DNA of 64,000 nt from Myxococcota bacterium (lineage in GTDB: Bacteria > Myxococcota_A > UBA9160 > UBA4427). The stretch covers positions 1-64,000 of the forward strand of contig JANQEL010000106.1 in NCBI GenBank assembly GCA_028278345.1, written 5' to 3'. The translations under genes were made by a program, and so were the position numbers. This document shows positions 1 to 64,000 of this stretch, in pieces (the first letter of the stretch is position 1; the number at the start of each line of letters is the position of its first letter). The notes under the pieces were generated by a model. The model was not told where the DNA came from. It was given only the letters and a program-made list of their open reading frames with translations, and searched no databases.

Positions 1-264
1 TGCCCTCCCATTCGCTGGCTCAAGCAGGGCGCAATCTAGGAAGCGCTTGTGACCGAAACGTGATGGCGCTACGACGATTCGGGTGAAGACGTGTGACGAG
101 ACCGAGAACACACTACGCCTGTGTGATGAGTCAGTGACCAAGACGCAAACGTTTCAGTGATGAATCGATGCCGCGTGACGACCTGACACATTTCGCATTG
201 ATCACCCAGGCGACACACGATCCACACATTCGTCGTGCACACATCTGCTTCGGAGACACACGCT

Positions 265-897
265 GTGCTCGAATCGATCGATCTCGATCTGGTGGGAACG
301 ACCACCCTGTTGGCGGGTGCGATTGCGGCGGATGCGATTGCTTTCACGCTCTGCGACTTCGAAGCGAACTCACGCGGTTCGCGTGCACTGCGTTGGATCG
401 TCTGGGTCACGGGAGCGCACTGGGCATTGGCGGCCGTGGGTCTGTTGGGAACGTGGACCCTGCGGGCGGATCTTCCGGACGCCGCGCCCTTCGTTCAGTT
501 GGCGACGACGTTGTTGCTCTGCGGGTTGATCCTGCAGATCGTGCTCAACGCAACCCACGGGGCGGGGGCAGCCCGCACGGAGAAGAGCGCCGGGTTCGCG
601 GCAAAGGTCTGGATCGTGAGCGCCGACGCGCTCTTCGTCGGTGCAGGAGAAAGCGCCGCCACCGCGGCGTGGACCCACGAAGAGATCGTGGGCTCTCTGC
701 TGTTGCTGGGCCCCATGGTGCTCGCCTGCGTGGCGAGCGCCGTCCTGGGTGCGCGTTGGATCGCGCAGCGGGTTCGCGATCGGCGAATTCGATCCGAGAG
801 TGTCGATCGGGCCGGGCTCGTCGGGGTTCCGACGGTGGTGGTTCCGATCTTCTCCTACTTCGTCATCTGCGCGGTGCGCGACTTTCCAGTCGGTTGA
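265..897 (+). CDS. Six-helix membrane protein, possible cation exporter-like fold
   Basis: Predicted inner-membrane protein of about 210 residues with roughly six hydrophobic helices. The first and fourth helices each carry an A-x-D-A type motif (AADAIAF near the N-terminus, SADALFVGAG in the middle), giving an internal-repeat look reminiscent of MntP/LysE-type exporters; that link is inference, not a confident family call. I chose the GTG at 265 because GGAG lies nine bases before it. An in-frame GTG at 235 would add ten residues but has no visible ribosome site. It converges on the porin gene, with a shared hairpin between them. No enzyme motif is seen. Confidence 0.7.
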   Translation: MLESIDLDLVGTTTLLAGAIAADAIAFTLCDFEANSRGSRALRWIVWVTGAHWALAAVGLLGTWTLRADLPDAAPFVQLATTLLLCGLILQIVLNATHGAGAARTEKSAGFAAKVWIVSADALFVGAGESAATAAWTHEEIVGSLLLLGPMVLACVASAVLGARWIAQRVRDRRIRSESVDRAGLVGVPTVVVPIFSYFVICAVRDFPVG

Positions 898-905
898 AAT
901 GAAAA

Positions 906-941
906 CGCCCGGTGGGGCGCGTTTCCGCGAGCCACCGGGCG
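906..941 (-). terminator. Rho-independent terminator of the porin gene
   Basis: A 10-bp perfect stem (CGCCCGGTGG at 906-915 pairing with CCACCGGGCG at 932-941) is followed, reading on the minus strand, by TTTT (complement of 902-905). It lies just past the porin stop and may also stop the convergent plus-strand gene. Confidence 0.8.
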
Positions 942-966
942 CCTCATTCAGCCTCGGAGCGAACGA

Positions 967-2199
967 TCAGGGAAAGCGCGCGCGGATGCCGAAGCGCACC
1001 CGCCACTCGTCTCCGAGTGCGTCGTCTTCCGGGTCTGCGAAGAAACCCTGTAGGTTGTAGGAGATCCAATCCGTGGTGTTGAAGTTCGCGTCGAGGACCC
1101 AGGCCTCGTATCCGGTTCGGACCGTCCGGTGATCATCCTGCGTGTACCCGGGAACCACCGACAACGCCTCGACGTCCTGATAGACGACGCTGACGCGATG
1201 CAGACGATCGCAAGCCGGAAGGTCGAGCCCAACGCCGGCGGTCCAGGCCTGCTCCTCATCGTCGGCATCGAGATTGTTGATGTACTCCCCACTCACGGTC
1301 AGCGGAGTACCGAGAACGTTCACCGTGGTGTTCAAGCCCGCATGAATGATCTCGGGATGGTCGACGATTTGCGCATTGTTCAGCTGTGACGGCTGATTTC
1401 CGTTTTCGTTCTCGAGATCGTAGTAGCGAGAGTAGTTGATGAACGGATTGATCCGAACGATATCGGTGGCGCGCCAATCGGCGTAGCCATTCGCGGTCAA
1501 CAGGTGTGCCGTTTCATCATTGAAACCGTTGGAGAGTGCCGCCGGGGTTCCGTTGTTGTTGTACCGGGCGAGCTTGTAGCCACCGACCCCGACGCCGTAG
1601 AGAAGAGATGGATCGTCTTCGTCGTCGCCACAGCCACAGTCCCATCGTGCGCGAGCACCATCGACGACCAGGTCTTCGTCATAGACGGTTCCGCTGTAGA
1701 GCTCGTTCACAGGTAGACCCAAGGGTTGCCGACCGACCGCGAGCGCGAATTCATCGGCAAGCGGAACCTCGGGCGCCCAGGTAAAACCGAGGCGAGAGAT
1801 CGAAACGTCGATGTTCTGGTCGAGGTTTCCACCACCGAGGCGAATGCGCGATTCACGATGATCGTTGCCGGTGCGAACCGCGCCGTGAAGCGTCAGCCAG
1901 TCGGTGACATTCGCGTCGAGCCCGACGACGCCCGACACGGCGAGCGCGTTGCTGTCGTCGAGACCATCGTCGTCCGCACCACTCCCCTCGTAGAGCAGAT
2001 CGAAATCGGCATAAGGATTGAGCAGTCTGAGGAATCCGAACTCACCCTCGACGGGCGTGTCGTGCCCCGCAGGCTTGGGCCAGCCGCTCGCACTCCACCC
2101 CGGCCGGGGTCCCGGCCCCTTGCCAGCGGCCCACGCGGAACCGGCGATCAGAGTCAGTAGAAGCGAGACGACGAGTCCCACACGCGCGATCGAGTTCAT
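967..2199 (-). CDS. Outer-membrane porin-like beta-barrel protein
   Basis: A 410-residue exported protein. The first ~24 residues form a Sec signal peptide ending at SAWA/AG. The mature part is rich in alternating polar/aromatic strands and Gly/Asp/Asn turns and ends in a basic strand with a near-terminal Phe (RARFP), typical of outer-membrane barrels. It looks like the putative-porin or alginate-export type, but no specific substrate can be read. A CGC-type cysteine pair sits in an acidic loop mid-protein. The start is ATG at 2199, and its Shine-Dalgarno is unusual: a run of ten G immediately upstream (see separate entry). It lies downstream of the MacAB-like operon on the same strand, 210 bp away, so co-transcription is possible but unproven. 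Confidence 0.75.
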   Translation of the reverse strand: MNSIARVGLVVSLLLTLIAGSAWAAGKGPGPRPGWSASGWPKPAGHDTPVEGEFGFLRLLNPYADFDLLYEGSGADDDGLDDSNALAVSGVVGLDANVTDWLTLHGAVRTGNDHRESRIRLGGGNLDQNIDVSISRLGFTWAPEVPLADEFALAVGRQPLGLPVNELYSGTVYDEDLVVDGARARWDCGCGDDEDDPSLLYGVGVGGYKLARYNNNGTPAALSNGFNDETAHLLTANGYADWRATDIVRINPFINYSRYYDLENENGNQPSQLNNAQIVDHPEIIHAGLNTTVNVLGTPLTVSGEYINNLDADDEEQAWTAGVGLDLPACDRLHRVSVVYQDVEALSVVPGYTQDDHRTVRTGYEAWVLDANFNTTDWISYNLQGFFADPEDDALGDEWRVRFGIRARFP

Positions 2200-2212
2200 G
2201 TTCCCCCCCCCC
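2200..2212 (-). promoter_or_regulatory. G10 homopolymer acting as porin Shine-Dalgarno
   Basis: On the coding (minus) strand the porin ATG is preceded by G10-AAC; the G run is 2203-2212. The run contains the only purine-rich ribosome site available. Homopolymers of this length can change length by slippage, which would change the leader length. Confidence 0.6.
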
Positions 2213-2409
2213 TGGTGTTCGCCCGGCGACTCGACGCGGTGCCGATGCCGACGCAGCGTGCTCGATTACGCACGGAGGCTGGCATGCCCGTTCTCATCGT
2301 CAAGTCACGAAGCGTTTCGATCGCGCGAATACGCGGCACAAAGCACACGCATCGTCATCGGTGGCGAGAGCTGGCACTGCGAACGTCCCTGCAATCTCGC
2401 GCACTTGCG

Positions 2410-3645
2410 TTACTCGGCCCGCAATGCCTCGACGGGTTCGAGGTTGGCGGCGCGACGCGCCGGTGCGATGCCCGAAAGCAGGCCCGTTGCAAGGCTCATC
2501 GCCATTGCACCCACCAGATAGATCGCGGGCGTATGCACGGGCAGACCCGGAATCATCGCGCGAAGCAGCGCCGCGATGGCGAGCCCGCCCAACATCCCCG
2601 CAAGCCCGCCAAGACTCGTGAGCATCGCCGCCTCGACGAGGAAGATGCGCAGGATGTCGCGATGACGCACGCCGATCGCGCGCAGCAGACCGATCTCTCC
2701 CGTGCGCTCCCCCACGCTGATCCACATCATCGTCAGGATTCCCACAGCCCCGACAAACAGCGAGACCATCGCGATCGCACCGACGCCGAGGGTGATCACG
2801 CGCATCACCTTGCCGAAGGTTTCGATCATCGCACTCTGGGTCGTGATGGTGAAGTCTTCGCGGTCGCCGTGGCGCGACATCAGCAGTTGCCGGATCGATT
2901 CGGCCAGGGCGTCGGTCTGATACTCGTGCGCGTAGGTGATGTTGATCTCGTGCAGCTCGTCGAGATTGAAGATCTGCATCACCGTGGCCACCGGCAGGTA
3001 GATACCGTCGTCGATGTCGAAGCCGAGGATGCGGCCCTTCGGCTCCATGATGCCGATCACGCGCACCTTCGTCCCCGCGACGCGGACGAACTGCCCGAGT
3101 GCGTTGCGATCGCCGAAGAGTTCGCGCTTCAACTTCGGACCGAGCACGCCAACCAGGGCACCGCGGCGGGGATCCCCCGGAGGCAGGAACTGGCCTCGCG
3201 CGACTCCGAACTTCATCACATGGGGCATCGCTGAAGTCGCGCCAAAGACGTAGACGCTGCGCGAACGACCGTCGTACTCGACCGGCCCGGTGCCCAGGGC
3301 CTGGGGGGCCATGTGCTCGACGTAGGGAAGCCGCGCGAGCGCCTCTGCGTCGTCGATCGTGAGCTTGTGCGTCGTCCCACCCATCACGCCCGGCATGCCG
3401 CCCGTTTCGGTCTTGCCGGGATGGATGGCGATCACCGTCGTCCCGAACTGCATGAACTCGGTGAGGATGTAGCGCCGGGTGCCTTCGCCGATCGAAGTGA
3501 GGAGCACGACCGCCATCACACCGATTGCAATGCCGAGCATCGAGAGCAGCGTGCGCAGCGGGTAGGCGCGTAGCGCGCCGCCTGTGAAGCCGAGGAGTTC
3601 GCGAATCGGAACGTCGGGACGTGTGGCTTCGGCCATCGGCTTCAC
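2410..3645 (-). CDS. ABC transporter permease, MacB/FtsX fold (second permease)
   Basis: Inner-membrane permease of 411 residues. It has the MacB/LolC layout: one N-terminal helix (about 30-52), a large periplasmic MacB-type domain, then three helices near 283-310, 335-360 and 373-395. The cytoplasmic motif G-E-R-T-x-E-I-G-L-L-R-A-I-G after the second helix is the FtsX-family coupling region. Its ATG overlaps the stop of the upstream permease by four bases (ATGA), so it is translationally coupled to it. It is a paralogue of that neighbour and probably pairs with it as a heterodimer around the ATPase encoded two genes upstream. Cargo cannot be inferred; macrolide, peptide or lipoprotein export are all known for the family. 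Confidence 0.9.
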   Translation of the reverse strand: MKPMAEATRPDVPIRELLGFTGGALRAYPLRTLLSMLGIAIGVMAVVLLTSIGEGTRRYILTEFMQFGTTVIAIHPGKTETGGMPGVMGGTTHKLTIDDAEALARLPYVEHMAPQALGTGPVEYDGRSRSVYVFGATSAMPHVMKFGVARGQFLPPGDPRRGALVGVLGPKLKRELFGDRNALGQFVRVAGTKVRVIGIMEPKGRILGFDIDDGIYLPVATVMQIFNLDELHEINITYAHEYQTDALAESIRQLLMSRHGDREDFTITTQSAMIETFGKVMRVITLGVGAIAMVSLFVGAVGILTMMWISVGERTGEIGLLRAIGVRHRDILRIFLVEAAMLTSLGGLAGMLGGLAIAALLRAMIPGLPVHTPAIYLVGAMAMSLATGLLSGIAPARRAANLEPVEALRAE

Positions 3646-4844
3646 CCCCTCCGGAGCGACGAAACGGGTTCGAGTTGCATCGCTCGCCAGGCCGGCAACA
3701 CGCCGAAGATGGGCCCGGTCGAAATCGCCATCGCAAGCACAGAAAGGACCACCCAGAGCGGGGTGGTGGCCGGGATCGCGGGATAGAGGTACTCGACCAG
3801 GGTAAGCAGGCTACGACCGAGCCCGAGACCGACGATGCCCCCGGCTGCCGAGAGCAGCGCAGACTCGGTCAGGAAGACCGCGAGCACATCGCGACCTCGT
3901 GCACCGACCGCTTTCAACAGACCGATCTCCGACGTTCGTTCGGAAACCGACACCAGCATCACATTCATGATCCCGATGCCCGCGACCGCGAGCGAAATCG
4001 CCGCGATGCCACCCACCGCAAGCGTCAGCGTTCGCAGGATGCCGCCCAGGGAATCCATCACGGCGGCCTGGGTGATGCAGGTGATGTCTTCTTCGTCGTG
4101 GCGATCGGTCATGATCGCGATCACCTGATCGACCACAGGCTCCGAGTCGGCGTACGCATTCAGCTCGATCATGATGCGCGCCAGCGAATGGCGGTTGAAG
4201 AGCTGCATCACGGTGGCGGCCGGAGCGAAGATGCTGTCGTCCATGTTCCGCCCCATCTGGGTGCCGCGTGGCGCCAGCACGCCGATCACCCGCATGCGTG
4301 CGTCGCCGACGCGGATCACCTCACCGATGGGATCGCGATCCTGGAAGAGTTCGCGCGCGGCCTTGTTGCCCAGCACCGCGATCGAAGCCCCGCGTTCGAG
4401 TTCCCCCTCGGGCAGCAGGCTGCCGCGACTCGCACGCAGATTCATGGCGGAGAAGAACTCGCGCGTGGTTCCCAGGATGGCGAGTTGGCGTCGGCGTTCG
4501 CGAAACGAAACGAGATCCGTGGCCGTCGACATCGGAATCACCGAACGGATGCCGCGCAGCTGACGCCGCAGGGCGAGCGCGTCGTCGAGGGTGAGATCGT
4601 TCGGTACGCCCCCCACGCCGGGAAACGCGCCCGTGGTCTCGTTCTTGCCGGGGATCACGATGACCAGGTTGCTCCCCAGGGTTTCGAACTCTCCCTGCAC
4701 GAAGGCCCGCGCCCCCTCGCCGAGCCCGGTGAGGAAGACCACCGCCGTCGCGCCGATCGCAACGCCCAGCAGGCTCAAGACCGTGCGGCGTCGGTGTTCG
4801 AGCAGGGCCGTTCCCGCGAAGCCCACGATGTCGCGACTCGTCAT
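3642..4844 (-). CDS. ABC transporter permease, MacB/FtsX fold (first permease)
   Basis: A 400-residue inner-membrane protein with one N-terminal helix (about residues 20-42), a periplasmic MacB-PCD-type domain and three C-terminal helices. The sequence S-E-R-T-S-E-I-G-L-L-K-A-V-G after the second helix marks the FtsX family. Four-base ATGA overlaps link it to the ATPase upstream (4841-4844) and to the second permease downstream (3642-3645). Unlike classical MacB it lacks a fused ATPase domain, so the nucleotide-binding function comes from the separate upstream gene. Two adjacent, clearly related permeases suggest a tandem duplication that has become a heterodimer. Confidence 0.9.
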   Translation of the reverse strand: MTSRDIVGFAGTALLEHRRRTVLSLLGVAIGATAVVFLTGLGEGARAFVQGEFETLGSNLVIVIPGKNETTGAFPGVGGVPNDLTLDDALALRRQLRGIRSVIPMSTATDLVSFRERRRQLAILGTTREFFSAMNLRASRGSLLPEGELERGASIAVLGNKAARELFQDRDPIGEVIRVGDARMRVIGVLAPRGTQMGRNMDDSIFAPAATVMQLFNRHSLARIMIELNAYADSEPVVDQVIAIMTDRHDEEDITCITQAAVMDSLGGILRTLTLAVGGIAAISLAVAGIGIMNVMLVSVSERTSEIGLLKAVGARGRDVLAVFLTESALLSAAGGIVGLGLGRSLLTLVEYLYPAIPATTPLWVVLSVLAMAISTGPIFGVLPAWRAMQLEPVSSLRRG

Positions 4845-5581
4845 GCCTCGGCCCCCCGCCCATCCTCACCAATCGGCCGGAAGAGCATCTCGAGGCTCGA
4901 GACCGCGGCGCCTTCGACCTCGCGCAGGATCGCGCCATCGGTCAGCACCATCACGCGCTGGGCGAGGCGCGCCACGTTGGGGTCGTGGGTCACCGTGATC
5001 AGCGTGATGCCCTGCTCGTTGAGTCCACACAGGATGTCGAGCACCTGCTGCCCGGAAGCCGAGTCGAGGTTGCCCGTCGGCTCGTCGGCCAGGAGCATGT
5101 TCGGGCGCATCACGATGGCGCGCGCCACGGCGACGCGCTGCTTCTGCCCACCCGAGAGTTCGCCCGGCTTGTGATCGCTCCAATCCGCGAGCCCCACCGA
5201 ACCGATCGCCTCGCGCGCCCGCTTGTCCCGTTCCGGGGGATCGATCCCGGCGAACACCATGGGGAGCGCCACGTTGGCCAACGCCGATAGCCGCGGGATC
5301 AGGTGAAACGATTGGAAGATGAAGCCGATCTTGCGCAGGCGGATCTCGGCGAGCTCGTCTTCGGAGAGTTGGGCGACCGGCTGATCGTCGAGGTCGTACT
5401 CGCCCGAGGTCGGTCGATCGAGGCAACCGATGATGTTGAGCAGGGTCGACTTGCCGGAACCACTCGGCCCCATGATGGCGAGGTGCTCGCCCTGCTCGAT
5501 CGTGGTCGTCACATCGGCCAGGGCGTGGAGCTTCTGCTCGCCCATCTCGTAGGTCTTCCAGATCTTCGAAAGACGAATCAC
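4841..5581 (-). CDS. ABC transporter ATP-binding protein, MacB/LolD type
   Basis: A 246-residue ATPase. Walker A is GPSGSGKST at residues 38-46; the signature LSGGQKQRVAVARA and Walker B LLADEPTGNLDS follow at normal spacing, and the switch His lies in VTHDP. The ADEPTGNLD form is typical of the MacB/LolD/FtsE group that powers mechanotransmission rather than import. It overlaps the adaptor gene upstream and the first permease downstream by four bases each, so the four-gene operon encodes a complete inner-membrane/periplasm export assembly. An outer-membrane TolC-like factor is not encoded here and would be supplied elsewhere. Confidence 0.93.
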   Translation of the reverse strand: MIRLSKIWKTYEMGEQKLHALADVTTTIEQGEHLAIMGPSGSGKSTLLNIIGCLDRPTSGEYDLDDQPVAQLSEDELAEIRLRKIGFIFQSFHLIPRLSALANVALPMVFAGIDPPERDKRAREAIGSVGLADWSDHKPGELSGGQKQRVAVARAIVMRPNMLLADEPTGNLDSASGQQVLDILCGLNEQGITLITVTHDPNVARLAQRVMVLTDGAILREVEGAAVSSLEMLFRPIGEDGRGAEA

Positions 5582-6780
5582 CGGCTCGCGCCAGCGGCCA
5601 CCGCCGCGGGATTGTCGTCCTGGTTCACCGCGCGTGCGCGCGCGCCGGCGACGACCTCCTTTTCGTCCAGACTCTCGACGACGAGCTCACCCGAAGACAA
5701 CCCATCGGTGACTTCGACGAAGTTCCAGTTGCGCAGGCCCACCGAAACCATGCGCTCTTCGAGCACCCCTTCTTCCAGGATGAGCACCTTGCCGCCCTGC
5801 AGGAGGGTGGCCGCGGGAATGCGCAACACGTCGTCGCGCGTCGCCAGGGTGACCTCGATGTCGGCCGAGGTTCCGACCATCATGGTTCCCGGGTCGGGGT
5901 GGGTGTCGAACTCGACCTCGACTTCGACCGTGCGGTTCTGCGCTTCGATGTCCAGTACATAGGGAGCGACGCGAATCACGCGGCCCGGAAAGCTCTCGCC
6001 GGGATGCGAGTCGACGGTGATGCGAACGACCTGCCCCACGCGAATGCGATTCGAATCGACTTCATCCATCGGCGCGCTGACGTAGAGGGAAGCCGGATCG
6101 ATCAGGTCGATCACCGAAGGTGAACTCAAGAGCGGCGGCGAGGGGGTCACCCATTCGCCGACTTCGGAATTCACCTCGGCCACGATGCCATCGAATGGAG
6201 CGCGAATTTCGGTCTTCTCGAGTTCGGCCCGCGCGGCGCGAATCTCCGCCCTGGCCCGCGCGATATCCGCTTCCGTGGCGCTGCAGCTGGCCTCCGTGGT
6301 GCGGTATTTCACCTCGAGTCGATCGAGGTTCTCCTCCGAGGTGACCTGGTTGCGCCGCAGCTCGCGCGCGCGATCGAGGTCGCGACGCGCGAGGTCGCGA
6401 TTGATGCAAGCTTCCTTGTTGCGGGCGGTGCTCGTTTCGAGCACGGCCTCGGCGAGTTGCACCCGCGCGCGATGGCTCGTGTCGTTCAGCTTGACGAGCA
6501 GTGCGCCCTTCTTGACCGCCTGCCCCTCGCGGTGGTGGATGTCGACGACACGTCCGCCCGTTTCTGCACTCATGCGCGAGCGCAGGCGCGACTTCAAGGT
6601 GCCGGCCTTCGAGTTGGTGACCGTCTCTTCGACGATCCCCCGCTCGACCGAGACCACGCGCACTTCGAGGCGATCGGAAGTGAAGCGCCAGTAGCCCCCG
6701 GCAGCGATCAACAGGGCGAGAAGCACGAGGCCGATCCACCGCTTCCTCAAAGCAACCGACCGACCCGAGGAATCCGACAT
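5578..6780 (-). CDS. Periplasmic adaptor protein, HlyD/MacA type
   Basis: A 400-residue membrane-fusion protein, first gene of the export operon. One N-terminal helix (about residues 13-27) anchors it in the inner membrane. A biotinyl-lipoyl half-motif is seen at GGRVVDIHHREGQAVKKG, then a long charged helical hairpin (about 115-180), the second lipoyl half (IRAPFDGIVAEV) and beta-barrel/membrane-proximal domains. These are the standard MacA/HlyD elements that dock an ABC transporter to an outer-membrane channel. The start is ATG at 6780, and its stop overlaps the ATPase start by four bases. Confidence 0.9.
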   Translation of the reverse strand: MSDSSGRSVALRKRWIGLVLLALLIAAGGYWRFTSDRLEVRVVSVERGIVEETVTNSKAGTLKSRLRSRMSAETGGRVVDIHHREGQAVKKGALLVKLNDTSHRARVQLAEAVLETSTARNKEACINRDLARRDLDRARELRRNQVTSEENLDRLEVKYRTTEASCSATEADIARARAEIRAARAELEKTEIRAPFDGIVAEVNSEVGEWVTPSPPLLSSPSVIDLIDPASLYVSAPMDEVDSNRIRVGQVVRITVDSHPGESFPGRVIRVAPYVLDIEAQNRTVEVEVEFDTHPDPGTMMVGTSADIEVTLATRDDVLRIPAATLLQGGKVLILEEGVLEERMVSVGLRNWNFVEVTDGLSSGELVVESLDEKEVVAGARARAVNQDDNPAAVAAGASR

Positions 6781-6829
6781 GTCGTCATGCTATCGCGCGC
6801 AGTGGTGTGGCGCCGCGAAGCCACAGCCC

Positions 6830-7507
6830 TCAACCGGCTTGTGACTTTCGGTCGCGTTCGGCCTGTTTCAACTCGGCGAACTTCTCGAGGGGGATCGAGA
6901 TGAAGAGTCCCGTTGCCTCGGCCACCACCTCGTCACCGGCGATCAGTTCGGCCGACGTACGGATCTTGCGGCCCTCCACGCCGTCCATGCGCGCCACGAT
7001 ACCCAGGTCGGTTTCCAGCGGCGTCGGTCGCTTGTAGGAAACGCGAATCCACCCCGTCATGCCGGGACGCCCCGAGAACACCGTCGCCATGCCGAGCGCT
7101 TCGTCGAAGACCGCGGCCACGAACCCACCGTGGACGCATCCCGGCGCGCCCTGATACGCGGGGCCGAAGAAGACCTCGCCGTAGACCATCTTCGTATCGT
7201 GATCGGCCGCGAGAGTGGCTGGCGGCGCCAGCGGGTTCGCCTGCCCCACGATCGGACTTCGATCGCGAAAGACCTCCATCCCCCCGGCCAGGGACATCTC
7301 GGCGACGCCCGGCGGATCGATCATTTCGGGTTGCCCGCTGAAGCGTCGCGCGGCGGTGCGCACCTGCTCGGCAATCGCGAGCAGTTCCCCTTCGGGCGCG
7401 TCGGTCTCGGCGAGGCAGGCGGTGAGCTCGCGGATCGCTTCGGCGAGCTCGCGCTTCGCGGGCCAGGTCCCCGGCGCGTTCTCGAGCTGTGCGCGCGCTT
7501 CGCGCAT
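6830..7507 (-). CDS. PaaI-like hot-dog thioesterase
   Basis: About 225 residues. The C-terminal half carries the PaaI-family active-site signature HGG-(6 residues)-DE (H126-G-G, D135-E136 counting from this start), followed by a W-I-R-V-S-Y strand and the 'P-T-P-L' stretch typical of acyl-CoA thioesterases. The N-terminal ~70 residues are helical and not part of the fold. The start is uncertain: ATG at 7507 is used here, but a TTG at 7546 overlaps the folE stop (TTGA) and would couple translation. It is last in the pterin operon, though its substrate (an acyl-CoA) has no evident link to pterins. Confidence 0.8.
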   Translation of the reverse strand: MREARAQLENAPGTWPAKRELAEAIRELTACLAETDAPEGELLAIAEQVRTAARRFSGQPEMIDPPGVAEMSLAGGMEVFRDRSPIVGQANPLAPPATLAADHDTKMVYGEVFFGPAYQGAPGCVHGGFVAAVFDEALGMATVFSGRPGMTGWIRVSYKRPTPLETDLGIVARMDGVEGRKIRTSAELIAGDEVVAEATGLFISIPLEKFAELKQAERDRKSQAG

Positions 7508-7542
7508 CAGCGCGAGCACGTCATTGCCACTCGTCGCTTCGC

Positions 7543-8154
7543 TCAAGCGAAGGAATCCGGTCGATGGCGAATCAGCTCCATGAACTCGGCACGGGTCTTC
7601 GAGTCGCTGTTGAACACCCCTCTCATCGAACTCGTGATCGCGAACGAGTTGTGCTTCTCGACGCCGCGCATCACCATGCAAAGGTGCTTGGCTTCGACCA
7701 CGACGCCGACACCCTGGGGACGCAGCACGTCTTCGATCACCCCCGCCACCTCCATGGTGAAGCGCTCCTGCACCTGCAGCCGGCGCGAGAACATGTCCAC
7801 CAGGCGCGGGATCTTCGAAAGCCCCACCACCTTGCCGTTCGGGATGTAGCCCACGTGGGCGCGCCCGAAGAACGGCACCATGTGATGCTCACACAGGCTG
7901 TAGAACTCGATGTCCTTCACCAGTACCATCTCGTCGTACTCGACGTCGAACATCGCGTTGTTCAGGGTTTCGATCGGGTCCTGTCCATAGCCCTTCGTGA
8001 AGAAGCGCATCGCAGCGGCCACCCGCTTCGGGGTCTTGATCAATCCGTCGCGCTCGGGCTTCTCGCCCAGTTCGCGCAGCATGACCTTCACCACGTCGGT
8101 AATGGGGTCGTCGTCGAGACCTTCGATCTCGTCGATGTCGTCGGCCTGGCTCAT
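7543..8154 (-). CDS. folE: GTP cyclohydrolase I (FolE)
   Basis: A 203-residue enzyme converting GTP to 7,8-dihydroneopterin triphosphate, the entry step to folate, queuosine and biopterin. The zinc ligands are visible as C88 and H91 in [10 protein letters not shown] and C159 in KHLCMVMRG, matching the positions known for E. coli (C110, H113, C181). The catalytic His of the CEHH motif is present. Length matches bacterial type IA enzymes. Its ATG overlaps the stop of the upstream PTPS gene by four bases, so product and next-step enzyme are translated together. Confidence 0.97.
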
Positions 8155-8567
8155 CGTTCGTCTCCATACTCGAAAAAGTTGCGCGGAGTTTCGGTGAGTC
8201 GGACACGCACGAGTTCGACATCACCCTCTCCCGCAATGGCGGGCGCGAGGTCGTCGTAGACGATCTTTGCGAAGTTTTCTGTGGTGGGAACCAGCGCCTC
8301 GAACGCTTCGCAATCGTTCAGCAGGCGGTGGGAGTAGCGCTCGGCGATGGTCGACTCGAATAGCGCATCGAGTCGCTCGGGCGGGAGGATCTGTCCCGTC
8401 ACGGGGTCGACCGGGCCCCGCACGGTGACCTCGAAGCCGTAGTTGTGACCGTGCCCGTTCTCGTTGGCGCACTTGCCGAAGATCTCGTCGTTCTCCACTT
8501 CGGTCAGACGCGGGTTCGCCAACACGTGGGCGGCGGGCAATCGGTAGCAGCGGGTGAGTTCGATCAC
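8151..8567 (-). CDS. 6-pyruvoyl/6-carboxy-tetrahydropterin synthase with CxxExxHGH motif
   Basis: A 138-residue COG0720 (PTPS/QueD) protein. Zinc ligands are H14 (LPAAH) and H39/H41 (HGHNY). The catalytic region reads C33-A-N-E36-N-G-H-G-H, the CxxExxHGH motif described for bifunctional PTPS-I/III proteins, in which the Cys serves the QueD-type reaction and the Glu permits the PTPS-III reaction bypassing FolB. I place the start at GTG 8565-8567; upstream in-frame sequence belongs to the neighbouring gene's region. It ends in a four-base overlap with folE, its substrate-supplying enzyme. No queC, queE or folB is seen in this window. Confidence 0.88.
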
Positions 8568-8599
8568 GTTGATTCCAGTTGGGCGCGCGCCGTGACAGT

Positions 8600-9007
8600 T
8601 CAGGCGTCGCTGCCGATGGCGTCGACGTAGAGGTCGGCGTCCTGATACAGGCGCAGGCGGTCGAAGCGTCCTTCGGGAAGCGCGGCGACGAGCAGCTTCT
8701 GGATCACGGCCGCGAGGTTTTCGGGCGTGGGGGGCACTTCCTTGAAGAACTCCGTGTCCGCATTGAGGTCGCGATGATCGAAGCGGCGCATCACTTCGCG
8801 CTCGAGGATGGCCTTCAGGTCGACGAGATTCATCACCATCCCGGTGCGCGGATCGGGCTCGCCCTTCACCGTCACCTCGAGGCGATAGTTGTGCCCGTGC
8901 TGCTCGGCCGCGAGGCCGAACACCTCGCGGTTCTCCGCCTCGGAGAGACCCGCCGCGCGGTAGCGCAGGGAGGCCGAGAACTCGATTGCCCGGGTGAGGT
9001 GAACCAA
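8600..9007 (-). CDS. Divergent PTPS/QueD paralogue lacking catalytic Cys and one zinc His
   Basis: A 135-residue COG0720 homologue, first gene of the pterin operon. It keeps the HGHNY pair (H37, H39) and the fold-defining E-V-T-V-K-G and DHRDLN stretches. At the first zinc-ligand position it has L14 (FSASLRY instead of FxAAH). The catalytic Cys position of the neighbour is replaced by Ala, and a Glu (E35) sits only two residues before HGH. It is therefore unlikely to do the standard reaction, and may be a partner subunit or a new activity. The start is TTG at 9007, with AGGG eight bases upstream. It shares clear similarity with the adjacent PTPS gene, so the pair is a tandem duplication followed by divergence. 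Confidence 0.82.
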   Translation of the reverse strand: MVHLTRAIEFSASLRYRAAGLSEAENREVFGLAAEQHGHNYRLEVTVKGEPDPRTGMVMNLVDLKAILEREVMRRFDHRDLNADTEFFKEVPPTPENLAAVIQKLLVAALPEGRFDRLRLYQDADLYVDAIGSDA

Positions 9008-9146
9008 CGTGTAAACCCTTGATTTTCAAAGGGGTTGAGAAGGCGCAAGGGTGCCAACGGGCGATTCTCGCGTCAAGCTACGCGAGCAGCGCGTTGGCGG
9101 GCGGTCCGCGAACGCCAGCCGGATTCCCATCGGAGAGACTCTCGCC

Positions 9147-10403
9147 ATGGCGACCCACAGCAAGTCGACGCCCCGAACTCTCGACCGCCGCTCCTTCCTG
9201 CGGAAGACGCGCGACACCGCCATGGGGATCGCCGCACTCGGCGCGGCCGACCCGGTCTCCGCGGCGGTCGGCGCCAAACCCGAGATCCGTCGCTACCGCA
9301 CGCTGGGCAAGACGGGCCTCGAAATCTCCGACATCGGTTTCGGTTCGGCGGGCTGCCGGAGCGCCGACCTGGTGCGTCACTGCTACGACGCCGGCGTCAA
9401 CTACTTCGACACGGCCGAGATGTATCGCACCGAAGGATGGATGAGGGGCGACTACGTCGAGAACGTGTTGGGCCAGGCGCTTCACGACAAGCGCGACAAG
9501 GTCGTCATCGCCACCAAGTACGCCACCCAGGCCAACCACGATCGCGCCCACATCATGAAGGAGCTCGAAGCCAGCCTACGGCGCCTGCGCACCGACTACG
9601 TCGACGTCTTCTTCAACCACGCGGTGAACGATGTCGATCGCATGGCCAACCCCGAGTGGCACGAGTTCGTCCGCCTGGCCAAGAAGCAGGGGAAGATCCG
9701 CTTCGCCGGGATGTCGGGGCACGGCGGTCGGCTGCGCGAGTGCCTCGACTACGTGCTCGATCGCGACCTCGCCGACGTGATCCTGTGCGCCCACAACTTC
9801 GGCTCCGACCCCGCCTTCTACGAACGCCTCACGAAGAGCTTCGACATGGTGGCGAACCAGCAGGGACTCCCGGAGCGGCTCGCGAAAGCGCGCGCCAAGG
9901 GGGTCGGCGTCATCGCGATGAAGACCCAGATGGGCGCGAAGCTGAACGATCTCTCCGTCTACCAGAAGGACGGCGCCGACTTCGCGCGCGCGGCCCTGCG
10001 CTGGGTGTTCTCCGACCCGAGCGTCGACGCCGCGATCGTGTCGATGCGGAACAAGTCGATCGCCGACAACTACATGGCCTGCTCGGGGGACGAACAGTTC
10101 GCTCGACGCGACTTCGAAGTGCTCGAGAGGTACGTGGCGAGGACGAGCACCGAATACTGCCGACCCGGCTGCGATGCCTGCCACGAGAGCTGTCCGCACG
10201 ATGTGCCGATCGCCGACGTGCTGCGACAGCGCATGTACGAGGAGCGCTACGGCAACCCGCGCATGGCACGCCAGGGCTATGCGCGTCTGGGGGCTGCGGC
10301 CTCCGCGTGCACGACCTGCACCGAGCAGAGTTGCCTGGGCAATTGCCCCTACGACCTCGACATCCCGAAGCTCACGCGCGACACCGCACGCCAACTAGCC
10401 TGA
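9147..10403 (+). CDS. Tat-exported aldo/keto reductase with C-terminal Fe-S cysteine clusters
   Basis: A 418-residue protein. Residues 14-20 (RRSFLRK) form a twin-arginine motif followed by a short hydrophobic stretch, so it is probably exported folded. The barrel begins near residue 47 (RTLGKTGLEISDIGFG). The aldo/keto reductase tetrad is visible as Asp and Tyr in NYFDTAEMY, Lys in ATKY and His in FFNHAV. The last ~80 residues contain two cysteine groups (CRPGCDACHESCP and CTTCTEQSCLGNCP) that resemble ferredoxin-type 4Fe-4S ligands. The start is ATG at 9147 with GGAGA upstream; a longer reading to 9051 would bury the Tat motif. Such fusions occur in many environmental bacteria; the substrate is unknown. 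Confidence 0.88.
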   Translation: MATHSKSTPRTLDRRSFLRKTRDTAMGIAALGAADPVSAAVGAKPEIRRYRTLGKTGLEISDIGFGSAGCRSADLVRHCYDAGVNYFDTAEMYRTEGWMRGDYVENVLGQALHDKRDKVVIATKYATQANHDRAHIMKELEASLRRLRTDYVDVFFNHAVNDVDRMANPEWHEFVRLAKKQGKIRFAGMSGHGGRLRECLDYVLDRDLADVILCAHNFGSDPAFYERLTKSFDMVANQQGLPERLAKARAKGVGVIAMKTQMGAKLNDLSVYQKDGADFARAALRWVFSDPSVDAAIVSMRNKSIADNYMACSGDEQFARRDFEVLERYVARTSTEYCRPGCDACHESCPHDVPIADVLRQRMYEERYGNPRMARQGYARLGAAASACTTCTEQSCLGNCPYDLDIPKLTRDTARQLA

Positions 10404-10407
10404 ACCG

Positions 10408-10432
10408 AAAAGCGCCCGCGGCCCGAGGGCGC
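10408..10432 (-). terminator. Rho-independent terminator of lexA
   Basis: GCGCCC (10412-10417) pairs with GGGCGC (10427-10432). Read on the minus strand the stem is followed by TTTT (complement of 10408-10411). It lies between the convergent reductase and lexA genes. Confidence 0.7.
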
Positions 10433-10452
10433 ACGGCGCCCGCTGGTAAGAG

Positions 10453-11064
10453 TCAGAACGAGCGCATCAGCCCGCGCACGATCCCGCGGATCTGTACGCG
10501 TTCGGCTTCGACCTCGATCGGCTCCATCGTCTGGTTCGCCGGGACGAGCTTCACCTTGCCGCCATCGCGGTAGAAGCGTTTGAGGGTCGCGTCGCTTCCG
10601 TCGACGAGCGCCACGACCGTCTGGCCGTTGCGCGCCTGCTCGCGCTTCTCGACGACGACGAGATCGCCGTTGCAGATCTGGTCCTCGATCATCGAATCGC
10701 CGCGCACCCGCAGCACGAAACTCTCGCCGGGACGCCCCGCCATCTCGCTCGGCACCGAAACGGTTTCGTTGTCTTCGATGGCTTCGATTGGCAGGCCCGC
10801 CGCCACCGTGCCGACCAACGGAAGCGAGGTGATGCCCGCATCGTCGGCGCCTTCCTGCGGCACCGGCTCGAGGGAGCGCGAGCGGTTCCACGCCTTCCGC
10901 AGCATCCCCTTCTCGACGAGGTGCTGGACGTGCCGGTGGACCGTCGCCACCGAAGAGAGGCCGAAGTGGGCCGCGATCTCCTCGAGGCTCGGCGAATAGC
11001 CTTCCTCTTCTACGAAGCTGCTGATGTAGTCGAAGATCTCGCGCTGTCGTCGGGTCAACGCCAT
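10453..11064 (-). CDS. lexA: LexA repressor
   Basis: SOS repressor of 203 residues. The N-terminal winged helix-turn-helix (about 1-65) has the expected LTRRQREIFDYI start and a recognition segment near SVATVHRHV. The peptidase S24 domain has the Ala-Gly autocleavage bond (VGTVAAGLP, A89-G90), the nucleophile Ser124 in GDSM and Lys162 in ATLKRF. The ATG at 11064 is preferred over a GTG six bases upstream because AGGGGGG sits five bases before it. A terminator follows and a promoter with a candidate operator precedes it, as expected for an autoregulated single gene. Confidence 0.96.
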   Translation of the reverse strand: MALTRRQREIFDYISSFVEEEGYSPSLEEIAAHFGLSSVATVHRHVQHLVEKGMLRKAWNRSRSLEPVPQEGADDAGITSLPLVGTVAAGLPIEAIEDNETVSVPSEMAGRPGESFVLRVRGDSMIEDQICNGDLVVVEKREQARNGQTVVALVDGSDATLKRFYRDGGKVKLVPANQTMEPIEVEAERVQIRGIVRGLMRSF

Positions 11065-11087
11065 CGCCACCCCCCTTTCGCTTCAGA

Positions 11088-11126
11088 TTCGCGTGCGAGA
11101 GTTCACGAAAGGAAGGCGAAAGTCAA
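11088..11126 (-). promoter_or_regulatory. Candidate lexA promoter with overlapping imperfect palindrome
   Basis: On the minus strand a TTGACT -35 (complement of 11121-11126) is followed after 17 bases by AACTCT (complement of 11098-11103). A partly symmetric stretch, TTCGTG...CGCGAA, covers 11088-11109 and overlaps the -10, where a LexA operator would act. It matches no known LexA box exactly, so the operator role is inference. Confidence 0.4.
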
Positions 11127-11135
11127 GCGTCGGGA

Positions 11136-11666
11136 TCAGGCCGCCAGTTTCTGGGAGGGCGAGGCGCGGTAGAAGCGGCGCAGCTCGGCCGCGAGGCCCC
11201 GGGTGTCGCGGCGCGGCGCGAAACGCTCGACGAGCTCGTGGCAGTAGCGCCGGGCGCGCAGGCGGGCCGCCTCGTAGCGGCCCTCGAGTTCGCGCGGAAG
11301 CCACGTCGCCGGCGCCCCCGCCTCGAAGCACGCGAAGTCCAACTCCCCGGAATCGTGGCAGAAAAACAGGAAGCGATCGATCTCGCCCTGGAGTTCGAGC
11401 AGCAGCGGCGAGACGGGGCGATCGCAGCGGGCGTGCCAGGCCAGGCAGATCAGATGGCTCGCCTCCTCGGCCAGGGTGAAGGGGTCGGCGAGGTCCTCGG
11501 GGTGGAGGAAGACGCCGAGCTGGAGCTCACCTTCCTCTTCGATGGCGAGAACGCCACTACGCGGAGCCGGCTCGGGGAGCAGCGAGCGCGCGAGCTCGGC
11601 CGACACCAGAAAATCGCCGCCGTCGAGTTCGAGACCCAGGGCGTAGAGTTCGCTCAGGAATCGCAT
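11136..11666 (-). CDS. Uncharacterised acidic protein upstream of lexA
   Basis: About 176 residues, not recognised. The readable features are an acidic, Leu/Ala-rich mostly helical protein with conserved-looking blocks [17 protein letters not shown] and [15 protein letters not shown], two tryptophans and several cysteines, and a basic Arg-rich C-terminus ([11 protein letters not shown]...). No signal peptide or membrane span is seen. The start is ATG at 11666 (a GTG directly before it is equally possible), with GGGAG upstream. The reading frame stays open to 12053, but that part overlaps the groES leader and CIRCE and has shadow-like composition. It could be DNA-damage related by position only. 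Confidence 0.6.
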
Positions 11667-11863
11667 CACGCGGGTCAGCTCCCGGGCCGGATCGCATGTG
11701 CGCTGGGCCGGCCCAAGGGGTCGATCTTGCTGCACTTCTGCTGCTCCCGGTGCGTTCCCGGGGCTTATCGTCCGCCCGGCGATCGAGCTTGCGTCCGCGG
11801 CCGGCGCCTGCGCGACCCGGGTCAGCTGGACGACTTTTCTTCCTCCACGAGCCCCGGCCCCGC

Positions 11864-11891
11864 TTGACGCCCAGGGGCCCGGGAATAGGCT
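11864..11891 (+). promoter_or_regulatory. groESL promoter (sigma-70 type)
   Basis: TTGACG at 11864-11869, a 16-base spacer, then TAGGCT at 11886-11891. The expected transcription start falls just before the CIRCE palindrome at 11902, the usual geometry for HrcA-controlled promoters. Confidence 0.55.
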
Positions 11892-11901
11892 GGCGCGCCG
11901 G

Positions 11902-11928
11902 TTGGCACTCGGAGCTTTCGAGTGCCAA
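11902..11928 (+). promoter_or_regulatory. CIRCE element, HrcA operator
   Basis: TTGGCACTC, nine bases, GAGTGCCAA: both arms are perfectly complementary and match the CIRCE consensus (TTAGCACTC-N9-GAGTGCTAA) except for one compensated base pair. It lies in the groESL leader, about 150 bases before the groES ATG. HrcA is encoded at 59.7-60.8 kb of this window. Confidence 0.95.
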
Positions 11929-12079
11929 TGTCCCGGCCCCGTCGCCCGACTGGACCCCGGCGGCCGGCGGCGAGACCCGGCCTTCAGGCCCAAGAAAAGA
12001 CACATCTCCAAGACAGTCCAGACCCAATCCCAACCCAGGCGAAGCATTCGCAAAACCAGAGCAAAGGAAACACGAACTC

Positions 12080-14033
<1,954 letters not shown>

Positions 14034-14074
14034 TCGTCTCGCGCGCTAGCGCGATGTGACTTCAGGAAAGACGG

Positions 14075-14108
14075 AAGGCCCCGGAGCGAGTGCTTCGGGG
14101 CCTTCTTC
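14075..14108 (+). terminator. Rho-independent terminator of groESL
   Basis: AAGGCCCCG (14075-14083) pairs with CGGGGCCTT (14096-14104), followed by CTTC. It lies about 40 bases past the groEL stop. Confidence 0.8.
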
Positions 14109-14160
14109 GTGTTCACGAAAGATCGCGCGATTCTCGGTAATTCCAAGCGCCGACGTGGCT

Positions 14161-14634
14161 CTAAGAGCCGATTCCGAACAGGGTCTTCGAGAGAGCACCG
14201 ATCGTCATGACGATTCGATCTCGCGTCGAAGTGCATACGAATCGAAAACGGCTACTGAAGAAGGAGGAGTCCGATCTTTCGATGACGTCCCCGATATCAC
14301 ACCCACTGTCCGACGCGCTCGATTGCATATCCGCAACCAAAGCCCGACATGCCTCGGCATCCTCCTCCATCGTTCCCAGCGACGGCAGGCTCGTTTCAGG
14401 ATCCAGGGTGCCGTTGAGAACCCCACTGGTCGAGGAGACCGTGAGTCCGACTCGCCGCCCCTCGTATTCATCCACGGAACACGAACCCGATCCGATCAAC
14501 ACTTCGAGAGAACGATCCTTGTAGGACGAGGGGCCTTTCCACTTCGGGTTCGCAGACGTCGCGCTTGCCAGCGCGAGCGCAATCACCGCAACCCCGAGAC
14601 CGAGGCCAGCAAGATGGAACAGGTTTCGTTGCAT
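14161..14634 (-). CDS. Exported protein of unknown function
   Basis: A 157-residue protein. Residues 1-28 form a Sec signal peptide (MQRNLFHLAGLGLG then a hydrophobic core ending SATSA/NP). The mature part has six cysteines (in GSGSCSVD, EACRAL, DSGCDIG and RFVCTS among others) that could form disulfides, consistent with a periplasmic location. No family is recognised. The start is ATG at 14634, chosen for the strong GGGAG seven bases upstream; longer frames upstream lack one. It converges on groEL, past its terminator. Confidence 0.7.
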   Translation of the reverse strand: MQRNLFHLAGLGLGVAVIALALASATSANPKWKGPSSYKDRSLEVLIGSGSCSVDEYEGRRVGLTVSSTSGVLNGTLDPETSLPSLGTMEEDAEACRALVADMQSSASDSGCDIGDVIERSDSSFFSSRFRFVCTSTRDRIVMTIGALSKTLFGIGS

Positions 14635-15039
14635 GGTATTTCTCCCTGGTTGCATGTTTCGAACGACAAACACTGCCTGGTCTTTCGAGGCAAGATCATA
14701 CAAAGCCCACTCTGCGCCCAACCATTCGAACGAACCAACGGAGACTCAACAAAAAGCAGTGCTTCCTGATCTTGCCGGCGTGCGACAGCAAGTCACACCA
14801 TTCAGCGTCACTCGTCGGCCGCTGGGAATCGGCCACTGCGTTGGTTACGGGCCGGTCGCACAAATCAAGCATCCAAACGTTTGGCCGCTGCACGCAAACT
14901 GCACGCCTCGCAAGCCCCTGGCGCATTCGGGGCCCAGGCCGCTGTTGCGCGGCTGTCGCGCGGTGGTCTACACACGAATCGAAGTGGAGCCATCGTTCAC
15001 GCTCCACTCTGGATTTCGTAGACACGGGGACGAGTTTGC
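14635..15039. other. Gene-free stretch between divergent exported-protein genes
   Basis: About 400 bases without a convincing gene. It must hold the divergent promoters of the flanking exported-protein and lipoprotein genes. A 12-bp perfect palindrome CCAAACGTTTGG lies at 14873-14884 and could be an operator. Nothing else is recognisable. Confidence 0.4.
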
Positions 15040-15081
15040 ATGGATTCTGTGCCGTAGCGCCGGTGGCTGGTTGGTCTTCTC

Positions 15082-15552
15082 TTGTTGGGACCCGTCTCCT
15101 GCGGTGGCAGTGGCGGTGGCAGCGGCGACGATGACGACGAAGCCGGCACCGGAATCGATCTCGGGAGCCTCGATCTCACGGGACTCGATACCGCCGGTGA
15201 AGTCGCCGACAGGTTCGAACCGACTCTGGTGGTGGACAGCGTTCTTCCCATGATTGTTGGCGTGACCTGGTCGTTCGGCGTCGGGAGCGTCTTCACACTC
15301 ACGATCACCAACGGAGCCGTGTCGCAGGTCACCTTCATCACGGCCTCACCGTCGAACGTCAATAACGTGTACAGCTATCTGTTGAATTGCACGCTGACGC
15401 CGGCGCTCTGCACGGGCTTCACCCTCGACCTCGATGCCAAGTCCCTCGACCTGGACAACATGACGATTCCGATCGCCGCAGGAAGTGGACCGGGCCCGAC
15501 GAACGTCGCCACGGGAGACCTCGGAGCGGACGGGACCCTCTTCTGGGAATGA
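15082..15552 (+). CDS. Putative lipoprotein with in-frame TAG before its signal peptide
   Basis: The mature part (about 145 residues) starts at a lipobox-like GPVSC-GG followed by a Gly/Ser/Asp-rich linker (GSGGGSGDDDD). It then continues as a beta-rich, Thr/Asn-rich domain with one CTLTPALC cysteine pair; no family is recognised. In the same frame, an ATG at 15040 with a GGGGA site is interrupted by TAG at 15055-15057, right before codons for RRWLVGLLLLGPVSC, a perfect lipoprotein signal. Either translation starts at a non-ATG codon (CTG 15067 or TTG 15082), or the gene carries a nonsense mutation or sequencing error. TTG at 15082 is given as the conservative start. Confidence 0.55.
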   Translation: MLGPVSCGGSGGGSGDDDDEAGTGIDLGSLDLTGLDTAGEVADRFEPTLVVDSVLPMIVGVTWSFGVGSVFTLTITNGAVSQVTFITASPSNVNNVYSYLLNCTLTPALCTGFTLDLDAKSLDLDNMTIPIAAGSGPGPTNVATGDLGADGTLFWE

Positions 15553-15592
15553 TCCACTCGCTCAGTTCGTCATTCGACCCTCGACCGGCCCG

Positions 15593-16342
15593 CTAGACGT
15601 CGACCCAACGACCCGCAGGTTGTGTCGCGGGTTCCACGTAGCCCTCTTCGGGCCAACGCCAGCGCCGCCAGACTTCGGGGTCGGGGAGCAGAACGCTTTC
15701 CGGCAGTTCGCTTTCGCGCACGAAGATCGCGTTCGGGTGGTAGGGCTCGGTGTAGACCAGCACGTAGCCCTTGTCGGCTGCGAGCTTTTCGAACGCACCG
15801 AGGCTGGCTCCGTGATACCGCGGGTAGTCGTCACGGTCCCAGACATGGTCGGGGTCGTAGGCCATCGTCTTCGCGGTTTCGGGCTGGAAGAAGGGGTTGT
15901 ATTCGCCGATCACGACCCGCGGTGCGTAGCGTTCGAGCGCCTTCCAGACCCAGTAGTCGTTGCCGTCGATGTCGATCGAAAGCAGGTCGAAGTCGTGGGG
16001 AACGTCGTAGTGGTCGAACAGTGCTTCGACGTTGTCGGCCGTCACGAATTCGCGCCGCACAACGGTTCCGTCGGCACGATCGCTTCCCTCCATCAGCAGG
16101 CCCGTCCAGCCGTGGTGGAGCCGAAGGTTCGCGGTGTTGGAGAGGTGCACGCCGTCCCAGGCGCCGAACTCGACGAAACTGCGATGACGGACACCGATCC
16201 TTTCGAAGAGACGCAGCAACACGCCGTCTTCGCCGCCCTGGGAATAGACCTGCCGGGCGTGCGCTTCGAGGTCACGGCGCCATTCGCTCGCTTCGGGGAC
16301 GCGATCGAAATCGCCAGCCGGTACGGGGGTATCGGGTTTCAT
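15593..16342 (-). CDS. FkbM-like SAM-dependent methyltransferase-fold protein
   Basis: A 249-residue soluble protein. S-E/Q-x-G-E-D-G followed by F-V-E-F-G-A-W-D-G is motif I of a class I SAM-binding fold, and LLSIDIDGNDYWVW is the characteristic second acidic motif of this FkbM-related group. Such proteins often sit with polysaccharide or secondary-metabolite genes; here the neighbours give no such context. The start is ATG at 16342, with AGGAAG just upstream. A longer in-frame reading to 17440 would overlap two other good genes and is not used. It is divergent from the lipoprotein/heme operon, sharing a 96-base intergenic stretch. Confidence 0.8.
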   Translation of the reverse strand: MKPDTPVPAGDFDRVPEASEWRRDLEAHARQVYSQGGEDGVLLRLFERIGVRHRSFVEFGAWDGVHLSNTANLRLHHGWTGLLMEGSDRADGTVVRREFVTADNVEALFDHYDVPHDFDLLSIDIDGNDYWVWKALERYAPRVVIGEYNPFFQPETAKTMAYDPDHVWDRDDYPRYHGASLGAFEKLAADKGYVLVYTEPYHPNAIFVRESELPESVLLPDPEVWRRWRWPEEGYVEPATQPAGRWVDV

Positions 16343-16438
16343 CTTCTTCCTACGATGGACTTGCGAGCCCGGGAGTATAGGCGCACTCCGCGAGCGACAG
16401 CGATTCCGTGGACTGCGACGAACCGGTAACGTGCGCGC

Positions 16439-17002
16439 GTGAAGCGAATCGCATCGAACCTGCTTGGCGCCTTGTTGATCGCGCTCGTACTGGGCTGCGA
16501 CGAGGGACCGCCGCCGGGCCCCGCAGTACTGCCAGCGCCCGAATGGAACGCCGAACTCGAGCGGGAGGCGCAGACCCTCGCAGGGTTGCTCGCCGATCGG
16601 AAACCGGACGAGTCGACCGGGCTGACCGTACGACTCGCATTCGGCGGAACTGCCGACCTCGATCTCTACGTAACGGGCCCGTTCGAGGAGAGCGTTTACT
16701 ACGCCAACAGTCCGAGCGCGATCGGCGGTGCACTCCTGGAGGATCGCCGGTGCATCCACGACGCACCGCGAATCGAGACGACCCTCTTCGCCAGGCCCTT
16801 GCAGCCGGGCCGCTATCGAATCGGTGTCGACTACCCTCGCGCATGCGGCGAAGACAAAGCCCTGACTCCGTTTGCAATCGCAGTGGAGGCCCCTGGCGGC
16901 AAGACCGCATCGCGCGGGCTCGCACGTCACCAGGTATTCGAACCGATCGTGCTGGAGTTCGAGATCGCGGAGGGTGATACGTTCCGCACGACCCGGAGGT
17001 AG
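16439..17002 (+). CDS. DUF2135/YfaP-like lipoprotein
   Basis: A 187-residue lipoprotein: basic n-region, hydrophobic core and lipobox LVLGC put the lipidated Cys near residue 20. The mature domain has the pattern D-L-D-L-Y-V-x-G-P...YY-x-N...GG-x-L-x-D, then G-R-Y-R-I-G-V-D-Y, as seen in DUF2135/YfaP-type beta-sandwich domains. Two cysteines (DRRC, RAC) may pair. The start is GTG at 16439. It is the first gene of a tight three-gene operon: the next ATG follows after four bases. Its role may be assembly or substrate presentation for the heme proteins downstream, but this is inference. Confidence 0.72.
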   Translation: MKRIASNLLGALLIALVLGCDEGPPPGPAVLPAPEWNAELEREAQTLAGLLADRKPDESTGLTVRLAFGGTADLDLYVTGPFEESVYYANSPSAIGGALLEDRRCIHDAPRIETTLFARPLQPGRYRIGVDYPRACGEDKALTPFAIAVEAPGGKTASRGLARHQVFEPIVLEFEIAEGDTFRTTRR

Positions 17003-17006
17003 ACCG

Positions 17007-18800
17007 ATGAACCGCCAATTGGCCGGCGCGACCTGCGCTTCTCTGCTCCTCGCTCTGACACTGGCGACACCCGGTCTCGTCCGCGCAGCCGAGATCGCAG
17101 GTCGAGTCAGCGACTCCGACGGCACGCCCATCGTGGGCGCGCGAATCACCGCAGAGCGAGGGGATCCGGCTCGCAGCACGACGGTGTACAGCGACGAGGA
17201 GGGCCGATTCGCCGTACCGAACCTGGCTCCCGGTGACTGGCAGGTGCGAGTGCGTCGCATTGGCTGGCGCGATGGGATTCGCGACACCGCGGCTCCGAAT
17301 CTCGAGCTGGCGATCGCACTCGAACGCGAGACCGACCCGACCGCCCTGGCCGAGCAACTTCCCGCGAATCGCTGGTTCGCCCTCTTCCTCGAGCAGATCG
17401 ACGACTCGGCGCATCGCGAGCAGTTCGTGCGGCAATGCACCTACTGTCATCAGCAGGGAAACGAAGCCACGCGCGTACCGCGCGAAGACTGGCAGTGGGA
17501 GAAGGTGCTGGCGCTGATGGCGCGCATGGGAGGCGGGCTGTCGAGCGAGGTCGCGGCCCAGGTGCCGAGTTGGTTCGACGCTGCCTATGACCCGGCCCAC
17601 GCCATACCCCGCCTCACCGCCGGCATGGGCACTTCGCAGTTCGCCCCCGCACCGCCGGCCGAAGTCCGCCGAGCGGTGATCGACGAGTGGGTGCTCGGCG
17701 GTCGCGCGTCGATGCAACACGACCTGATGGTCCACCCGAGTGGGCACATCTATTCGGTCGACATGATGCAGGATGAGCTCTACCGCCTGGATCCGGACAC
17801 GGGTGAATCGAAGCGCTTCCCGATCCCTGCCGATGGACTTCCGTTGGGCGGGGTCTTCGCCACCAGCGGATCGCCCCTGGTTCCGAATGCGAACGCGCAC
17901 GTCGGCCCCCACTCGCTGCAGGTCGCACCGGACGGCTCGGTGTGGGTCACCCTGGCCCTGGGCAACCGACTCGGTCGCTTCGATCCGGCGACCGAGGAGT
18001 GGACGCTGCACGCCATGAGCGAAGGCTTCTATCCCCACACCCTGCGACTCGACTCGAAGGGGCGTATCTGGTTCACCATCGCGGGGTCGAATCACGTCGC
18101 GCGCTTCGACCCTTCGAGTGGGCAGTTCGAAACGATCCGTCTCCCGGCGGAGAATCTGCAGCAGGCCATCGCGCTGCGGTTGATGCCCTTCGTCATCTGG
18201 CTATCGGAGTACGTCGATCTCGATCCGGTGGGGGCGGGCGAAGGCGCCGGAGCCATGCCGGTTCCCTACGGCATCGACATCGCGCCCGACGGCGGCGTCT
18301 GGTTCAGCCAATTGAACGCCCATCGGATCGGTCGCATCGACCCGGACACCCTCGAAGTCGAGATCGTCGAAACCCCTTTCACGGCGCCGCGCAGGCTTCG
18401 CTTCGATTCGGGCGGCCGCCTCTGGATCCCCGGCTTTTCCTCCGGAGTCGTCTCGCGCTTCGACCCGAGCACGCGCACCTTCGAGAGTTGGGAGATCCCG
18501 ATCGAGCCGCGCGGAACGGAGACGCCCTATGCTCTGCACGTCGAGCGCTCGACAGACACGGTCTGGATCTGTGGGACCAACAGCGACACCTTGATCCGAT
18601 TCGATCCCCCAAGCGAAGAGTTCTTCGTCTATCCACTCCCCACCCGCGTCACCTACACGCGCGAAATCGATTTCGACGAGCAGGGACGCGTGTGGACCTC
18701 GAACTCCAACACGCCCACGTGGCAGATCGAGCGCGGGCAGCCACGCATCATCCGTCTCGACCCGAACCCGGGCGCCACCGCTCTGGCCGGGACGCATTGA
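17007..18800 (+). CDS. Exported CxxCH heme protein with Vgb-like beta-propeller
   Basis: A 597-residue exported protein. Signal peptide 1-28; a carboxypeptidase-regulatory-like (CarboxypepD_reg) domain about 29-105 with GTPIVGARITA...GRFAVPNLAPGDW; a c-type heme site C144-T-Y-C-H148; then from about residue 225 a seven-bladed propeller with repeated G-R-I/L-x-R-F/I-D-P and V/I-W-F/V-T/S units like virginiamycin B lyase (streptogramin lyase). CGGAGGT is the ribosome site for ATG 17007. The order 'heme, then Vgb propeller' followed directly by a small cytochrome c gene suggests an electron-transferring periplasmic enzyme, not an antibiotic lyase. Substrate unknown. Confidence 0.85.
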   Translation: MNRQLAGATCASLLLALTLATPGLVRAAEIAGRVSDSDGTPIVGARITAERGDPARSTTVYSDEEGRFAVPNLAPGDWQVRVRRIGWRDGIRDTAAPNLELAIALERETDPTALAEQLPANRWFALFLEQIDDSAHREQFVRQCTYCHQQGNEATRVPREDWQWEKVLALMARMGGGLSSEVAAQVPSWFDAAYDPAHAIPRLTAGMGTSQFAPAPPAEVRRAVIDEWVLGGRASMQHDLMVHPSGHIYSVDMMQDELYRLDPDTGESKRFPIPADGLPLGGVFATSGSPLVPNANAHVGPHSLQVAPDGSVWVTLALGNRLGRFDPATEEWTLHAMSEGFYPHTLRLDSKGRIWFTIAGSNHVARFDPSSGQFETIRLPAENLQQAIALRLMPFVIWLSEYVDLDPVGAGEGAGAMPVPYGIDIAPDGGVWFSQLNAHRIGRIDPDTLEVEIVETPFTAPRRLRFDSGGRLWIPGFSSGVVSRFDPSTRTFESWEIPIEPRGTETPYALHVERSTDTVWICGTNSDTLIRFDPPSEEFFVYPLPTRVTYTREIDFDEQGRVWTSNSNTPTWQIERGQPRIIRLDPNPGATALAGTH

Positions 18801-18801
18801 G

Positions 18802-19194
18802 ATGGAGCGCAGGGCTGGAATCGCGATCGCCTGCCTCGCCTTCCTGGCGGTTGCAGCGGTGAGCAGCGCCGAAGGAGAGACCGCCTCGACTCACGGCAAG
18901 CTCGTGTACGAGCAGTACTGCGTAACGTGCCATGGGGTCGAGGGAAAAGGAGATGGACCGGCGGGGGTCGACCTGCTTCCCATGCCCCGCGACTTCAGTG
19001 TCGGACGGTTCAAGTTCGACGCGGACAGCGATGGCCATACCGGGACCGACGAAGATCTCTTCCTCGTCATTCGTGACGGCGGAGCCGCCGTCGGCGGCAA
19101 CCCGTTGATGGCACCCTGGGGACACCTGGGTGACGACACGATCCGCGACTTGGTCGCCTACATCCGAAGTCTCGGACCCGCCACCACGAAATAG
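18802..19194 (+). CDS. Small periplasmic cytochrome c
   Basis: A 130-residue class I cytochrome c. Signal peptide about 1-23 (cleavage near SSA/EG); heme motif C40-V-T-C-H44 with H-G-x-x-G-x-G-D-G-P after it; a likely distal Met ligand in NPLMAPWG; C-terminal helix DLVAYIRSLG. Its ATG lies one base past the stop of the heme/propeller gene, so the two are translationally coupled. It is the obvious electron acceptor for its neighbour. No oxidase genes follow. Confidence 0.93.
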   Translation: MERRAGIAIACLAFLAVAAVSSAEGETASTHGKLVYEQYCVTCHGVEGKGDGPAGVDLLPMPRDFSVGRFKFDADSDGHTGTDEDLFLVIRDGGAAVGGNPLMAPWGHLGDDTIRDLVAYIRSLGPATTK

Positions 19195-19227
19195 CGGCGT
19201 GCCCAGGCGCGCTCTGCGACTTGCCCA

Positions 19228-19530
19228 TTACAAGAGCTTCATCAGCAGCGCCTCGAACCCCCGACCGAGCAAGGCCAGAAGGAACAATCCCGCGAACGAC
19301 GCGACGATCCCGAGGAGACCGCCTTCTACGACGAGAGACGGTGCGCGCTCCGTCCTCGCTCGGACACTCGCAGTCGTTACGACCCGCTTGCGTCTGCGCC
19401 GCAGCGAGGCGGCGAGTGAAGGCTTTCTCCGGACCGGATAGTCGGAGCGAATCGCGGGAAGTTGGATCCAGACAAGAAGCTCGAGCCCATGGCCCGGCGG
19501 GGCCTGCAGTGCGGCGGACGCGTGGTGCAT
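19228..19530 (-). CDS. Possible small protein with C-terminal membrane segment
   Basis: A 100-residue frame with a very good ribosome site (GGAGGT five bases before ATG 19530). The first two thirds are basic and low in conservation signals; the end has a hydrophobic stretch (GLLGIVASFAGLFLLALLG, about residues 70-88) that could span the membrane. No family is recognised, and composition alone does not rule out a spurious frame. Confidence 0.35.
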   Translation of the reverse strand: MHHASAALQAPPGHGLELLVWIQLPAIRSDYPVRRKPSLAASLRRRRKRVVTTASVRARTERAPSLVVEGGLLGIVASFAGLFLLALLGRGFEALLMKLL

Positions 19531-19815
19531 CAGCGACCTCCATCGTGCCTCTCAAGACGAGCGAGAGAAGCCGGTCGATGGCGTCGAGACCGAACGGTGT
19601 GCAGCGTGCGCAACAGCCGCGTGGGCGCCAGCGACAGCAGGGAGTTGGATCCACTCCGTGCGGTCCCGTTTTGAGCCTCTTATCGGCGTGATCGAGGTCG
19701 TGCTGTAGGGATCAGGATGCGACGAATCGTTGCAGGTAGAACTCTTCGAGGCCGACCGTTGGCTGACATCGGCCGCCTCCGAGAGCCAGAACTGCGCCCG
19801 GGTGTGGTAAAGTGA
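19531..19815. other. Gene-free stretch upstream of vapBC
   Basis: About 285 bases with no gene I can support and no recognisable element; overlapping open frames here look like chance. It lies between the small possible membrane protein and the vapB operator region. Confidence 0.3.
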
Positions 19816-19840
19816 GTGGTAATACTTCGCGAGGTAATAC
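19816..19840 (+). promoter_or_regulatory. Direct repeats in the vapB leader, candidate autoregulatory operator
   Basis: GGTAATAC occurs at 19818-19825 and again at 19833-19840, 15 bases apart, with a partial copy (GTGGTAA) at 19804-19810. The second copy overlaps the vapB Shine-Dalgarno (GAGG). AbrB-type antitoxins bind repeats near their own promoter, so binding here is plausible. Confidence 0.4.
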
Positions 19841-19843
19841 CGC

Positions 19844-20083
19844 ATGCGTGTTACATCCAAGGGACAGGTCACGATTCCGGTGGAGATCCGGGAGAAGCTC
19901 GGGCTACTGGAGGGGAGCGAGGTCGAGTTCGAGATCGTCGGCCGCACGGTGCGAATGCGTAAGGTTCGGCGTGCCCGAGGGAAGCAGGGTCGGGGCAAGT
20001 CCTTCGTGGCTCGACTTCGAGGTGCGGGAAACGTCCGGATGACGACCGACGAGATTCTTGCGTTGACCCGGGGTGAGCGCTGA
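19844..20083 (+). CDS. vapB: AbrB-type antitoxin of a VapBC module
   Basis: A 79-residue DNA-binding antitoxin. The N-terminus MRVTSKGQVTIPVEIREKLG is a textbook AbrB/MazE/VapB swapped-hairpin domain; the basic middle (KVRRARGKQGRGK) and the short C-terminal helix (TTDEILALTRGE) form the toxin-binding tail. It is the first gene of a two-gene operon, and its stop overlaps the toxin start codon. Autoregulation through the leader repeats is likely. Confidence 0.9.
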   Translation: MRVTSKGQVTIPVEIREKLGLLEGSEVEFEIVGRTVRMRKVRRARGKQGRGKSFVARLRGAGNVRMTTDEILALTRGER

Positions 20084-20484
20084 GCACCGTTCTCGTCGAC
20101 AGCAACGTCCTCCTCGACGTCATGACGCAGGATTCCGAATGGGGCGAATGGTCGTCGAGCGCACTTGCAGAGATCGCCGACGATTCGACCCTCGCGATCA
20201 ACCCGATCATCTACGGTGAGGTCTCGATTCGATTCGATCGAATCGAGGATCTCGAAGAGGCCCTCCCTGAGGCCATGGTTCGCCGACTACCGCTTCCCTG
20301 GGAGGCCGCGTTCCTGGCCGGAAAGTGCTTCCTTCGATATCGGCGAAGGCGCGGGGTCCGGAGATCACCTCTTCCCGATTTCTACATCGGCGCACACGCA
20401 GCGGTGTCGGGGTTGGCCCTGTTGACGCGCGATGCGAAGCGATACCGCACCTACTTTCCGAGCGTCGACTTGATAGCGCCTTGA
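20080..20484 (+). CDS. vapC: PIN-domain ribonuclease toxin, VapC type
   Basis: A PIN-domain endoribonuclease of 134 residues. Acidic metal ligands are seen in STVLVDSNVLLD (first Asp), YGEV (Glu), and LPDFYIGAHA (third Asp), followed by the usual LLTRDAKRYRTYFP. Homologous PIN proteins begin a few residues before VLVDSN, so the ATG at 20122 is too late. The best start is CTG at 20080, overlapping the antitoxin TGA (CTGA) and preceded by GGGGTGAG. A non-ATG start would keep toxin levels low relative to antitoxin. Confidence 0.85.
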   Translation: MSTVLVDSNVLLDVMTQDSEWGEWSSSALAEIADDSTLAINPIIYGEVSIRFDRIEDLEEALPEAMVRRLPLPWEAAFLAGKCFLRYRRRRGVRRSPLPDFYIGAHAAVSGLALLTRDAKRYRTYFPSVDLIAP

Positions 20485-20485
20485 G

Positions 20486-20526
20486 GGTGCGCCCGAGCGC
20501 ACCGCGAACTGGATTCAGATCCAGTT
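20486..20526 (+). terminator. Two tandem hairpins after vapC
   Basis: GGTGCGC/GCGCACC (20486-20492 with 20497-20503, loop CCGA) is followed by AACTGGAT/ATCCAGTT (20507-20514 with 20519-20526). The first begins one base past the vapC stop. There is no T-run, so this is a transcript-end or stability structure of uncertain type. Confidence 0.45.
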
Positions 20527-20550
20527 GCTGACACTACCGAGCAGCCCCGC

Positions 20551-20880
20551 TCAACCCGGCCCGCCGCTCGCGAAGAAGACGAGCAGTGTGATGTCCTCTT
20601 CGATCTCGATGAAGCTGTGCTCGCTGGTGGCGGCGACATAGAGGATCGAGCCGCGTTCGACCGGCCTTTCTTCGCCTTCGACACGGACGCGCGCGCGGCC
20701 CTCGACGACGAAGTAGACCTCGTCTTCGTCGTGGGGCCCCTGGAGATCCTTGGCGCCCGCCGGCAGGCGGTAGATGCCGCAGGAGAGGTTTGGAACGCGC
20801 AGGAACTCGCTGTAGGGCGCGGGGCTTCCCTGCATCTCCTCGAGCAGCTTGCGCAGTTCGAAGACGCGGTGGTCACTCAT
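20551..20880 (-). CDS. Cupin-domain protein
   Basis: A single-domain cupin of 109 residues. The first cupin motif is partly kept (GPHDEDEVYFVVEGRARV; G-x5-H-x-H is reduced to one His with D-E-D-E). The second reads RGSILYVAATSEHSF, with the final metal-binding His. The fold is clear, but the ligand set is thinner than in cupin dioxygenases, so it may be a sensor or isomerase-type cupin. The start is ATG 20880; ATG 20904 is an alternative that adds eight residues. Confidence 0.8.
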   Translation of the reverse strand: MSDHRVFELRKLLEEMQGSPAPYSEFLRVPNLSCGIYRLPAGAKDLQGPHDEDEVYFVVEGRARVRVEGEERPVERGSILYVAATSEHSFIEIEEDITLLVFFASGGPG

Positions 20881-21111
20881 GGGTCGAAATACCTCGCATG
20901 CCATCTCGTCGGGAGCGTCCGATTATAGGCGAGCGCTGAGCCTGGACACGACGGCAAGTGACATGCACTGACCGTGGGTCGGCGCCCAGACGCGAGCCGC
21001 CGCGCGCCTCGCGCGCGGTCTCGCGGAGCCGGAACTCCGCTACGCTCGGGTTCCACACTGGTGGACCGCGCCGCGCCCGGTGCGGGCACCGCCACACCCA
21101 CCATCCCACCC

Positions 21112-22254
21112 ATGCATCCAAACCCGAGTACCCGCAACTGGCGACGCAGCCTGATCGTCGCCTGTTGCGCCCTTTTCGCCTGCGGCCAGGAAGCGCCCCC
21201 GGAGCCGTCGGCGCCCCTCGTCGAGCTCGTGCGCGTCGGAGCGTTCGACCTCGACGACCGCATCGAATCGACGGGCGAGCTGCGGGCCGTCGAGCGAGCG
21301 ACCGTCGCCGCCGAGATCGGCGGCCGCATCACCGAAGTGCTGCGGGACGAAAGCGATGCGGTCGAGGCGGAAGAGATCCTACTGCGCATCGACCCCGAAA
21401 AGCGCGAACTCGAGCTCGCCAACGCCCGCGCGCAACTCGCCGAAGCCACCGCCGCGGTGAACGAGGCCCGGCGCGAGCAGCGACGAATCCAGCAACTGCA
21501 TCAGGGCGGCGCGACCTCCGAGGCCCTCCTCGACGCCGCGAACACCACCCTCGAATCGGCCCGCTCGCGGCTTCGCGCCGTCGAAGCCCAACTGGGCGTG
21601 GCGGAACGCGCTCTGCGCGACGCCGAAGTGCGAGCGCCCTTCGCGGGATTGATCGCGCGCCGCAGCGTGAGCCGGGGCGAGTTCGTCGCCCCCGGGCACC
21701 CGCTCTACGAACTGGTCGCGATGGATCCGGTCGAAGTCGAGTTCCATCTCCCCGAGCGAGACTCGGGGCGCGTCTCCCTCGGACAACCGGTGGCCGTGCG
21801 CGTCGCGCCGCAACCCGAACGCGTCTTCGAAGCGCGAGTCAGCATGGTTTCTCCGACCATCGATGCGCGCACGCGCACGCTGCGGGTCGAAGCAAGGCTT
21901 CCGAATCCCGATGGCGAGCTGCGGCCCGGGCTCTTCGCCTTGATCGATCTCGGTTTGGCACGCCGGACCGAGGTGGTGATGGTCCCCGAAGAGTCGGTGC
22001 TGCAGCGCTCGCTCGGGCCGATCGTATTCGTGGTGGGCGAAGGCGATCGCGTCGAACAGCGCGAAGTGCAGACCGGCGTGCGCCGACCCGGAGCCGTGGA
22101 GATCCGCTCCGGGATCGAAGCCGGTAGCTGGGTGGTCGCGAGCGGCCAGGCCCGCCTGATCGACGGAATGGCGGTGCGTACACAGCGCCGGGACGAACCC
22201 TTCGCACCCGCCCACCTCGCCGCGACCGGAAAACCGGAAGCCGCGACCCCGTGA
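21112..22254 (+). CDS. RND efflux periplasmic adaptor (lipoprotein)
   Basis: A 380-residue membrane-fusion protein, anchored by a lipobox (LFAC-GQ, lipidated Cys near residue 23) rather than a helix. It has the AcrA/MdtA plan: lipoyl half (GGRITEVLRDESDAVEAEE), coiled-coil hairpin (about 90-150), second lipoyl half (EVRAPFAGLIARR), beta-barrel and membrane-proximal domain (PEESVLQ...EQREVQTG). The start is ATG at 21112. Its stop overlaps the GTG of the RND permease by four bases, so the two form a unit; the outer-membrane channel is not in the window. Confidence 0.93.
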   Translation: MHPNPSTRNWRRSLIVACCALFACGQEAPPEPSAPLVELVRVGAFDLDDRIESTGELRAVERATVAAEIGGRITEVLRDESDAVEAEEILLRIDPEKRELELANARAQLAEATAAVNEARREQRRIQQLHQGGATSEALLDAANTTLESARSRLRAVEAQLGVAERALRDAEVRAPFAGLIARRSVSRGEFVAPGHPLYELVAMDPVEVEFHLPERDSGRVSLGQPVAVRVAPQPERVFEARVSMVSPTIDARTRTLRVEARLPNPDGELRPGLFALIDLGLARRTEVVMVPEESVLQRSLGPIVFVVGEGDRVEQREVQTGVRRPGAVEIRSGIEAGSWVVASGQARLIDGMAVRTQRRDEPFAPAHLAATGKPEAATP

Positions 22255-25200
22255 CCCTCTCCGATCTCTCCATCCAACGGCCCGTCACCACCTGGATGAT
22301 GACGGCGGCCGTGGTGTTGATCGGCGTGCTCGGCTACGCGCGCCTCGGCGTCGACCAGTTCCCCAACATGGAATTCCCGGTCGTCACGGTCACGGCACAG
22401 ATGGAGGGCGCGAGCCCCGAGGTGATGGAAGAGGACGTCACCGACGTCCTCGAGGAGTATCTCAACACCGTACCCGGGCTGCGAAAGATCAGTTCGCTCA
22501 CCCTGCACGGCGTGAGCCAGGTGCGCAGCGAGTTCGAACTCGGCGTCGACATCGACGTCGCCGCGCAGGACGTGCGGGACCAGCTCGCGCGGGCACGACT
22601 CGACCTGCCCGTTCAACTCGAACCACCTGTGGTCGCGAAGGTCGATACCTCGAACTTTCCGATCGTGTGGGTTCCGCTGATCACCGAGCGCAAGATCGTC
22701 GACACGAGCGAGTACACGCGCCTCGTCGTGAAACCCAACATGCAGACGATCCCCGGTGTCGGTGCGGTGGAGATGTTCGGTCGCCGCGATCGCAACATCC
22801 GCATCTGGATGAACGGCGATGCCCTGCGCGCCCGGGGATTGTCGCCCTCGGATGTCGTCGGGGCCCTGCGGCGCGAGCACGTGGAGATCCCCGGCGGGCG
22901 GGTCGAAGGCGAGCGCATCGAGTACTCGGTCACGACCGATGCGGAGTTCGACTCCCTCGACGAGATGCGACGCCTGGTGGTGGCCTATGTCGACGGGGCG
23001 GCCGTTCGATTGGAAGACGTCGCGCGCGTCGAAGACGGCGCCGAAGACGTGCGCGTCGTCGCCTACTTCAACAAGCAGCCGAGTGTCGGCGTGGGCGTGC
23101 TCAAGCAACCCGGTGGCAACACCGTCGCCATCGCGGACCAGGTCTACGAGCGCCTCGACGAGCTGAACGAGATGGCGCCGACCGGGATCGCCTTCGGCCG
23201 GACCGAGGGGCTGATCGACTTTTCGCTGCCGATTCGCGAAGCCGTCGCCGAGACCCAGTTTGCGCTGATCCTCGGTGCCATCCTCGCGACCCTCACGGTC
23301 TTCGTCTTCTTGCGGCGTTGGCGTCCCACGATGATCGTGGGGGCCGCGATTCCGCTCTCGTTGATCGGCGCATTCGGCGCGATGTGGGTGTTCGGCTTTA
23401 CGCTGAACGTGATGACGCTGCTTGCGCTCGCCCTCGCGGTGGGCGTCGTGATCGACGATGCGATCGTCGTGCTCGAGAACATCGAACGCCACCGCGAACA
23501 GGGGAAGGAGGCATTCGCCGCGGCCGCCGACGGCACGCGCGAGATCACCTTCGCGGCCACGGCGGCGACGCTTTCGATCGCCGTGGTCTTCTTTCCCGTC
23601 ATCTTCGCAACGGGCATCGTGGGAAATTTCCTGCGCGAGTTCGGCGGTACCGTGGCGGCCGCAGTCATGGTGTCGCTCTTCGTCGCGCTCACCCTCACAC
23701 CGATGCTCGCTGCGCGCATGCCCCCGCCCCGCCAACGCGAACACGGCAGCGTCTACCATCGCCTCGAGGTGGGCTTCGAAGCCCTCGAACGCAACTACCG
23801 ACGCGCCCTCGAATGGACCCTCGGCCACCGCGCGATCACGATGGGGCTCGCGACGCTCACCCTCGTCGGCACTTGCGGGTTGGGTTCCGAGCTCGGCGGC
23901 GAGATGTTCCCGCCGGAAGACCAGGGCCGCATGATCATCCGCTTCGAGCTGCCCCCGGGCAGCACCGTCGACGCGACCCGCGAATACATGCGCAAGGTGG
24001 AAGACTGGGTGCTCGCGCGAGACGACGTCGCCGCCGCCTTTGGTGGAATCGGGATCACCGGACCCGATGGACCGGGCACGCCCAACATGGGTCTGTTGTT
24101 CACCATCCTGAAGCCGCGCGAAGAGCGCGATACCACCGCACACGAGATCTTTGCCGAGACGCGCACCTACCTTGACACCCTGCCGGACAACAAGGCCGCG
24201 CTCTTCGGGCTCGAACAGCTGAGCGCAGGGAGCGATCACGCTTTCAACTTCGACATTCGCGGCAGCCTGCCGCTGACCGAACTCGAACGCCTGGCCGACG
24301 AAGTCATGGCGAAGCTCTCGGCCCGCGGCGGATACATGGACATGGACAAGAGCCTGAAGATGGGCCTGCCCGAAGTGCGCGTCGTGCCGAATCGCGAGAA
24401 GGCCGCAGCCCTCGGCGTGGACGCGACGGCGCTGGCCACCGTGATCCAGTCGGCCATCGGCGGTCTCGACGTCGGTACCTACAAGGAAGCGGGCCGCGGC
24501 TACGACATCCGCGTGCGCCTCGAAGCCGACGCGCGCAACGCCCCCGAGACGATCGGCCACCTCTACACCCGCAGCCGCGATGGGCGCCTGGTGGAATTGC
24601 GCAACCTGGTCGATCTCCACGAAGGCGCCGCACCCGCGATCATCACGCGAACCGGACGCCAGCGGTCGGTCGAAGTGCGATCGAATCTGCAGGGCAAGCA
24701 GCTCGGCGAAGCGATGGAAGACGCACGTGAGATCGCCGAGGAGCTGCCCGAGGGCGTGACCCTCGAGTTCGGCGGCAACGCGGAGTCGATGGTCGAGAGC
24801 GCGCAACAATTCGGCCTGATGCTCGGGCTCGCGATCATCGTCATCTACATGGTGCTCGCGGTGCAGTTCGAGAGCTTCGTGCATCCCCTGACCGTGATGC
24901 TCGCGCTGCCGCTCGCGATGGTCGGCGCGATGACGGGGCTCTACGTCATGAGCCTCACCGGGAAGGTCGGGATGACGCTCAACCTCTTCAGCTTGATCGG
25001 GATCATCCTGTTGTTCGGGCTGGTGACCAAGAATTCGATCCTGCTGGTCGACTACGCGAACCAGTTGCGCGCCCGCGGCATGAGCAAGGTGGAGGCCATG
25101 CGAACGGCTGCACCGGTGCGCATGCGCCCCGTGCTGATGACCGCGATCTCGATGATCTTCGGCGTGCTTCCGGCGGCGCTGGGCCTCGGACCGGGATCGG

Positions 25201-25379
25201 AGACGCGCGCACCCATGGGCGTGGCGACTGCGGCCGGCATGTTCTCCTCGACCGTCCTCACTCTGCTCGTCGTGCCCGTCTTCTACCTGGTGCTCGACGA
25301 CGGCGTCGACTGGTTGCGGAAGCGCGTGGGTCGACGGAGCGAGGCGCCGAAACGCGAAGGAGCGACGGACCTTCCCTAG
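22251..25379 (+). CDS. RND multidrug efflux permease, AcrB/MdtB family
   Basis: A 1042-residue proton-driven pump with the 12-helix AcrB layout: helix 1 near residues 12-28, two large periplasmic loops (about 40-330 and 555-865), and helix bundles after each. The proton-relay Asp pair in helix 4 is visible (GVVIDDAIVVLENIERH). The duplicated region FGLVTKNSILLVDYANQLR is present in the second half. The start is GTG, overlapping the adaptor stop. It lacks features of the CusA metal group, so drugs, dyes, lipids or solvents are the likely cargo. No local regulator is seen. Confidence 0.97.
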   Translation: MTLSDLSIQRPVTTWMMTAAVVLIGVLGYARLGVDQFPNMEFPVVTVTAQMEGASPEVMEEDVTDVLEEYLNTVPGLRKISSLTLHGVSQVRSEFELGVDIDVAAQDVRDQLARARLDLPVQLEPPVVAKVDTSNFPIVWVPLITERKIVDTSEYTRLVVKPNMQTIPGVGAVEMFGRRDRNIRIWMNGDALRARGLSPSDVVGALRREHVEIPGGRVEGERIEYSVTTDAEFDSLDEMRRLVVAYVDGAAVRLEDVARVEDGAEDVRVVAYFNKQPSVGVGVLKQPGGNTVAIADQVYERLDELNEMAPTGIAFGRTEGLIDFSLPIREAVAETQFALILGAILATLTVFVFLRRWRPTMIVGAAIPLSLIGAFGAMWVFGFTLNVMTLLALALAVGVVIDDAIVVLENIERHREQGKEAFAAAADGTREITFAATAATLSIAVVFFPVIFATGIVGNFLREFGGTVAAAVMVSLFVALTLTPMLAARMPPPRQREHGSVYHRLEVGFEALERNYRRALEWTLGHRAITMGLATLTLVGTCGLGSELGGEMFPPEDQGRMIIRFELPPGSTVDATREYMRKVEDWVLARDDVAAAFGGIGITGPDGPGTPNMGLLFTILKPREERDTTAHEIFAETRTYLDTLPDNKAALFGLEQLSAGSDHAFNFDIRGSLPLTELERLADEVMAKLSARGGYMDMDKSLKMGLPEVRVVPNREKAAALGVDATALATVIQSAIGGLDVGTYKEAGRGYDIRVRLEADARNAPETIGHLYTRSRDGRLVELRNLVDLHEGAAPAIITRTGRQRSVEVRSNLQGKQLGEAMEDAREIAEELPEGVTLEFGGNAESMVESAQQFGLMLGLAIIVIYMVLAVQFESFVHPLTVMLALPLAMVGAMTGLYVMSLTGKVGMTLNLFSLIGIILLFGLVTKNSILLVDYANQLRARGMSKVEAMRTAAPVRMRPVLMTAISMIFGVLPAALGLGPGSETRAPMGVATAAGMFSSTVLTLLVVPVFYLVLDDGVDWLRKRVGRRSEAPKREGATDLP

Positions 25380-25431
25380 ACTGAACGGCCTGCCCGGAGC
25401 CGAAGGCAGTCCATCGGGCAAGGAGGGCGGG

Positions 25432-26946
25432 ATGAAGTCGATCGATCGAAGAACGTTCCTGCGCGGAAGCGCTGGCCTGGTCGCCACTGCGGGTCTGCCA
25501 TGGCCTGCATACGCGGCTCCAACCGACGAGTTCGCGCGGCTCGACGCCACTGCCCAGGCCGAACTCGTTCGCACGGGACAGGTCCAACCGATCGAACTCG
25601 TCGATGCGGCGATCGCGCGGATCGAAGCCCTCAACCCGAAGGTCGGCGCCTTCGTCACGACCTTCTTCGATCGGGCGCGCGAAGCCGCACGCGGCCCGCT
25701 TCCGAACGGGCCCTTCACCGGAGTGCCCTATGCGATCAAGGATCTGTCCAATTACGCGGGCACCCGCACGACGATGGGTTCGCGGCTCTTCGCCGAGAAC
25801 ATCGCGGACGAAAACACGCCCATCGTGCAGCGGGCCGTCGACGCGGGCCTGGTGATCCTCGGCAAGACGAACACGCCGGAGTTCGGGCTCGTTTCGACGA
25901 CCGAACCCGAACTCTTCGAGCCGGCGCGAAACCCGTGGAACCTCGCTCACTCGACGGCGGGTTCGAGCGGGGGGGCGGCTGCGGCCGTGGCTGCGGGCAT
26001 GTTGCCCTTTGCCCAGGCGAGTGACGGGGGTGGCTCGATCCGCTTGCCCGCAAATGCATGTGGTGTGTTCGGTCTCAAACCCTCGCGCGGGCGCATACCG
26101 GCCGCTGCACCACTGCCCGGTGACATTGCCGTGCGATTTACAGTCAGTCGCACGGTGCGCGATAGCGCGAAGCTCCTGGCGGTGAGCGAGCGAAGTAGTG
26201 CGGATGCCGTGCTGCAGCCGGTCGGCGAGGTCACCGGCCCGTCGAGCCAGCGATTGAAGATCGCCTTCGCGCTGAACGACGTGAGCGGCCGCCGACCCCA
26301 TCCCCATGTCGTCGCAGCCCTGGAAGAAACCGCCGCGCTGTGTCGCGAACTCGGCCACGAGGTGATCGAGGCGGGCCCGCCCATCGACGGCGAGGAGTTC
26401 CTCGAGCACTTCTTCACCCTCTGGTCCTCGATCCCCAGCGATCTCGAACGCAACGCCTGGTTGATCGGTCTGACGCAGTGGCGACTCGTGCGCGCGCGCG
26501 ACGTCCTCGAACCCTGGACCCTCGGTCTCGCGGAGCTTTACGCCAGCCGACCGAGCGGTGCGATGGAGGCCGCCGTCGCATACACCGAACGCCTGACGAA
26601 CGAATTCGACGCGTTCTTCCAGGAGTACGACGTGCTGCTCACCCCCGTTGCAGGCCTGCCTCCGACGCCCATCGGAGAACAGGCACCCACCCTTCCCTTC
26701 GACACCCTGATGGAACGCGTGGTCGAGTACGCGGGCTACACGCCGCAGCACAATGCGGCCGGAACCCCCTCGATGTCGGTACCGCTCACCATCAGCCCCG
26801 ACGGTCTGCCGATCGGCAGCCAGTTCGCCTCCCGCGTCGGCCACGAGCGGCGGCTCCTCGAGTTGGCTTTCGAACTCGAACAGGCCCGCCCGTGGGCGGA
26901 TCGCTGGGCGCCGAATTCGGCGGTCGGAGGCCCGGTTCGCGGCTAG
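25432..26946 (+). CDS. Tat-exported amidase-signature hydrolase
   Basis: A 504-residue amidase with a twin-arginine signal (DRRTFLRG, residues 5-12) ending near AYAA. The Ser-cisSer-Lys triad is visible: Lys103 in PYAIKD, the Gly/Ser-rich STAGSSGGAAAAVAAG near 174-189, and the nucleophile Ser202 in DGGGSIRLPA. The C-terminal Q-H-N-A-A-G-T-P-S-M-S-V-P block is typical of the family. It would hydrolyse an amide in the periplasm; the substrate is unknown. It stands alone, 52 bases after the RND permease, and is led by AAGGAGGGCGGG. Confidence 0.95.
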   Translation: MKSIDRRTFLRGSAGLVATAGLPWPAYAAPTDEFARLDATAQAELVRTGQVQPIELVDAAIARIEALNPKVGAFVTTFFDRAREAARGPLPNGPFTGVPYAIKDLSNYAGTRTTMGSRLFAENIADENTPIVQRAVDAGLVILGKTNTPEFGLVSTTEPELFEPARNPWNLAHSTAGSSGGAAAAVAAGMLPFAQASDGGGSIRLPANACGVFGLKPSRGRIPAAAPLPGDIAVRFTVSRTVRDSAKLLAVSERSSADAVLQPVGEVTGPSSQRLKIAFALNDVSGRRPHPHVVAALEETAALCRELGHEVIEAGPPIDGEEFLEHFFTLWSSIPSDLERNAWLIGLTQWRLVRARDVLEPWTLGLAELYASRPSGAMEAAVAYTERLTNEFDAFFQEYDVLLTPVAGLPPTPIGEQAPTLPFDTLMERVVEYAGYTPQHNAAGTPSMSVPLTISPDGLPIGSQFASRVGHERRLLELAFELEQARPWADRWAPNSAVGGPVRG

Positions 26947-26968
26947 TGGGAAGCCTGTAACCCGGGCG

Positions 26969-26983
26969 GAATCCTATGGATTC
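26969..26983. repeat. 15-base palindrome upstream of the bactofilin gene
   Basis: GAATCC-TAT-GGATTC, a perfect inverted repeat about 90 bases before the bactofilin GTG. It may be an operator; nothing else supports this. Confidence 0.3.
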
Positions 26984-27075
26984 AAGCCTGCGCCCCAAGC
27001 GGCCGATGGGTATCAGGAATGCGCAACTGAGCGGCAACTCGGTTGTACCCACCCACGGCTACCAAGGGGTCATCT

Positions 27076-27624
27076 GTGTCCGAATCGAGCGGAACCTGGT
27101 CGAGATTTCGAATCCCGCGCGTGGCGAGCGCCGCTGCGTCGAAGGTCGGGAAAACACCTGCGGCGGGTCAAGCGCCCGCAGCGGGTCAAGCGTCTGCGGC
27201 AGGTCAAGCGCCTGCGGCGGGGCAACAGCCGGCTGCGACTCCGGAACCGCAGCGCCCCTTCTCGGGAACCTTCATCGAGGCAGGCGCCATCTTCGAGGGC
27301 AGCCTGAAGCTCAAGGGTGACTTCCGCATCGACAACGAGTTTCGCGGTGTGCTCTCGACTGATGGAACGGTGATCGTCGGTCCCAACGGCTCGATCGAGG
27401 GCGACATCATCGCTCGACAGGTCGAGATCGAGGGGGCTGTCGTGGGAAACATCAACGCGCGCCGGATGTTCATCCTCCGCGCCACGGGAAAGCTGCACGG
27501 CGACATCGAAACCTCGTGCATCCACATCGAGCCCCACGCCTTCTTCCAGGGCTCGACGCGAATGATCCAGCCGCTCGCGGAAGCAGCGGCGGCTCACCAG
27601 GGAACGACCGTCGCTTCACCCTGA
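27076..27624 (+). CDS. Bactofilin
   Basis: A 182-residue cytoskeletal protein. Residues about 75-155 form the bactofilin (DUF583) right-handed beta-helix: regular six-residue turns with F-I-E-A-G-A-I-F-E-G-S-L-K-L, I-V-G-P-N-G-S-I-E-G-D-I, and V-E-I-E-G-A-V-V-G-N-I. The N-terminal arm is unstructured and contains four to five copies of an AAGQAPAAGQ-type repeat encoded by an 18-bp DNA tandem repeat (about 27165-27235). The start is GTG at 27076 with AGGGG upstream; an earlier TTG at 27043 lacks a site. Bactofilins scaffold cell-wall enzymes or chromosome-segregation proteins; neighbours do not tell which. Confidence 0.92.
   Translation: MSESSGTWSRFRIPRVASAAASKVGKTPAAGQAPAAGQASAAGQAPAAGQQPAATPEPQRPFSGTFIEAGAIFEGSLKLKGDFRIDNEFRGVLSTDGTVIVGPNGSIEGDIIARQVEIEGAVVGNINARRMFILRATGKLHGDIETSCIHIEPHAFFQGSTRMIQPLAEAAAAHQGTTVASP
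27165..27235 (+). repeat. 18-bp tandem repeat in the bactofilin linker
   Basis: Imperfect copies of GCGGGTCAAGCGCCTGC-like units encode Ala/Gly/Gln/Pro repeats in the N-terminal arm. Copy number could vary between strains. Confidence 0.7.
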
Positions 27625-27653
27625 GTCGTGCCGGAGCGAAAGGTCGTTCGCAC

Positions 27654-28556
27654 TCACAAGAGAGGCAGTTGGCCAGTCGCGAGTTCCCCGCGCTCTCCAG
27701 GGAAGTCCGGAAGCCCCGCTACGTCGACGCGCTTCGCAATGCGACGATGAAGATCACGCGCAAGTTCGGGTGTATGCAGATTGCTTGGGGTGTGCACGAA
27801 GAAGTACGGCTGCAGACCTCGACCGATCCAATCCGCGATCCGCGTCGCCCACTCCTCGAGGTACGGCTCATTCACCGCTTTGTCGGGATGGGCGACGAAG
27901 CGAACGAGCGGGCTCAACCCAATCGGCTCCTCGCGCACGGGTAGGTCGGGCTTCTTGTGGAGCGCCGCGAGAACGTCGGGATGATTCGGATCGCCCGCGC
28001 GCAATGCGCGGGTGTCCATGATGCAGCGGTTGTGTCCACGCTCGACGAGCAGATCGTCGCCGCGTCGTGCAAGCTCCTCTTCGCTGTAGAACGAGGGGTG
28101 TCGGCATTCGAGCGCCCAGGAGAATTCCGTCGGCAACCGGTCGAGGAACGCAGTCAGGTCGGACAGTCGGTCGGGACCGAACGCCGGGGGAAGCTGGATC
28201 AGGAACGGTCCCAGTCGCTCACCGAGGGGTTCCACACGGCGCAGGAAGCCCGTCAACTCGGCTGCAGTCCCCACGAGCATGCGCTCGTGCGTGATTTCCC
28301 TGGGGAGCTTCAAGCAGAAACGAAAGCCGTCGGGGACTGCATCGCGCCATCGCGCCACGCTTTGCGCACTCGGCACGCTCCAGAAAGTCGTATTTCCTTC
28401 GACGGTGTTGAACACCCGGGCGTACTGCGCGAGGAAATCCGCCGGACGTGCGTCGCGGCTATAGAGGCTGCCCCTCCAATCCGCGAAGCTCCAGAAGGGG
28501 CAGCCCAGGGAGTACTGCATTCCCTCGGGCGATCGCTCGTCGGCCGGCACCTGCAT
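27654..28556 (-). CDS. DUF72 (YecE-like) protein
   Basis: A 300-residue DUF72 protein with a TIM-barrel fold. Recognisable blocks are YSLGCPFWSFADWRGSLY, FNTVEGNTTFWSVP, FRFCLKLPREITHE, FLIQLPPAFGPD and WALECRHPSFYSEE, in the usual order. The activity of the family is not established; conserved acidic/His residues suggest a hydrolase or metal-binding role. The start is ATG 28556; ATG 28520 (residue 13) would fit the family N-terminus equally well. It converges on bactofilin and diverges from the oxidoreductase gene. Confidence 0.9.
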   Translation of the reverse strand: MQVPADERSPEGMQYSLGCPFWSFADWRGSLYSRDARPADFLAQYARVFNTVEGNTTFWSVPSAQSVARWRDAVPDGFRFCLKLPREITHERMLVGTAAELTGFLRRVEPLGERLGPFLIQLPPAFGPDRLSDLTAFLDRLPTEFSWALECRHPSFYSEEELARRGDDLLVERGHNRCIMDTRALRAGDPNHPDVLAALHKKPDLPVREEPIGLSPLVRFVAHPDKAVNEPYLEEWATRIADWIGRGLQPYFFVHTPSNLHTPELARDLHRRIAKRVDVAGLPDFPGERGELATGQLPLL

Positions 28557-28617
28557 CCGAACAGCTTATGTCATTGCGTCGAAGTGATCACAAGAAGAAC
28601 GGGGCGCGGCGGGTCCG

Positions 28618-29628
28618 ATGAAAGGCGCCGTATTCCATCGCTACGGCAACGCGGAAGTGCTCGAGCTGGTCGATCTCCCCGAGCCCACGCCGGGGGAGAA
28701 CGACGTCCTCGTCGCCGTTCGCGCCGCATCCCTCAACCCCCTCGACTGGCACTTCATGACGGGGCTGCCCTATGTCGCGCGATTGCAGATGGGGTTGACT
28801 CGACCGCGCGCCCAGCGCGTGGGTGCCGATCTGGCCGGCGTGGTGGCCGCCGTCGGGAAGAACGTCTCGCGCTTCGCGCCGGGAGATGAGGTGTTCGGCG
28901 GCTACGCGGGGGAAACCGCCGAACATCCGTCGATCGAATTGGGGACCTGCGCAGAGCGGGTCTGTGTCCCCGAAAACGCGCTCGTGCCCAAGCCGGGGAA
29001 TCTGACCTTCGAACAGGCGGCCGCGGTCTCGGTCGCTGGGCAGACTGCGCTGCAGGGCCTGCGCGATCTCGGTTGCATCCACTCGAATCAGCGGGTCCTG
29101 ATCAACGGAGCGTCAGGGGGCGTGGGCACCTTCGCGGTGCAGCTCGCAAGGTGGTTCGGGGCGACGGTGACCGGCGTGTGCGGTCAGCGAAACGTCGAAC
29201 GCGTGCGCTCGATCGGCGCGGACGTGGTCGTCGACTACACGCGGGAGGACTTCACCCTCGGAGAGTCGCGCTACGACCTGGTCTTCGATGGCGTGGGCAA
29301 CCGGTCACTCGGCGACGTGCGCCGGATCCTCGCTCCCAACGCAACCTACGTCGCGTGCTTCGGTCAGCCAGAGAACCTCTGGTTCGGTCCGCTGCCAAGC
29401 CTCGCGAGCATGTGGTTGCGGAGTGTATCCGGAACGCGGCGTTGGGTGACCTGGGAGACGAAGCTCAACCTCCCCGATCACGAACTCCTGGCGAGGCTCC
29501 TCGAGGAAGGCGCGGTCATCCCGATCGTTGATCGCGTCTATCCCCTGCCGGACATCCGCGAAGCCATGGCCAAGCTCGCGACCGGACACGCGCGGGGGAA
29601 GATCGTCGTCTCCATGCCCGGGTCATGA
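28618..29628 (+). CDS. Zinc-independent quinone-oxidoreductase-like NAD(P)H dehydrogenase
   Basis: A 336-residue medium-chain dehydrogenase/reductase. The GroES-like N-terminal domain (MKGAVFHRYGNAEVLELVDLPEP) is followed by a Rossmann domain with the nucleotide motif NGASGGVGTFAVQLA (about 160-174). The structural-zinc cysteines and catalytic Cys/His of zinc alcohol dehydrogenases are absent, placing it with quinone oxidoreductases and enoyl reductases that use NADPH. It stands alone; the substrate cannot be inferred. AACGGGGCGCGGCGGG precedes its ATG. Confidence 0.9.
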   Translation: MKGAVFHRYGNAEVLELVDLPEPTPGENDVLVAVRAASLNPLDWHFMTGLPYVARLQMGLTRPRAQRVGADLAGVVAAVGKNVSRFAPGDEVFGGYAGETAEHPSIELGTCAERVCVPENALVPKPGNLTFEQAAAVSVAGQTALQGLRDLGCIHSNQRVLINGASGGVGTFAVQLARWFGATVTGVCGQRNVERVRSIGADVVVDYTREDFTLGESRYDLVFDGVGNRSLGDVRRILAPNATYVACFGQPENLWFGPLPSLASMWLRSVSGTRRWVTWETKLNLPDHELLARLLEEGAVIPIVDRVYPLPDIREAMAKLATGHARGKIVVSMPGS

Positions 29629-29658
29629 CGCCGTCGATTTCGCAATGACGCTCCGGGC

Positions 29659-30072
29659 TCAGGTTCCCGTCGCCTTGCGAACGCGCTTGACCACCTTCTC
29701 GACATCCTTGCGGGCGTTGCGCGAGAGCTTGCGCCATTCGCGCTCACCGCGCGCTTCGAGTGCGCCGAGCTGATGGCTGGCATCGCGCACGATGCGCGCG
29801 AGACTGCGCCGGGTGTCCTTGCCCGCGATCTCGATCTGCTTTTCGACGGCCAGCAGATCTCGTCGCAGCTGCCGACCGAAGGCCTTCAGCGACTTCGGGA
29901 GTTCCTTGCCCACGAGATCGATATTCGCGCTACCGCGGGCGGACCTGCGTGCCCTGGCCTTCTTGCGCGAGGACTTTCGCTTCGCGGCCGACTTCTTGCG
30001 TGCGACCTTTCGCGCACCCTTCTTCTTCGCCTTTGCTCTCGACTTCTTGCGTGCGGCCTTTCGAGCAGCCAT
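29659..30072 (-). CDS. Histone-H1-like Lys/Ala-rich basic protein
   Basis: A 137-residue, very basic protein. Residues 1-48 are almost only Lys, Arg, Ala and Ser in KKAR/KKSR-type repeats, resembling eukaryotic H1 tails and bacterial HC1/AlgP/Hc-like DNA-binding proteins. Residues 50-137 form an amphipathic helical domain (ELPKSLKAFGRQLRRDLLAVEKQI...) with no cysteine. It probably compacts DNA or binds RNA; the C-terminal part may oligomerise as a coiled coil. The start is ATG 30072 with GAGGAGGG upstream; a longer reading to 30120 is not needed. It converges on the oxidoreductase gene. Confidence 0.75.
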   Translation of the reverse strand: MAARKAARKKSRAKAKKKGARKVARKKSAAKRKSSRKKARARRSARGSANIDLVGKELPKSLKAFGRQLRRDLLAVEKQIEIAGKDTRRSLARIVRDASHQLGALEARGEREWRKLSRNARKDVEKVVKRVRKATGT

Positions 30073-30196
30073 TCGACTTCCCTCCTCGGGCTTCAGGTCG
30101 CCCGACCGATTGCAACGCAAGACGCGTGCCGACGTGCGCGCGCTTGTCGCGGGTCAGAGTGAGCGGATGAGCAATTCAAAGAGGCATCTCGCCCCT

Positions 30197-30904
30197 TTAC
30201 GCGGGAGCGCGCCCCAGTTGTCGCGCGTTGAGCGTCATATAGAGCAGCGCAGCGAGGCCGATCAGCATCTCCAGCAACTCGACCTGCCGTGCAGCGATCC
30301 CGTGAATCGAATCGGCTGTGGGTTTTTCGTAGTAGTTCTGCACGTCGAGGGTGGCCAGCACCGCGATGCAGAGAAACCAGAAGACCAGCAGCGGCGGAGC
30401 GCTGATCGGCCGAAAACGATCGACGAAAGCGAGGGCGATCCCGACCAACCCACCCACGCCGAAGGCGACCCGCAGGATCTCGAACGGCGCATGGAAGAAG
30501 GGCAGATTGTGGAAGTTCATCTCTTCCTGCTTGTTGATCGCCTTGATCGACTCCGGTGTCTCGTAGTGAAAGAACCATTGCCCCCAGGAGATCTCTTCCA
30601 TGGCGACGAAGACCAGTCCCACGCCGAACAGCGCGTAGAACCCGGCGAAGAGTCGCCCGTCAGGGAGCGCACCCATTCGGCTCGCCATCCGAATACCCAG
30701 GACGCCGGCGAGCAACAGGGAAGCGAACGTGGTCAGCTCTATCGGATGGTTCTCGAGCGAGAGCCGCCACATCAGCGCTTCGGTCGCCGGGTGCTCTCGA
30801 AGGGCCACGGCGGTCGTAACGATTGCAATCGGCAGGAGCGTGATGCACCAAGCGAGGCTCGGCCCGAGGTCGTATCGAGTCAGAACGCGTCTCAGATCAG
30901 CCAT
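30197..30904 (-). CDS. Polytopic membrane protein with EEISWGQ motif
   Basis: A 235-residue inner-membrane protein with about six hydrophobic segments. After the third segment it carries FVAMEEISWGQWFFHYETPESIKAINKQEEMNFHNL, a conserved acidic/aromatic block found in an uncharacterised bacterial membrane family. Conserved Glu and His residues facing the same side could bind a metal or lipid, but no reaction is known. ATG 30904 is chosen over 30913. It stands alone. Confidence 0.75.
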   Translation of the reverse strand: MADLRRVLTRYDLGPSLAWCITLLPIAIVTTAVALREHPATEALMWRLSLENHPIELTTFASLLLAGVLGIRMASRMGALPDGRLFAGFYALFGVGLVFVAMEEISWGQWFFHYETPESIKAINKQEEMNFHNLPFFHAPFEILRVAFGVGGLVGIALAFVDRFRPISAPPLLVFWFLCIAVLATLDVQNYYEKPTADSIHGIAARQVELLEMLIGLAALLYMTLNARQLGRAPA

Positions 30905-31137
30905 CGCGCGCAAACTACAATACCTCCAACCGTGGCGCTCCGTCTCACTTGCGCATGATCTTCACCCAAGGAGCGCTTGGCTTGCCGCGAGTCGATCGAA
31001 CCGATCGACTCGAGAGGTTCATCGAACGACCGCGTAGTGCCGATGCTCGGTAGAGTTTGCGCTACGGGCTTCGAAGTCGACGTGCTGACAGTCGGTGGTG
31101 TTCGGCGGAAGCAAAGCTCGACTCTTTGGACAGTGCG

Positions 31138-31488
31138 ATGAAGTACGCATTGCATGCCGTCTTGATCCTGCTCGCTTCGGCGTGCGGAGGCGACGCGAAG
31201 TGGCAGCAGGATTCCGTCGGCGCAACCCACTACGACATCCTCGCGGCCGATCGTGAGCTGCCTTCCGGATGCAAGAGCGTCGGGCTCGTCTCGGTGCCGA
31301 AGCGCGAAGTCCACCCGTCTGCTCGCTACGTCGGAACGGCCTATCGCGAATTCTCCCTGTCGCTCTCTCGCCAGGTCGAAGCGCTCGGCGGGAATCTCAT
31401 CGTTCCCACCGGCGACGTCGGATTCGACACCGCGCTCGAATGGGGTGAGTCGTTCACCGCAGCGGCCTATCACTGCCCCGCGAGCTAG
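31138..31488 (+). CDS. Small lipoprotein, DUF4156-like
   Basis: A 116-residue lipoprotein: MKYALHAVLILLASAC-GG gives a clear lipobox with the lipidated Cys near residue 16. The mature part has G-C-K-S-V-G-L-V early and ends TAAAYHCPAS; this Cys pair spacing and final Y-x-C fit DUF4156/RcsF-like small outer-membrane lipoproteins. The stop codon TAG falls exactly at the left end of a palindromic MITE-like element, so the last codons could have been altered by its insertion. Confidence 0.75.
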   Translation: MKYALHAVLILLASACGGDAKWQQDSVGATHYDILAADRELPSGCKSVGLVSVPKREVHPSARYVGTAYREFSLSLSRQVEALGGNLIVPTGDVGFDTALEWGESFTAAAYHCPAS

Positions 31489-31652
31489 CAGCCCGTTGAA
31501 AAACCCTGACCGAGCCAGGTGCGGTCATTCGACCCGAGATCAAGGCGCGGAATCGTGGGCGTAGCCGTAGCTACGGCCGCGGTTTCGCAACGCGGAGATC
31601 GGGTCGAAGGGCCGTGCATGGCGACCGAAGGGTTGTTCAACGGGCTGCTAGC
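31484..31652. mobile_element. MITE-like palindromic element with 24-bp terminal inverted repeats
   Basis: The ends read GCTAGCAGCCCGTTGAA[A]AACCCT (31484-31507) and its inverted copy (31629-31652) with one mismatch. Inside is a second inverted pair, TTCGACCCGA (31529-31538) and TCGGGTCGAA (31599-31608), around a central CCGTAGCTACGG palindrome. No gene fits in ~170 bp. The whole could fold into one long hairpin. It sits between two genes, touching the lipoprotein stop and the end of the dehydrogenase gene. No second copy was found in this window. Confidence 0.7.
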
Positions 31653-34584
31653 GCCCCCGCGCACGCGCCAACGCCACCACGGTGATCCAACCCACGAGCG
31701 ACGCCAACCCGGAACCGGGTTCGGGTACGAGGATCGCACTGGGGTTCACCGCGCAGTTGTTGGCCTCGTCGTCTTCTTCGGCGAGGTCGAGTGCGTCGGA
31801 GCAGGCACCGAGATACCACGACGCCGTCTCTCCCGGCGCGAGGACAACGAGATCCACTGGAACCCGTGATTCGGCGTCTCGGCAATCGTCGGTTGCCGCG
31901 GGGTCGAGGGGATCGACGAAGCAGTCGCCGATCCAGGGATCGCTCCCGGGATCGTGGTTCGTGTCTTCGGACAGGAAGAAGCGCAGCTGCGTGTCGACGG
32001 CCGGACCTGCACCGGAGTTCGTCGCACGGCCGGTTGCACCGAGTACCCCGCCAAGGACGGCCGTGAACACATCGGGCGTCGGAACGTTCGCGACCAGATC
32101 GGGGCGTGTGTCCGAATCGCAGGCATCCCCGACGCCGTCCGAATCGTAATCGGCCTGACTCGGGTTGTGGGCAGACAGGCAGTTGTCGCTGGCATCGAGC
32201 ACGCCGTCATGATCGTCGTCGGGTACGTTCACGATCGCGTCCTCGATCCAATCTTCTTGCAGCGTCACGGCCGGGACGTCGCGAATCCGCGTGAACGGGG
32301 CCATCCGGATCGCCTGGTCGAGGGAATATTGCCTGTGCCAGACCACGCTCTGCTGGGCATCGCCCGGGGCGATCAGGTCGGGATCTGCGAGTCCTGGAAT
32401 CGCGTGGATCGGCGCGACGCCCACGAGGCCGGCCGCCGAAAGCGCCGTGCCATACCTCAGATCGATCGCCGCCTGCACGGGGTTGCCCGGGCGATGACAG
32501 TGAGCGCAGTTCGAGGCCAGATAGGAGCGAACTCGATGGTGGACGCTCGCAGTCTCGTCTTCCAGGGATGCAAACGACTTGTACTGCGTGGGCGTGCCGA
32601 TGTCGCTGTCGAACACCTCCATGCAGTTGAGTTCGCGCAGTTGATTCTCTGAACCGGCCGAGAGGCGATTCAACTGTTCGGCGCGAAGTCCGAGCACCCG
32701 ATCCGCAGCGCCGGTGTGGCAGGTGAGGCAGGCGGATGGTGATGGGAATGTCCATGTGACGCGCACGTCACACCCAAAGTCGAGGCAGACATCCTCGACG
32801 AGTTCGAGCTTCAGCAGGTTCGCATCGGTCTGCGCGCTGTTCCAGCGGTAGGTGAAACCAAGCCAATCCGAGTTCTGGCGAAGCATGACGCGGGTCTCGA
32901 TGCGCTGGCTCCCGAGCTGCAGGTGTGCGACTTCGAAGTGCTTCAGCAAGACGGTGCCGACCGGGAAATCCCAGCCGCCTTGTGCGCGAAACTCGATGGT
33001 CTCGTCCCCCGGCAGCGCGAACCACCTTCTCTTGATCGATCCATCCGACCACAAGGGCGTCTCGATCGAGTACTCGATCACACCGACCTCGCCGACGAGT
33101 GGATCCGCTGCCGTGTCTTCGAAGAGGCCCGTCTCCGAGAGCAGCAGCGGGATCCCGGTGCCGGGGTTGGATGCGTTGTCGAAGCGTCGGATCTCCGAGG
33201 TGCCACTGACCTTGAACTGCGGAAGGATCAGCTCGCCGGCTTCGGTCTCGCCCAGGGTCGCGAGCTGGCCGAAGACACTCACCACCTCGATCTCGCCAAG
33301 CCCGGTTCCCGGATCGACCGTCGTGCGATCCCAGGCGTAGAGGTCGCGACTGGTGAGCTCCGCGAACACGTAGCGCCCGTACAACTCGGGTAGCGCGCTG
33401 CCGCGGTAGACGTAGCCGCCGGTGATGGCACCGCCACCCGACGGGCGGGGAATCTCGATCACCGGACGATCATGGACGAAGGCACAGGGGTTCGAGCTTC
33501 CAACCTCGTGGGTTCCTTCGCAGTGGGGCCACCCGTAGTTCTTCGGCGCGGCGTCAGCGTAGGCGTGATAGTCGATTTCTTCCCAATCGCCGTTGCCGAC
33601 GTCACCGATCCAGAGATCCCCCGTTTCACGGTCGAACGAAATCTTGAAAGGGTTCCGCAACCCCTTGTGAAAGATCTCCTGGGCCTTGCTGCCATCGCCC
33701 GCGAAGGGGTTGCCGGGTGGGATGAGGTAGGTCGGCTGTCCGCGCGGGTCGATGCGGAGGATCTTGCCGAGCAGTGAGTCATCGTCCTGCGCCGTGTTCT
33801 GCCCGACGCTCAAGCCACCGTCGCCCGACGCGATGTAGAGCAGATCGTCCGGACCGAACGCGAGCGTACCGCCGTTGTGATTGAAGTAGGGCTGCTCGAT
33901 TTCGAAGACGAACTCGCCGGGGACCGCGGGGTCGACCCAATCCGGATAGGTACTGGCGACCGGAGTCGCCCGAAAGCGCCAAACCTGTGAACAATGATGT
34001 TGGGGATTGGCGGTGTACTCGCAGGTCCCGCTGCTCGTGCACTCGCACTCGGCGGTGTCGACGCTCACGTACACATAGAACTCACCGAAACGCGGCGAAG
34101 CGACGTCTCCGAACTCGGGGTCGAAAGCCAACCCGAGCAAACCCTGCTCGCCCTCGGTCTCGATATCGGCGCTCACGTCCAGGAACAGATCGACCTGGGT
34201 CGCCTGTGGATCGTCCTGGAACGACCAGACCTGACCCAATTGCCCGACGACGAAGACGCGCTGGCTCCCATCGCCCGCGTTCAGCGCCGCGGTGGTTCGC
34301 AGAAAGGACTGCGACAAGTTCGGGTAGGCATCGACCGTCGTGAGGGGCGTCGTCTGGATCGTCGCCTCGAGGTCGAACGCGTGGCCGGCGAAAATCGGGC
34401 GAGTCGTCGGCGGGCATGGTGCATCGGCCTGGGCACCCGCCCTACCGGCGTAACCCGTGCTTCCCACAGCCGCGACGATGGCGACGAGAGCCGCGAATCT
34501 GCGTGGGGGCAGCGCCAGGCAAAGCTCGCACCAGAAGCGGAGCGTCAGCGTGGAGAACGGGTGGGGGCAGGAGTGTCGGCGCAT
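31648..34584 (-). CDS. PQQ-type sugar dehydrogenase / diheme cytochrome with PEP-CTERM tail (SO2930-like)
   Basis: A 978-residue exported multidomain protein. An N-terminal signal (about 28-52) is followed by a glucose/sorbosone-dehydrogenase six-bladed propeller (about 70-470; QVWSFQDD, EGEQGLLGLAFDPEF, FNHNGGTLAFGPDDLLYIASGDGG). Then come two heme sites (CLTCH about 619-623 and CAHCH about 693-697), a thrombospondin type 3/EF-like calcium region (DDDHDGVLDASDNC..DYDSDGVGDACDSD, about 775-810), a CARDB/beta domain, and a C-terminal VPEPGSG-hydrophobic-RARGR sorting tail (953-978). That tail implies an exosortase elsewhere in the genome. It matches the SO2930-type diheme proteins. Its 3' end touches the MITE-like element. 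Confidence 0.87.
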   Translation of the reverse strand: MRRHSCPHPFSTLTLRFWCELCLALPPRRFAALVAIVAAVGSTGYAGRAGAQADAPCPPTTRPIFAGHAFDLEATIQTTPLTTVDAYPNLSQSFLRTTAALNAGDGSQRVFVVGQLGQVWSFQDDPQATQVDLFLDVSADIETEGEQGLLGLAFDPEFGDVASPRFGEFYVYVSVDTAECECTSSGTCEYTANPQHHCSQVWRFRATPVASTYPDWVDPAVPGEFVFEIEQPYFNHNGGTLAFGPDDLLYIASGDGGLSVGQNTAQDDDSLLGKILRIDPRGQPTYLIPPGNPFAGDGSKAQEIFHKGLRNPFKISFDRETGDLWIGDVGNGDWEEIDYHAYADAAPKNYGWPHCEGTHEVGSSNPCAFVHDRPVIEIPRPSGGGAITGGYVYRGSALPELYGRYVFAELTSRDLYAWDRTTVDPGTGLGEIEVVSVFGQLATLGETEAGELILPQFKVSGTSEIRRFDNASNPGTGIPLLLSETGLFEDTAADPLVGEVGVIEYSIETPLWSDGSIKRRWFALPGDETIEFRAQGGWDFPVGTVLLKHFEVAHLQLGSQRIETRVMLRQNSDWLGFTYRWNSAQTDANLLKLELVEDVCLDFGCDVRVTWTFPSPSACLTCHTGAADRVLGLRAEQLNRLSAGSENQLRELNCMEVFDSDIGTPTQYKSFASLEDETASVHHRVRSYLASNCAHCHRPGNPVQAAIDLRYGTALSAAGLVGVAPIHAIPGLADPDLIAPGDAQQSVVWHRQYSLDQAIRMAPFTRIRDVPAVTLQEDWIEDAIVNVPDDDHDGVLDASDNCLSAHNPSQADYDSDGVGDACDSDTRPDLVANVPTPDVFTAVLGGVLGATGRATNSGAGPAVDTQLRFFLSEDTNHDPGSDPWIGDCFVDPLDPAATDDCRDAESRVPVDLVVLAPGETASWYLGACSDALDLAEEDDEANNCAVNPSAILVPEPGSGLASLVGWITVVALARARGR

Positions 34585-34821
34585 GAAACAGCTCGCGGAT
34601 GCGAATCAGTGAGTGCCTTCGACGCCCCGAATGAGCTCGTGGTTTTCTCACGATCGCTTCGATCTGCAGCTCGAGATCGGCTGCACCGCAACACCATTCC
34701 GTGACGATCCGCACGGTCTGCCCCCCCCAACCATCCCACCGCATCGCGTAGAAGAAAAAGCCTCGCCACAGCAGAAACGCGAAATGTGACGAATACACCG
34801 AAAGCTGTACCGAGCGGGCGG
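34585..34821. other. Gene-free stretch before the dehydrogenase/diheme gene
   Basis: About 240 bases; it should contain the promoter of the minus-strand dehydrogenase gene. No clear -35/-10 pair, operator or hairpin was picked out. Confidence 0.3.
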
Positions 34822-36408
34822 CTACTCGTTCGAATACCAGTACTCGCGGTCACCCTGCCGCGCAGATTCGATCTGCATGTCCTCACTCAACCTGACACAG
34901 ATCGGAAGCGAACCTTCCGGTCTTCGCGCTGAATCGCCTCTGCACTGCGGCCAGGTGAGCCGCCCGATCGGCCCATCGGGAATCCTGGCGAGCTCGTCTT
35001 CGGCCAGGTGATGGCGAAACAGCGCGCGACGAGAGTGGCCTTCGAAGAAGTAGTAGGCGCGCTCGTTGCTCGGATGACCCGCAAAGTGCACGGCACCGAG
35101 CTGTTCGGCTTCGAATCGGGTCGCAATGAACTCGAGTGCCTGATCGAAGTTCTGCGAGTACGCCCCGGCCATCCGGCGTGGTTCGGCCGACGGAACGAGG
35201 TGGAATCGGAGGAGGAGTGCGAGCGCCAGGGTTCCAACGAGCGAAGCGGTTGCGAGAGGAGCTCTTCGCGGTGCCTCGAACGCTACGAACAGGAAACGGA
35301 CCAGCCCCACGATCGAAAGGGCGAAGAAGGCCTCTGGCAGGTAGAGGTAGTAGAGCGCATGGAACTTGACACGCAGCGGGATCGCAAGCGAGACGGCGAG
35401 GGTCGCTGCACACCAGAGCAACGGGATCAGGCCGGCACTCGCATCGAACGCCGCCGCCCGAAGCTTCGACCGGGTTCGTCCGTGCAGGACGAGCGTCGAG
35501 ACGAACACCAGCGTCACGAGGGCGATCCACGGGAACGACGGGTCGGGCAATCCAAACAGACCCGAGATCAAGAACGGCAGTGTGTCGGTGGCTGTTTCTC
35601 CGAGCACATGGGATCCCCAATACGCTTCGTTCGGCAGCCCCACGAGGAAGTAGCGGAAGTTGTTGAAGACCGCGTACCCGAGCGGCATCGCGAACAAGAG
35701 CAATCCCTCGAGCCGGCGGCGCAATCCGCCCGTTCGAAGGATCAGAACAGCGAGCACGATGCTCGGCCCGAGGAACCAGGCCGACTCCTTGCTGTTGTAA
35801 GCGAGGATCACCGGCAACAGCACGAGGACGTTTCCGATCGCGCAAGCGCGCAGGGACACGGGCGAGTCGATGATCCTGAAGGAGAGACACAACGAGGCGA
35901 GGACGAAGAGCAGCGCCATGCGATCGTTGATCGTCGCCTGCCAGGCGAACGCGTCGGCGACCGGCGCCGAGAACCACCAGATCAAGACGGCGGCGATCGC
36001 GTAGCTTCGAGCGAACCGCAGTTGCCGTGCGAGCACGTAGAGGAGCGCCGCCGCGGCGCTGGCCGGCAGCAACATCCAGAAGTTGAGGCAGCGCACGTCC
36101 GGGCCGCAGTGGTCGCCAACCGTGCGCACGTAGAGCATGGCGACGTTGCGCGCGAACCCGGGCTTCTCCCGCGTGACGAGATTGACGAGCAACTCCTGGG
36201 CGTAATCCCAGCTCACGGGCCACGTCACCCACTCGCGAAACTCCCAGAGCGGGAGAAGGTCGGAGAAGTACGCCCAGTAGTACGCCGTGCCGAGGGCCAC
36301 ACCGAGCGAGAGAGCGAGGACGTCCCTGACGTGTGACGAATTGTCGTCACCGTCTTGATCGGCAGATCGACGCCCGCGGCCCTCTTCGCTTTCCGTGGTG
36401 CTCGCCAT
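34822..36408 (-). CDS. Polytopic membrane protein, GT-C glycosyltransferase-like
   Basis: A 528-residue integral membrane protein with about ten to eleven hydrophobic helices after a short acidic N-terminus. The first extracytoplasmic loop (WPVSWDYAQELL...) contains acidic and aromatic residues in the place where GT-C lipid-linked sugar transferases have their catalytic Asp, and the C-terminal ~110 residues form a soluble domain. This suggests an ArnT/PMT-type or O-antigen-related membrane enzyme, but no diagnostic motif is strong enough to name it. It is divergent from the serine hydrolase gene by 53 bases. Confidence 0.7.
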   Translation of the reverse strand: MASTTESEEGRGRRSADQDGDDNSSHVRDVLALSLGVALGTAYYWAYFSDLLPLWEFREWVTWPVSWDYAQELLVNLVTREKPGFARNVAMLYVRTVGDHCGPDVRCLNFWMLLPASAAAALLYVLARQLRFARSYAIAAVLIWWFSAPVADAFAWQATINDRMALLFVLASLCLSFRIIDSPVSLRACAIGNVLVLLPVILAYNSKESAWFLGPSIVLAVLILRTGGLRRRLEGLLLFAMPLGYAVFNNFRYFLVGLPNEAYWGSHVLGETATDTLPFLISGLFGLPDPSFPWIALVTLVFVSTLVLHGRTRSKLRAAAFDASAGLIPLLWCAATLAVSLAIPLRVKFHALYYLYLPEAFFALSIVGLVRFLFVAFEAPRRAPLATASLVGTLALALLLRFHLVPSAEPRRMAGAYSQNFDQALEFIATRFEAEQLGAVHFAGHPSNERAYYFFEGHSRRALFRHHLAEDELARIPDGPIGRLTWPQCRGDSARRPEGSLPICVRLSEDMQIESARQGDREYWYSNE

Positions 36409-36461
36409 CTCGATCGAGGATTATTCTCTCCGGCGAAGCCAAATGCCATGCGGAGGTCGCG

Positions 36462-37616
36462 ATGACGACTCACGAAAACGGACTCGACGCCGAGCGATTG
36501 CAGCGACTCGTCGACACGATCCAGGCCGACGTCGAACGCGAGCGCTACGACGGCGCTGTCGTCGTTGTGGCTCGAGGCGGACGGATCGCCCTACACGAAG
36601 CGATCGGCTTCGCCGACCGTGCGCAAGGACGCGCCGCTCGTACCGACGATGTCTTCCTGCTCTACTCGGTCACGAAGACCCTCACGTCGGTCGCCGTCCT
36701 ACAGAAGGTGGATCGCGGCGAGCTCTCGCTGACCACACCGGTGGCCGAGGTCCTTCCCGAGTTCGGCGTGCGCGGCAAGCAGCGAGTGACGGTCGCACAA
36801 CTGCTCTGCCACATGGGCGGCCTACCGGCCGACCTGCCTCCCATCGCCCCCGACCAACTCACGAACCTCGAAGCGGTGGCCCGCGCCGTGAGCGACCAAT
36901 CGCTCAGCGCGCGGCCGGGCAGTGTCGTGAGCTACAGCCCGATCGGTGCGCACGCGGTACTCGCCGAGGTCGTACGCCGCCTCGACGGTGGAGCGCGACC
37001 GTTTCGCGATGTCCTGGCCCAGGATGTCTTCGGCCCCCTCGGCATGAAGGAAACGTCACTCGGCCTGCGTGCCGACCTCGCCGCGCGCCGCGTTCCCATT
37101 GTGGTTCGCGATCGCAACCCGGGCCTCTTCCCCGCCCAGGTCCTCGAGGGCATGAGCTTGTTGATCGGTGAAGACTCGGAAATCCCGGCGGGCGGCGCCT
37201 TCTCGACCGCGCACGACCTCTATCGCTGGGCCGAGGCACTCCGCCGGGGCGGCGAACTCGACGGGGCCCGCATCCTGTCGCCCGGGTTGCTCGACTACGC
37301 CGCGCAGAACCACACGGGCGACCTTTCCAACGACATCTTCGACGGCATGCGCGAAGCGCGCGGCTGGGAACCCTTCCCGGGCTACATCGGCCTCGGCTTC
37401 TTCCTGCGCGGAGAGGGGTTGTTCCCGACCTACTTCGGACAGACCACGTCGCCGCGTACCTTCGGCGGCCTCGGTGCCGGCTCGACGATGTTCTGGATCG
37501 ACCCCGATCGAGACCTCGTTTTCGTATGTTTGACGGCAGGCCTGCTCGAGGAGTCGCGCAACCTCGATCGCATGCAACAGCTGTCGGACCTGGTGGTGTC
37601 GTCGGTCGTCGACTGA
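36462..37616 (+). CDS. Beta-lactamase-family serine hydrolase (class C fold)
   Basis: A 384-residue hydrolase of the penicillin-binding-protein/esterase fold. The nucleophile motif SxxK is S69-V-T-K72 (LLYSVTKTLTSVA). The second motif, usually Y-x-N, reads Y158-S-P160, so the Asn is replaced by Pro. The third (H/K-x-G) region is likely FGGLGAGS near the C-terminus. No signal peptide is seen, so it is cytoplasmic; an esterase or transacylase is more likely than antibiotic resistance. GGAGGTCGCG precedes ATG 36462. Confidence 0.87.
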   Translation: MTTHENGLDAERLQRLVDTIQADVERERYDGAVVVVARGGRIALHEAIGFADRAQGRAARTDDVFLLYSVTKTLTSVAVLQKVDRGELSLTTPVAEVLPEFGVRGKQRVTVAQLLCHMGGLPADLPPIAPDQLTNLEAVARAVSDQSLSARPGSVVSYSPIGAHAVLAEVVRRLDGGARPFRDVLAQDVFGPLGMKETSLGLRADLAARRVPIVVRDRNPGLFPAQVLEGMSLLIGEDSEIPAGGAFSTAHDLYRWAEALRRGGELDGARILSPGLLDYAAQNHTGDLSNDIFDGMREARGWEPFPGYIGLGFFLRGEGLFPTYFGQTTSPRTFGGLGAGSTMFWIDPDRDLVFVCLTAGLLEESRNLDRMQQLSDLVVSSVVD

Positions 37617-37687
37617 GCGCCACAGCTCAGGGGCAAACCCTTCCGCCGGGGCTTGCCATGATGATCTCGACTGACACGGCTTCGTTC

Positions 37688-40399
37688 TCAGGGAATGGCG
37701 AAGCACCCCGCGTCGATGGCCGAGTTTCCCGTGAGTGCGTTGTTCGAGCCAGAATTGATCTCGATGCCATCCGGTTCTGCGTTCGGGTTGCCGCAGACCG
37801 TGTTCTGGCTCACCGTGGCGCCGTTTACAGAATTCAAGGTGATGCCTGAATCGAAGTACGGAGCCGTCCCGAACAGCTCGACCTTGTTGTCTTCGACGAG
37901 ACCGCCATCGAGCGCCTGCACGAGAATTCCCTCGCCCGCCCATCGAACTTCGTTGTCTCTCACATCGGGGTCGGGCGCGTGCGCGATGCTGATTCCGACG
38001 CCATCGGTTTCGGTCGAATGCCGGTAGATGCGGTTGTGCCTGACGGTGACACCCGGCCACGCATTGCCGATTTCTAGCGCCCCACGGGCCCAACTCGGCT
38101 GTTCGTCTACCAGCACGGTGTTGCCGGTCACGACGAACCGGCTGCCAACGGCCGGATCGGGACCGCAGATCTCGCCGAATTGTGGTTTCGCAACGATGAA
38201 ATGCGATTCATCCCGTTGCCCACCATCGCAGTCGAAGTCGTTGGCGCTGATCGAGAAATCAACGCTGTGGTACAGCCCTTCTGCGCAGCTCGACGCCGTG
38301 TTTGTCGCCATCGGGTGAACGACCACGCAGCTGTCCGCGAAGCCAGACACGGTGTTGTTCAGGAATTCGATCCGCCGTCCACGAAGATGTACGCCGTGCC
38401 CATCCTGCACGAGCCGGATCTCCATGTTGGGGCTCGCATCGCTCGGGAAATCGGACGCGTCGTCGATTTCGAACTCGATGTAGTTGGGCGTCGCGTTCGT
38501 CAGCTTGAACCGTCGATTGTTGTATCGAGGCATCTGCTCGAAGCCCGAGGTCTCGATCACATCGTCGACCTCGAGATCCTGCTTGACCAACATCCTCATC
38601 GTCGGTGGATCTGAGATGATGCGCGCAGCCAGGGTCACGGGAAACGCGCCCACTTCATATTGAATCGCGCCATAGAGGCCCGGGGTTCGCCCCTCGCCGT
38701 TTTCGCCCAGCAGCTCGAACGTCCCCCCGTAGCCCCCCGGCTGGGAGTTGGTCACGGTGAACGTCCTGCCATTGAGCTCCGTCATTCCCGACACGTTGAT
38801 GAAGGTGACCTGCTGCCCATCCGCCAGCGAATGAATCGCAGTGACCCGCACGGGGTTGGTCGCCGTGGCCGAGATCACCCCGTGCTGCTTGGTGGTCGCT
38901 CGGATCGGCTTCACGCTGTTGCCCCGGACCTCGACGTCGAAGATGCCGTCGGTGTCGAATCGCATCGGGCCGCGGAGTTCGTTGTTCTGGATCAAGCCTC
39001 CGAGAATGTACGCATCGTTCTCACCGACTTTGTTCGGTCGCAGGCGAATCGCCGCGACCTGGGTATTCATGTCGCGCCGATCGGGAACGATCTCGATGTA
39101 GTTGTTCTCCAGCTCCAACCATTCGATCGGCTCGTCGTCGGCCCCCGTCAGAGCGACCTTTGCGCCGAACTTCCGGCCGCGACACCAGTTGTCGCGAATC
39201 TGGATGTTTCGGAGCCTTCGACCCGCGACGCTGTTGGGATTCAGGTCGAAACACGACCCGAATCGCGAGGATGTCCAATCGCCCCCCTGAGCGTCGATGA
39301 TGCTGTTCTCGAGGAAGATGTCCCCGCCCGAATAGATCGCATACGCCGAACCCCCACCGATCGAGGGCACGCCGTAGATCTCGTTGTGGTGCAGGTGCGT
39401 ACTCGAGTCTTCGTGCATGTTGAGGTCGAAGGCCTCGTCGCCGATATCCACCACCTCGATGTTGTAGACCTCGAGGGATCCCAGGGTCGGAAACACCTTG
39501 AGCCCATGGGACTCTTCGACGTAGAGCGAGCTGTTGTAGTAGGGATCGGGATCTCGCCAGGTCATGTCGTGCAGCACCAACCGGCTGGTCGGAACGTAGA
39601 CGTTGTCTTCCTGGAAACAGTTGACGCCAGTGTGATTCGCGTTGCCCTCCGGGATGTCACCGCCCCAGTCGTAGCAGACCTGGAAGAGGAAGTTGCCGAC
39701 GGGGGAATTCGGCATCAACACGGTTTCGGGACCGGCACCGAAGATCTCGACGGTCCCCGGACACAGGTAGGTCTCGTATCCGATCCCGCTATAACCCCAG
39801 GTGAGCTGGGGATGCCCGATGGCATAGGTGCCGGGCGGGATGTAGATGTTGGAAATCCCGTTCTGGCACGCGTATTGGATCGCGAGGCTGATGGCCACCG
39901 CATCATTGGTCACGCCGTCGGCCACCGCATCCGGACACCCGCTGCAATCGACAGGTAGATTCGTGACGTCGATGTACGGCCCCGGCGGAAAGACGGGGTC
40001 ACCGACACCGAGGTCCGCGGGTTCCTGCCATTCGTAGGGGGTGTTGTTCAACTCGAGCGGGGGCGCATTGGCGATGCGACAGAGATCCTGTTCGCCGGTC
40101 GATGCACGAGCGATGACCTCGACGTCGCTCATGTCGAGCACATCGTCGGGATGCCCGATGGGAGACACGTCGGCCTGATTGAACTCGAAGGCCGTGGGCG
40201 TCTGGATACCCGCCACGAACGCGAACGCCATCTCGGAATCGTTCGCGGTCAGCATCCCATCGCCGTCGACGTCGCAGCCCCACTCGGGCCCACTGGGAAT
40301 CGGCTCTCCCGGCTCCGGGCCGACCTGGCACGCGACGGCGAGCGACACGCACAAGAGTGTCGCGAGCAATAGAGCCCGTTTCTGGGAGATCCGCACCAT
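37688..40399 (-). CDS. Large beta-helix lipoprotein with dockerin-like calcium motif
   Basis: A 903-residue lipoprotein. Signal peptide with lipobox LAVAC-QV (Cys near residue 24); then CDVDGDGMLTANDSEMAF, a dockerin/EF-hand-like calcium loop; then a pectate-lyase-superfamily beta-helix entry (VTNDAVAISLAIQYACQNG...YIPPGTYAI) and long stretches of parallel-beta-helix repeats rich in N-N-x-I/V-x-G. This is the plan of surface polysaccharide lyases, hydrolases or adhesins; no catalytic set is assignable. The start is ATG 40399 with AGAGGA just upstream; the open frame extends 89 codons further but overlaps the leader and has no signal there. Confidence 0.85.
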   Translation of the reverse strand: MVRISQKRALLLATLLCVSLAVACQVGPEPGEPIPSGPEWGCDVDGDGMLTANDSEMAFAFVAGIQTPTAFEFNQADVSPIGHPDDVLDMSDVEVIARASTGEQDLCRIANAPPLELNNTPYEWQEPADLGVGDPVFPPGPYIDVTNLPVDCSGCPDAVADGVTNDAVAISLAIQYACQNGISNIYIPPGTYAIGHPQLTWGYSGIGYETYLCPGTVEIFGAGPETVLMPNSPVGNFLFQVCYDWGGDIPEGNANHTGVNCFQEDNVYVPTSRLVLHDMTWRDPDPYYNSSLYVEESHGLKVFPTLGSLEVYNIEVVDIGDEAFDLNMHEDSSTHLHHNEIYGVPSIGGGSAYAIYSGGDIFLENSIIDAQGGDWTSSRFGSCFDLNPNSVAGRRLRNIQIRDNWCRGRKFGAKVALTGADDEPIEWLELENNYIEIVPDRRDMNTQVAAIRLRPNKVGENDAYILGGLIQNNELRGPMRFDTDGIFDVEVRGNSVKPIRATTKQHGVISATATNPVRVTAIHSLADGQQVTFINVSGMTELNGRTFTVTNSQPGGYGGTFELLGENGEGRTPGLYGAIQYEVGAFPVTLAARIISDPPTMRMLVKQDLEVDDVIETSGFEQMPRYNNRRFKLTNATPNYIEFEIDDASDFPSDASPNMEIRLVQDGHGVHLRGRRIEFLNNTVSGFADSCVVVHPMATNTASSCAEGLYHSVDFSISANDFDCDGGQRDESHFIVAKPQFGEICGPDPAVGSRFVVTGNTVLVDEQPSWARGALEIGNAWPGVTVRHNRIYRHSTETDGVGISIAHAPDPDVRDNEVRWAGEGILVQALDGGLVEDNKVELFGTAPYFDSGITLNSVNGATVSQNTVCGNPNAEPDGIEINSGSNNALTGNSAIDAGCFAIP

Positions 40400-40726
40400 G
40401 AATCCTCTACCCGGGAAAACACCGATCGGCTGCGCAGGAGGCGATCCGTAAGGGTGAGTGGCTGCCTCGGGGGCTTGCGTGTCACGCCTTTCGCCGCTGG
40501 GCGGAACTTTCTGCATCCATTTGATTTCAAAGAGAAAATTGGGCTCGACATCGCCGCATTCGACGCCCGGATGCGCACCCTGAGCCGGCTCCAGGAGGGG
40601 TTTCGCGCTGGGCCGGGGGGCCGCGGCCCGACCCGCCGACTCCCCCTCAGGCGTGCGCAATTTCAAGCTCGCGACGCTGATGACCGATCAGAAAAGTGTC
40701 GAGAACCGTGAGCGAGCGGAAAACGC
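40400..40726. other. Leader/intergenic stretch with possible structured RNA
   Basis: Divergent region between the beta-helix lipoprotein and the PilZ regulator. Read on the minus strand, about 40424-40514 holds the string GGCGAAAGGCGTGACACGCA followed by AGCC and a GC-rich hairpin. It vaguely recalls the core of class-I cyclic-di-GMP riboswitches (GAAA loop, then ACGCAAAGCC), but the stem flanking the GAAA does not pair well. I treat it as a possible structured leader only. Confidence 0.3.
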
Positions 40727-42076
40727 GTGCGAGAAGCCAGTTCAGAGTCCGATGCGGGGCGCATGCTGCAGCGACTGCAGTCGATGGGCATCCGCGCCCG
40801 GCTGCTGCCCGGCGGGCGCAGTGTGTTGGCGTCGATGCACAGCACCGGCCGCCCCATCGAGACGCTGAACGGATCGCTCGCGATCTCCGAGATCGTCTTC
40901 GCAACGGCCGGCCGCGAACAGATCAAGTGTCTGCGACCCGCGGCGCTCTTCATGCTGCCGCTGATTCCGACCGCCGACTGCAAGAACGCCGCTTCCCTCG
41001 AAGCGCGCATCCGCAGCGCGTGGAACGGACATCTCAAACAACTGCGCGACGCCGAGACCTGGTTGCGAGACCTCGGCGCCGACGTCAACGCCGCGGCCAA
41101 CGGAGCCATGCTGAGCGTTTCCCTCGCCGGCGAAGATCGCGCCGTGAAGGTGCAGGTGCGCGAGCCCCGCAAGGTCATCCTGCCGAGTCGCGGTCCGCTA
41201 TCGAGTGTCGCCCTGCAACGTCCCGAAGATCGTGTCGTCGAGGTCTCGAGGGAAATCGAATCGGCCGTCGACCTCGAGATCATGATCACCAACCGGTTGC
41301 AGGAACTCGCGAACATCGATCGCCGCCTCCAGGAAGAAGAACGACGACGCGCCATGTCGATGTCGGCGACCATCGTCGACCTCTCGGACGCGCCGAAGGA
41401 ACGATCGCTGCGCATCCTCCTCGTGGGGGAACAACTCGCGCGTGAACGCAGCGCGATCGACTCCCTGCGCTTGCGCAACTACGAGGTCGTGATCGCCCAG
41501 AGTCTCAACGAAGCGATCGACTGCTATGACCGGATCTCCCCCGAACTCGTGATGGCGGACGTGAACCTCGGGCGCTCCGAGGGCATCGAACTGATCCCGG
41601 CGCTGCGCGCCGTCGTGGGCGTCGAAGAGATCCCCGTCATCCTCGTCGACACCCACCGCCGTGCTTCACGTCGCAAGGCCGCCCAGCAGGCCGGGGCGAT
41701 CGGCTATCTCGGCTACCCGATCGACGTCTCGAAGATCGCCGCCCACCTCGAACGCACGATCAAACAGCCGAAGCGCCGGCGCTTCACCCGCTATCCGCAA
41801 CAGCTATCGATCCAGATCGACGGCGCCACGATGCCCTCGACGGCAACGCTGCTCGGCCGCGGCGGTGTGATGGTGCGAAGCGACGAGTACTTCGCCGAGG
41901 GCATGGTCAAGCGCTGCGATCTCACCATTCCGGCGATGGGAAGGCATCTGCACTTCGACGCCGAGGTGCTCTACCAGGTGCAGGAATCGGGTCACCGCGG
42001 CTTCGGCCTGCAGTTCCAGTCGATGCACTCGGGCGACGAAGCCGGGCTCATCGAGTACCTGCACCACTTGCGCTGA
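40727..42076 (+). CDS. Degenerate response regulator with PilZ domain
   Basis: A 449-residue signalling protein. An N-terminal ~190-residue region is uncharacterised, followed by a short charged helix with a basic EEERRRA cluster. The receiver domain spans about 225-345; the phosphoacceptor-type D278 (LVMADVNLG) is kept, but the N-terminal acidic pair is G-E and the conserved Lys-Pro is Tyr-Pro (GYP, 329-331), so phosphotransfer is doubtful. The C-terminal PilZ domain has R-R-F-T-R-Y (c-di-GMP RxxxR region), but the second motif reads LLGRGGVMV instead of DxSxxG. It starts at GTG 40727. It converges on the esterase/lar/che block. Confidence 0.82.
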   Translation: MREASSESDAGRMLQRLQSMGIRARLLPGGRSVLASMHSTGRPIETLNGSLAISEIVFATAGREQIKCLRPAALFMLPLIPTADCKNAASLEARIRSAWNGHLKQLRDAETWLRDLGADVNAAANGAMLSVSLAGEDRAVKVQVREPRKVILPSRGPLSSVALQRPEDRVVEVSREIESAVDLEIMITNRLQELANIDRRLQEEERRRAMSMSATIVDLSDAPKERSLRILLVGEQLARERSAIDSLRLRNYEVVIAQSLNEAIDCYDRISPELVMADVNLGRSEGIELIPALRAVVGVEEIPVILVDTHRRASRRKAAQQAGAIGYLGYPIDVSKIAAHLERTIKQPKRRRFTRYPQQLSIQIDGATMPSTATLLGRGGVMVRSDEYFAEGMVKRCDLTIPAMGRHLHFDAEVLYQVQESGHRGFGLQFQSMHSGDEAGLIEYLHHLR

Positions 42077-42091
42077 GCCAAAGCTCCGACC

Positions 42092-42847
42092 TCAGCTGCG
42101 GAGCGTCGCGTCGAAGAAGTCGCCCATGCGCTTCGCGCACTCTTCGCTGTCGTGATCGACCGAGATCACGTGCCCCGAACGGCGACCGAAGAAGAGTTCG
42201 CGCGGGCCGGCGTTGATCTCGCCGAAGATGCGATAGGCGTCGCGGGGATTGGCGGTCTGGTCGTGCTGGCCGTGGGCGATGAAACTCGGTGCCACGATCT
42301 TCGAAACCACTCTTCGCACGTGGGCCTGGAGCTTCAACACCTGATGCGTGGCGGCGAGGGGGATCGCGTCGAAGCCCGGATGACGCTCTCGCGCCTCGGG
42401 CTCGCGAATGTCGGGGCCATCGCTCTTCGGCGCGTAGGGCCTCACGTACTTCGCCCAGGGAATGCGCCAGCGCATCGAACGGGGTAGCCAGAGCGGGGCC
42501 CCCATGCTCGCGACCGCGTCGGGAGCGTGGCTGGCAGCGAGGGCCAGGGTCACGAGCCCGCCCATCGACATGCCTGCGACCACCACCTGCTCGCAATCGC
42601 CGCGAAGTCGCTCGAGGTTCCCCGCCGCGAGACCGATCCGTTCGCGCCAGTGAACGCGCCCGAGTTCGACGTGACTCTCCTCGTGCCCTGCCATGACGGG
42701 ACCTACACAGCGGTATCCGCGCGCCACGAGTTCCTGCGCGATCGGACGCATTTCGTAGGGCGTGCCGGTGAAACCGTGCATGAGCAGGGCTCCGCGACGG
42801 CCGTCGAAGCCATCCGGGGCGAGATCGAAGGGGCTCGTGTCGACCAT
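42092..42847 (-). CDS. Alpha/beta-hydrolase, monoacylglycerol lipase/carboxylesterase type
   Basis: A 251-residue esterase. The nucleophile elbow is GMSMGG; the oxyanion region is ALLMHGFTGTPYEMRPIA; the acid residue is in HGQHDQTANP and the catalytic His in RRSGHVISVD. The order and spacing match bacterial carboxylesterases (Est30-like). It starts five bases after the larC stop and is likely co-transcribed with it, though no functional link to nickel-pincer synthesis is known. The start is ATG 42847. Confidence 0.9.
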   Translation of the reverse strand: MVDTSPFDLAPDGFDGRRGALLMHGFTGTPYEMRPIAQELVARGYRCVGPVMAGHEESHVELGRVHWRERIGLAAGNLERLRGDCEQVVVAGMSMGGLVTLALAASHAPDAVASMGAPLWLPRSMRWRIPWAKYVRPYAPKSDGPDIREPEARERHPGFDAIPLAATHQVLKLQAHVRRVVSKIVAPSFIAHGQHDQTANPRDAYRIFGEINAGPRELFFGRRSGHVISVDHDSEECAKRMGDFFDATLRS

Positions 42848-42852
42848 TGTGC

Positions 42853-44136
42853 CTAGGCGAGTTCTTCGCGCGCTGCGTCTTCGGCGGCACGCACGACGTC
42901 GCGCAGCGGGGCTTCGTGTTTGCGCGCCGCGTGCTTGCAGTCGTCGTACTCGGCCGACACCTCGATGCGCCCGTCGGGAGCCGTCACGAACTTGACTCCG
43001 ATGCGGCCGAAGGGAGTCGAGATCTTTCGCGTCTCGCGCGGGACGATCACGCGATCCCAATCCGTCGCGCGAACTCCGAGGGTGGTCGATTCGGTGAGGA
43101 GAAGCTGCGTCAGCGTGAGTCGTCGATCGGGCCGGGCGAGCACGCGCACCAGGAAGCCCGGGCGATTCTTCTTCATCTGCACGTTCTGGAGCGAGACGTC
43201 GAGGGCGCCCGCTTCGAACAGACGCTCCATCAGGTAGTCGAAGTGCTCGGGATTGAAGTCGTCGAGATTGCACTCGAGGCAGACGATGCGATCCGACGAG
43301 AGGGGCGAGACCTCGCCGAGCACCGCACGCAGCACGTTGGGCATCGGGCCCGGGCGATCGTTGCCCGCACCGAGGCCGATGCGATCGATCGTCATCGCGG
43401 GCATCACGCCGAAGTCATCGACCTGGCTGCGCAGGATCGCTGCGCCGGTCGGCGTCACGGTTTCCCACTCGACGTTCGCGGGAACCGTCGGTACGCCGCG
43501 CAGGAGTTCGATCGTGGCCGGAGCCGGCAGGGGCAGCAGCCCGTGATCCGTATACACGGTGCCGTGACCGAGGGCGACTGGCGACGATGTCACCCGCTCG
43601 ATCCCGAGGGCTTCGAGCCCGATCGCCATCCCCGTGATGTCGACGATCGCGTCGACAGCACCGACCTCGTGGAAGTGGACTTCTTCGGGCGAGACCCCGT
43701 GCACCCGACCCTCGGCGATCGCGAGGGCCTCGAAGCAGGCGAGCGTACGCGCCTTCACTCTTTCTGCGAGATCTGCGCGCTCGAGTTGACGTCGGATCTT
43801 CGGATACGCGCGACCGTGGCCGTGATGATGCCCGTGAACATGGATGTGGGGTTCGGCGATCTCGTGGGAATGCGAATGCGTGTGGCCGGGCTTCTTTTTC
43901 GCCTTCGCCGCCCTCTTCTTCTTCGCACCCGGAACCACCACCTCGAGATGCTTCGCTGCAAGCGCACCCCGCGACACCTTCTTCACGCGAAGCTTGAACT
44001 CGAGCCCGAGACCTGCGAGCCCCGCTTCGAGTTCCTTGCGCGAGAGCCCCAGGTCGAGCAGGGCCGCCAGCATCATGTTGCCCGCGATGCCCGAGAAGCA
44101 ATCGAGGTGGAGCACGCGCCCGCTCTCGCTCCGCAT
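42853..44136 (-). CDS. larC: LarC, nickel insertion protein of the nickel-pincer cofactor
   Basis: About 427 residues. LarC inserts nickel into pyridinium-3,5-bisthiocarboxylate mononucleotide in a CTP-dependent reaction. The N-terminus HLDCFSGIAGNMMLAALLDLG is diagnostic. A basic linker (KKKRAAKAKKK) leads to a strongly His-rich stretch (GHTHSHSH...HIHVHGHHHGHG) that should bind nickel. Then come PEEVHFHEVGAVDAIVDI, GPMPNVLRAVLGE and C-terminal NLDDFNPEHFDYLME, all family blocks. It starts 17 bases past the larB stop. No ribosomal frameshift (as in lactobacillus larC1/C2) is seen; the gene is one frame. Confidence 0.95.
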   Translation of the reverse strand: MRSESGRVLHLDCFSGIAGNMMLAALLDLGLSRKELEAGLAGLGLEFKLRVKKVSRGALAAKHLEVVVPGAKKKRAAKAKKKPGHTHSHSHEIAEPHIHVHGHHHGHGRAYPKIRRQLERADLAERVKARTLACFEALAIAEGRVHGVSPEEVHFHEVGAVDAIVDITGMAIGLEALGIERVTSSPVALGHGTVYTDHGLLPLPAPATIELLRGVPTVPANVEWETVTPTGAAILRSQVDDFGVMPAMTIDRIGLGAGNDRPGPMPNVLRAVLGEVSPLSSDRIVCLECNLDDFNPEHFDYLMERLFEAGALDVSLQNVQMKKNRPGFLVRVLARPDRRLTLTQLLLTESTTLGVRATDWDRVIVPRETRKISTPFGRIGVKFVTAPDGRIEVSAEYDDCKHAARKHEAPLRDVVRAAEDAAREELA

Positions 44137-44152
44137 CTTCCGGGAGGCGGAG

Positions 44153-44902
44153 CTAGAGCCGGTTGATGAGCGTCGCGACATACGCGGCCCCGAACCCATT
44201 GTCGATGTTCACCACGGTGACGTTCGACGAACAACTGGTGAGCATGCCAAGCAGCGCCGCGATGCCGCCGAGCGCCGCGCCATAGCCGACGCTCGTCGGA
44301 ACGGCGATCACCGGCTTGTCGACCAGTCCGCCGACCACCGACGGCAGCGCCCCTTCCATTCCCGCTACACAGATCACCACGCGTGCGTTCGCGAGAACCT
44401 CCGTCGAAGCAAGCAGGCGGTGAATGCCCGCCACGCCCACATCCGAAAGCGTGTCCACCTTGTTGCCGAAGCAGCGCGCCACCGCCGCGGCCTCGGCGGC
44501 CACCGGCAGATCGCTCGTCCCGGCGGTCACGACGGCGACGGTGCCCTTGCCCACGATGGGCACCTCGACCGGGCCATACCAGAGCAGGCGCCCCACCTCG
44601 TCGTACTCGCCGCTACCGAGTTCGGCCTGCACCTGCGCTGCCGTCTCGGCTTCGATCCGCGTCACCAGAACGTTCTGCCCGGCCTCGCGCAACGCAGTCG
44701 CCACATCGACGATCTGCGCCGCCGTCTTCCCGGGCCCGTAGACCACTTCGGGGATGCCGATGCGCAGCGAGCGCTGGGTGTCGACGCGGGCGTGCTCGGT
44801 GTCGACGAAGGGGAAGTGCGCGAGGCGCTTTACCGCGGCGTCGAGCTCGACGTCACCGCGCTGCACACCCTCGAGAAGTTGTCGGAGCTCGTCGCGATCC
44901 AC
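44153..44902 (-). CDS. larB: LarB, pyridinium-3,5-biscarboxylate mononucleotide synthase
   Basis: A 249-residue PurE-like enzyme that carboxylates and hydrolyses nicotinate adenine dinucleotide in the first step of nickel-pincer cofactor synthesis. The C-terminal PurE-like domain is clear: VAVVTAGTSDLPVAAEAA, GVAGIHRLL, and GMEGALPSVVGGLV followed by VIAVPTSVGYGAAL and the terminal SCSSNVTVVNIDNGFGAA. Length is normal. It lies between the chemotaxis genes and larC; larE and larA are not in the window. Confidence 0.96.
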   Translation of the reverse strand: MDRDELRQLLEGVQRGDVELDAAVKRLAHFPFVDTEHARVDTQRSLRIGIPEVVYGPGKTAAQIVDVATALREAGQNVLVTRIEAETAAQVQAELGSGEYDEVGRLLWYGPVEVPIVGKGTVAVVTAGTSDLPVAAEAAAVARCFGNKVDTLSDVGVAGIHRLLASTEVLANARVVICVAGMEGALPSVVGGLVDKPVIAVPTSVGYGAALGGIAALLGMLTSCSSNVTVVNIDNGFGAAYVATLINRL

Positions 44903-44968
44903 ACTTTCCTTTCACACCCTTCGGGCGCGCGGAGGACGAAAGCCCTCCGGCAAGGGAAAAGCACGGTA

Positions 44969-45589
44969 TCAAACCTGGGGGGCCGCGGAAGCGTTCCCGT
45001 CTTCCTCACGATCGGGGATCAACACCACCAATCCCCCGAGCTGCCCGTCCTGGTCGACCAGCTCGCACTCGATCCACAGCTCGCCGGTCGCGGGGCGCGA
45101 AGCCGCCAGGCCTTCGAGCTGTTCGAACGCCGAGTCGAGGGAGAGCATCGGGATCGAAGGCAGCAGGCGCGCGCCGAGGGTGTCGGCGATCGCGGTGGCC
45201 ACGTGGGAGGCCAGCACGTTGCCCACCTCCATCAGCGCCGACTCGACGATCTCGGGCGGCAGGAAGCCCTTCTCCTGGCCCACCAGTTGTCGCACCACCG
45301 CATCGCACATCTCGCGGCGGAAGAGCACCGCCATCACGGCGTTGAGACAACCGTCGAATTCGAAGATCACACCCGACGACCACTCGAACTGCGCGAACTC
45401 GACATCGTCGGACTCGTCGAGGACGGGGGCGCCCTCGCCCGCCATCTGCACACCGGTGAGCCGCACGCGCGGCACGTCCATGCGAATCGTATGCCCCGTC
45501 ATCTGCGAGAACGCACCCGCAGCGTGACCCGCGCCGATGTTCGCGAGTTCGCTCAGCCGATCGATCTTGGCTTCCTGTGCGGTCAACAT
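44969..45589 (-). CDS. cheC: CheC-family CheY-P phosphatase
   Basis: A 206-residue CheC/CheX-type protein. Site 1 is seen at LSELANIGAGHAA (Glu and Asn of the E-x(2-3)-N motif), site 2 at ESALMEVGNVLASH (Glu and Asn). Both catalytic pairs are therefore present, and it should dephosphorylate the CheY encoded three genes upstream. The C-terminal ~25 residues are acidic and probably disordered. It follows cheA by 31 bases on the same strand. In this cluster it may stand in for CheZ and for the missing CheB/CheR adaptation. Confidence 0.85.
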   Translation of the reverse strand: MLTAQEAKIDRLSELANIGAGHAAGAFSQMTGHTIRMDVPRVRLTGVQMAGEGAPVLDESDDVEFAQFEWSSGVIFEFDGCLNAVMAVLFRREMCDAVVRQLVGQEKGFLPPEIVESALMEVGNVLASHVATAIADTLGARLLPSIPMLSLDSAFEQLEGLAASRPATGELWIECELVDQDGQLGGLVVLIPDREEDGNASAAPQV

Positions 45590-45620
45590 GGATTCGAGAA
45601 TGGCTCTGGGTTCGCCGTGG

Positions 45621-46772
45621 CTAGACGAGCTGATTCAGGTCGAGCAGGAAAACGGGACTTCCGTCGTCGAGGTTGGTCATGCCCGCAAGCGTCTTGATGC
45701 TCGAGAGCAGTTTCGGAACGGATTTGACGTAGACCTCCTGCTGGCTCGCGAAACGATCGACGCGCAAGGCGACGATCTCACCGCGCACTTGAGTCAGCGC
45801 AAGCGAGATCGGCTGCTCTCTACCCGCCGCGTCTGGACTTCTTATCGGTTGGAGGGCGAGACAACGTGCGAGATCCAGCACAAGAATCGGATCGTCGCCG
45901 ATCATCGCGAACGCTTCGCCACCGCTTTCTTCGAGGCAATGCGATTCGATTTCGAGAATGCGCTCAACCTTGGTAATGGGGAGAGCCACACACTCGCCGG
46001 CCACTTCGACCAAGACGACGCGCTGCACCGCCGCCGTGATCGGCACCTGGAAGCGCGTCGTCGTGCCCTGTCCCGCCGTGGTGGAAAGTTCGATCGAGCC
46101 GCCGAGGGCTTCGATCGTGGCCTTCACCGCGTCCATCCCGACACCGCGGCCGGAGACTTCCGAAACCTGCGCCGCGGTCGAGAGCCCGGGGCGGAAGATC
46201 AGGCTCGCGATCTCTTCGGCGGGCAGATCTTCGGCGAGGCCTTCGTGGATCAAGCCGGCGTCGACGGCGCGACGTCGAACCGCATCGAGATCGATGCCCT
46301 GGCCGTCGTCGTTCAGCTCGATCACGATGGAGTTCTTCTCGCGGCGCGCCTCGATGACCACCTGCCCGACCTCGGTCTTGCCCGCGCGAATGCGGTCTTC
46401 GACGGTTTCGAGGCCGTGGTCGACGGCGTTGCGAATCATGTGGAGCAGGGGCTCGTTCAGGCGATCGAGGATCGAGCGATCGAGCTCGAGTTCGGTACCG
46501 AGCAACTGCACGTCCACGCGCTTGCCGAGGGACTCGGCGACCTGGCGCGCAACGCGGGGGAGGTTTTCGAGCACGCGCGAGAGCGGGGCCGTGCGCAGAT
46601 CGAGCACCCGCCGCTGCAATTCGTTGACGCGCCGCTCGACGCGATCGAATTGTTCGGCCTGCTCGGCGCCGTGATCGCCCTTGAGGGTCACGCGGCGCAG
46701 CTGGCGCGAGGTGAGGATCACTTCGCCTACGGCACCGAGGAAGCGATCGAGGGATTGGGTGCGCACGCGCAC
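45621..46772 (-). CDS. cheA: CheA histidine kinase, C-terminal part (frameshifted)
   Basis: The larger piece of a split CheA: dimerisation helices (about 1-70), HATPase_c domain (N box LLHMIRNAVDHGLE, G1 NDDGQGID, G2 SGRGVGMDAVKATI) and CheW-like coupling domain (about 255-380; PITKVERILEIE). The GTG at 46772 is only a possible internal start. The frame stays open upstream through a proline/acid-rich linker to the A10 tract at 46889-46898, where a -1 shift from the HPt piece would give one full CheA of about 585 residues. All ATP-binding motifs are intact, so this is not an old pseudogene. Confidence 0.85.
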   Translation of the reverse strand: MRVRTQSLDRFLGAVGEVILTSRQLRRVTLKGDHGAEQAEQFDRVERRVNELQRRVLDLRTAPLSRVLENLPRVARQVAESLGKRVDVQLLGTELELDRSILDRLNEPLLHMIRNAVDHGLETVEDRIRAGKTEVGQVVIEARREKNSIVIELNDDGQGIDLDAVRRRAVDAGLIHEGLAEDLPAEEIASLIFRPGLSTAAQVSEVSGRGVGMDAVKATIEALGGSIELSTTAGQGTTTRFQVPITAAVQRVVLVEVAGECVALPITKVERILEIESHCLEESGGEAFAMIGDDPILVLDLARCLALQPIRSPDAAGREQPISLALTQVRGEIVALRVDRFASQQEVYVKSVPKLLSSIKTLAGMTNLDDGSPVFLLDLNQLV

Positions 46773-46876
46773 CGTCGAGGCCGGTGCCGGGAGCTTGGGA
46801 AGTGCGCTTTCCGCGCGGGCGGGCGCCTCGCTTTCGGCGCCGCTCGCCTCCGCCTCGTCGCGCGGAACGACGGGGG

Positions 46877-47380
46877 TCAGTTCAAGAGTTTTTTTTTTGC
46901 TCCGGACTCGGCCTCGAGGGCGTTCATCACGGCGACGAGTTCGACGTCCAGCTCCGCGGCATCGGGAGGCTCGGGCTCACCGGTCGGCGCAGGAGACTCC
47001 ACCGCCGGTGCAGAGAGCAACTCGACCAGCTCGGGGCGCAGTGGCGGCGGCTCACCGGTCTCGCGCACCACCTCGACCATCTGCTCGAGACCATCGAGCC
47101 CGCTGAACAGCACCGAGAGGGAGTCGCCCGGCGGCACCCGTCCGCTCGACCGGATTCCCTCCATGCGGTCTTCGAGGGCATGGGCGACCTGCTCGACCGC
47201 GTCATAACCCACCGACGCTGCCATCGACTTGATGGAATGCGCCATGCGGAAGATGACGTCGATGGACTCGACCGAAGCCGTGTCCTTCTCGAGCTCGAGC
47301 AGGGCGCGGCTGATCTCCGCGAGCTGCTCGGCGGCCTCTTCGAGGAAGAGCGCCCGGAATTTGCCCATGTCGAGCGCCAC
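46877..47380 (-). CDS. cheA: CheA histidine kinase, N-terminal HPt part (frameshifted)
   Basis: A 167-residue frame holding the phosphoacceptor HPt domain: H48 in FRMAHSIKSMAAS, surrounded by the four-helix bundle of CheA P1, followed by a Pro/Glu-rich linker. It ends at a TGA only six codons after GCA-AAA-AAA-AAA. The kinase core lies in the -1 frame directly after, so the natural product would be one CheA if the ribosome or RNA polymerase slips on the A run, or if the reference has one A too few (or two too many). It starts four bases before the cheY stop. Confidence 0.85.
   Translation of the reverse strand: MALDMGKFRALFLEEAAEQLAEISRALLELEKDTASVESIDVIFRMAHSIKSMAASVGYDAVEQVAHALEDRMEGIRSSGRVPPGDSLSVLFSGLDGLEQMVEVVRETGEPPPLRPELVELLSAPAVESPAPTGEPEPPDAAELDVELVAVMNALEAESGAKKKLLN
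46889..46898 (-). other. A10 slippery tract inside cheA
   Basis: Ten consecutive T on the plus strand (ten A in the mRNA), exactly at the border of the two cheA frames. A -1 ribosomal slip on A-AAA-AAA, or one extra A added during transcription, restores a continuous CheA. Confidence 0.8.
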
Positions 47381-47383
47381 GAC

Positions 47384-47764
47384 CTACGCCTCGTCGCCCT
47401 GCTTGTCGAGGATCTTGCCCAGCGTCGCGATCACCGCGTCGGGCTTGAAGGGCTTCACGATGAAGTCCTTGGCACCGGCCTGGATCGCCTCGGTGACGAG
47501 GGTCTCCTGACCGAGGGCGCTGCACATCACGACGCGCGCCTGGGCGTCTTCCGCGAGGATGCCCTTCACGGCGTCGATGCCGGAGCGCTTGGGCATCACG
47601 ATGTCCATCGTCACGAGGTCGGGGCGCAGTTCCAGGAACTGGTCGACGGCCTCGATGCCGTTGGTCGCTTCACCCACGACTTCATATCCCTCGGGCTCGA
47701 TGATCTCGCGGATCATCTGGCGCATGAAGGAAGCGTCATCTGCAATCAATACTCGAGCTTTCAT
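47384..47764 (-). CDS. cheY: CheY-like response regulator
   Basis: A 126-residue single receiver domain. D9-D10 (LIADDASFMRQM), phosphoacceptor D54 (VTMDIVMPKRSG), Ser82 at the Thr position (VVMCSALG) and Lys104 (FIVKPF) are all in place, so it is phosphorylatable by the CheA downstream. The S-F-M-R-Q-M-I-R-E-I-I stretch after the DD pair is typical of CheY paired with CheC. It lies between cheW and cheA with eight-base and four-base gaps. Confidence 0.95.
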   Translation of the reverse strand: MKARVLIADDASFMRQMIREIIEPEGYEVVGEATNGIEAVDQFLELRPDLVTMDIVMPKRSGIDAVKGILAEDAQARVVMCSALGQETLVTEAIQAGAKDFIVKPFKPDAVIATLGKILDKQGDEA

Positions 47765-47772
47765 GGGGTCTC

Positions 47773-48273
47773 CTAGGAGGGGTACGGTGCTGCTCCGGAC
47801 ATCTGCCCCGATGTCCGGCTTTCGATCACTTCTTCTGCCGTGGCGACGAGGCGCACGGGGTTCACGATGCTGACGACCCGCCCGTCGAGGGGGCGTCGCT
47901 CGACCACGATGTCATCGCCGTGGGGTCGACCGGCTTCGCCATCGACGAGGCCACAGACACTGTCGATCGGAAGGCCCAGTTGACGACCGCCATCGGGTCG
48001 ATCGGTAACGACGAGAAAGGGCTGCACCTCGTCGTCTGCGCGCTGCGCCATCGGTTCTCCGCCGAGCAGTAGATGCGACGCGATCACCGGCAGGGCTTCT
48101 CCGTGCCAGTTCATCACGCCACCGGTCTCTCGCGGTAGAGTGGGTACGCAGCGCACGCCGCTTTGTTCCACCACTTCGAGGACCTCGGAGATCGGCAGGG
48201 CAAAGGGGTTGCCCGACACCTCGAAGATCATCAGGCGTTGGCTCAGCCGCGGCATCGACACCGGCGCACTCAC
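47773..48273 (-). CDS. cheW: CheW coupling protein
   Basis: A 166-residue single-domain CheW (two beta-barrel subdomains) linking receptor and Che[24 protein letters not shown], then [19 protein letters not shown], then [13 protein letters not shown]. It begins with GTG overlapping the mcp stop (GTGA), so both are made together. The last ~25 residues are extra and unstructured. Confidence 0.92.
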
Positions 48274-49601
48274 GGCGTTTCCTCCGCACTCGGCGCGCTT
48301 TCCGAATCGCCCGAGCCCGCGGTGCGGTAGAGGCGCAGGTGCTCGCGCAATGCTTCGGCCACGGTCAGCAGTTCCTGCGAGCCGTCGACGATCTTGGAGA
48401 CCGCGTCGAGCTGCCCCGAGGCCATGCGCGAGATCTCTTCCTGGGCGGCGTCGTTGTCTTCGGCGCTCGACTTGAGTTCGCTCATCGAGGTGACCATGCG
48501 CTCGGCGCTGATCGCGTGGTTGTCGGCGCCGTGGAAGATCTCTTCGCTACGCGCGGCCGCTTCGCCGACCGAGGTGCTGATCTGGCTGAGCGAATCCGCG
48601 ATGGTGTTGACGTCTTCGCGCCCTTCGCTGATCACCTCGCTGCTCATGCGCATCTCGTCGGCGACTTCGCGCGTGTCGGACTGGATCTCGTGAACGAGCT
48701 TGGAGATCTCGTCGGCGCTCTTGCCCGCGCTCTCGGAGAGCTTGCGGATCTCGTCCGCCACGACCGAAAAGCCGCGCCCCGCCTCACCGGCGCGCGCCGC
48801 TTCGATCGACGCATTCAGCGAGAGCAGGTTCGTGCGATGGGCGACGCTGGTGATGATCTCGGTGATCTGGTGCACATGGCTCGTCTTCGCCTCGAGATCG
48901 AAGACCATGGCGCCCGTCTGCTCGACGCGTTCGAACACGGTGCGCATCTTTTCGATCGCGAGCTGTGAGACTTCGACGCCGTTGTTCGCCTTCTGATTCG
49001 CTTCGGCTGCGAACCCGAAGGCCTCACGCGCGCGCCCCGCGTTCAGTTCGACCTCGGAAGAGATCTCCCCGATGATCGCGTTCGTGCGCTGGAAGAGATG
49101 TCGTTGTCGCGAGTTGCCCTCGGCGGCGCGCGAAACGGTCGAGGAAATGCCCTCGTTGCCCTCGCGCACGTGCTCGATCTCGCGGGCGAGTTCCTGGGCC
49201 GCACCCTTCACCACCTCGGCGCTTTCCTGCACGCCACCCACGAACGCGTTCAAGCGTTCGAGCATGCCCTTGACGCTGGCTGCGAGGTCGTCGGTTTCGT
49301 CGGCCACGAGGCCGGGCGTGGCGTGTCGGAGTTCGACGCTGAGGTCGCCGTTGCGAATGCGTTCGGTGGCCTTGCGAAGGTCTTCGAACTTCTCACCCAG
49401 GCTTCGCGAGATCGCGAAGCCGAGACAACCCCCGACACCGAGCGCCACGAACACCGCTCCCCACTCCGGAAAGTCGAAGCCGAGAGCACGGATACCCCAC
49501 GGCAGCACGGCAGCCGACGCCGCAACCAGAAGCGATCCGAGGACGAATTTGTGGGTCAGGGCAATTCGCACCCACGCCCTATCGGCCCTTCGAAAGCGCA
49601 C
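48270..49601 (-). CDS. Methyl-accepting chemotaxis protein without a periplasmic sensor domain
   Basis: A 443-residue receptor. Two helices (about 16-40 and 48-66) are separated by only about seven residues, so there is no extracytoplasmic ligand domain; a HAMP domain follows (about 67-120). The signalling hairpin tip reads [41 protein letters not shown], the canonical MCP core. The sensor input must come from the membrane, the HAMP or a partner protein. It is the first gene of the che operon. Confidence 0.93.
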
Positions 49602-49741
49602 CTTGATGGACTATGAGATGCAAGTGCGCGCACGCGAAGCGCATGTTCAGCGACGCGCAACTTCGCGCTCGACATGATCCGCGCGGTCATCGCGGCTGCA
49701 CATCAGTTGCGCATGCGTGTCGCATAGCGAACGCGTTCGAT

Positions 49742-50695
49742 TCAGAAGTGACGAAAGCCCGGGCCTTCGGGCAGGCCGCGAACGCCACGCCGCCGCGTGA
49801 TTCGACCGACCTGGCTTACGGGAATCCCAAGCGCGCGTTCGAGCTGCTTCGTGGTCGGGCTTCCACGCGCGGCTCCGCGCAGAGTAAAGAGCAACTCGTA
49901 GTCTTCCCCCGCGCGCGTGGCGAGGGCGAGTGGATCGAGACGCTCTGTTCTACACGCCGCGGCGAAGCCACGCGGTAGCGGGAGCGCACCGGCATCGATC
50001 TCGGCGCCCACCCCCGAGGCTGCAAGCACGTGGCGGAGGTCCGACGCGAAGCCGTCCGAGAGATCGATGCACGCACCCACGTCGGGGCGAGCGGCGAGCG
50101 CGCGCCCGGCAGCGAGCCGCGGTTCGGGCAGCCTCCGCATGCGGCCGCCCTTTCGTTCGCTGCGTGCGAGCGCCAACCCCGCACCGCCGAGCGTACCCGT
50201 CACGCAGACACGATCCCCCGGCTTCGCCGCATCCCGAAGCAGGGCACACCCCTTCTCGACCGCGCCGAACGCCGTGACCGCGAGCTGCACTTCGCCGGCG
50301 CGCGCGATGTTGCCGCCGACGAGGGGGCAGCCGTAGCGCTTCGCATCTTCGAGCATGCCCTGCATCACGCCGTCGATGACGGCCAGTTCGAGGGAGGCCG
50401 GTGCCGAGAGCGCCAGGGTGAACCCGAGCGGCCGCGCCCCCATGGCGGCGAGATCCGAGAGGTTCACGCGCAGCGCACGGCGCCCGATCGTCGCCGCCGC
50501 CTGGTTGCCAAAGCGGAAGTGCACGCCTTCCACCAATGTGTCGGTCGTGACGACGAGGTCTTCGCCGCGTCGCGGGCGCAGCACTGCGGCGTCGTCCCCG
50601 ATTCCGACCACCACGTGGGCATCGCGTGAACGCCCGGCACGTGTGCGAATGCGCGCGATCAGATCGAACTCGCCGAGGTCACCGAGGGTCTTCAT
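49742..50695 (-). CDS. thiL: Thiamine-monophosphate kinase
   Basis: A 317-residue enzyme phosphorylating thiamine monophosphate to the active diphosphate. The N-terminus GEFDLIARI, the Mg-binding VGIGDDAAVL, TTDTLVEGVHF, NLSDLAAMGARPLG, and DLSDGFASDL blocks are all in order as in ThiL. It follows lon by 37 bases on the same strand, likely as one transcript. Other thi genes are not present here. Confidence 0.96.
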   Translation of the reverse strand: MKTLGDLGEFDLIARIRTRAGRSRDAHVVVGIGDDAAVLRPRRGEDLVVTTDTLVEGVHFRFGNQAAATIGRRALRVNLSDLAAMGARPLGFTLALSAPASLELAVIDGVMQGMLEDAKRYGCPLVGGNIARAGEVQLAVTAFGAVEKGCALLRDAAKPGDRVCVTGTLGGAGLALARSERKGGRMRRLPEPRLAAGRALAARPDVGACIDLSDGFASDLRHVLAASGVGAEIDAGALPLPRGFAAACRTERLDPLALATRAGEDYELLFTLRGAARGSPTTKQLERALGIPVSQVGRITRRRGVRGLPEGPGFRHF

Positions 50696-50732
50696 CGCGA
50701 GCAGCGTAGCCCGCGCGGCCGCGCGTGGCGGA

Positions 50733-53144
50733 TCAGCTTTCCTTGACGGAAGCCACCGGCCCCGAGGTGTGGGCCACGATCGGCGGGCCCGCTTCGGTGC
50801 TCTTCCAGCTGAGCGGGTGTTCGAAGCTCGCGTCGAGAACCTCGCGCATCGTCTTCACCGGGATGAAGGTCATCTTGCGCTTGAGTTCCTTCGGGATCTC
50901 CTCGACGTCGTGCATGCACGAGGCAGGCACGATCACCTTGGTGATCCCACTGCGAAGTGCGGCCAGCGCCTTCTCGCGAATGCCACCCACCGGCAGGACG
51001 TGTCCTCGCAGGGTGACCTCGCCCGTCATCGCGACGTCGGCGCGAATCGGGTTCTTGGTGGCCAGCGAAATCAACGCCGTCGCCATCGTGACACCCGCCG
51101 AGGGGCCGTCCTTGGGCGTCGCACCGGCGGGCACGTGGACGTGTACCTGGTTGCCCGTGAGGCTGCTCTCGTCGAGACCGATGTCGCACAGGATCGAGCG
51201 TGCGAACGAGAGCGCCGTCTGCACCGACTCCTTCATCACGTCGCCGAGCTGACCCGTGAGGGTGAGGCCCTCGCCTCTCGTGAGGGTCGCTTCGATGGTG
51301 AGCATCTCGCCGCCGGCCTCGGTCCACGCAAGCCCGTTCACGACACCCACCTCGCTCTGCTTCGAGCGGTCATCGCCCGTGAAGCGCTCGGCGCCGAGGT
51401 AGTTCTTGAGGTTGCGGGTCGTCACCTTGACGATGTCCGAATCCCCCTCCGCGGCCTTGCGGGCGATCTTGCGGCACACCTGGGCCACCTTGCGCTCGAG
51501 GTTGCGCACGCCGGCTTCCTGGGTGTAGCCGTTGCACATCTTCTCGACGGCGCCGTTCGACCAATCGACCTGGCTCGGCAGCAAACCGTGCTCGGCGATC
51601 TGCCGCGGGATCAGGAAGCGGCTCGCGATCGCGCGCTTCTCCTCCGGCGTGTAGCCAGAGAGGCGAATGATCTCCATGCGATCACGCAGGGGCCCGGGGA
51701 TCGGATCGAGGGCGTTCGCGGTCGCGATGAAGAGCACCTTCGAGAGATCGAAGGGCACGCTCAGGAAGTGATCGCTGAACTTCGAATTCTGCTCGGGATC
51801 GAGCACTTCGAGCAGGGCGGAAGACGGGTCGCCGCGGTAGTCCGCGCCGAGCTTGTCGAGTTCGTCGAGCATGAAGACCGGATTGTTGGTGCCCGCGGTC
51901 TTGAGGCCCTGGATGATGCGACCCGGCAATGCGCCGACGTAGGTGCGGCGGTGCCCGCGCACCTCGGCTTCGTCGCGCACGCCGCCGAGGCTGATGCGCA
52001 CGAACTCACGTCCCATCGAGCGCGCAATCGAGCGCCCGAGCGACGTCTTGCCGACGCCCGGCGGGCCCACGAAGCAGAGGATCGGGCCGCGCGAATCCTG
52101 GCGCAGCTTGCGCACGCCGAGGAATTCGAGGATGCGCTCCTTCACGCCGTCGAGATGGGCGTGATCGGCGTCGAGGATCGTGCGCGCGTTTTCGAGATCG
52201 AGGCGATCCGGGCTGGTCGTCGACCAGGGCAAGTCCACGATCCAGTCGAGGTAGTTGCGCACCACCTGGGCCTCGGGGCCGTCGGGGTGCATGCGCTCGA
52301 GGCGCCGCAGCTGGCGAAGCGACTCTTCGAGGGCCTCGGGCGGAAGCCCCGCCTCCTCGACCTTGAAGCGGTACTCGTCGCTCTCCTCACCGCGCGGGTC
52401 GACTTCACCGAGCTCGTTCTGGATCGCGCGCAGCTGCTCGCGTAGGAAGGCCTCGCGCTGGCCGCGAGACATCTCCTCTTTCGCTTGATACTGGATCTCC
52501 GCCTGCATCGTGGTGACTTCGAGCTCGCGGCGCACCAGCGCATCGACCTTGCGCAAGCGAGCGAGGGGATCGTTCACCTCGAGCACTTCCTGGGCCTCGG
52601 GCAGGCGCAACCGCAGGTTCGAAGCCACGATGTCGGCCAGGCGCCCGGGCTTGTCGATGTTCGTCGTGATCGACAACACCTCTGGCGGAAGATTCTTGAG
52701 AGGCAGGAGTTCTTCGACGCGCGTTCGCACCGCGCGCACCAGTGCTTCGCTCTCGACGCACCAGTCGTCGCCATCTTCGCTGGGCAGCGTGGTCACGCGC
52801 GCCCAGTGGCTCGACTCCTTGTCCACGAAGGCGTCGATACGGGCCTTGCTGAGCCCCTGGAGCATCACCTTCAAGCGCCCGTCGGGCATGCGCATGCTGC
52901 GCATCACCATCGCGACGGTTCCCACGCTGTAGAGGTCTTCGCTGCAGGGCTCTTCGGTCTCGGGGTCGCGTTGAGCGACGAGCAGGATCAGGCGATCGCC
53001 CGCCAACGCGTCCTGCACCGCGGCAATCGACGATTCGCGCGCGACGAAGAGCGGCAGCACCATGTAGGGGAAGAGAACGAATTCCCGCAGCGGGAGGATC
53101 GGAAGCTCTTCCTGGGAGAGGTTCTCGGGGGGAGTCTCAGTCAT
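50733..53144 (-). CDS. lon: ATP-dependent protease Lon
   Basis: An 803-residue protease: N-terminal substrate domain (ELPILPLREFVLFPYMVLPLFV), coiled coil, AAA+ module (Walker A GPPGVGKTS, Walker B FMLDELDK, sensor NALDPIPGPLRDRME) and the C-terminal peptidase S16 with nucleophile Ser in KDGPSAGV and catalytic Lys in GGIREKAL. The start is ATG 53144, preceded by AAAGG; an open frame to 53237 has no family match in the extra part. It belongs to the heat-shock theme of the window; its promoter carries a palindrome but no CIRCE. Confidence 0.98.
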   Translation of the reverse strand: MTETPPENLSQEELPILPLREFVLFPYMVLPLFVARESSIAAVQDALAGDRLILLVAQRDPETEEPCSEDLYSVGTVAMVMRSMRMPDGRLKVMLQGLSKARIDAFVDKESSHWARVTTLPSEDGDDWCVESEALVRAVRTRVEELLPLKNLPPEVLSITTNIDKPGRLADIVASNLRLRLPEAQEVLEVNDPLARLRKVDALVRRELEVTTMQAEIQYQAKEEMSRGQREAFLREQLRAIQNELGEVDPRGEESDEYRFKVEEAGLPPEALEESLRQLRRLERMHPDGPEAQVVRNYLDWIVDLPWSTTSPDRLDLENARTILDADHAHLDGVKERILEFLGVRKLRQDSRGPILCFVGPPGVGKTSLGRSIARSMGREFVRISLGGVRDEAEVRGHRRTYVGALPGRIIQGLKTAGTNNPVFMLDELDKLGADYRGDPSSALLEVLDPEQNSKFSDHFLSVPFDLSKVLFIATANALDPIPGPLRDRMEIIRLSGYTPEEKRAIASRFLIPRQIAEHGLLPSQVDWSNGAVEKMCNGYTQEAGVRNLERKVAQVCRKIARKAAEGDSDIVKVTTRNLKNYLGAERFTGDDRSKQSEVGVVNGLAWTEAGGEMLTIEATLTRGEGLTLTGQLGDVMKESVQTALSFARSILCDIGLDESSLTGNQVHVHVPAGATPKDGPSAGVTMATALISLATKNPIRADVAMTGEVTLRGHVLPVGGIREKALAALRSGITKVIVPASCMHDVEEIPKELKRKMTFIPVKTMREVLDASFEHPLSWKSTEAGPPIVAHTSGPVASVKES

Positions 53145-53260
53145 CAAGGCGCCTTTCGACCGTGCGCCAAAACGACTTGAGAGGGCAGTAGATCGACTCT
53201 CGACCCGATGTGCACCACGCTCGAACGTCGAAAACACTCGCGCGCGCGGGCGATTGGCAA

Positions 53261-53290
53261 CTTATAGGCGAAAGGCCTTCACGCCCCCAA
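53261..53290 (-). promoter_or_regulatory. Candidate lon promoter with palindrome in the spacer
   Basis: On the minus strand TTGGGG (complement of 53285-53290) and TATAAG (complement of 53261-53266) are 18 bases apart. The spacer and flanks form GGCG-A-AAGGCCTT-CA-CGCC (53267-53285), a near-perfect palindrome that could bind a repressor. The -35 match is weak. Confidence 0.4.
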
Positions 53291-53428
53291 CACAGGCCTT
53301 CGAGATGTATCGAAAAGGCTCCATGAGACAACGCTTCATAAGGTGAAGCCCTCAGTGGATCTCATACACGGATAGGCGAAACGAACCGGTTCCCATTGCG
53401 AGAACGCGATGCCTATCTCGCCGCGGGC

Positions 53429-55618
53429 CTACTCATCGAGTGAGATCAAGCGGCCGCCGCGCACCTTCAACAGGAAGGGGCGCTTTCGCGCGTTGCCATC
53501 CGGCGAGATGTTGATCACCCCGGAGGCGCCGGGGAAGGCCTGGGTGCGCAGGATGCCGTTGCGCACGCCCTCGCGCGTTTCCGCACCGGCGACCAGTTGC
53601 GCCATCACCAGGCGCGCCGCGTCGTAACCGTGGGCAGCGAAGACATCGGCGGCTTCGTCGAAAGTATCTTCGTAGCGATCGACGAAGTTCGACACGAACG
53701 AGAACTCGCTCTCCTGATGGAAGAGCGCCGACACTACGGCGCCGCGCACATGACCGCGGCCGATCGAGACCAACTCGGGATGGTTCCAGCCACTGGGTCC
53801 GAGCAGGCCCACACCCTCCACTTCGTGGAAGGTCAGCTGCGGCGCGATGAGGACGATCTTGTCGTGACCGTCGGGAATGAAGAGCACGTCGAAGTCGACC
53901 TGCGGCGGCAGGGGATCGCCTTCGGGCCCCGCGATCGAATAGGCGATCTCGCGCACCATACGGGCGTCTTCGGGTTCGAGGCGGCGGGCGCGGCGAATCA
54001 GTTTCTGGCGCTTCTCGATCGCGGCCTTCTCGGCGCGGGTGAGCAGCGCGAAGCCGATCATGTCGCGAATCGGTTCGGCGAAGTCGGTGGCGTCGACGTC
54101 GTAGCCCGAGGAAGCCACCACGGTGCCTCCCGCATGCGATACCGCCTCCCAGAAGTGATCGCGCATGCCGCGCCCGTAGTTGTCTCGCGGATAGAGGATC
54201 GCGTAGCGCTCGGCTCCGAGTTCGTTCGACGCGTGATCGATCAATGCGCGGATCTCGTCGCGAGGCGAGGTGCGTACGCGGAAGACGTAGGAGCGGTTCC
54301 GCGGAACCTCTTCGCGCGAGGTGAGCGCGATCAGCGGAATGCCGAGTTCGTCTGCGATGGGTGCCGCCGCTTCCGCGGTATCGCCGAGCAGCGGACCGAT
54401 GATCGCCACGAGATCTTCTTCGGCAGCGAGCGATTCGATCGCGAGGGCTGCGGCTTCGGGGGTGCCTTCGCTGTCGCGGATCAGCAGACGAAGCCCCCCG
54501 GGTTCGTCGCGGGTTTCGTCGTCGCCGAAATCCTCGTCCCATTCACTCTGGAGGCCTTCGCCACCGGCATCGACTCCCGCGACTTCGATGGCACTCGCGG
54601 GATCGAAGATGCGCGCGGCGGCGAGGATCCCCTGCAGGCTCCTTTCTCCGTACGGCGCAAAGCGACCCGAGAGGGGAAGCACGACCCCCACCACCCCCGT
54701 CGCATGATCGAAGGCGGGTTGGATCGACTTCGCGACCTCGCGAAAGCTCGGCAGGCGTTCGCTGCCGTCGACGATGCGCTCGCGCAGCTCGACTGCGAGG
54801 GCGACTTCGTCGAACAACCCCTGGTCGTCGCGCAGGAACTCCAGGCCATCGGCCTTGCGGAACCAATCGTTGGCCTCGTCGAACTCGCCGCGTTGCAGGG
54901 CGCGACGCGCCAGCAGGAGCCACGCCCGCCCCGAAGGCACCTCGCCGCGCAGGAGCCTGCCCGTGCGCTCGAGGTCTTCGTCCGTCATCGCGTCGACCGA
55001 AGCGGCGATCTCGCGCTCGAGATCTTCGAGCCCGCCTCCGAGCACGGGCGATTCGTAGTCGGCGTCCTTCAGCTCTTCGATCACGGCCGCGCGTTCGCGC
55101 ACCTGCCAGCTCAGGCGATCGACCGCATCGTCGGAGAGGTCGGCGAAGAGGCGATACGCCAGCCGGCGCTCCGCAGGGTTGAGGCGTGCGAAGCGAACCT
55201 TCGCGAGCAGGCGCCGTGCATCGCGCGGGCGATCGGCTCGCGCCTCCATGCCGGCGAGCAGCACACGCGCGCGGTCGGCGTTCTCTTCGTTCGGGTATTC
55301 GCGGACGATCAGGTAGAGCCAGTGCTTGGCGCGTTCTTCGTCGGCCCCCTGCAGTGCGAGCTCGGCGAGTTGCGCCGCCGCATCGTCGGCCAGTGCGCTC
55401 TTCGGATTCGCGTTCAGGAACTCGGTGAAGAGCCGCACCCCCTCTTCGGGCTGGGTGCGCGCGGCGCGCGCCGCGGCGTCGAAGGCGCGGTGCTCGGCGT
55501 CGGTCGCTTCGCGCCCGAGGCCCCCGGCACACGAAACGGCGAACGCCAGGGTGACGAACGCGCAGAGGACGCGTTGGTGTCCCGCCGCGCGAAGTTGGCG
55601 CTGCTTTCCGACTATCAC
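53429..55618 (-). CDS. Large lipoprotein with TPR-like region and type-1 periplasmic binding fold (LpoA-like)
   Basis: A 729-residue lipoprotein. Signal peptide ends at lipobox AFAVSC-AGG. Residues about 40-300 are helical repeats of TPR type (FTEFLNANPKSALADDAAAQLAELAL). From about 310 a periplasmic-binding-protein type 1 domain follows (VVGVVLPLSGRFAPYGERSLQGILAAARIF... IIGPLLGDTAEAAAPIADELGIPLIALTSREE), as in LpoA and in the ABC-branched-chain substrate binders. This domain order is the LpoA plan, so regulation of a peptidoglycan synthase is the best guess, not proven. The start is GTG 55618, with a G-rich site upstream; a longer frame to 55687 is unlikely. Confidence 0.85.
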   Translation of the reverse strand: MIVGKQRQLRAAGHQRVLCAFVTLAFAVSCAGGLGREATDAEHRAFDAAARAARTQPEEGVRLFTEFLNANPKSALADDAAAQLAELALQGADEERAKHWLYLIVREYPNEENADRARVLLAGMEARADRPRDARRLLAKVRFARLNPAERRLAYRLFADLSDDAVDRLSWQVRERAAVIEELKDADYESPVLGGGLEDLEREIAASVDAMTDEDLERTGRLLRGEVPSGRAWLLLARRALQRGEFDEANDWFRKADGLEFLRDDQGLFDEVALAVELRERIVDGSERLPSFREVAKSIQPAFDHATGVVGVVLPLSGRFAPYGERSLQGILAAARIFDPASAIEVAGVDAGGEGLQSEWDEDFGDDETRDEPGGLRLLIRDSEGTPEAAALAIESLAAEEDLVAIIGPLLGDTAEAAAPIADELGIPLIALTSREEVPRNRSYVFRVRTSPRDEIRALIDHASNELGAERYAILYPRDNYGRGMRDHFWEAVSHAGGTVVASSGYDVDATDFAEPIRDMIGFALLTRAEKAAIEKRQKLIRRARRLEPEDARMVREIAYSIAGPEGDPLPPQVDFDVLFIPDGHDKIVLIAPQLTFHEVEGVGLLGPSGWNHPELVSIGRGHVRGAVVSALFHQESEFSFVSNFVDRYEDTFDEAADVFAAHGYDAARLVMAQLVAGAETREGVRNGILRTQAFPGASGVINISPDGNARKRPFLLKVRGGRLISLDE

Positions 55619-55747
55619 CCGGCCCCCCCGGCTTGGCTCTCGCACGCCCGAGCGGCTCGCTCCGGCGCGGGAACCTTCGCATCGCACACGTAGCGCGGCA
55701 ACGGTCTCGGGCCGGTGTGGCGACCTGCCCTCTCGGCCCTCTCGCGA

Positions 55748-56878
55748 TCAGTCGAAGAAATCCTTCAAGCGATCGAGAAAGCCCGAAGTCGCCGGCGACA
55801 CCTCGGTGCCCGTCTCCGCCGCAAACTGCTCGAGCAGCTCGCGCTGGCGCGCATTCAGCTTCGTGGGGACTTCGACGAAGATTCGCGCGTAGAAGTTCCC
55901 GCGCATCTTCTTCACCTGCTCGACGGGGAGCCGCGGTTCGAGGGGCGGAAGCCCCTTGCCGCGCAGGCGCAGCATCTTGCCCGATTGGGTGCCCTCGGGA
56001 ATCGAGGTCTTCACCTTGCCTTCGAGGGTGGGGACCTCGATCTCTCCGCCGAGAGCCGCCGTCACGAAGGGCACGGGGATCTCGCAGTGCAGGTCGGTGC
56101 CGTCGCGCTCGAAGAGCGGGTGGCGGTGCACGCTGATCACCACGTAGAGGTCGCCGGGCGGTCCACCCGCGACCCCCGCCTCACCCTCGCCCGAAAGCCG
56201 CAGCCGCGAGCCGTCTTCGACGCCGGGCGGCACGGTGACCTGGATGGTCTGGAGCGTCTCGACGCGACCGGCGCCGCGGCAGTCGCGGCAGTGCTCCTCG
56301 ATCACTTCTCCCTGGCCCTGACAGGCGTCGCAGGGGCGATTCACGCGGAAGAAGCCCTGCTGGAAGACGAGCTGGCCGCGGCCCTGACAGCGGTCGCAGG
56401 TGCGCTTCCTGGTGCCCGGCCGGGCCCCCGAGCCGTCGCAGGTTTCGCACGACTTCATCTTGGGGATGTCGAGGCTCGGCTTGGTGCCGTTCAGCACGTC
56501 GTTCAGGTCGATGTCGAGGTTGTATCGGAGATCGGCGCCCCGCTGGCCGCGGCCGCGCTGGCCTCGCCCTCCGCCGAAGATGTCGCCGAAGAGATCGCCG
56601 AAGATGTCCGCGAAGCCGCCGAGGTCGCCGAAATCCGGCGCGCCCCCGGCCCCCGCCACGCCCTGGTGGCCGAAGCGGTCGTAGGCGCTGCGCTTTTCGG
56701 GATCCGACAGCACGGCGTAGGCCTCGGAGAGTTCCTTGAACTTCTCCTCGGCCTCCGGGTTGTCGGGATTGCGGTCGGGGTGGTGCTCCATCGCGAGCTG
56801 GCGATAGGCCTTCTTGAGATCGCCATCGCTGACGCCGCGGTCGACCCCCAGCACCTCGTAGTAGTCACGCTTGCTCAC
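55748..56878 (-). CDS. dnaJ: Chaperone DnaJ
   Basis: A 376-residue type I DnaJ. J domain with HPD near residues 37-39 ([11 protein letters not shown]); Gly/Phe-type region with [13 protein letters not shown]; four CxxCxGxG zinc repeats ([32 protein letters not shown]); C-terminal substrate domain. The last gene of the hemW-hrcA-grpE-dnaK-dnaJ block, 156 bases after dnaK. Confidence 0.98.
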
Positions 56879-57000
56879 AGCTTCCCGAAACCTCTGTCAT
56901 TCCAGCGGGTTGCAACCGTCTGGTCCAGGCGGGGGTCGGGCGGGCCGCTGCCCCCACGCGCAATGGCGCGAGACCGTAGGCACGCGGCGGAAGGGCGCAA

Positions 57001-57024
57001 GGCGACGGAGCGAAATTCGTCGCC
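57001..57024 (-). terminator. Hairpin after dnaK
   Basis: GGCGACG (57001-57007) pairs with CGTCGCC (57018-57024) just past the dnaK stop. No T-run follows on the minus strand, so it may lower dnaJ expression relative to dnaK or protect the dnaK transcript instead of ending it. Confidence 0.4.
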
Positions 57025-57034
57025 GGAGGGGAGG

Positions 57035-58888
<1,854 letters not shown>

Positions 58889-58903
58889 CGCCGCCTCCGA
58901 GAT

Positions 58904-58934
58904 GGCCGGAGAGGCGACTTCGCGTCTCCGGGCC
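58904..58934 (-). other. Intergenic hairpin between grpE and dnaK
   Basis: GGCCGGAGA (58904-58912) pairs with TCTCCGGGCC (58925-58934) with one bulge and an inner GCG/CGC stem; it overlaps the grpE stop. A transcript-processing or stability element that would favour dnaK is plausible. Confidence 0.4.
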
Positions 58935-59665
58935 TACTGCTCCGTGCCTTCGCCCTGTGATTCTTCCGCGGCCTTCGAAACGACCACGCGTGCGGGACGC
59001 AACATGCGGTCGTTGATCAAGTAGCCGGTCTGGAGCACGTCGATCACGGTGTTGGGCGGAACGTCGGAACTCGGAACCTGCGCCATGGCTTCGTGCACTT
59101 CGGGATCGAAGAGAACGCCTTCCGCTTCGATCTTCTTCACGCCGTGCTTCGCCAGGGCCCCCAGAAGCTCACGCTGCACGAGTTCGACACCCTGCAACAA
59201 GCTCTGGAAATCCCCGTCCTTGTTCTCCTCGCCGTGTACGACCGCTCGCTCCAGATTATCGACGGTCGAAAGCAGATCCTTGACGAGATTCTGGTGGCCG
59301 TACTTGAAGTTATCCTGCTTCTCCTTGAGCGTGCGGCGGCGAAAGTTCTCGAATTCCGCCTGCAGGCGAAGGAACTTGTCGTCGTTCTCGGCGGCCTTCT
59401 CGAGGGCGCTCTCGTGCTCGGCCTTGAGATTCTGGAGCTCCTGCGAAAGGAGCTCGATCGTCATCTTGTCAGCGCTATCCGCACCGTCCGCGCCGCCGGC
59501 GACATGCGCAGCTTCAGCGGCACGCTGCTGCTCACGCGCGTCGGCCGATTCCTCGGCTTCGCGCAGGGCAGCTTCGAGCTCGTCGGAAAGCGGGAGGCTC
59601 TCCAGGCCTTCGTCTTCGGGATCGCTCATCTCACCTGTCTCATCGGTTTCTTCGGGCGGGTTCAC
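58934..59665 (-). CDS. grpE: Nucleotide-exchange factor GrpE
   Basis: A 243-residue GrpE: acidic N-terminus (about 1-65), long coiled coil (about 70-135; DKFLRLQAEFENFRRRTLKEK), then the beta-wing domain with DPEVHEAMAQVPSSDVPPNTVIDVLQTGYLINDRMLRPARVVV. Longer than E. coli GrpE through the acidic extension. Its ATG overlaps the hrcA stop by four bases, and dnaK follows. Confidence 0.97.
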   Translation of the reverse strand: MNPPEETDETGEMSDPEDEGLESLPLSDELEAALREAEESADAREQQRAAEAAHVAGGADGADSADKMTIELLSQELQNLKAEHESALEKAAENDDKFLRLQAEFENFRRRTLKEKQDNFKYGHQNLVKDLLSTVDNLERAVVHGEENKDGDFQSLLQGVELVQRELLGALAKHGVKKIEAEGVLFDPEVHEAMAQVPSSDVPPNTVIDVLQTGYLINDRMLRPARVVVSKAAEESQGEGTEQ

Positions 59666-60822
59666 GCAGGTTTCTCTTCATTTTTTCGACCGGATGCCGG
59701 ATCGGGGGTCGTTTCGAGGAAGGCATTCTCGTTGAACTTTTCCGCCACCATGCGAGAGCACAGGCCGACCAGGGGAATCACCCGGGGATAGTCCATGCGG
59801 CTCGGGCCGATCACGCCCACGAGACCCTGGGCACCGGGCCCCGACTCGCAAGTCCCCGCCCCGAATCCGTAGGGAGAGGAAACCAGGGCGCAGTGTTGCA
59901 GCCCCGGTTCGGCGAGCTCGTCGCCGAGGGAGACGTGGACCCCCTGGGCCTCGAGCAGGCCCTCGAGCAGGGAGGCGAGCTTCTCGTTGTCTTCCATGGC
60001 GGCGAACAGGTCGCGCAGCCGTGAGGTGTCGTGGAACTCCGGCTGGTCGAGCAGGGCGAGCCGGGTGGCGACGACCAGATCACTCGGCTCGTCGAGTTCG
60101 GGGGCGGCTTCGAGGGAGCGCTGGCCGAGTACCACCGCGCGGGCCAGCAGGCTGCCCGCCTGGGCGCTCAGCTGGGTGGCTTCGACCGCCATGTTCTCGC
60201 GAACCTCGTTGAGCGTGCGCCCCACGATGCGATCGTTGAGCAGCGGTGCGATGCGATCGAGCTCGGGCTGCGGGCCGCACTCGTTGTCCTCGACCACGCG
60301 GTGGAAGGTGCGGCCGCTCTCGGTGACGAGCACCACCATCACGCGATCGACCGACATGCGGATCAGCGAGATGTGTCGCAGGCGAACCCGTTCGAGACGC
60401 GGCAGGAGCACGAAGCCGAGTTGCTGGGTGTTGTCCGAGAGGAATTGCGACACCACCTTCATCGCACCGTCGAGGTCGGCCTCCTCGAAATCGTGGCGCA
60501 GCCGGCGCTGTTGCTCGGGAGCGACACCGCGCGGCGTCAGCAGATGATCGACGAAGAGCCGAAGCCCCGCCTCGGTGGGAACGCGGCCCGCCGACGAGTG
60601 CGGTTTCTCGATCAGCCCGAGTTCGGCGAGCTCGCTCATGGTGTTGCGAATGCTCGCGCTCGAGAGCCGGGTCGAGAGCAGGTTCGCGATCGTCTTCGAA
60701 CCGACCGGCGCCGCAGCGCCCACGTAGGCCCCGACCACCGCCCGCATGACGCGCGCCTGGCGATCGTTCAGCAGGTCGCGACCGAAGGGTTCGATCGTCT
60801 GCGTCTCGTTTCGCTTGGACAT
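59662..60822 (-). CDS. hrcA: Heat-inducible transcription repressor HrcA
   Basis: A 386-residue repressor. Winged helix N-terminus (LNDRQARVMRAVVGAYVGAAAPVGSKTIANLL...SSASIRNTMSELAELGLIEKPHSSAGRVPTEAGLRLFVDHLL) and the GAF-like C-terminal domain ending in GVIGPSRMDYPRVIPLVG are all typical. It should bind the CIRCE element before groESL in this window. Its own operon has no visible CIRCE, so it may be unregulated by itself here. It follows hemW by 55 bases. Confidence 0.98.
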   Translation of the reverse strand: MSKRNETQTIEPFGRDLLNDRQARVMRAVVGAYVGAAAPVGSKTIANLLSTRLSSASIRNTMSELAELGLIEKPHSSAGRVPTEAGLRLFVDHLLTPRGVAPEQQRRLRHDFEEADLDGAMKVVSQFLSDNTQQLGFVLLPRLERVRLRHISLIRMSVDRVMVVLVTESGRTFHRVVEDNECGPQPELDRIAPLLNDRIVGRTLNEVRENMAVEATQLSAQAGSLLARAVVLGQRSLEAAPELDEPSDLVVATRLALLDQPEFHDTSRLRDLFAAMEDNEKLASLLEGLLEAQGVHVSLGDELAEPGLQHCALVSSPYGFGAGTCESGPGAQGLVGVIGPSRMDYPRVIPLVGLCSRMVAEKFNENAFLETTPDPASGRKNEEKPA

Positions 60823-60877
60823 CGACTGGGGGTCTCCGCCTGCTCAGACCATTGAGATCGCGATGGGGGGCGAAAAA

Positions 60878-62062
60878 TCATACAAAATCGGCAAACACGG
60901 TGTCGGAGAGAAGGAGGCCCCGCTCGCTCAGTCGCAGGTCTCCGCTGGCCGTTTCGGTCAGCAGTGATGCCGCCATGAGGCGGTCGATCGCCGCGCCGTG
61001 GAATTCTCGCGGCGGGCCACCGAACTCGCGTTCGAATGCGCGCGCGTCGAGCCCGCGGCTTCGCCGCAGTGCGAGGAAGACCGCCTCACCGCGCGCCTGT
61101 TCGAGGCTGAGGCTCTCGATTTCGACGCCCGCGTCATCCCCCGCTTCGACGCTCGCGAAATAGGCTTCGAGTTCGCGCGGGTTCATGCGCCTCGCGCCAT
61201 AGGGGTGGCGATCGCCCGGCGCCTCGTACGACCAGGCTCCCATCCCCACTCCGAGCACGGGTTCGCGCGCCCAGTAGCGTTGGTTGTGCCGCGAAGCGAA
61301 ACCGCGTCGCGCGTAGTTCGAGATCTCGTAGCGTTCGAACCCCGCAGCCCTACACCGTTCGGCGACATGCTCGAGCATCCCCGCCGCGGCGTCTTCGTCC
61401 GCGAGGGCGAGTTGGTCGCGTGCCGCGGCGAGGGCAAAGGGCGTGCCCTCCTCGATCGTCAGCTCGTAGATCGAGAGATGTTCGGGCTGCACCGCCAGGG
61501 CTTCCTCGAGATCGGCCGCGAAGTCATCGAAGGTTTGTCCCGGACAGGCGAGGATGAGATCGAGAGAGAGGTTCTCGATACCCGCTTCGCGCGCGGCGGC
61601 CAGCGTCTCGCGCGCGAGAGCCGCCTTGTGTGCGCGGCCGAGACGTTTCAGGACGCGATCGTCGAAGCTCTGCACGCCGAGGGAGAGCCGATCGATCCCG
61701 AGGGCGCGAAAGGCCGGCAGCCGCTCGAGCTCGACGGTGCTCGGGTTGGCTTCGAGGGTGATCTCGGCGGGGGGTTCCTTCGCGTCGAATGCCCCGATCG
61801 CGGCTTCGAGAATGCGACGCAGGGTATCGGCGCGGAAGAGCGCCGGCGTACCCCCACCGAAGTAGACGGTCTCGAGGGCCGCCCCCTCGAATGCGGCGGC
61901 ACGCGCTTCGATTTCGCGGACGAGCGCGTCCGCGTAGCGCGCTTCGACGGCGGGCTCGAGGTGACCCGCGGCGACGACCGCGAAGTCGCAGTACGGGCAG
62001 ATGCGTTCACAGAAGGGAACGTGGACGTAGAGCCCGACACCGTCCCGGGGCGCACGCGTCAT
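60878..62062 (-). CDS. hemW: HemW, radical-SAM heme chaperone
   Basis: A 394-residue radical-SAM protein. The 4Fe-4S motif is CxxxCxxC in PFCERICPYCDF; GGGTPALF and the SLGVQSFDDRVLKRLGR block follow; the heme-binding motif HNxxYW of HemW (not coproporphyrinogen dehydrogenase HemN) reads HNQRYW. The ATG at 62062 (residue 16 of a longer frame) fits the family start. hemW directly before hrcA is a common order in bacteria. Confidence 0.95.
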   Translation of the reverse strand: MTRAPRDGVGLYVHVPFCERICPYCDFAVVAAGHLEPAVEARYADALVREIEARAAAFEGAALETVYFGGGTPALFRADTLRRILEAAIGAFDAKEPPAEITLEANPSTVELERLPAFRALGIDRLSLGVQSFDDRVLKRLGRAHKAALARETLAAAREAGIENLSLDLILACPGQTFDDFAADLEEALAVQPEHLSIYELTIEEGTPFALAAARDQLALADEDAAAGMLEHVAERCRAAGFERYEISNYARRGFASRHNQRYWAREPVLGVGMGAWSYEAPGDRHPYGARRMNPRELEAYFASVEAGDDAGVEIESLSLEQARGEAVFLALRRSRGLDARAFEREFGGPPREFHGAAIDRLMAASLLTETASGDLRLSERGLLLSDTVFADFV

Positions 62063-62102
62063 CGCAGGGCACGCCGCGGGCTCGGCCCTTCTCGCAGGCA
62101 GC

Positions 62103-62119
62103 CGCACGCGAATCGTGCG
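62103..62119. promoter_or_regulatory. Inverted repeat between hemW and the M16 protease gene
   Basis: CGCACG-CGAAT-CGTGCG, a perfect 6-bp inverted repeat in the divergent promoter region. A possible operator for either direction; it is not a CIRCE. Confidence 0.35.
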
Positions 62120-62164
62120 TTTCCCGTAATAGAAAGAAGCAGCATCCCCAGGGTCCGTCGGTTA

Positions 62165-64000
62165 ATGTCGCCCGCCATGTCGAAGCGCGGCGGGGTCAGC
62201 GACAAAGTACATCACGAGGTTCTTTCGAACGGGCTCACCCTGCTCTTCCGCGAAAGTCACGCCTCCCCGGTCGCCGACGTGCAGATCTGGGCGAACGTCG
62301 GCAGTGCCGACGAACGCAAGCACGAGGCCGGGCTCGCGCACTTCTTCGAGCACATGCTCTTCAAGGGCACCGAGCGCCGCGGCGTGGGCGAGGTCGCGGG
62401 GGAGATCGAGGGAGCAGGCGGGCGCATCAACGCCTACACCTCCTTCGACGTCACCGTCTACTACGCCACCGTGCCGAGCGACGCGACCTTCACCGCGATC
62501 GACGTGCTCGTCGACGCCATCCGTCACTCGATCTTCGATCCCGTCGAGATCGATCGCGAGATCGAAGTCGTGCTCGAAGAGATCCGGCGAAGCGAAGACT
62601 CACCCGCGCACGTGCTGAGCGACGCCGTGTTTCGCGAGCACTACCAGAAGCATCGCTACGGCCTGCCCATCCTCGGCCCGGCCGAGAGCGTGGCCTCCTT
62701 CGATCGCAAGAAGGTCACGAGATTCTGGAAGCGCTGGTATACGCCGAACAACATGGTGGTGGTGGCCGCCGGCGACTTCGACTCGAAGAAGCTCGCCAAG
62801 CAGGTGAAGGCGCAGTTCAAGGGTGCCAAGCGCGGCGACGCCGAACGCAAGCGCGTGCGCGAGCCGCGTCAGAAGGGCATGCGAAGCGTGGTGGTAAAGC
62901 GCCCCTTCGAACGCATGAAGCTCGATCTCACCTGGCCGAGCGCCGCCTTCCGCGACGAAGACGCCACCTACCTCGATCTGCTCTCGTTCCTCTTCGGCGA
63001 GGCCGAGTCGAGCCGGCTGGTTCGGCGCGTGCGCGAGCACGAGGGGCTGGTCGATCGGATCGACTCTTCTTCCTATACCCCGTACGACCCGGGCGTATTC
63101 TCGATCAACATCGACGTCGAAGACCGCCAATCCCTCGACGCGATTCGCGCCTGCGCGCGCGAAGTGGAACGCCTGCGCAGCGAACCGGTCGGCGCCGACG
63201 AACTCGAACGTGCGCGGGCGAACTTCCTGGCGAGCGAGCACTTCGAGCGCGAAACGGTTTCGGGCCTCGCGAGCAAGCTCGGCAACTTCCATCTGCTCGG
63301 TGGCGATTGGCGCAGCGAAGAGCGCTACTTCGAGACCCTGGCGAAAACCAGGGTGGAGGATCTGCAGAAGGTCGCGAAGAAGTACCTCGCCCCCGAGGCC
63401 CTGACGCTCGGAATGCTGCTCCCCGAGTCGTCGAGCGTGAAGGTGAACCGGCGCAGCCTCGAACGCGCCGTCCAGCAGGGGATCGACGACGCCCACGCGC
63501 GACCGTCGGTTCCACCTCGACTCGATGGGAAGACGGGCACGAAGCGCGCGAACGGCCGGGCGAAGAGTTCGAAGACCCGGAAGAAGCGCGACGCAATCCA
63601 CAGTTACGCCCTCGATGGCGGCGCCGAGCTGCACGTGCAGCCGCGCAAGAACGCGCCTGTGGTGGCGGTGCGCGCGGCCTTCCTCGGAGGCCTGCTCGCG
63701 CAGACACCCGAAACGGCGGGTCTATGCCACTTCCTCTCGTCGACCTGGACGCGGGGCACCGAACGTCTGTCGTCGGGCGCGCTTGCGCGGGCGGTCGAAG
63801 ACCTCGCCGCCGAAATCGACGGTTTCAGCGGGCGAAGCAGCCTCGGCCTGACCCTCGACGTCGCCACCGATCAGCTCGCCCCCTCCCTCGATCTCTTTGC
63901 CGAGGTGCTGCTCCACCCCGGCTTCGAAGCCGAAGAGATCGAGAAGCAACGGCGCGAAACCCTGGCGACGATCGAGCGCCTCGAAGACCAGCTCGCCCAA
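62165..64000 (+). CDS. M16-family zinc metallopeptidase (partial, runs off the window)
   Basis: At least 612 residues, with no stop before the window end. The inverted zinc motif HxxEH is H59-F-F-E62-H63, and the third ligand Glu lies 76 residues later (LEEI, E139), the standard M16 arrangement. A first M16/M16C domain pair covers about 15-430; a basic linker follows (KTGTKRANGRAKSSKTRKK, about 460-478), then a second, inactive half that lacks HxxEH begins near 485. No signal peptide is evident at the ATG. ATG 62177 is an alternative start four codons in. It probably degrades peptides or processes an exported protein. Confidence 0.92.
   Translation, partial: MSPAMSKRGGVSDKVHHEVLSNGLTLLFRESHASPVADVQIWANVGSADERKHEAGLAHFFEHMLFKGTERRGVGEVAGEIEGAGGRINAYTSFDVTVYYATVPSDATFTAIDVLVDAIRHSIFDPVEIDREIEVVLEEIRRSEDSPAHVLSDAVFREHYQKHRYGLPILGPAESVASFDRKKVTRFWKRWYTPNNMVVVAAGDFDSKKLAKQVKAQFKGAKRGDAERKRVREPRQKGMRSVVVKRPFERMKLDLTWPSAAFRDEDATYLDLLSFLFGEAESSRLVRRVREHEGLVDRIDSSSYTPYDPGVFSINIDVEDRQSLDAIRACAREVERLRSEPVGADELERARANFLASEHFERETVSGLASKLGNFHLLGGDWRSEERYFETLAKTRVEDLQKVAKKYLAPEALTLGMLLPESSSVKVNRRSLERAVQQGIDDAHARPSVPPRLDGKTGTKRANGRAKSSKTRKKRDAIHSYALDGGAELHVQPRKNAPVVAVRAAFLGGLLAQTPETAGLCHFLSSTWTRGTERLSSGALARAVEDLAAEIDGFSGRSSLGLTLDVATDQLAPSLDLFAEVLLHPGFEAEEIEKQRRETLATIERLEDQLAQ

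Follow-up and report, generated by a model that had tools for sequence, protein, structure and literature searches.

A candidate split-site 6-pyruvoyl-tetrahydropterin synthase encoded by two adjacent genes with complementary active-site losses

Introduction

What is the function of a protein that has the fold of 6-pyruvoyl-tetrahydropterin synthase (PTPS) and a recognizable motif of that enzyme, but has lost a zinc ligand and the catalytic cysteine? The question is raised by a gene, here termed B, in a stretch of 64,000 nucleotides from a Myxococcota bacterium (contig JANQEL010000106.1, positions 1 to 64,000; the window), where it adjoins a paralogue, A, and folE. The first-pass annotation of the window had offered two answers, a non-catalytic partner that forms mixed oligomers with an active PTPS, or a new pterin activity of B itself.

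The architecture of PTPS bears directly on the choice. According to PMC7546909, the active site lies between three adjacent monomers and the hexamer consists of two trimers arranged head to head, and mutating any of His23, His48 or His50 is stated to abolish metal binding and activity (PMC10767420). The title of Burgisser 1995 (cited in PMC7546909, PMC2229834, and PMC10767420) refers to an “intersubunit catalytic triad motif” in rat PTPS. Residue positions of the site are given throughout in rat PTPS numbering, taken from the alignment of B and A to the rat protein. The triad reportedly consists of Cys42 of one chain together with Asp88 and His89 of another, and we take this Asp and His to be the residues aligned here with Asp77-His78 of B.

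Results

B is encoded at 8600..9007 on the minus strand, as are A and folE, by an open reading frame of 135 amino acids with a TTG start. Its score of 87 bits against PF01242, where the Pfam cut-off is 22.4, places it in the PTPS fold family (PF01242 / COG0720). The AlphaFold2 model, based on an alignment of 51 sequences, has a mean pLDDT of 96.3 and a pTM of 0.90, superposes on the T-fold of human PTPS (Z 21.7, rmsd 1.4 Å, 133 residues), and shows 35–41% identity to animal PTPS structures. The fold and the HGHNY motif that were read in B from the outset are thus both borne out.

Set against rat PTPS, the site of B is incomplete. Leu14 (8966..8968, minus strand, in the FSASLRY block) replaces the zinc ligand His23, as the first-pass annotation had seen, and Leu occupies this column in all 46 readable members of the order, so that B alone does not provide the three zinc histidines (23, 48, and 50). 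His37 and His39, both within HGHNY, align with His48 and His50, and the HGH part of the zinc site is retained in the order (His48 in 46/46, His50 in 45/46) with the third ligand gone in all. A replacement His or Cys ligand was sought in 25 aligned B proteins and none was found: His37 and His78 are invariant and His39 nearly so, and there is no conserved Cys. Ala33 (8909..8911, minus strand) lies in the column of the catalytic Cys42, and B alone has neither this Cys nor a PTPS-III-type Glu in its place. The Ala is as previously described, but it is one of ten different residues found in a column that is among the most variable in the B family. Gln122 (8642..8644, minus strand) replaces the pterin-anchoring Glu133, and Glu is present here in only 3 of the 46 B proteins of the order. 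This alignment confirms the losses at the zinc and Cys positions and adds that of Glu133. The Leu in the zinc column is far beyond chance, given its occurrence in 46/46, a dN/dS of ~0.08–0.10, and a confident model that superposes on human PTPS. B keeps Asp77-His78 (8774..8779, minus strand), corresponding to Asp88-His89 of the triad, and both HGHNY and FDHxDL are invariant or nearly so across the B proteins.

A Glu two residues before HGH had been regarded as unusual, but relatives have E, H, R, D, S, K, P, A, T, and others there, and because the position is variable we reject this Glu as a nucleophile of the PTPS-III kind. PTPS-III (Plasmodium, ExxHGH) resembles B in lacking the catalytic Cys, but is described in PMC2229834 and PMC5041015 as having a Glu three residues before HGH and keeping the zinc His, whereas B reads AAEQHGH, with a non-conserved Glu at –2, the first zinc His gone, and no ExxHGH. 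Against TIGR03367 (PTPS-I/QueD), both B (60.2 bits) and A (52.8 bits) fall below the cut-off of 89.25, and the CxxxHGH motif of that class appears in B without its Cys.

The paralogue A (8151..8567, minus strand) starts 32 bases after the end of B, is 38% identical to it, scores 93.4 bits against PF01242 (cut-off 22.4), and gives a model with a mean pLDDT of 94.1. It carries the zinc, Cys, and anchor half of the site (His14, Cys33, His39, His41, and Glu126) and the PTPS-II motif Cx5HGH, which is absent from B. Its stop codon overlaps the start of folE (ATGA), and folE (7543..8154, minus strand; PF01227, 255 bits) encodes GTP cyclohydrolase I, which makes dihydroneopterin triphosphate, the PTPS substrate. 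The earlier statement that B lies next to a normal paralogue and folE therefore holds for the adjacency of both genes but not for the normality of A. Specifically, Ser79 of A (8331..8333, minus strand) replaces Asp88 of the triad while His80 is kept, and A alone does not assemble Cys42-Asp88-His89 in one chain. The operon folE is usually the sole full-length folE in a genome. The window's own genome has one further match of the GTP cyclohydrolase I kind (153 bits; G000:C262:62528-62965), which is more distant, and several relatives have similar ones. On the other side of B, a divergent gene at 9051-10403 on the plus strand appears by eye to encode a protein resembling aldo-keto reductases, its N-terminus Tat-like and its C-terminus rich in Cys.

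Among 40 genomes (the window's own and 39 relatives), B was found in 31, own included. A is adjacent in the tandem order B-A in 30 of these 31, the exception (G017) lying at a contig end, and folE follows A directly in 29 of the 31 by tally (exceptions G015 and G017). At E ≤ 1e-30, B occurs in 24 of 188 sampled genomes of the phylum; 22 belong to the order of the window, its own genome among them, and the other 2 to a different family of the class. When the scan was widened to GTDB species genomes it yielded 80 loci, nearly all from genomes that are metagenome-assembled by title. B is under purifying selection: three pairwise comparisons within the genus gave dN/dS values of 0.08–0.10 for B and 0.09–0.15 for A, with B below A in two and nearly tied in the third, and over 11 comparisons the ranges were 0.024–0.309 for B and 0.031–0.565 for A (computable in 9 of the 11).

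We compared the seven site residues within 75 B/A pairs from several phyla, comprising 46 from the order, 14 others, and 15 fused pairs from Nitrospirota; most of these share descent and are not independent counts. Loci with A beyond the contig end (L079), A cut (L066) or B cut (L086), and two on the same contigs as L050 and L054 (L142 and L143), had been dropped beforehand. In the 46 pairs of the order, His23 is present in A only (46/46), and Cys42 and Glu133 each in A only in 43 and in both partners in 3, while Asp88 is in B only in 43 and in both in 3, and His89 in B only in 11 and in both in 35; at none of these five sites is there a pair in which neither partner has the residue. His48 is in both partners in 46/46, and His50 in both in 45 and in A only in 1. 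The 14 other pairs are closer to complete, with His23, His50, and Asp88 in both partners in all 14, His48 in both in 13 (A only in 1), Cys42 in both in 8 (A only in 6), His89 in both in 11 (B only in 3), and Glu133 in both in 11 (A only in 3). In the 15 Nitrospirota fusions the losses run the other way: residues are present in B only in 8 (His23), 11 (Cys42), 11 (His48), 3 (His50), 2 (Asp88), 11 (His89), and 9 (Glu133, 14 readable), and at every site none is in A only and none in neither.

Hence, no position is lost in both partners of any of the 75 pairs, and Asp88-His89 is kept by B in 75/75, including all 49 B proteins without Cys42. In A, Asp88 has been replaced by Ser, Ala, Gly, or Glu, and His89 by any of seven residues, with Asp88-His89 retained in 3/46 A proteins of the order (those of L063, L073, and L077). 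The single-type copies among the loci retain all seven residues in 22/22 cases. The two proteins serve as built-in controls for one another, since the loss of Asp88 from A indicates that the fold does not need it, and the losses from B indicate the same for His23, Cys42, and Glu133.

In a tree of 137 proteins, rooted at the midpoint only, the first members of the pairs form one clade (57 rows, support 97/90) and the second members, together with 17 stand-alone Nitrospirota copies, form another (74 rows, 96/95). Across the relatives the alignment reveals graded intermediates between complete copies and complementary halves. Both copies are complete in pairs from Acidobacteriota and Nitrospirota; in L140 and L141, from another family of the window's class, B lacks Cys42 and Glu133 and still has His23, and A is complete. 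In the A proteins of Methylomirabilota (L089-L091, one lineage) Arg replaces His89 with B complete, and from the residues this is a second, separate loss of the Asp-His half. Parsimony on a tree of 157 rows built without the catalytic columns gave counts of 3 for His23, 5 for Cys42, 2 for His48, 2 for His50, 6 for Asp88, 10 for His89, and 4 for Glu133, counts for which we claim no significance. One-chain B-A fusions were found in a Chloroflexi-titled MAG (L087), a Proteobacteria-titled MAG (L098), and in Nitrospirota (L093, L094, and 15 more). Such a pair does not generally end in complementary splitting, since in 11 of the 15 fusions from Nitrospirota it is the A domain that lacks Cys42, His48, and other residues, with B complete. 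Most of these Nitrospirota genomes (L122-L136) contain a stand-alone copy elsewhere in addition to the fused two-domain PTPS, and the idea that such copies mark lineages that lost B was rejected because the fused B-A protein is also there in most of those genomes. Likewise, an intact A had been expected in genomes lacking B, but these contain a different PTPS and no A.

Discussion

We propose, with a probability of roughly 60%, that A and B each supply half of a single PTPS, an obligate hetero-oligomer in which B lends its Asp-His in trans. The catalytic Cys, the Glu that anchors the pterin, and the zinc site with its three His would come from A, while B, whose own site would be dead, would provide the Asp-His of the catalytic triad. 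Because the PTPS triad is built across the subunit interface, each A site could borrow Asp77-His78 from a neighboring B, and the residues absent from the A site are exactly those that B keeps. With Asp88 lost from A in 43/46 pairs and Asp-His kept by B in 46/46, B probably contributes catalytic residues in trans, and the invariance of these residues asks for a use elsewhere, since the site of B is dead and A shows that the fold does not need them. The simplest closed form would be a hexamer in which a trimer of A sits on a trimer of B (A3B3), giving three working sites, because two kinds of subunit cannot alternate around a three-membered ring, and if the triad crosses the trimer-trimer interface every A site would meet a B. 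The assembly would convert the FolE product, dihydroneopterin triphosphate, to a tetrahydropterin. In human PTPS, Glu81, surrounded by Lys77, Met85, and Gln86, is placed at the trimer-trimer interface by PMC9597361, and this region lies a few residues before the Asp-His. At rat position 76 (human Lys77) the A proteins have Asp in 46/47, 14/14, and 15/15, and the B proteins mostly have Lys or Gln. This charge pattern fits stacking of A3 on B3 but is suggestive only and not proof, since stand-alone copies of the A type also have Asp.

The relatives may also preserve the order in which such an enzyme would have arisen. Duplication in tandem, or fusion, would have come first; the B site would then have died and B would have lost His23, with the by then redundant Asp88 of A going last. 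The full proposal, that of an obligate A3B3 PTPS with its intersubunit triad divided between two genes and a readable record of the passage from homomer to heteromer, we regard as evenly balanced. A alone may retain some activity, judging from the 3/46 A proteins that keep Asp88-His89 and the 35/46 that keep His89. It should be noted that B retains HGH despite the lost third ligand, which the split-site model does not account for and which counts against it.

The first alternative gives B the role of a pseudoenzyme, structural or regulatory, in mixed hexamers with A, where it would serve stability, capping, or allostery and lend no catalytic residues; A would then work through the His89 that it has itself, or do without the Asp. 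The His89 of most A proteins, and the three with the full Asp88-His89, would allow this, and MetCaCb metformin hydrolase (arginase family) offers a precedent. In the account of PMC11271267, it is a hexamer encoded by adjacent duplicate genes in which one partner lacks the metal ligands and is a metal-free pseudoenzyme, neither partner is active alone, and MetCb caps the substrate cavity of MetCa. In the A/B pair, B is instead predicted to give the triad Asp-His. Indeed, a purely structural role leaves the retention of Asp88-His89 in 49/49 B proteins without their own Cys hard to explain, when A shows that the fold can spare them, and we consider it unlikely, if worth keeping in view. This also decides what stands of the earlier suggestion of a non-catalytic partner for an active PTPS: partnership is favored by the conserved tandem order, the B-A fusions, and the complementary losses, but the residue pattern speaks against both a fully equipped A and a non-catalytic B.

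The second alternative, which treats the two proteins as separate enzymes, with A a PTPS that tolerates the loss of Asp and B a new pterin enzyme or binder using HGH and Asp-His, strikes us as improbable. The near invariance of HGHNY and FDHxDL would be compatible with some remaining chemistry in B, but B lacks the zinc His23 in 46/46 and Cys42 and Glu133 in 43/46 each, with ten residues at the Cys column, and separate functions would not call for a strict tandem order, fusions, or losses in A and B that complement each other. For want of His23, Cys42, and Glu133, a new activity of B alone is unlikely, and of the two answers first offered for B the mixed-oligomer partner is the better supported by the residues and gene order. 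Finally, B as an ordinary decaying duplicate on the way to a pseudogene, for which the loss of several catalytic residues might speak, is already refuted by its conservation (dN/dS 0.08–0.10, 31/40 genomes, model pLDDT 96.3).

Paralogous subunits that complete each other's active sites are known in the trypanosomatid deoxyhypusine synthase pair and in the yeast NAD-isocitrate dehydrogenase IDH1/IDH2. These have other folds and reactions and are not PTPS. The PTPS-II and eukaryotic enzymes (rat 1b66/1gtq, human 3i2b) share with B the fold, HGHNY, and Asp-His, and with A the Cx5HGH, three zinc His, Cys, and anchor Glu. Eukaryotic PTPS is the product of one gene and a homohexamer with six sites, whereas the A/B pair has the components of its site spread over two genes. 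The open literature searched contained no description of a PTPS that is heteromeric or split.

The residue pattern suggests that what either of the two neighboring copies has lost from its active site the other has kept, and that they work only as one mixed complex. If so, neither gene could be annotated alone, and automatic annotation would call both PTPS/QueD, each dead by itself. The loci would also form a natural series that begins with two complete copies, passes through pairs with one dead site, and ends in complementary halves. Such a series would be of use in studying how an enzyme with a triad already shared across a subunit interface passes from redundant homomers to obligate heteromers.

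The product of the pair is probably 6-pyruvoyl-tetrahydropterin, as indicated by the Cx5HGH of A, which is given as the PTPS-II signature in PMC5041015. A role in folate or queuosine synthesis is unlikely. Replacement of FolB was rejected as the likely role because FolB is present in 31/31 B-carrying genomes and in 1 of the 9 without B, and in genomes carrying B, QueC gives weak, partial matches (E 1e-6 to 1e-3). A separate CxxxHGH protein occurs in four B-carrying genomes. A role in supplying BH4 to aromatic hydroxylases was also rejected, the biopterin-dependent aromatic hydroxylase (PF00351) being found in 0/40 genomes. The pair would therefore point to a tetrahydropterin pathway in an order with neither this hydroxylase nor a convincing QueC in its B-carrying genomes. 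In every one of the nine genomes without B there is a single PTPS, and it is of the ExxHGH (PTPS-III) kind. At these loci (L033-L041), which have no A/B pair, the single PTPS reads ERLHGH and has an insertion, and as 8 of the 9 lack FolB, PTPS-III seems to have replaced FolB within one bacterial order.

Follow-up and report, generated by a model that had tools for sequence, protein, structure and literature searches.

A probable programmed frame change at a conserved A run within cheA of one class of Myxococcota

A chemotaxis operon with a divided cheA gene

The window (the whole 64,000-nucleotide stretch of DNA that was analyzed) contains a chemotaxis operon with the gene order receptor, CheW, CheY, HPt/CheA and CheC, in which the slash marks a change of frame within cheA. 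The features of this operon, in the direction of transcription, were as follows.

48270..49601, minus strand: methyl-accepting chemotaxis receptor with a HAMP domain (PF00015, E 2.5e-35)
47773..48273, minus strand: CheW (PF01584, E 2.3e-16)
47384..47764, minus strand: CheY-type response regulator, directly 5' of the HPt ORF (PF00072, E 4.5e-29)
46877..47380, minus strand: HPt (P1) ORF of 167 aa, the frame-0 product (PF01627, E 7.7e-16)
46900..46903, minus strand: GGAG, SD-like, 1 base 5' of the run, read directly; possible stimulator or pause
46889..46898, minus strand: A10 slippery run, read directly; the HPt frame is GCA AAA AAA AAA
46882..46884, minus strand: TGA stop of the third frame, 1 codon past the run, a mark of the A9-10 genera
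46877..46879, minus strand: TGA stop of the HPt frame, read directly, 3 codons past the run
45621..46888, minus strand: -1 frame with linker, P3 dimerization, P4 kinase and P5 CheW-like domains (PF02895, PF02518, PF01584)
44969..45589, minus strand: CheC-like phosphatase, 3' of cheA (PF04509, E 4.8e-15)

According to the first-pass annotation, the HPt frame and the linker-kinase-CheW frame of cheA meet exactly at ten A's and a -1 shift is needed to join them. Both statements were confirmed by direct reading of the minus strand from 46903 to 46877 (GGAGC AAAAAAAAAA CTC TTG AAC TGA), with the domains placed by Pfam, and it was agreed that a run of A8 or A11 would be in frame. The run contains two phased A_AAA_AAA heptamers. 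The HPt ORF starts with GTG at 47380 (an ATG at 47368 is a possible alternative) and ends with ...GAKKKLLN and the stop codon. Across the joint, the -1 frame reads ...KKK-TLELTPVV... and continues through a linker rich in Pro, Ala and Glu into H-kinase_dim, HATPase_c and CheW.

Comparison with the PDB placed the CheA P1 chains 2ld6, 1tqg and 1i5n among the best solved relatives of the HPt ORF and matched the P3-P4-P5 frame to the CheA structures 3ja6 (E 5e-67) and 1b3q (E 1e-66). The catalytic motifs, previously described as intact, were read in the two ORFs: the phospho-acceptor His sits in AHSIKS, a motif seen across orthologues, and the ATP-binding boxes RNAVDHG, DDGQG and GRGVGM, also counted over orthologues, are present in the kinase frame. 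Joining the two frames gives a full-length CheA without a P2 domain, in the order HPt, dimerization, HATPase and CheW-like that is also found in the in-frame orthologues. The other CheA paralogues of this genome are long frames without breaks, and, besides this run, the 7,257,101-base (7.26-Mb) assembly contains no A10/T10.

Other genes lie near the operon. A LarC-type nickel insertion protein (PF01969) is encoded in a single open frame at 42853-44199 on the minus strand and is adjoined by a LarB-like gene with an AIR carboxylase domain (44153-44902); larC of Lactobacillus plantarum consists of two ORFs joined by frameshifting. Past the genes downstream of the operon, on the plus strand, is a gene for a response-regulator and PilZ protein (40727-42076).

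Conservation of the run, its phase and the frame change

Orthologues were collected by a kinase search; with a cutoff of E <= 1e-100, 64 of the 80 genomes from the order contained the gene. A CheY-like motif was seen 5' of cheA in 60 of 64 orthologues. An orthologue was also present in a second order of the same class, and a phylum-wide sample of 379 genomes yielded none beyond this class. Two weak matches from the phylum search (G170 and G292) resemble other CheAs, with frames that stay open over a long stretch, and were rejected. The phylum was taken to be Myxococcota, as Anaeromyxobacter grouped with the same-phylum genomes in a quick RpoB tree. Both frames, HPt and kinase, were available for comparison in 67 genes from two orders of one class. 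Five loci (L014, L022, L152, L169 and L173) whose upstream sequence was too short to cover the HPt domain were not counted, and L155 was excluded for a second frame break in its kinase; this locus (genome G049) has an A9 run at the joint and may be a pseudogene or contain an assembly error.

A run of A7 to A10 was present at the joint in 57 of the 67 orthologues. The comparison of relatives that had been suggested for the A run thus returned a conserved run with a nearly uniform frame requirement: 53 of the 57 needed -1, three needed +1 and one was in frame, while all 10 run-free orthologues were in frame. Among the 53 orthologues needing -1, the run lengths were A7 (n = 23), A8 (n = 9), A9 (n = 4) and A10 (n = 17). 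An A_AAA_AAA heptamer was phased in the HPt frame in every one of the 53, which meets the X_XXY_YYZ criterion for ribosomal -1 frameshifting, and all 23 of the A7 runs began at codon position 3. Outside the joint, the related loci (237.6 kb) held only two runs of 7 or more. With the run also the sole A10/T10 of its genome and recurring at this joint in 57 of 67 orthologues, its occurrence lies far outside what chance would give. The codon-position GC pattern changed register by -1 exactly at the run. Stops in the HPt frame followed the run after a median of 3 codons versus 34 in the control and fell within 5 codons in 73% of cases versus 11%; the second order (f12) had no such close stops. In a within-genus comparison, base identity in four genera peaked beside the run, inside a linker that is otherwise diverging and fast evolving. 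As in-frame controls, 80 generic CheA loci from other lineages were taken among the matches listed; 78 stayed in one open frame across the N-terminal part and the remaining 2 were cut by contig ends.

The first-pass annotation had warned that a one-base reference error would look the same, the true gene then being a single frame. The window does come from a draft assembly of 292 contigs, and homopolymers are error-prone. Against such an error, dozens of genomes from two orders, each assembled separately, have an equal offset at A7, A8, A9 or A10; the phase is always the same, stops lie directly past the run and the run-free orthologues are in frame. Because the run, phase and offset are conserved over two orders and in-frame genes occur almost only without a run, this explanation was refuted and we see virtually no room for it.

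Changes of run length during replication, which would switch CheA on and off by phase variation, were also considered. An A10 run is long enough for slipped-strand mutation and one relative, L168, is in frame at A10. A random run length predicts, however, that about 1/3 of the genes would be in frame, whereas only 1 of 57 was, and A7 runs are short for slipped-strand mutation yet were equally out of frame. Phase variation, which the conserved offset and phase also speak against, is therefore highly unlikely.

The layout of L168 (genome G069) is the reverse of that in the window and resembles E. coli dnaX: the A10 run is retained with HPt and kinase in one frame, and a -1 shift there meets a stop at once. 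A one-base error could also account for its frame. At three further loci (L140, L167 and L171, of a clade made up of g25 and g38) the same joint needs +1 or -2 and not -1. Both g38 members have an A7-G run and a strong SD-like site, followed by a 12-bp hairpin whose start coincides with or adjoins the stop codon of the HPt frame. In an HIV cassette, -2 shifting is reported to gain over -1 when the spacer before the structure is short (PMC5009743).

Separate initiation of the kinase would remove the need for a frame change, the locus then consisting of an HPt gene and a P3-P4-P5 kinase gene as in split CheA systems. A scan was performed for ATG, GTG or TTG codons with an SD-like site between the opening of the kinase frame (at most 60 nt 5' of the run) and P3. 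Internal GTG or ATG codons do occur in some kinase frames, a few of them with an SD-like site, but 49 of 56 lacked a start with such a site over this stretch and 12 of 56 were devoid of start codons in it. For most genomes, independent translation of the kinase was rejected because usable starts are missing. Two independent genes would also leave unexplained both the phased A run and the fact that almost no in-frame fusion has one, and we consider this arrangement very unlikely.

The frame state changed at least seven times over the kinase tree. Six independent tree pairs were available for the coupling of run and shift, and nearly always all six were concordant (median p 0.03). The repeated changes of frame state show that some lineages can do without the device, which is hence not essential everywhere; the same is true of the frameshift device of prfB (PMC12421855).

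Sequence signals for possible ribosomal and RNA polymerase slippage

Slippage by either the ribosome or RNA polymerase had been suggested for a run of this length, and the survey supported the suggestion, with signatures favoring the polymerase at A10 and the ribosome at A7-8. Averaged by genus, SD-like pairing peaked 15 to 11 nt 5' of the run (genus-mean SD z, -0.61; p 0.01) and folding was strongest just 3' of it (mean hairpin z, -1.10 over 28 genera; p 2e-5). The SD-like energy was -6.75 in A7-8 genera versus -3.63 in A9-10 genera (p 0.0017), and the hairpin MFE was -23.3 versus -16.3 (p 0.0008). GC content also differs between these groups, and their hairpin z-scores were not significantly different (p 0.12). 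The hairpin of genus g10 was 95% paired with two compensatory cells, which is modest support only.

According to PMC1088944, transcriptional slippage takes an A/T run of roughly 9 bases or longer; such runs are the A10 of the window and, in all, the A9-10 runs of 22 shifted genes, that of the window included. Polymerase slippage yields mRNAs in all frames, and stops are therefore expected in both unproductive frames; a ribosomal -1 slip yields two frames only, so that one stop is enough. Stops in both unproductive frames have been described for Thermus dnaX (PMC1088944 and PMC5009743). The window meets this criterion, with stops 1 and 3 codons past the run. The contrast between run classes was sharpest in the third frame, which is neither the HPt nor the kinase frame: the median distance to a stop was 4.5 codons in A9-10, 84 in A7-8 and 90 in the control. 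A genus median of 15 codons or less was observed in 12 of 15 A9-10 genera versus 2 of 14 A7-8 genera (Fisher p 7e-4). This test was devised after the data had partly been seen, and on the tree the contrast was underpowered (p 0.25), with about three of five independent pairs agreeing and the rest mostly equal. Within genus g5, the third-frame stop followed after 1 codon in the A9 member (L007) and after 59 codons in the A8 member (L018).

Run length thus seems to tell the mechanism, in that these sequence signals would fit ribosomal -1 frameshifting at A7-8 and transcriptional slippage at A9-10. For the window, the acting machine is inferred, and polymerase slippage is placed slightly ahead of the ribosome because of the A10 run, the stops in both other frames and a downstream hairpin that was no better than shuffled sequence. 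Against the polymerase, a GGAG adjoins the run (SD-like duplex energy of -5.9 in the 20 nt 5' of the run). A single, uniform shift direction implies ribosomal frameshifting under the GeneTack rule (PMC3711429); over the whole set, the uniform -1 direction favors the ribosome, and both machines may therefore act at A10 sites.

The frame change could also be merely tolerated, with slippage giving enough CheA and the HPt-only product having no role. The repeated state changes on the tree, the presumably functional in-frame relatives and the absence of close stops in f12 would all fit such tolerance. Set against these are the close stops well above the control and the conserved bases round the run, and also the stimulators and stops that track run length and the retention of the device over two orders, all of which suggest selection on the signal. 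Mere tolerance is unlikely on balance but keeps some weight.

Proposed products and comparison with known systems

The reading that we consider probable, based on comparative sequence evidence, is a conserved programmed frame change within cheA of one Myxococcota class, giving HPt alone and full-length CheA. Without slippage, the 167-aa HPt (P1) domain would be made alone, and slippage at the A run would give a full-length HPt-P3-P4-P5 CheA from the same gene. In the window and the A9-10 relatives, RNA polymerase would most likely slip and added A's would give mRNAs in three frames, both unproductive frames terminating at once. In the A7-8 relatives, the ribosome is the most likely agent, through tandem tRNA-Lys slippage by -1 on A_AAA_AAA, which would be aided by the SD-like stretch 5' and the hairpin 3' of the run. 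How often slippage occurs is likewise an inference.

The two products that had been predicted do follow from the sequence and would be expected from it; the efficiency of the shift was not measured and there are no expression data. It is plausible that the two products set a kinase-to-phosphodonor ratio, as had been proposed, and there are no data on this ratio. That free HPt receives phosphate from CheA in trans and acts as an additional phosphodonor, or as a store or sink of phosphate, is inferred; the idea is reasonable because liberated P1 has been used in studies of E. coli CheA and P2 is reported not to be strictly needed for chemotaxis (both as cited in PMC10653900).

Transcriptional slippage at an A9 run in Thermus thermophilus dnaX (PMC1088944) resembles the cheA case in having an A run inside the coding region, in giving long and short products with a common N-terminus and, at A9-10 sites, in mRNAs in all frames with nearby stops in the unproductive frames, the mRNAs and products of cheA being predicted. 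Frame 0 encodes the long product in T. thermophilus and the short one in cheA, and the gene and pathway differ. E. coli dnaX undergoes ribosomal -1 frameshifting on A_AAA_AAG with an SD-like element and a stem-loop (PMC4066793 and PMC5009743). The A7-8 cheA genes share the phased A heptamer and, as putative stimulators, the 5' SD-like element and the 3' hairpin, but their heptamer is A_AAA_AAA, for which less shifting than at A_AAA_AAG has been reported in E. coli (PMC5009743), and the shift yields the longer product in cheA, unlike in E. coli dnaX. The two-ORF dnaX genes of the GeneTack survey, e.g., of Chlorobium (7 to 10 A's; PMC3711429), are like cheA in that a variable A run joins two ORFs and -1 is needed for the long product, the gene being different; the main text of that survey makes no mention of cheA, chemotaxis or histidine kinases.

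No earlier report of frameshifting or recoding in cheA or chemotaxis was found in the open-access literature, and a report elsewhere is not excluded. In E. coli, an internal start gives CheA-short, which lacks the beginning of P1. As is proposed for the cheA of the window, one gene gives two CheA forms; the short form is without the start of P1 in E. coli and is P1 alone, by the proposed recoding, in the window.

More tentatively, and with somewhat less than even confidence, we suggest that one recoding site has moved in evolution between RNA polymerase slippage (A9-10) and ribosomal frameshifting (A7-8) with its output of free HPt and full CheA unchanged. The ratio of these products may tune chemotaxis signaling, with HPt alone as a diffusible phosphodonor or sink, and three relatives would slip by -2 or +1 at this position, the two g38 members doing so before the 12-bp hairpin. 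To our knowledge, conserved bacterial frameshift genes beyond mobile elements, prfB and dnaX are few. The cheA site concerns the central chemotaxis kinase in two orders, with natural in-frame losses for comparison, and would offer a way to ask what effect free HPt has on CheA signaling. It would also be a single orthologous site where the two mechanisms, slippage of the polymerase and frameshifting by the ribosome, appear to substitute for one another.
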